A stretch of DNA of 10,856 nucleotides from NCBI GenBank assembly GCA_013140405.1, contig JABFSV010000304.1, forward strand, positions 1 through 10,856. Direction: 5' to 3'. Source of the stretch: Methyloglobulus sp. Its GTDB lineage: Bacteria > Pseudomonadota > Gammaproteobacteria > Methylococcales > Methylomonadaceae. A program made the translations under genes and the position numbers. How positions within the stretch are numbered: the first letter of the stretch is position 1; every line of letters starts with the position of its first letter. This document shows positions 1 to 10,856 of this stretch, piece by piece. The notes below the pieces were generated by a model. The model saw only the letters and a list, made by a program, of their open reading frames with translations. It made no database searches and was not told where the DNA came from.

Positions 1-287
1 CAAAACTAATCGAATCATAAAACTCAAAGAAACAATCGTCTGTCTGGTTTGTAGAAAGTTGATGCAGGATCATGAATTACCGCTGTGGGTCGAGAACATA
101 ATATGAAAGCGAAAATTGCTGTTGCATCACCTAGCAAAATATCGCCAAAATAGTTACATAAGATAATATCAATTATTATAATAGCTTAGCTATATGTAAC
201 TGTTACCCCAGATTCTTATCGAATGCAGATAAGCAACTAGAATGCAACCATATTCGGTCAGTAACAGGCAACAAACAAAGGGCTTAT
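1..287. other. AT-rich stretch without an intact gene
   Basis: No open reading frame here has a plausible start and ribosome binding site. The stretch is AT-rich and contains one copy of a diverged 52-bp repeat (42-93). It leads into the truncated gene that becomes recognisable at about 288. The frame of that truncated gene stays open further left, but the residues there no longer look like an outer-membrane protein, so a junction or decay point probably lies near 280-300. Confidence 0.5.
42..93 (+). repeat. Diverged 52-bp direct repeat, copy A
   Basis: An ungapped alignment with 9670-9721 matches at about 42 of 52 positions, starting at GTCTGGTTTG and ending at GGGTCGA. Most differences are transitions, as expected for an old duplication. 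Both copies lie in gene-poor debris. The short word CATAAAA also occurs a little upstream of each copy. The origin is unknown: it could be a remnant of an insertion sequence or of a decayed gene. Confidence 0.55.
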
Positions 288-545
288 ATAAGCGCCACGT
301 TTTTAAACCCCTTCCTATCCTACACAACCCGCCAGCAAACAACCTACACGATAGGCACCGAAAGCACGTATGATTGGGAAAGAAATCAATGGCTGGTTCC
401 TGTGCTAGCAGGTGTCAGCCAATTGGTGACGTTTGGCACACAACCAGTGCAATTTTCAGGGTCTGCCCGTTACTATGCAGAAGCGCCAAAAGGAGGCCCT
501 GATTGGGGTTTGCGCTTTTCGGTTACCTTATTGCTCCCTAAGTAA
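288..545 (+). pseudogene. 3' remnant of a neuromedin-U-like outer-membrane transporter gene
   Basis: The frame ending at TAA 543-545 encodes about 85 residues with a clear outer-membrane beta-barrel ending. They include TIGTESTYDWERNQWLVPV, then AGVSQLV, QPVQF, RYYAEAPKGGPDWGLRF and a final SVTLLLPK. From memory, this is the C-terminal part of the 'transporter' family often annotated as neuromedin U-like or MetA-pathway porin-like, whose members run to roughly 250-300 residues. The N-terminal two thirds, the signal peptide and a start codon are absent. Just upstream the frame stays open but carries unrelated sequence. I call it a 5'-truncated pseudogene. If the window edge cuts a longer gene, the first 280 bases should still encode barrel strands, and I do not see them. 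Confidence 0.6.
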
Positions 546-615
546 AAGGCATGTAGCTAAGAATGTGTTGGTGGATAAGCATCTCACTTAAGATGGCTTA
601 TGCCAACTTTTCAGT

Positions 616-1182
616 TTATTGAAGCGGTGTATTCAGGTTGCTTCTGTCACCGATAATCAGGGTGTTATTCCAACTGTGCAACGCTTTCCAGCCAGCAGTA
701 TCTTCAAAATACCGAATGGACACTATAGTGGGCAAACTCGGGTTGCTGTAAACGGTGCGCTTGCCGCCACTTTGGGTGGTATTGGTTTCGGCAGTCCACG
801 CATTGCCCAGGCAATTTTGGATAACTTTTGCAGCCTCTTCATAATTGGCAATCGCTTGGCTTTCACCTTTTTCAACCTGCCATTCACAGGCATAGCTATG
901 TAATCCTGAACTCCACTCCCAAACCTGGCATTGTTTTGCACTTGGCAACACACCATCGGCAGTCCAAACGTTCAACTTCTTGGTAGTCGTTAAACTTTTT
1001 TTATAGTTGTTAAACTGGTTTGGGTGGTCATTAATTAATCCCTGTAAACGGGTGCAGGATTCAGTTTCTGAGACAGGTTCTTGTTTAACTGCGTTTGTGC
1101 CGCAAGCGCTTAACAATACTGTTGAAAGGCAAACAGCAACAACTGTGTGAGCCTGTTTTAATATAATTATTTTTTTCGTAAT
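616..1182 (-). CDS. Predicted lipoprotein of unknown function, probable ATT start
   Basis: The reading frame encodes about 188 residues. I do not recognise the family. Read from an ATT codon at 1182-1180, the N-terminus is a textbook lipoprotein signal: ITKK, a hydrophobic stretch through VVAVCLSTVLL, then the lipobox L-S-A-C with the lipidated cysteine at residue 27. The mature part is soluble and has several cysteines and tryptophans (CTRL, CQVWEW, ACEW, NCLGNAW), suggesting a disulfide-stabilised periplasmic domain. The only in-frame conventional start, TTG at 1116, would cut the signal peptide in half, leaving LSAC at the very N-terminus. No in-frame ATG exists in the signal region. AAGGGA lies just before the ATT, at somewhat short spacing. 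Either ATT is a rare start codon or an ATG has mutated and the gene is silenced. It is divergent from the 1478 gene. Confidence 0.7.
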   Translation of the reverse strand: MTKKIIILKQAHTVVAVCLSTVLLSACGTNAVKQEPVSETESCTRLQGLINDHPNQFNNYKKSLTTTKKLNVWTADGVLPSAKQCQVWEWSSGLHSYACEWQVEKGESQAIANYEEAAKVIQNCLGNAWTAETNTTQSGGKRTVYSNPSLPTIVSIRYFEDTAGWKALHSWNNTLIIGDRSNLNTPLQ

Positions 1183-1251
1183 CTTTCCCTTATAAAAATG
1201 TTAACGGCAAAAGTATAGAGGCTTAATTTTAAGTTGAGGAAATATTATCAC

Positions 1252-1292
1252 CGATTAATGCCCATATTTATTATCAATTTGTGCATTAATCG
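1252..1292. repeat. 10-bp perfect inverted repeat upstream of the lipoprotein gene
   Basis: CGATTAATGC at 1252-1261 is perfectly complementary to GCATTAATCG at 1283-1292, with a 21-bp AT-rich spacer. It lies about 70 bp upstream of the minus-strand lipoprotein gene, between the two divergent genes. A dimeric regulator site or a weak hairpin are both possible. ATTAAT cores are easy to obtain by chance in AT-rich DNA. Confidence 0.4.
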
Positions 1293-1402
1293 CTAAAAAT
1301 TTCTCTAAAGCGGGCATATCCTTTTGTTTTGCTATTAACAGGTTGAACTATGAATTTGAAGGCAATTAAAGCTCCAATTTCCGTTGAATTTCAGATATTT
1401 TC

Positions 1403-1441
1403 AATAATAGATGGCGTATCTTAAATACGCCATCTATTATT
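1403..1441. repeat. Perfect 17-bp-arm hairpin
   Basis: AATAATAGATGGCGTAT (1403-1419) pairs without mismatch with 1425-1441 across the 5-nt loop CTTAA. It lies upstream of the start codons of both divergent neighbours, so it does not sit where a terminator for either would be expected, and no uridine tract follows. A weak promoter-like pair, TTGAAT at 1384-1389 and ATAGAT at 1407-1412 (17-bp spacing), would overlap its left arm. The hairpin could be a 5'-leader structure of the 1478 gene, a regulator site, or a small mobile palindrome. Confidence 0.75.
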
Positions 1442-1477
1442 AAAGCGTTTGCCATGATCCTATTAAGGGGACGATTT

Positions 1478-2242
1478 ATGCACATTGTCTTACAACACAC
1501 CAAACAGGCCTGCTTTACTATCGGCCTTATCTCGGTATTCCTCATAGTCGGATGCACGGCCAAACAGCACCGACGGGTCGAGCAGTCCGGTTTCTTGGGT
1601 GATTATTCCCAACTCACTGAAAAAAAAGAGAATGAAGCCTTGTATGTGTACGTCAATCCTAAAGCCGATTGCCGAAAATATACCAAAGTCATCATAGACC
1701 CAATCACCTTATGGGCGAAAACGGACTCATCACCGTTGGCCACCCTGGATGAAAAAGATAAGAAAATGCTGATGACCCAAGCTTGGGGTGTGCTTTATGA
1801 CGGGATGCGGAAAGGCAACTTTCTAATTGTCGATAAGCCAGGTGAAGGTGTGATGCAAGTCAAGGCGGCGGTGACGGAAGCGGTCGAAGCCAAAGTCATG
1901 CTGGCCAATGCAACAGCGGTCGCCCCTTTCGTTTGGCAAGCGGCGACGGTATGGGGCATAGGCTCCGGGAAATGGCCGTTCCTGGGCGAATTGGCGGGCG
2001 AAATGGAAATCGTCGATTCGGTGACGGGCGAACGCCTGCTCGCCGGGGTTGACAAGGTGGTCGGCATGTTGGGTTCGAATATCGATCCGAGGGCGCGGTG
2101 GGACGATGTACGGAAAGGCTTTAACATCTGGCGCGACCGGATCGGCGTTCGGATGGCCAGTTGCCGCGAGACGGGTTCATTCGAGATGCCCAAAGACGAC
2201 CGGAGTTGGATGCATAAGACTTTTGAATATATGTCGCCGTAA
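1478..2242 (+). CDS. DUF3313-like predicted outer-membrane lipoprotein
   Basis: The gene encodes 254 residues from ATG 1478, chosen because AAGGGG lies 7 bases upstream; the in-frame ATG at 1454 lacks a comparable site. Residues 1-26 form a lipoprotein signal: MHIVLQHTKQ, a hydrophobic core, and the lipobox IVGC with the lipidated cysteine at 26. The mature protein begins with SGFLGDYSQL, then ALYVYVNPKAD and YTKVIIDPITLW. That pattern is the one I associate with DUF3313, a family of bacterial lipoproteins of unknown function. A hydrophobic, Gly/Ala-rich middle (VMLANATAVAPFVWQAATVW) is followed by GEMEIVDSVTGERL, as in the family, and a tail including RWDDVRKGFNIWRDRIGVRM. It is the first of the plus-strand envelope genes and precedes the broken porin gene. 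Nothing in the sequence tells its role; a function linked to the sulfatase is only inferred from proximity. Confidence 0.8.
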   Translation: MHIVLQHTKQACFTIGLISVFLIVGCTAKQHRRVEQSGFLGDYSQLTEKKENEALYVYVNPKADCRKYTKVIIDPITLWAKTDSSPLATLDEKDKKMLMTQAWGVLYDGMRKGNFLIVDKPGEGVMQVKAAVTEAVEAKVMLANATAVAPFVWQAATVWGIGSGKWPFLGELAGEMEIVDSVTGERLLAGVDKVVGMLGSNIDPRARWDDVRKGFNIWRDRIGVRMASCRETGSFEMPKDDRSWMHKTFEYMSP

Positions 2243-2307
2243 GTTTTTGGGCTTAAGATTAAAAAATATAAGGCGAACAATTGGATGATTGTTTTATTAA
2301 CACAGGA

Positions 2308-2439
2308 GGTTGTGGGTTAAATCTGTAGTTTTTGACGAACTTATCGGCTTCAAACTCGTGAGTCGCGTGTATTTTGGAGTGACAAACCTAGGTTTGTCAC
2401 TCCGCCCTGTCATATAAGTTACAGGTTTAACCCACTACC
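2308..2439. repeat. Nested palindromic, MITE-like element
   Basis: Two inverted repeats are nested. The outer arms at 2312-2327 and 2420-2435 start from GTGGGTTAAA and differ at one position over 16 bp; similarity continues a few bases outward (GGT). The inner core at 2376-2403 is a perfect 28-bp palindrome centred on CCTAGG and flanked by GTGACAAA. The whole lies between the lipoprotein stop and the porin start. Terminal inverted repeats around a short noncoding body resemble a miniature inverted-repeat transposable element or a REP-like sequence. The core alone could fold as a 13-bp hairpin acting as a terminator or as part of the porin leader. Confidence 0.6.
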
Positions 2440-2457
2440 ACACAGGACAAAATACCT

Positions 2458-3841
2458 ATGCACACGACCATTAAATTTACACTACTGGCTATCTTCCTGG
2501 TATTGAGCAATACCGTTCAAAGTGACGAAGCAGCTAGTGGGATAAACTTTTCGGGTGATATTCTTTCCCGTACCAAACTCACCGGCGATTGGGGCGGCAT
2601 CCGCAATGATATGGCGGCAAAGGGCGTGACCTTGGATTTGGATGCCACCCATGTGACCCAACATGTCGCGTCCGGTGGATTTGATGGTTCGCTGTTAGAC
2701 AAATTCCCCGGCAACCGTATCAGCAGTTTGTTGCCAGGGAATAGCGAGACGGCAAGCGATGCCATGTTCAACGTGCTGTTAAAGGTGGATACTGGAAAGG
2801 CAGGGCTTTGGCCGGGCGGTTTTTTGACTGTTGCGCGGGGAAGGTCGGGTTGGCGATGCGGTAGGGCTTCGTGCCGGCGGCATCATGCCGACGAATGGCG
2901 ATGCCCTGTCGCCGAATGTACCTGGGCATTCCAACAAAGATGTACTTGCGCTCAGTGAAATGACTTATGCCCAATTTTTGTCTGAAAAGTTTGGGGTAGC
3001 ATTGGGCCTGATCAACACCGCCGATGGCGATAAAAATGAATTTGCCGGATCATTGCGTTCCCGTTCCCATTTTATGAACGCTGGGATGCGCTTTTCACCC
3101 GTGGTTTTAGGCACTGTGCCGGTAACAACATTGGGCGTGACGGCTATTTTCTTGCCCACTAAAAATATCGTTGGGACGATGGGCTTTGTTAATTCGGAAG
3201 AATCGGCGGGCTACAACCCTTTCGACCGGGATAAGGGGACGACCTTCCTGACCGAATGGCAAATCAGCCACACTATTTTTGGCGTGACCGGAAAGCAAAC
3301 GCTAGGGTTCGCCTATGGGTTCGACCGAAATAGTTTGGATTTCGGCGCTGATCCCCGTTTTCAGCTTGCGTCCCTGGTCACTACTGGGGAGACGGTCAGA
3401 ACCAACGCCGACTCCTGGGTGCTTTATTATAATGGCCATCAATATATTCAAGGTGATGCCGAGGGCGGCTGGGGGCATTTCTTGCGTGCAGGGGTATCGG
3501 ATGGCCACCCAAGCCCGGTCAAATGGAATGTCGCTTTCGGTGTGGGCGGAGTCGGTATGGGCTCTTGGCGGCCAAATGACAATTGGGGCATAGGCGGATA
3601 TGCACTGGGTGCAAGCAATGAACCTTTGTTAAACCGCTTGGGCATCAATGACGAAACCGGTTTCGAAGCCTTTTACAATATCGCTGTTGCGCCCTGGTTT
3701 CATGTAACCGCTGACGTGCAGCACGTTGATTCGGCGATAACAGGCGTAAATATTCCAGCCATAGGCCCATTGCCAGCCGTAAATATACCCGGCCCGAAAG
3801 ATGCCTGGGTGGTTGGGGTTAGGACTAACTTGAATTTTTGA
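2458..3841 (+). pseudogene. OprB-family carbohydrate-selective porin, interrupted by one frameshift
   Basis: Two overlapping frames together encode a porin of about 460 residues. The first has a signal peptide (MHTTIKFTLLAIFLVLSNTV, cleavage near VQS-DEA) and the OprB hallmark LTGDWGGIRNDMAAKGVTLD at about residues 41-60. It loses homology just after WPGGFLTV. The second frame resumes with GEGRVGDAVGLRAGG and runs through repeated barrel strands to VGVRTNLNF, whose terminal Phe is typical of outer-membrane proteins. The frames differ by one extra base near 2830-2841, which contains CGCGGGG. Deleting one G restores a continuous reading of the expected type. OprB proteins form outer-membrane channels for sugars and other small solutes. 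ATG 2458 has AGGA about 10 bases upstream. The rest of the gene is intact, so the lesion is recent or a sequencing/assembly error. Confidence 0.85.
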
Positions 3842-3928
3842 TGCCATGGCTTTGTAGTCGCAATAGTTGAGGAGCATCCTGATAATGTAAAGGCTCCTAA
3901 CAAAGCTTTAGTTAGGCTGAAAAAGTAA

Positions 3929-4051
3929 ACTGGAGAAATAGTGATGCATCTCCCCAAAGAAAATTTCTATCTCATGCTTCGCTTGTATGGCGGCGACGAA
4001 CAGATCCAGACCGGAAAGTTTCCCGTTCCGGTGGTGCAGAAGGTGAAGTAG
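3929..4051 (+). pseudogene. Short 3' remnant, possibly of a DUF1254/DUF1214 protein gene
   Basis: The open frame from 3929 to TAG 4049-4051 encodes about 40 residues, including KENFYLMLRLYGG and a proline-rich end (KFPVPVVQKVK). The combination 'aromatic, hydrophobic, LRLYG' recalls the C-terminal DUF1214 part of DUF1254 proteins, but the stretch is too short to be sure. The frame is closed by TAA at 3926-3928. ATG 3944 with an upstream GGAG could start a 35-residue peptide, yet the sequence reads as the end of a folded domain. I call it a remnant. It lies 87 bp after the porin stop and 60 bp before the next gene. Confidence 0.4.
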
Positions 4052-4111
4052 AGCTGAAAATGATATAGTTTGGTTGCTTATTTCGAAACACTCACAACCA
4101 GGGGCTTATGA

Positions 4112-4384
4112 ATGAAAAATGGGGCATTATTTTTACTTGTTCTACTCGTGTCTTCCGTTGCCTATGCAGAAAAAAAACCGCTTGACCTCCAATTAGATCA
4201 TTCGGCTATCTATAAAGATGCATCCAAGGATTCTTCTTGGATGCATGATGAAAATCATCAGTCTTCAGGGCAGCGGTTGTCCAACCAATGCCAAGAAATG
4301 GCAAAGCAGATAAAAGCCTTGAAAGGAAAACCGCAACGCAAATTTACCTTACAACAACGATATGAAGCCGAATGCTTAAGGTGA
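4112..4384 (+). CDS. Small secreted protein of unknown function
   Basis: The gene encodes 90 residues. ATG 4112 is preceded by GGGG at 4101-4104 at suitable spacing; an ATG at 4108 is in another frame and leads to no comparable protein. The N-terminus is a short Sec signal (MKNGALFLLVLLVSSVAYA, cleavage after AYA-EKK at about residue 19). The mature part is about 71 residues, highly charged and hydrophilic, with two cysteines (in SNQCQEM and at EAECLR) that could form a disulfide in the periplasm. The C-terminal half, QEMAKQIKALKGKPQ followed by LQQRYEAEC, is probably helical. I do not recognise the family. It sits between porin/remnant sequences and the sulfatase. Confidence 0.65.
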   Translation: MKNGALFLLVLLVSSVAYAEKKPLDLQLDHSAIYKDASKDSSWMHDENHQSSGQRLSNQCQEMAKQIKALKGKPQRKFTLQQRYEAECLR

Positions 4385-4705
4385 AACTTTTTACTCCCGG
4401 TACGGTAGGATAGACCGGATGCGAATTGTGGTGGGAAGGAGCTGCATCATTCTCTTGCAGCTTATATTCGATGGAGGATTCATTCTAATGCTAACCATGA
4501 AGAATTTAACCGATGCCCGTAAAAATTAATGCCGGAGTTTTATTGAATAACTTATGTTACGTAGTTGAGGGATATCCTCTTCATGCCGCGCCGAGTACTA
4601 GCGTTTTTATCAGGAATAGCCCGAAGGGGGGGCGGCAAGGAAAGTATATAATGCACCGATCACTACGCGTAAGTTTGGCAATTGTCCACCTTTAAGGAGA
4701 AGGTC
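4385..4705. other. Gene-free interval before the sulfatase
   Basis: No convincing gene lies in these 321 bases. A 7-bp-arm hairpin, AGCTGCA (4440-4446) with TGCAGCT (4456-4462), lacks a uridine tract. A GGAGGA followed by ATG at 4488 opens only a 13-codon frame. TATAAT at 4647-4652 is a perfect -10 hexamer about 55 bases before the sulfatase start, but no good -35 is visible at 16-18 bp, so promoter assignment is weak. The open frame at 4513-4695 has no ribosome binding site or recognisable protein. Confidence 0.45.
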
Positions 4706-6325
4706 ATGAAAACCAACCACCACTTTAGAATCGCCGGTCATGTGTTATTTATGACCATGCTGTGCGTACCCTATGCGTTTTCAAAAAGTGCCGGCCCCGC
4801 CAAAGATCCATTTGACGAGACCGTACACGTCGCGGATTATTTGGAACCGGCGATTCCTCGACCACAACAGGCGAAGATCGCGAGCGACAAACTCGCCGCG
4901 CTCCGCGCCAAGACGGGACGTGCGCCCAACATCCTCATCATCGTCGTGGACGACATGGGATGGGGCGATCCGGGCGTTTACGGCGGCGGCGTCGCCATCG
5001 GCGCGCCGACCCCGAACATTGATCGCCTCGCTCACGACGGGCTGAAGCTCACGTCCTTTTACGCGCAGTCGCTCTGCACTCCCTCCCGCGCGGCGCTGAT
5101 GACGGGCCGTATGCCTCCGCGCAGCGGACTCACGCGTCCGTTGCTGACCGGTGAAAATCCGAAGGTGAATCCCTGGGCGGACGAGGACACGACGGCCAAG
5201 CTATTGTCCGCCGCCGGTTATCGCACGGCGCTCGCCGGCAAGTGGCATCTCGGCGAGATGGAGGGTACGCAGCCGCATCAGGTCGGTTACGATGAGTATT
5301 TTGGAATTCTCTCCGTGGTGTCGGAGATGTCGCAGGTGATTGATGGCAACCTCTACCCTGACTTGGTGAACAAACCGGCGCGCATGGCGGCGGTGAGCAA
5401 GCTCGTCCTGCCGGAAATCACGGCTGGCGAAAAGGGCAAGCCCACACACGTCGTGCAGCATCTCAAAACCACCGAGGAATTGGGCATGCTCGACCAGCAG
5501 TTCGCTGATTTCTCGGACAAATTCATCCGAAGCAGCGTGACACAGAAGAAGCCGTTCTATCTGGTTCATGCCTTCTCGCGTCTGCACAACGACAACTATC
5601 CCGCACCCGGCTACGCTGGCAAAAGCCCCGCCGCATTTCCTTACAAGGACGCGGTCGTGGAAGTGGATGACATCGTCGGTCGTTTGATGAAGACGCTCAA
5701 GGAAACCGGGCAGTTGGAAAACACGCTCGTGTTCTTCACGTCGGACAATGGTGCGAACGAAGATGTCTGGCCTGACACGGGCTATCAACCGTGGCGCGGC
5801 GGCAAGGGCACGACCTGGGAAGGCGGCGTGCGCGTTCCCGGTATCGCTTACTGGCCCGGGATGATCGCAGCCGGGCGCGAGAGCGATGGTCTCTTCGACA
5901 TCACGGATCTCTTCAATACCTCACTTGCCGTTGCAGGGGAGACGAAGCGTATTGAAAAGACCCGGTACATTGATGGCATCGACCAATCCGGCTTTTTGCT
6001 GGCGGATGACGGCAAGTCCGCCCGCCAGACGGTTTTCTTCTATTCCGAAACCTCGCTCACGGCGATGCGCTGGCAGGAATATAAGATTCACCTCAAGGTC
6101 TTCCAGACGGATGTCGCGCGTCAGAACATTGACGAGTCCACCCTCGTGCCGACAGGCACGACACCGTGGGTGTTCAACCTCTACACCGATCCGAAGGAGC
6201 AACGGAGTTCCGGCCACCGCTACTTTGAATGGGGGTTGCCGCGAGTTGTTGGTTTCATCAAGGCTCACGCCGGAACTTACCAGAAGTATCCCATGAAGAA
6301 CCTTGGACTCGATGTGCCGAGCTAA
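4706..6325 (+). CDS. Secreted type I (formylglycine-dependent) arylsulfatase-family sulfatase
   Basis: The gene encodes 539 residues from ATG 4706, which has AAGGAGA five bases upstream. Sulfatases of this family hydrolyse sulfate esters using a formylglycine made from an active-site Cys or Ser. A signal peptide (core GHVLFMTMLC, cleavage near AFS) points to periplasm or outside. Visible family motifs: PNILIIVVDDMGWGD at 75-88 with metal-binding Asp82/Asp83; C-T-P-S-R at 124-128 inside SLCTPSRAALMTGR, so Cys124 is the modified residue; GKWHLG at 178-183; FSRLH at 290-294, which I associate with an SRMH/SRLH arylsulfatase subgroup; TSDNGA at 345-350 with metal-ligand Asp347/Asn348; and GGKGTTWEGGVRVPG with Lys367. 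Length is normal and all key residues are present. The substrate cannot be read. The gene is visibly richer in G/C-ending codons than its neighbours, which suggests transfer. The FGE-family gene downstream is a likely activator. Confidence 0.95.
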   Translation: MKTNHHFRIAGHVLFMTMLCVPYAFSKSAGPAKDPFDETVHVADYLEPAIPRPQQAKIASDKLAALRAKTGRAPNILIIVVDDMGWGDPGVYGGGVAIGAPTPNIDRLAHDGLKLTSFYAQSLCTPSRAALMTGRMPPRSGLTRPLLTGENPKVNPWADEDTTAKLLSAAGYRTALAGKWHLGEMEGTQPHQVGYDEYFGILSVVSEMSQVIDGNLYPDLVNKPARMAAVSKLVLPEITAGEKGKPTHVVQHLKTTEELGMLDQQFADFSDKFIRSSVTQKKPFYLVHAFSRLHNDNYPAPGYAGKSPAAFPYKDAVVEVDDIVGRLMKTLKETGQLENTLVFFTSDNGANEDVWPDTGYQPWRGGKGTTWEGGVRVPGIAYWPGMIAAGRESDGLFDITDLFNTSLAVAGETKRIEKTRYIDGIDQSGFLLADDGKSARQTVFFYSETSLTAMRWQEYKIHLKVFQTDVARQNIDESTLVPTGTTPWVFNLYTDPKEQRSSGHRYFEWGLPRVVGFIKAHAGTYQKYPMKNLGLDVPS

Positions 6326-6355
6326 ATTGGCGCGACGGAAGGCGCAGGGATAGCC

Positions 6356-6393
6356 TGAACTTGTCGAAGCGCATACCACCTTCGACAGGTTCA
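6356..6393. repeat. Inverted repeat of the TGAACTTGTCGAAG type
   Basis: TGAACTTGTCGAAG (6356-6369) pairs with CTTCGACAGGTTCA (6380-6393), with one mismatch over 14 bp and a 10-nt loop. Similar dispersed palindromes containing TTCGACAGGTTCA are common between genes in many proteobacteria. It lies 30 bp after the sulfatase stop, so it may also slow or terminate transcription, though no uridine tract follows. The remaining interval up to the next gene at 6514 holds only that gene's leader. Confidence 0.65.
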
Positions 6394-6513
6394 ATACCCA
6401 AGGAGCACCCAAAGGGCATAAAGGCGAACAGAACTTATTGCCTCACAAGGCCGAAGCTAGAGGAATAAATTGATGCCGGTGTATTTATGCCTAAATAACT
6501 AAGAGGATAACCC

Positions 6514-7743
6514 ATGAAAAAACCAATAATAACCCTGGCCCTTAGCTTGGCAATCGGCAATTTCCCAAATACAGCCGTGGCCGACAGCAAATATGAAACA
6601 CCGCCAATGTTCCAGGCAGCCCGTATCTTGCCAGCAAATTTGCTAAAAAGCCCTTATCACAGTGTCGATAGTAAAGTCAGCAACGACGGCGTGTCGAATC
6701 ATTACACTGTCAAATCGAAATTCGGCACGGTGGCGGCGGATTCCACTGCTGAACTGAAAATCCGCGTCGATGAAATGAAAGCGTTGTCCGCCATGGAACG
6801 GGTCAGTGAAAGCAAACAATTCACCCGCCAAGTTAAAGAAGGCGGGAAGGATGCCGTTGCCGGTGCAAAGGCATTGGTGACCAAGTCGGTCACAACCCTT
6901 AAGGGGGCGTTTGTCGGCATCGGCAAAATCGCAGAACGCGCCGGCGATGCCTTATTGGGCGACCCGCCAAGTGATGCCGAGGGCAACCGCTTTGAAAGCA
7001 TGATCGGTTTTTCATCGACCAAACGGGATTACGCCGCTGAATTCCAGGTAGACCCGTACTCGACGAATCCGTTGTTGCAGAAACGCCTGGAAGAAATTGC
7101 TTGGTCCGGCTATAGCGGCAAAATAACAACAAGCGTTATTTCGGCATTGATCCCCGGCGGTATCGGCGCATTCGTCTCGACCGCCAAGACCAGTGACTGG
7201 CTGGAAGGCATCCCTGTGCAAACGCCGCCCTCGGAACTGCGTAAAATGAACCGGGAAAAACTCATGGCGATGGGGATTTCATCGGACATAATCGACTTAT
7301 TCCTAGGCAATACCGTCTATACCCCGGTGCAGCAGACCAAGATCGTACAGGCTCTGGCGCGTATGGACAAGACGGCAGACCGCGTCCACTTTGTGAAATT
7401 TGCCGTGTTGGCTCGTACTGGCAACGCCGCTTTTTTCCGTGCGCGCCAAGCCGAGATGTATGCCAACCTCAGCAAAAATGCGATAAACGTGGAGCGTTTT
7501 GTAGGGGTCGGCAATAATGCTGCTGCACGTCTTTCTAACGGTGCTGTTGTTTTTTGCTTTCCTTTAGATTACTTGGCTTGGACGGAAGCCAATGCGAATT
7601 TGGCGGACGCGCTCAACCGTCAAGTGGATAGCTTACCTAAGGTTCAAGGCAAAGAAATCCGAATTGCAGGCGGCATCAGCGCGGCTGCACGAAGGGCACT
7701 CGAAAGCTTAGGCTGGAAAGTGGTGGATAACCAGAAAGGTTGA
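6514..7743 (+). CDS. Secreted protein of unknown function (409 residues)
   Basis: ATG 6514 has AGAGGA (6502-6507) at good spacing. A Sec signal is clear: MKK, hydrophobic IITLALSLAIG, cleavage after AVA at residue 23, giving a mature periplasmic or secreted protein of about 386 residues. I do not recognise the family and see no catalytic motif. Residues 80-150 are charged and probably helical, ending in alanine/glycine-rich GAFVGIGKIAERAGDALLGD. A hydrophobic Gly-rich segment at about 204-224 (SALIPGGIGAFVSTA) could contact a membrane. Residues 240-265 (ELRKMNREKLMAMGISSDII) look like a helical hairpin. A C-terminal part near 378-409 (GKEIRIAGGISAAARRALES) has an alpha/beta look. The gene lies between the sulfatase and the FGE gene on the same strand, suggesting a shared envelope role, but the 188-bp gap upstream and the structured element downstream argue against one tight operon. 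Confidence 0.8.
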   Translation: MKKPIITLALSLAIGNFPNTAVADSKYETPPMFQAARILPANLLKSPYHSVDSKVSNDGVSNHYTVKSKFGTVAADSTAELKIRVDEMKALSAMERVSESKQFTRQVKEGGKDAVAGAKALVTKSVTTLKGAFVGIGKIAERAGDALLGDPPSDAEGNRFESMIGFSSTKRDYAAEFQVDPYSTNPLLQKRLEEIAWSGYSGKITTSVISALIPGGIGAFVSTAKTSDWLEGIPVQTPPSELRKMNREKLMAMGISSDIIDLFLGNTVYTPVQQTKIVQALARMDKTADRVHFVKFAVLARTGNAAFFRARQAEMYANLSKNAINVERFVGVGNNAAARLSNGAVVFCFPLDYLAWTEANANLADALNRQVDSLPKVQGKEIRIAGGISAAARRALESLGWKVVDNQKG

Positions 7744-7850
7744 GATTTCAGTTGGTTATCCTTTATCTTAGAACGTGTTTTAGAAAGCTTCGACATAAAA
7801 TCTAGGATGCCCTCAACGAAAGCAGTATCGGACAATAAAAATTAGAATGG

Positions 7851-7976
7851 CACTGAAGGAGTACATGGAAGCGTAACGCTAGTGGAGCGGTGTACGACGA
7901 CCCCCGCGTAGCCGTAGGGGCCGGGCGTGTTGACGGAGTTGGAGCGCGAGCGGAAGCGTAGTCAACATGCAAGGCC
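7851..7976 (+). repeat. 126-bp direct repeat, copy 1 (5' part of the structured element)
   Basis: Positions 7854-7976 are identical base for base to 10734-10856. Including the flanking CAC/CAT the match extends to 7851 with one difference. The sequence upstream of 7851 and 10731 is unrelated, so the left boundary is sharp. The right boundary cannot be seen because the window ends inside copy 2. The sequence is GC-rich against AT-rich flanks and contains short internal echoes of GCGTA. Confidence 0.95.
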
Positions 7977-8152
7977 ATCCGACACGGCGTCAAGTCATTT
8001 GGGCAGTCGTGATGCACAGCGTACCGAAGGGGAGTTGTGCATCGTGACGAACCGAGGACGAACGCGGGCAGCCGAAGGCATTAATCGCCACGTGATTTTT
8101 CGCCGCTAAAATCGGATGGATCCCATTTTAGCTTTCGCGAAAAATAGTGGCG
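7854..8152 (+). ncRNA. Candidate structured RNA or non-coding mobile element of about 300 nt
   Basis: This interval has no convincing protein but folds into successive stems. GTACA (7861-7865) pairs with TGTAC (7891-7895) around a small AGCG/CGCT hairpin. CCCC near 7902 pairs with GGGG (7917-7920). GCGTGTTGAC (7925-7934) pairs with GTCAACATGC (7961-7970) through one G-U pair. GTCGTGATGCACA (8006-8018) pairs with TGTGCATCGTGAC (8036-8048) through two G-U pairs. A final nested hairpin spans 8086-8152 with arms CGCCAC/GTGGCG, ATTTTTCGC/GCGAAAAAT and GCTAAAAT/ATTTTAGC. G-U pairs within otherwise perfect stems favour folding as RNA. The 5' 123 bases recur at 10734. I could not match it to a named RNA family. 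The orientation and the 3' limit are inferred. It could equally be the palindromic body of a transposon-related element. Confidence 0.4.
8086..8152. repeat. 67-nt nested hairpin at the right end of the element
   Basis: Three consecutive perfect arms stack: CGCCAC (8086-8091) with GTGGCG (8147-8152), ATTTTTCGC (8095-8103) with GCGAAAAAT (8137-8145), and GCTAAAAT (8105-8112) with ATTTTAGC (8125-8132). Small asymmetric bulges separate them and the loop is 12 nt. The hairpin ends 76 bp before the FGE ATG. It could terminate transcription coming from the element, or mark a transposon end. Confidence 0.7.
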
Positions 8153-8159
8153 CGCTTAC

Positions 8160-8228
8160 AATAAATCGTTAGTTTATATACCACTGATTTGCATCCTCAT
8201 TATTCCTTGTTGGGTTCAAGGCAAGCCA
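8160..8228 (+). other. In-frame signal-peptide-like extension of the FGE gene without an ordinary start codon
   Basis: The frame upstream of ATG 8229 is open and, from 8160, reads NKSLVYIPLIC, then ILIIPCWVQG-KP, joining directly to MQPTET. That is a good Sec or lipoprotein-like leader: a short basic start, a hydrophobic core, and VQG before the mature chain. No ATG, GTG or TTG precedes NKS in frame nearby; the codon before AAT is TAC. The 67-nt hairpin of the structured element ends at 8152. I infer that the original start was displaced when the element inserted, or that a rare start codon (ATA 8178, CTG 8184 or ATT 8187) is used. Confidence 0.5.
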
Positions 8229-9287
8229 ATGCAGCCCACCGAAACCGGAGTTCCAGCGGTGAAGGAAATGATTTCCGCCCAAATAGAGCCAGGATTTGCA
8301 GCGACCGCGCCCAATCCATCGCCTCCCCCTGTTGCTGCCCCGAAAGAGATGGCATGGATACCCGGCGGCGAATTTTCCATGGGCGCAGCCGAACCCAAAG
8401 GCATCGACAACAATCGCGTCGGTATGCAAGCCACGCTGGATTCACGTCCGATACACCGGGTTTATGTTGACGGCTTCTGGATGGATCGCACGGAAGTCAC
8501 TAACGCCCAATACGAACGCTTCGTAACGGCTTCAAAATATGTCACCGTTGCGGAAAAAGCGCCGAGCGCGGAAGAATTCCCCAACGCACCGGTCGATATG
8601 CTGGTGCCCGGTTCGGTCGTGTTTACCCCGCCGGACAAACCGGTACAGCTTAATGACCATTTTCAATGGTGGGCCTGGGTAAAAGATGCCGATTGGCGGC
8701 ATCCCGAAGGCCCCAATAGCTCGATAAAGGAGCGCGATAACCATCCTGTAGTGCATGTTGCCTATCCCGATGCGGAAGCGTATTGCAAGTGGGCAGAAAA
8801 ACGGCTGCCCACGGAAGCGGAATGGGAATTTGCGGCGCGCGGCGGGCTGGCCGGTAAGGCATATCCCTGGGGCGATGACTTTATGCTGGACGGAAAGCGG
8901 ATGACCAACAGCTTCCAGGGCAGTTTCCCGAACCGCAACAGCAGCGAAGACGGCTATTTATCCACAGCGCCCATCGCCCAGTTCCCGCCCAATGGTTATG
9001 GCTTGTACGATGTGGCCGGAAATGTTTGGGAATGGACGAGCGATTGGTACCGCCCGGATTATTATGGTCAGCTTGCCCAAGCGGGAGGCATCGCCAAAAA
9101 CCCCACGGGGCCGGAAAGCGCGTGGGATCCTGATGAACCGGGGCAAGCGAAAAAAGCCCATCGCGGCGGTTCGTTCTTATGCACGGAACAATATTGTTCA
9201 CGCTATGGCGTAGGGACACGGGGCAAAGGCGAAATCAATACCGGTACGAACCATTTGGGATTCCGCTGCGTGAAGCCTATTAAATAA
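8229..9287 (+). CDS. Formylglycine-generating enzyme (FGE/SUMF1) family protein
   Basis: From ATG 8229 the gene encodes 352 residues. FGE enzymes oxidise the Cys of the sulfatase C-x-P-x-R motif to formylglycine with copper and oxygen. The family start is AWIPGGEFSMGA at 42-53, followed by VYVDGFWMDRTEVTNAQYERF (split here: VYVDGFWMD at 78-86, TEVTNAQYERF at 88-98), HPVVHVAYPDAEAYCKW at about 172-188, KRLPTEAEWEFAARGG at 191-206, and GLYDVAGNVWEWTSDWY at 258-274. The active-site block is HRGGSFLCTEQYC at 311-323, with Cys318 and Cys323 matching the catalytic pair of true FGEs and Ser315 also present; then GFRC closes the fold. It is thus more likely a real FGE than one of the many cysteine-less homologues. 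An in-frame signal-peptide-like stretch precedes the ATG but lacks a normal start, so the protein as started here is cytoplasmic or its annotation is incomplete. The likely client is the sulfatase at 4706. Confidence 0.9.
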   Translation: MQPTETGVPAVKEMISAQIEPGFAATAPNPSPPPVAAPKEMAWIPGGEFSMGAAEPKGIDNNRVGMQATLDSRPIHRVYVDGFWMDRTEVTNAQYERFVTASKYVTVAEKAPSAEEFPNAPVDMLVPGSVVFTPPDKPVQLNDHFQWWAWVKDADWRHPEGPNSSIKERDNHPVVHVAYPDAEAYCKWAEKRLPTEAEWEFAARGGLAGKAYPWGDDFMLDGKRMTNSFQGSFPNRNSSEDGYLSTAPIAQFPPNGYGLYDVAGNVWEWTSDWYRPDYYGQLAQAGGIAKNPTGPESAWDPDEPGQAKKAHRGGSFLCTEQYCSRYGVGTRGKGEINTGTNHLGFRCVKPIK

Positions 9288-9292
9288 CACGA

Positions 9293-9384
9293 CTATATAC
9301 AAGTTGCAGGTTGTGAAGGGTTTATTCAGCCAAAACTTTGAAATTACAGCACATTGGTTTAACAAACCTGTGCTTTGTATATAG
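9293..9384. repeat. Nested inverted repeat downstream of the FGE gene
   Basis: CTATATACAA (9293-9302) is perfectly complementary to TTGTATATAG (9375-9384). Directly inside the right arm lies a second hairpin: AGCACA-TT-GGTTT (9348-9360) with AAACC-TGTGCT (9364-9374), loop AAC. Located 6 bp after the FGE stop, it may act as a transcription terminator, although the following bases (CCATGTTAAATAAAAA) give no uridine tract in the FGE direction. Its two-level design resembles the element at 2308-2439, but the sequences differ. Confidence 0.55.
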
Positions 9385-9500
9385 CCATGTTAAATAAAAA
9401 CCTGTAAGGAGGAGGGATGGCACACCCACCCAGCCTTTCAGTATTGGCAGGATAGCGGCAAGTATTACAAAACAATCACTGTTCTTTAAGGGGCAAAATT

Positions 9501-9646
9501 ATGAAGATTAAACATGTGAAATGGCTGTTTTTGGCCACACACTATTGACGTTTTCTGTTTGCTTTGGCGGCATGCTCCATGTTGAACCTCCCCAGGCCTT
9601 CGGACGTGGGGCGGACAAAGTTAACGCATTTTGGCAATCGGGTTAG
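9501..9646 (+). pseudogene. Frameshifted short secreted-protein ORF
   Basis: ATG 9501, with AAGGGG 9 bases upstream, starts MKIKHVKWLFLAT and then stops at TGA 9546-9548. Removing one AC unit from the CACACAC run at about 9536-9542 restores an open frame that continues LLTFSVCFGGMLHVEP, then PQAFGRGADKVNAFWQSG, and stops at TAG 9644-9646. The restored N-terminus is a convincing signal peptide (KIKHVK followed by a hydrophobic core). The remaining protein, about 47 residues, matches nothing I know and may itself be truncated by a second lesion. The diverged repeat copy B begins 24 bp later. It shows the same decay as the other debris in this window. Confidence 0.45.
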
Positions 9647-9669
9647 CTCATAAAAGCAATCATTCGACC

Positions 9670-9721
9670 GTCTGGTTTGGAGAAGGTTGATCCAGGACTG
9701 CGAACTACCGTTTTGGGTCGA
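9670..9721 (+). repeat. Diverged 52-bp direct repeat, copy B
   Basis: This copy aligns without gaps to 42-93 at about 42 of 52 positions and has the same orientation. It follows the frameshifted secreted ORF and is not part of the exact 126-bp repeat pair. Confidence 0.55.
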
Positions 9722-9820
9722 ATGCCACTTCCACTTAGAATAGAACTTGATTTTGCTGAGCGTCCGGTATGGAGAACCTGAATTCATTCGATTAATTACG
9801 AGCTATGAGCGATATGTGAG

Positions 9821-9849
9821 TTGATTTAGGTTATCCAATAGAGTAGGAT
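9821..9849 (+). promoter_or_regulatory. Sigma70-type promoter of the parDE operon
   Basis: TTGATT (9821-9826) and TAGGAT (9844-9849) are separated by exactly 17 bp, close to the sigma70 consensus. Transcription would begin about 25 bp before the antitoxin start codon at 9880. The -10 lies inside the operator-like palindrome, as expected for autoregulation. Confidence 0.55.
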
Positions 9850-9858
9850 TTAATCCTA
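9844..9858. promoter_or_regulatory. Operator-like palindrome for ParD autoregulation
   Basis: TAGGATT (9844-9850), a central T, and AATCCTA (9852-9858) form a perfect 15-bp palindrome covering the -10 hexamer. Ribbon-helix-helix antitoxins bind such short symmetric sites as dimers, and the ParD-ParE complex normally represses its own promoter. Binding itself is inferred. Confidence 0.5.
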
Positions 9859-9879
9859 TTATTTAGGCAGATAACACTT

Positions 9880-10161
9880 ATGCGCACCACAAAACAACTG
9901 AGCATCATTCTTCCTACAGAAATGGCCGATGTTATAAAAGCCAAGGTCGCCACTGGAGAATATGCAACAGAAAGTGAAGTGATTCGGGATGGATTACGGG
10001 TACTTATGGCTCGTGACCGAGCAGTAGAGAATTGGCTGTTGGAACAAGTCGTACCAGCCTATGATGCCCTGAAAGCCGATCCCACAAGGGCTGTCTCAGT
10101 GGAACAGGTTCGAGCTAGACTTGCTGCTGAACATAAGGCTGCCACCACCAAAAAAGTTTGA
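9880..10161 (+). CDS. ParD-family antitoxin (ribbon-helix-helix)
   Basis: The gene encodes 93 residues. The N-terminal half is a ribbon-helix-helix DNA-binding domain: the strand QLSIILPTEM (6-15), helix ADVIKAKVATGEY, the turn ATESEVIRDGLRVLM (29-43). The 'G-x-Y-x-T-x-S-E-V-I-R-D-G-L-R' pattern is diagnostic of the ParD family. The charged C-terminus (about 55-93) should wrap the toxin and neutralise it. ATG 9880 is preceded by only a weak purine stretch. The TGA overlaps the toxin start, so the two are translated together. The complex is expected to bind the palindrome at 9844-9858. The pair stabilises DNA that carries it, or acts in stress response; here it lies between the two exact direct repeats. 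Confidence 0.9.
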   Translation: MRTTKQLSIILPTEMADVIKAKVATGEYATESEVIRDGLRVLMARDRAVENWLLEQVVPAYDALKADPTRAVSVEQVRARLAAEHKAATTKKV

Positions 10162-10475
10162 AAACATACACGGTCATTTTCTCGCCAGAGGCAGAAGAAC
10201 AACTGGCATCGCTTTATCGGTATCTCGCTTTTGAAGCATCACCAAAGATTGCAGAAAAGTATACCGATGCCGTTGTTAGCTATTGTGAAAGATTAACAAC
10301 ATTTCCTCATCGTGGAAACTGCCGGGATGAAATACGTCCTGGACTTCGGATAACAAATTACAAAAGACGAACCGCGATTGCTTTTGAAGTAGGTGAAGAA
10401 TTTGTATCAATTATCGGAATCTTTCATGGAGGCCAAGACTATGAAACGATTCTTCAGTCAGAAAACAATGATTAG
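10158..10475 (+). CDS. ParE/RelE-superfamily toxin
   Basis: The gene encodes 105 residues from a TTG start that overlaps the antitoxin stop (TTGA at 10158-10161), a typical coupling in which the reinitiating ribosome needs no separate binding site. The fold signature is complete: VIFSPEAEEQLASLYRYL at about 6-23, KYTDAVVSYCERLTTFPHRG at about 35-54, then RPGLRITNYKRRTAIAF, and FVSIIGIFHGGQDYETIL near the end. The pattern 'FPxRG...RPGLR...R..IAF.V....V.IxGIFHGGQDYE' places it in the ParE branch, whose characterised members poison DNA gyrase, rather than with mRNA-cleaving RelE. Target assignment is by family only. Both genes of the pair appear intact. Confidence 0.9.
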   Translation: MKTYTVIFSPEAEEQLASLYRYLAFEASPKIAEKYTDAVVSYCERLTTFPHRGNCRDEIRPGLRITNYKRRTAIAFEVGEEFVSIIGIFHGGQDYETILQSENND

Positions 10476-10516
10476 TCAAAATGATAATAAATCAATAGTA
10501 TCAATTACATATATAA

Positions 10517-10680
10517 GATACCTGGGCTTCTCCAAAGGAGACTGTGGCTCATATCAACCACTTTGGTAAGATCGGCCAGGTGCAGCCCATCAGGCCAGAT
10601 ATTTACGCCCCACCCAAATGCACAAAGCAGTCGTTCAGGACTGGGAATTGACTAAAATCAAACTGAACCCAGCGCGATAA
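10517..10680 (+). pseudogene. Possible decayed coding remnant
   Basis: One frame (10517-10651) reads DTWASPKETVAHINHFGKIG, then QVQPIRPDIYAP, before a stop. The next frame is open to TAA at about 10680, with QMHKAVVQDWELTKIKLNPAR. The composition looks protein-like, and joining the frames near 10610-10625 would give one piece of about 50 residues. No start codon with a binding site is present and I do not recognise the family; a transposase fragment is possible. The rest of the 258-bp interval after the toxin gene holds only a weak ACACTA/TAGTGT inverted repeat at 10685-10717. Confidence 0.25.
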
Positions 10681-10730
10681 TTCAACACTAACCCCTTTTT
10701 CGAGGTTGATATAGTGTCAAGGCCATCATT

Positions 10731-10856
10731 CATTGAAGGAGTACATGGAAGCGTAACGCTAGTGGAGCGGTGTACGACGACCCCCGCGTAGCCGTAGGGG
10801 CCGGGCGTGTTGACGGAGTTGGAGCGCGAGCGGAAGCGTAGTCAACATGCAAGGCC
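10731..10856 (+). repeat. 126-bp direct repeat, copy 2, cut by the window end
   Basis: Positions 10734-10856 are identical to 7854-7976 and in the same orientation. The match ends only because the window does. All stems of the 5' part (GTACA/TGTAC, CCCC/GGGG, GCGTGTTGAC/GTCAACATGC) are present. Whether the 3' part and terminal hairpin follow is unknown. Confidence 0.95.

Follow-up and report, generated by a model that had tools for sequence, protein, structure and literature searches.

A scarless, protein-free mobile element with a conserved RNA-like fold in Methyloglobulus and other Gammaproteobacteria

Introduction

What is a strongly folded stretch of DNA that recurs within a genome and encodes no credible protein, and by what means would it spread? 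The question is raised by a contig of 10,856 nt from Methyloglobulus sp. (JABFSV010000304.1, assembly GCA_013140405.1), the whole of which was analysed here and is referred to as the window. The initial annotation of the window proposed a multicopy folded element without a protein, either a non-autonomous mobile element or a new noncoding RNA, and the present analysis supports that proposal. No description of such an element was met with among the titles and abstract openings returned by literature searches on Methylomonas, M. buryatense, Methylococcus, MITEs, REPs and HEARO.

Results

Copies and limits of the element in the window

It was found that 126 nt are shared at 99% identity by two copies in the window whose starts lie 2880 nt apart, and that the identical stretch measures 123 nt, exactly as first described (123 exact bases occurring twice, 2,880 bp apart). 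The complete copy is 304 nt long (7855-8158, + strand), as defined by ends common to copies at unrelated sites and by empty sites. These limits go slightly beyond those given earlier, 7854-8152; the sharp left edge noted at the time is matched by the identical ends of copies at unrelated sites. The second copy (10735-10856, + strand; repeat comparison and own-genome matches) is ended by the end of the contig and, since the window is a whole contig (G000:C304) that stops inside this copy, its shorter length means nothing. The only reading frames over the element are of 71 and 60 codons, neither of which is credible, in keeping with the earlier statement that it lacks a credible open reading frame (ORF). 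The repeat is a discrete mobile element, real and larger than first noted.

Distribution

A DNA search of the window's own genome returned 10 matches, one of them of only 71 nt at 77% identity. In five cases the match runs up to a contig end, which is expected for a multicopy repeat in a draft assembly, and two further places (contigs C500 and C257) were recovered with a covariance model of the element core (model R1, 99 positions). Among relatives, at least one match to the DNA query was present in 30 of 101 genomes, own genome counted, with up to seven candidates scored per genome, so that per-genome copy numbers are lower bounds. The same applies to a sample of the class, in which stricter filters were used and up to 11 candidates were scored per genome; here the covariance model (E up to 1e-4) matched 24 of 369 genomes, belonging to 21 of 272 genera, own genome again included. 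In a phylum-level sample the single match out of 398 was the window's own genome, and as the genomes listed there are of the same class, this figure says little of other classes.

Screening with the exact core pattern identified Methylotuvimicrobium buryatense 5G (26 copies), Methylomonas fluvii, M. koyamae, M. methanica and Methylomicrobium sp. wino1 as hosts, together with metagenome-assembled genomes (MAGs) labelled Methylicorpusculum, Methylomicrobium, Methylococcaceae and Gammaproteobacteria; one further MAG with this pattern is labelled Pyrinomonadaceae. Of these hosts, M. buryatense is a methanotroph used in the laboratory. A 19-base core pattern matched five times on one viral contig, and the window's own copy had no match in the plasmid and phage collections searched. 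The complete 3.45-Mb genome G134 holds at least 41 copies at 97-100% identity; this count comes from 40 of 363 first-look candidates that were scored, and the true number is probably higher. Fragments truncated at the 5' end and others truncated at the 3' end both occur among the relatives' matches. Two truncated copies (L111 and L115, from G030 and G054) stop just after the conserved core motif AGTCATT, perhaps by chance or perhaps as a short form. The element, of about 280-310 bp and without a protein of its own, is spread through part of the Gammaproteobacteria. Among methanotrophs and some others of the class it is a common repeat with strong structure.

Ends, target and mode of insertion

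The expectation that many copies would share both ends was borne out. Copies at unrelated sites begin with GAAGGAG or CGCTG and end in a hairpin, after which come GCGCGCT and two bases that differ by subfamily. The 38 right ends compared show T or G, then A or G, and then no preference; the final four bases of the main subfamilies are CTTG, CTTA, CTGG and CTGA, with C four from the end. In the window the tail after the hairpin is CGCTTA (8153-8158, + strand), the last four bases being C-T-T-A.

The base four positions before the first element base was C at 70 of 73 sites and T at the other three, while position -5 was C at one site and position -1 was T at 41. The 73 sites are distinct, have ends fitting the patterns and are flanked by 500 nt on each side, and all remaining copies were dropped; because the ends were chosen without use of position -4, the result is not circular. 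The same base was C at 22 of 23 sites in G134, giving 92 of 96 for both sets pooled, and in the window this target C lies at 7851 (+ strand).

When 49 pairs of joined flanks were compared against the collected loci, three gave an unoccupied homologue, in each case with no duplication or loss of target bases: L044 against L055 (another genome), L069 against L088 and L119, and L071 against the tandem repeat that surrounds it. A copy inside an IS200-type tnpA gene (L087) was judged by eye to be scarless too. The element inserts without a scar and without target duplication, 3' of C-N-N-N, a motif that often ends in T. Copies also interrupt genes on a prophage-like contig, and others lie in intergenic DNA (reading frames, by eye). 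Among 30 Y1 transposase loci compared, two element insertions in IS200-type tnpA genes were seen, at L103 (1211-1487) and at L087. At L223 (IMGVR_UViG_2781126804_000001), unlike the scarless sites, about 330 bp of one gene seems to occur twice, once on each side of an element copy, which could be a rearrangement or an assembly fault.

Open frames of 120 codons or more contain 24 of the 73 insertions (10 sense, 14 antisense), compared with 705 of 1180 positions picked at random from flanks of at least 1900 nt. Selection seems to act against insertion within genes whichever way the element points, and this speaks against self-splicing. In five named hosts the sense strand was on the locally G-rich strand for 32 of 48 copies (p = 0.03; 47 of the 64 exact-core loci were used), a weak bias, though one that points the way insertion into the lagging-strand template would predict. 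At many loci, long but spurious frames cross the element and may have been annotated as hypothetical proteins or fused to neighbouring genes.

Fold and covariation

The predicted fold of 7848-8165 has a free energy of -133.8 kcal/mol (z = -4.74), which none of 100 shuffled sequences equalled. In an alignment of 20 core sequences, 97.6% of cells were paired and 16 of 21 pairs showed a double change, a result reached by 0 of 500 shuffles; the same structure slid along the alignment gave 30-49% pairing. At full length, with 28 sequences from several families and an RNAalifold structure, 91.4% of cells were paired and 29 of 37 pairs were double-changed (0 of 500 shuffles), compared with 33-51% pairing for slid versions. 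The shuffle test is inflated by related sequences and a structure derived from an alignment tends to beat its slid versions, and the stronger point in favour of the fold is the many distinct pair types in helices P1, P4 and P7.

The covariation-scored fold is made up of P1, P2, P4 with its continuation, and P7 with its foot, all on the + strand. P1 (7903-8068; 7903-7909 paired with 8062-8068) is the outer helix that would close a multibranch core, with five of its seven pairs double-changed and 92.7% pairing. Inside it lie P2 (7911-7988; 7911-7915 with 7984-7988), with four of five pairs double-changed and 95.0% pairing, and P4 (7925-7970; 7925-7933 with 7962-7970), with seven of nine pairs double-changed and a G-U pair kept in 22 of the 28 sequences. 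P5 (8006-8048) is a stem-loop predicted in the minimum free energy (MFE) structure, as is its closing GUC/GAC pairing (7994-7996 with 8057-8059), and it differs between subfamilies in both sequence and length. Of the stems put forward earlier, those at 7925-7970 and 8006-8048 are each present in the fold; pair-by-pair scoring covered the former and showed its compensatory changes among the 28 relatives.

The core is flanked by further hairpins on the same strand. At the 5' side, P0 (7861-7895; 7861-7866 with 7890-7895) forms at least 6 bp in 19 of 28 sequences with differing letters, compared with 17% of shuffles, its sequence varying between subfamilies. By eye, roughly three in four of the 28 aligned relatives have a GCC-GAA-GGC mini-hairpin, P6 (8071-8079). 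The 67-nt nested end hairpin described at the outset is P7 (8086-8152), which appears in the MFE structure and has a foot helix with covariation (four of five pairs double-changed, 92.0% paired).

Of two conserved G-U pairs, one is retained in 22 and the other in 19 of the 28 sequences. On the other strand these would be A-C mismatches, so it is the + strand that folds, as RNA or as single-stranded DNA. Judged by the comparison of sequences, compensatory changes beyond those of the controls maintain a multibranched fold on the + strand, as would be looked for in a functional RNA. The element combines two traits that usually occur separately: it inserts without a scar at a target that is almost free, and an RNA-like architecture is deeply conserved over its whole length.

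Search for an autonomous copy or a mobiliser

Thirteen larger loci were collected, three with complete or nearly complete element copies and ten with fragments only. No shared mobility gene was seen among the ORFs of nine of these larger loci or in the sequence around a tenth. In an all-against-all comparison of ORFs from the loci, leaving aside those fetched by the Y1 or IscB searches, the largest clusters were spurious frames through the element and the smaller ones general families (by eye); a cluster resembling a coupling protein also proved on checking to be a spurious frame of this kind. Every candidate mobiliser family tested went undetected in some carriers. Reverse transcriptase (PF00078) was present in 13 of 19 carriers and missing from six, among them the complete G134 with its at least 41 copies.

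A Y1 transposase gene was present in all 12 carriers from the window's order. Across the class sample, PF01797 was found in 19 of 24 element-positive genomes and in 241 of 369 overall, which is no clear enrichment. G428, a draft genome 98% complete with at least 11 element copies, gave no Y1 match even at E up to 10; the other four Y1-negative carriers comprise three without a match and G332, with two weak ones (E 0.18 and 0.20). No transposase was seen inside any of the element copies examined.

According to passages in PMC6006769 and PMC8266576, Y1 elements move in a strand-specific, single-stranded manner and have hairpin ends, and their guides choose the tetranucleotide flanking LE and the final tetranucleotide of RE. 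Like IS200/IS605 elements and their non-autonomous derivatives, the present element has subterminal hairpins at both ends on one strand, a strand-specific fold, insertion on the 3' side of a short flanking tetranucleotide with no duplication of the target, and a terminal tetranucleotide at its right end. It differs from them in lacking tnpA in the copies examined, in a target of C-N-N-N rather than a fixed tetranucleotide, in a conserved multibranch core of about 200 nt, and in having a carrier, G428, with no Y1 gene detected to act in trans. No consistent pairing between the last four bases and the bases before the 3' hairpin was found by eye.

The family of REP, BIME and REPIN sequences mobilised by RAYT (TnpA-REP) resembles the element in its dozens of palindromic, mostly intergenic copies in Gammaproteobacteria and in having no transposase of its own, but such sequences measure 20-50 nt compared with 304 nt and have a GTAG foot that the element lacks. 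This candidate was set aside, the RAYT genes at six carrier loci being flanked by other palindromes (by eye). At one of the six, L102 (G005), a complete element copy (812-1117) lies about 330 bp from a RAYT-like gene (1447-1974). A RAYT-like Y1 gene of the HYH type is situated directly beside an integron integrase at L263 (6066-8096, G017), and a similar close pair occurs in G063.

Integron integrases

Integron integrase (TIGR02249) was found above the cut-off in 12 of 19 carriers and in none of 14 control genomes. Strong broken or partial matches occurred in three more carriers (G134, G054 and G365), and no match above the cut-off was obtained in G027, G078 (a single contig), G332 or G428. 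When 17 regions around integrase matches were inspected, element cores were present only in those of G134. Seven and nine core matches lie in two 19.5-kb stretches of that genome, the first (L234, L265) being the integron region and the second (L268) another region; within the first is a chromosomal integron, the integrase gene of which is interrupted by stop codons.

The element resembles integron attC sites and cassettes in that these, too, involve recombination of folded single strands. As an attC site it was rejected: nine of 10 elements lack both GTTRRRY and RYYYAAC and the tenth has two GTTRRRY motifs only. The IntI junction is G/TT, unlike the C-N-N-N junction of the element, and the copies near integrase genes in G134 are placed as scattered insertions.

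Known RNA families and RNA-guided systems

An Rfam covariance search over the element at E up to 1 gave no match in the window, in seven other loci or in eight diverse loci from the class; the few Rfam matches in the window and seven-locus searches lie outside the element. An omega-RNA/HEARO-like identity had been suggested initially, and did not hold up: like HEARO (treated in passages of PMC9755519) and the IscB omega-RNA, the element is a large structured RNA-like unit linked to mobile DNA, but no RF02033 match at E up to 1 was found in the window and the 15 relatives' loci. The IscB/IsrB domain RRXRR (PF14239) was found in only two of 12 carriers, the 10 without it including G017, G043, G063 and G078, assemblies of one or two contigs each. 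A TnpB omega-RNA unit fared similarly, with PF07282 in four of 19 carriers and not found in 15, among them G017, G043, G063 and G134. Group I and group II introns without an ORF share scarless insertion and a large conserved fold with the element, but no Rfam intron match was obtained and the genic copies are not biased towards the sense orientation.

Discussion

Scarless insertion by a short motif on one side only, hairpins at both ends of one strand and, in the main subfamilies, a C four positions before both junctions together resemble the IS200/IS605 scheme and make mobilisation in trans the most likely reading. We consider there to be about an even chance that this is a non-autonomous, single-strand-type mobile element, mobilised in trans, with a conserved structured core that acts as RNA. 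An enzyme supplied in trans would cut and join one DNA strand next to the hairpins, as IS200/IS605 (Y1, HUH) transposases do, and the two end hairpins would be its recognition sites. The conserved core between them may be transcribed and work as RNA, either for the host or in mobilisation, where it would bind the mobiliser or guide the join. The main facts against mobilisation in trans are that no Y1 gene was detected in G428 and that no autonomous copy is among those examined; moreover, a simple MITE needs only its ends and not 200 nt of conserved core.

The other explanations each account for part of these observations. A folded RNA that inserts itself, or does so by way of an RNA-using enzyme (a new intron-like ribozyme or a reverse-transcription route), would suit scarless insertion at a short motif, an RNA-like fold conserved over the length of the element and the failure to detect any one of the tested protein families in every carrier examined. 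It is nevertheless unlikely, given the depletion of genic insertions in both orientations with no sign of splicing out, the six carriers without PF00078, and the occurrence of fragments truncated at either end. Movement by enzymes that act on folded single strands, either integron integrases or Xer recombinases, is suggested by the distribution of integrases among carriers and controls and by the density of copies beside the G134 integron. A passage of PMC9024848 places integrons mainly in gamma-Proteobacteria in any case, and with four carriers lacking an integrase above the cut-off, cores near an integrase in one genome alone, and neither paired attC core motifs nor a matching junction, this explanation is improbable.

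A stand-alone omega-RNA-type guide RNA of IscB, IsrB or TnpB elements might also give a structured RNA-like unit in many copies, with ends that look like those of a transposon and insertion that resembles that of IS200/IS605; with no HEARO match and with PF14239 and PF07282 not found in most carriers tested, this failed for these nucleases and is now highly improbable. Least credible of all is a host-useful intergenic RNA or terminator-like repeat that was spread by recombination and is not truly mobile. Depletion within genes and the strong 3' hairpin would fit it, but exact ends and a shared target base at unrelated sites, insertions within IS and prophage genes (by eye) and dozens of nearly identical copies in one genome all speak against it, and the empty sites refute it unless they are errors.

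It is possible, if rather doubtful, that the element represents a new class of mobile element whose scarless spread depends on its own conserved, multibranched RNA of about 300 nt, which encodes no protein. Its partner would then be either the RNA itself or something that belongs to none of the known Y1, reverse transcriptase, TnpB, IscB and integron-integrase families. The mobiliser, once found, would either extend single-strand transposition to a new, RNA-bearing kind of passenger or reveal a new route of DNA insertion.

Other features of the window

A second direct repeat, of 64 nt at 78% identity, occupies positions 30-93 and 9658-9721, near both contig ends. Two ORFs that lie close together presumably encode a sulfatase-like protein (4682-6325) and a formylglycine-generating-enzyme-like protein (8229-9287), and we take 9880-10475 to be a ParD/ParE-like toxin-antitoxin pair. 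The reading frame at 2458-3841, which we assume to be porin-like, looks split by a frameshift into two overlapping ORFs.
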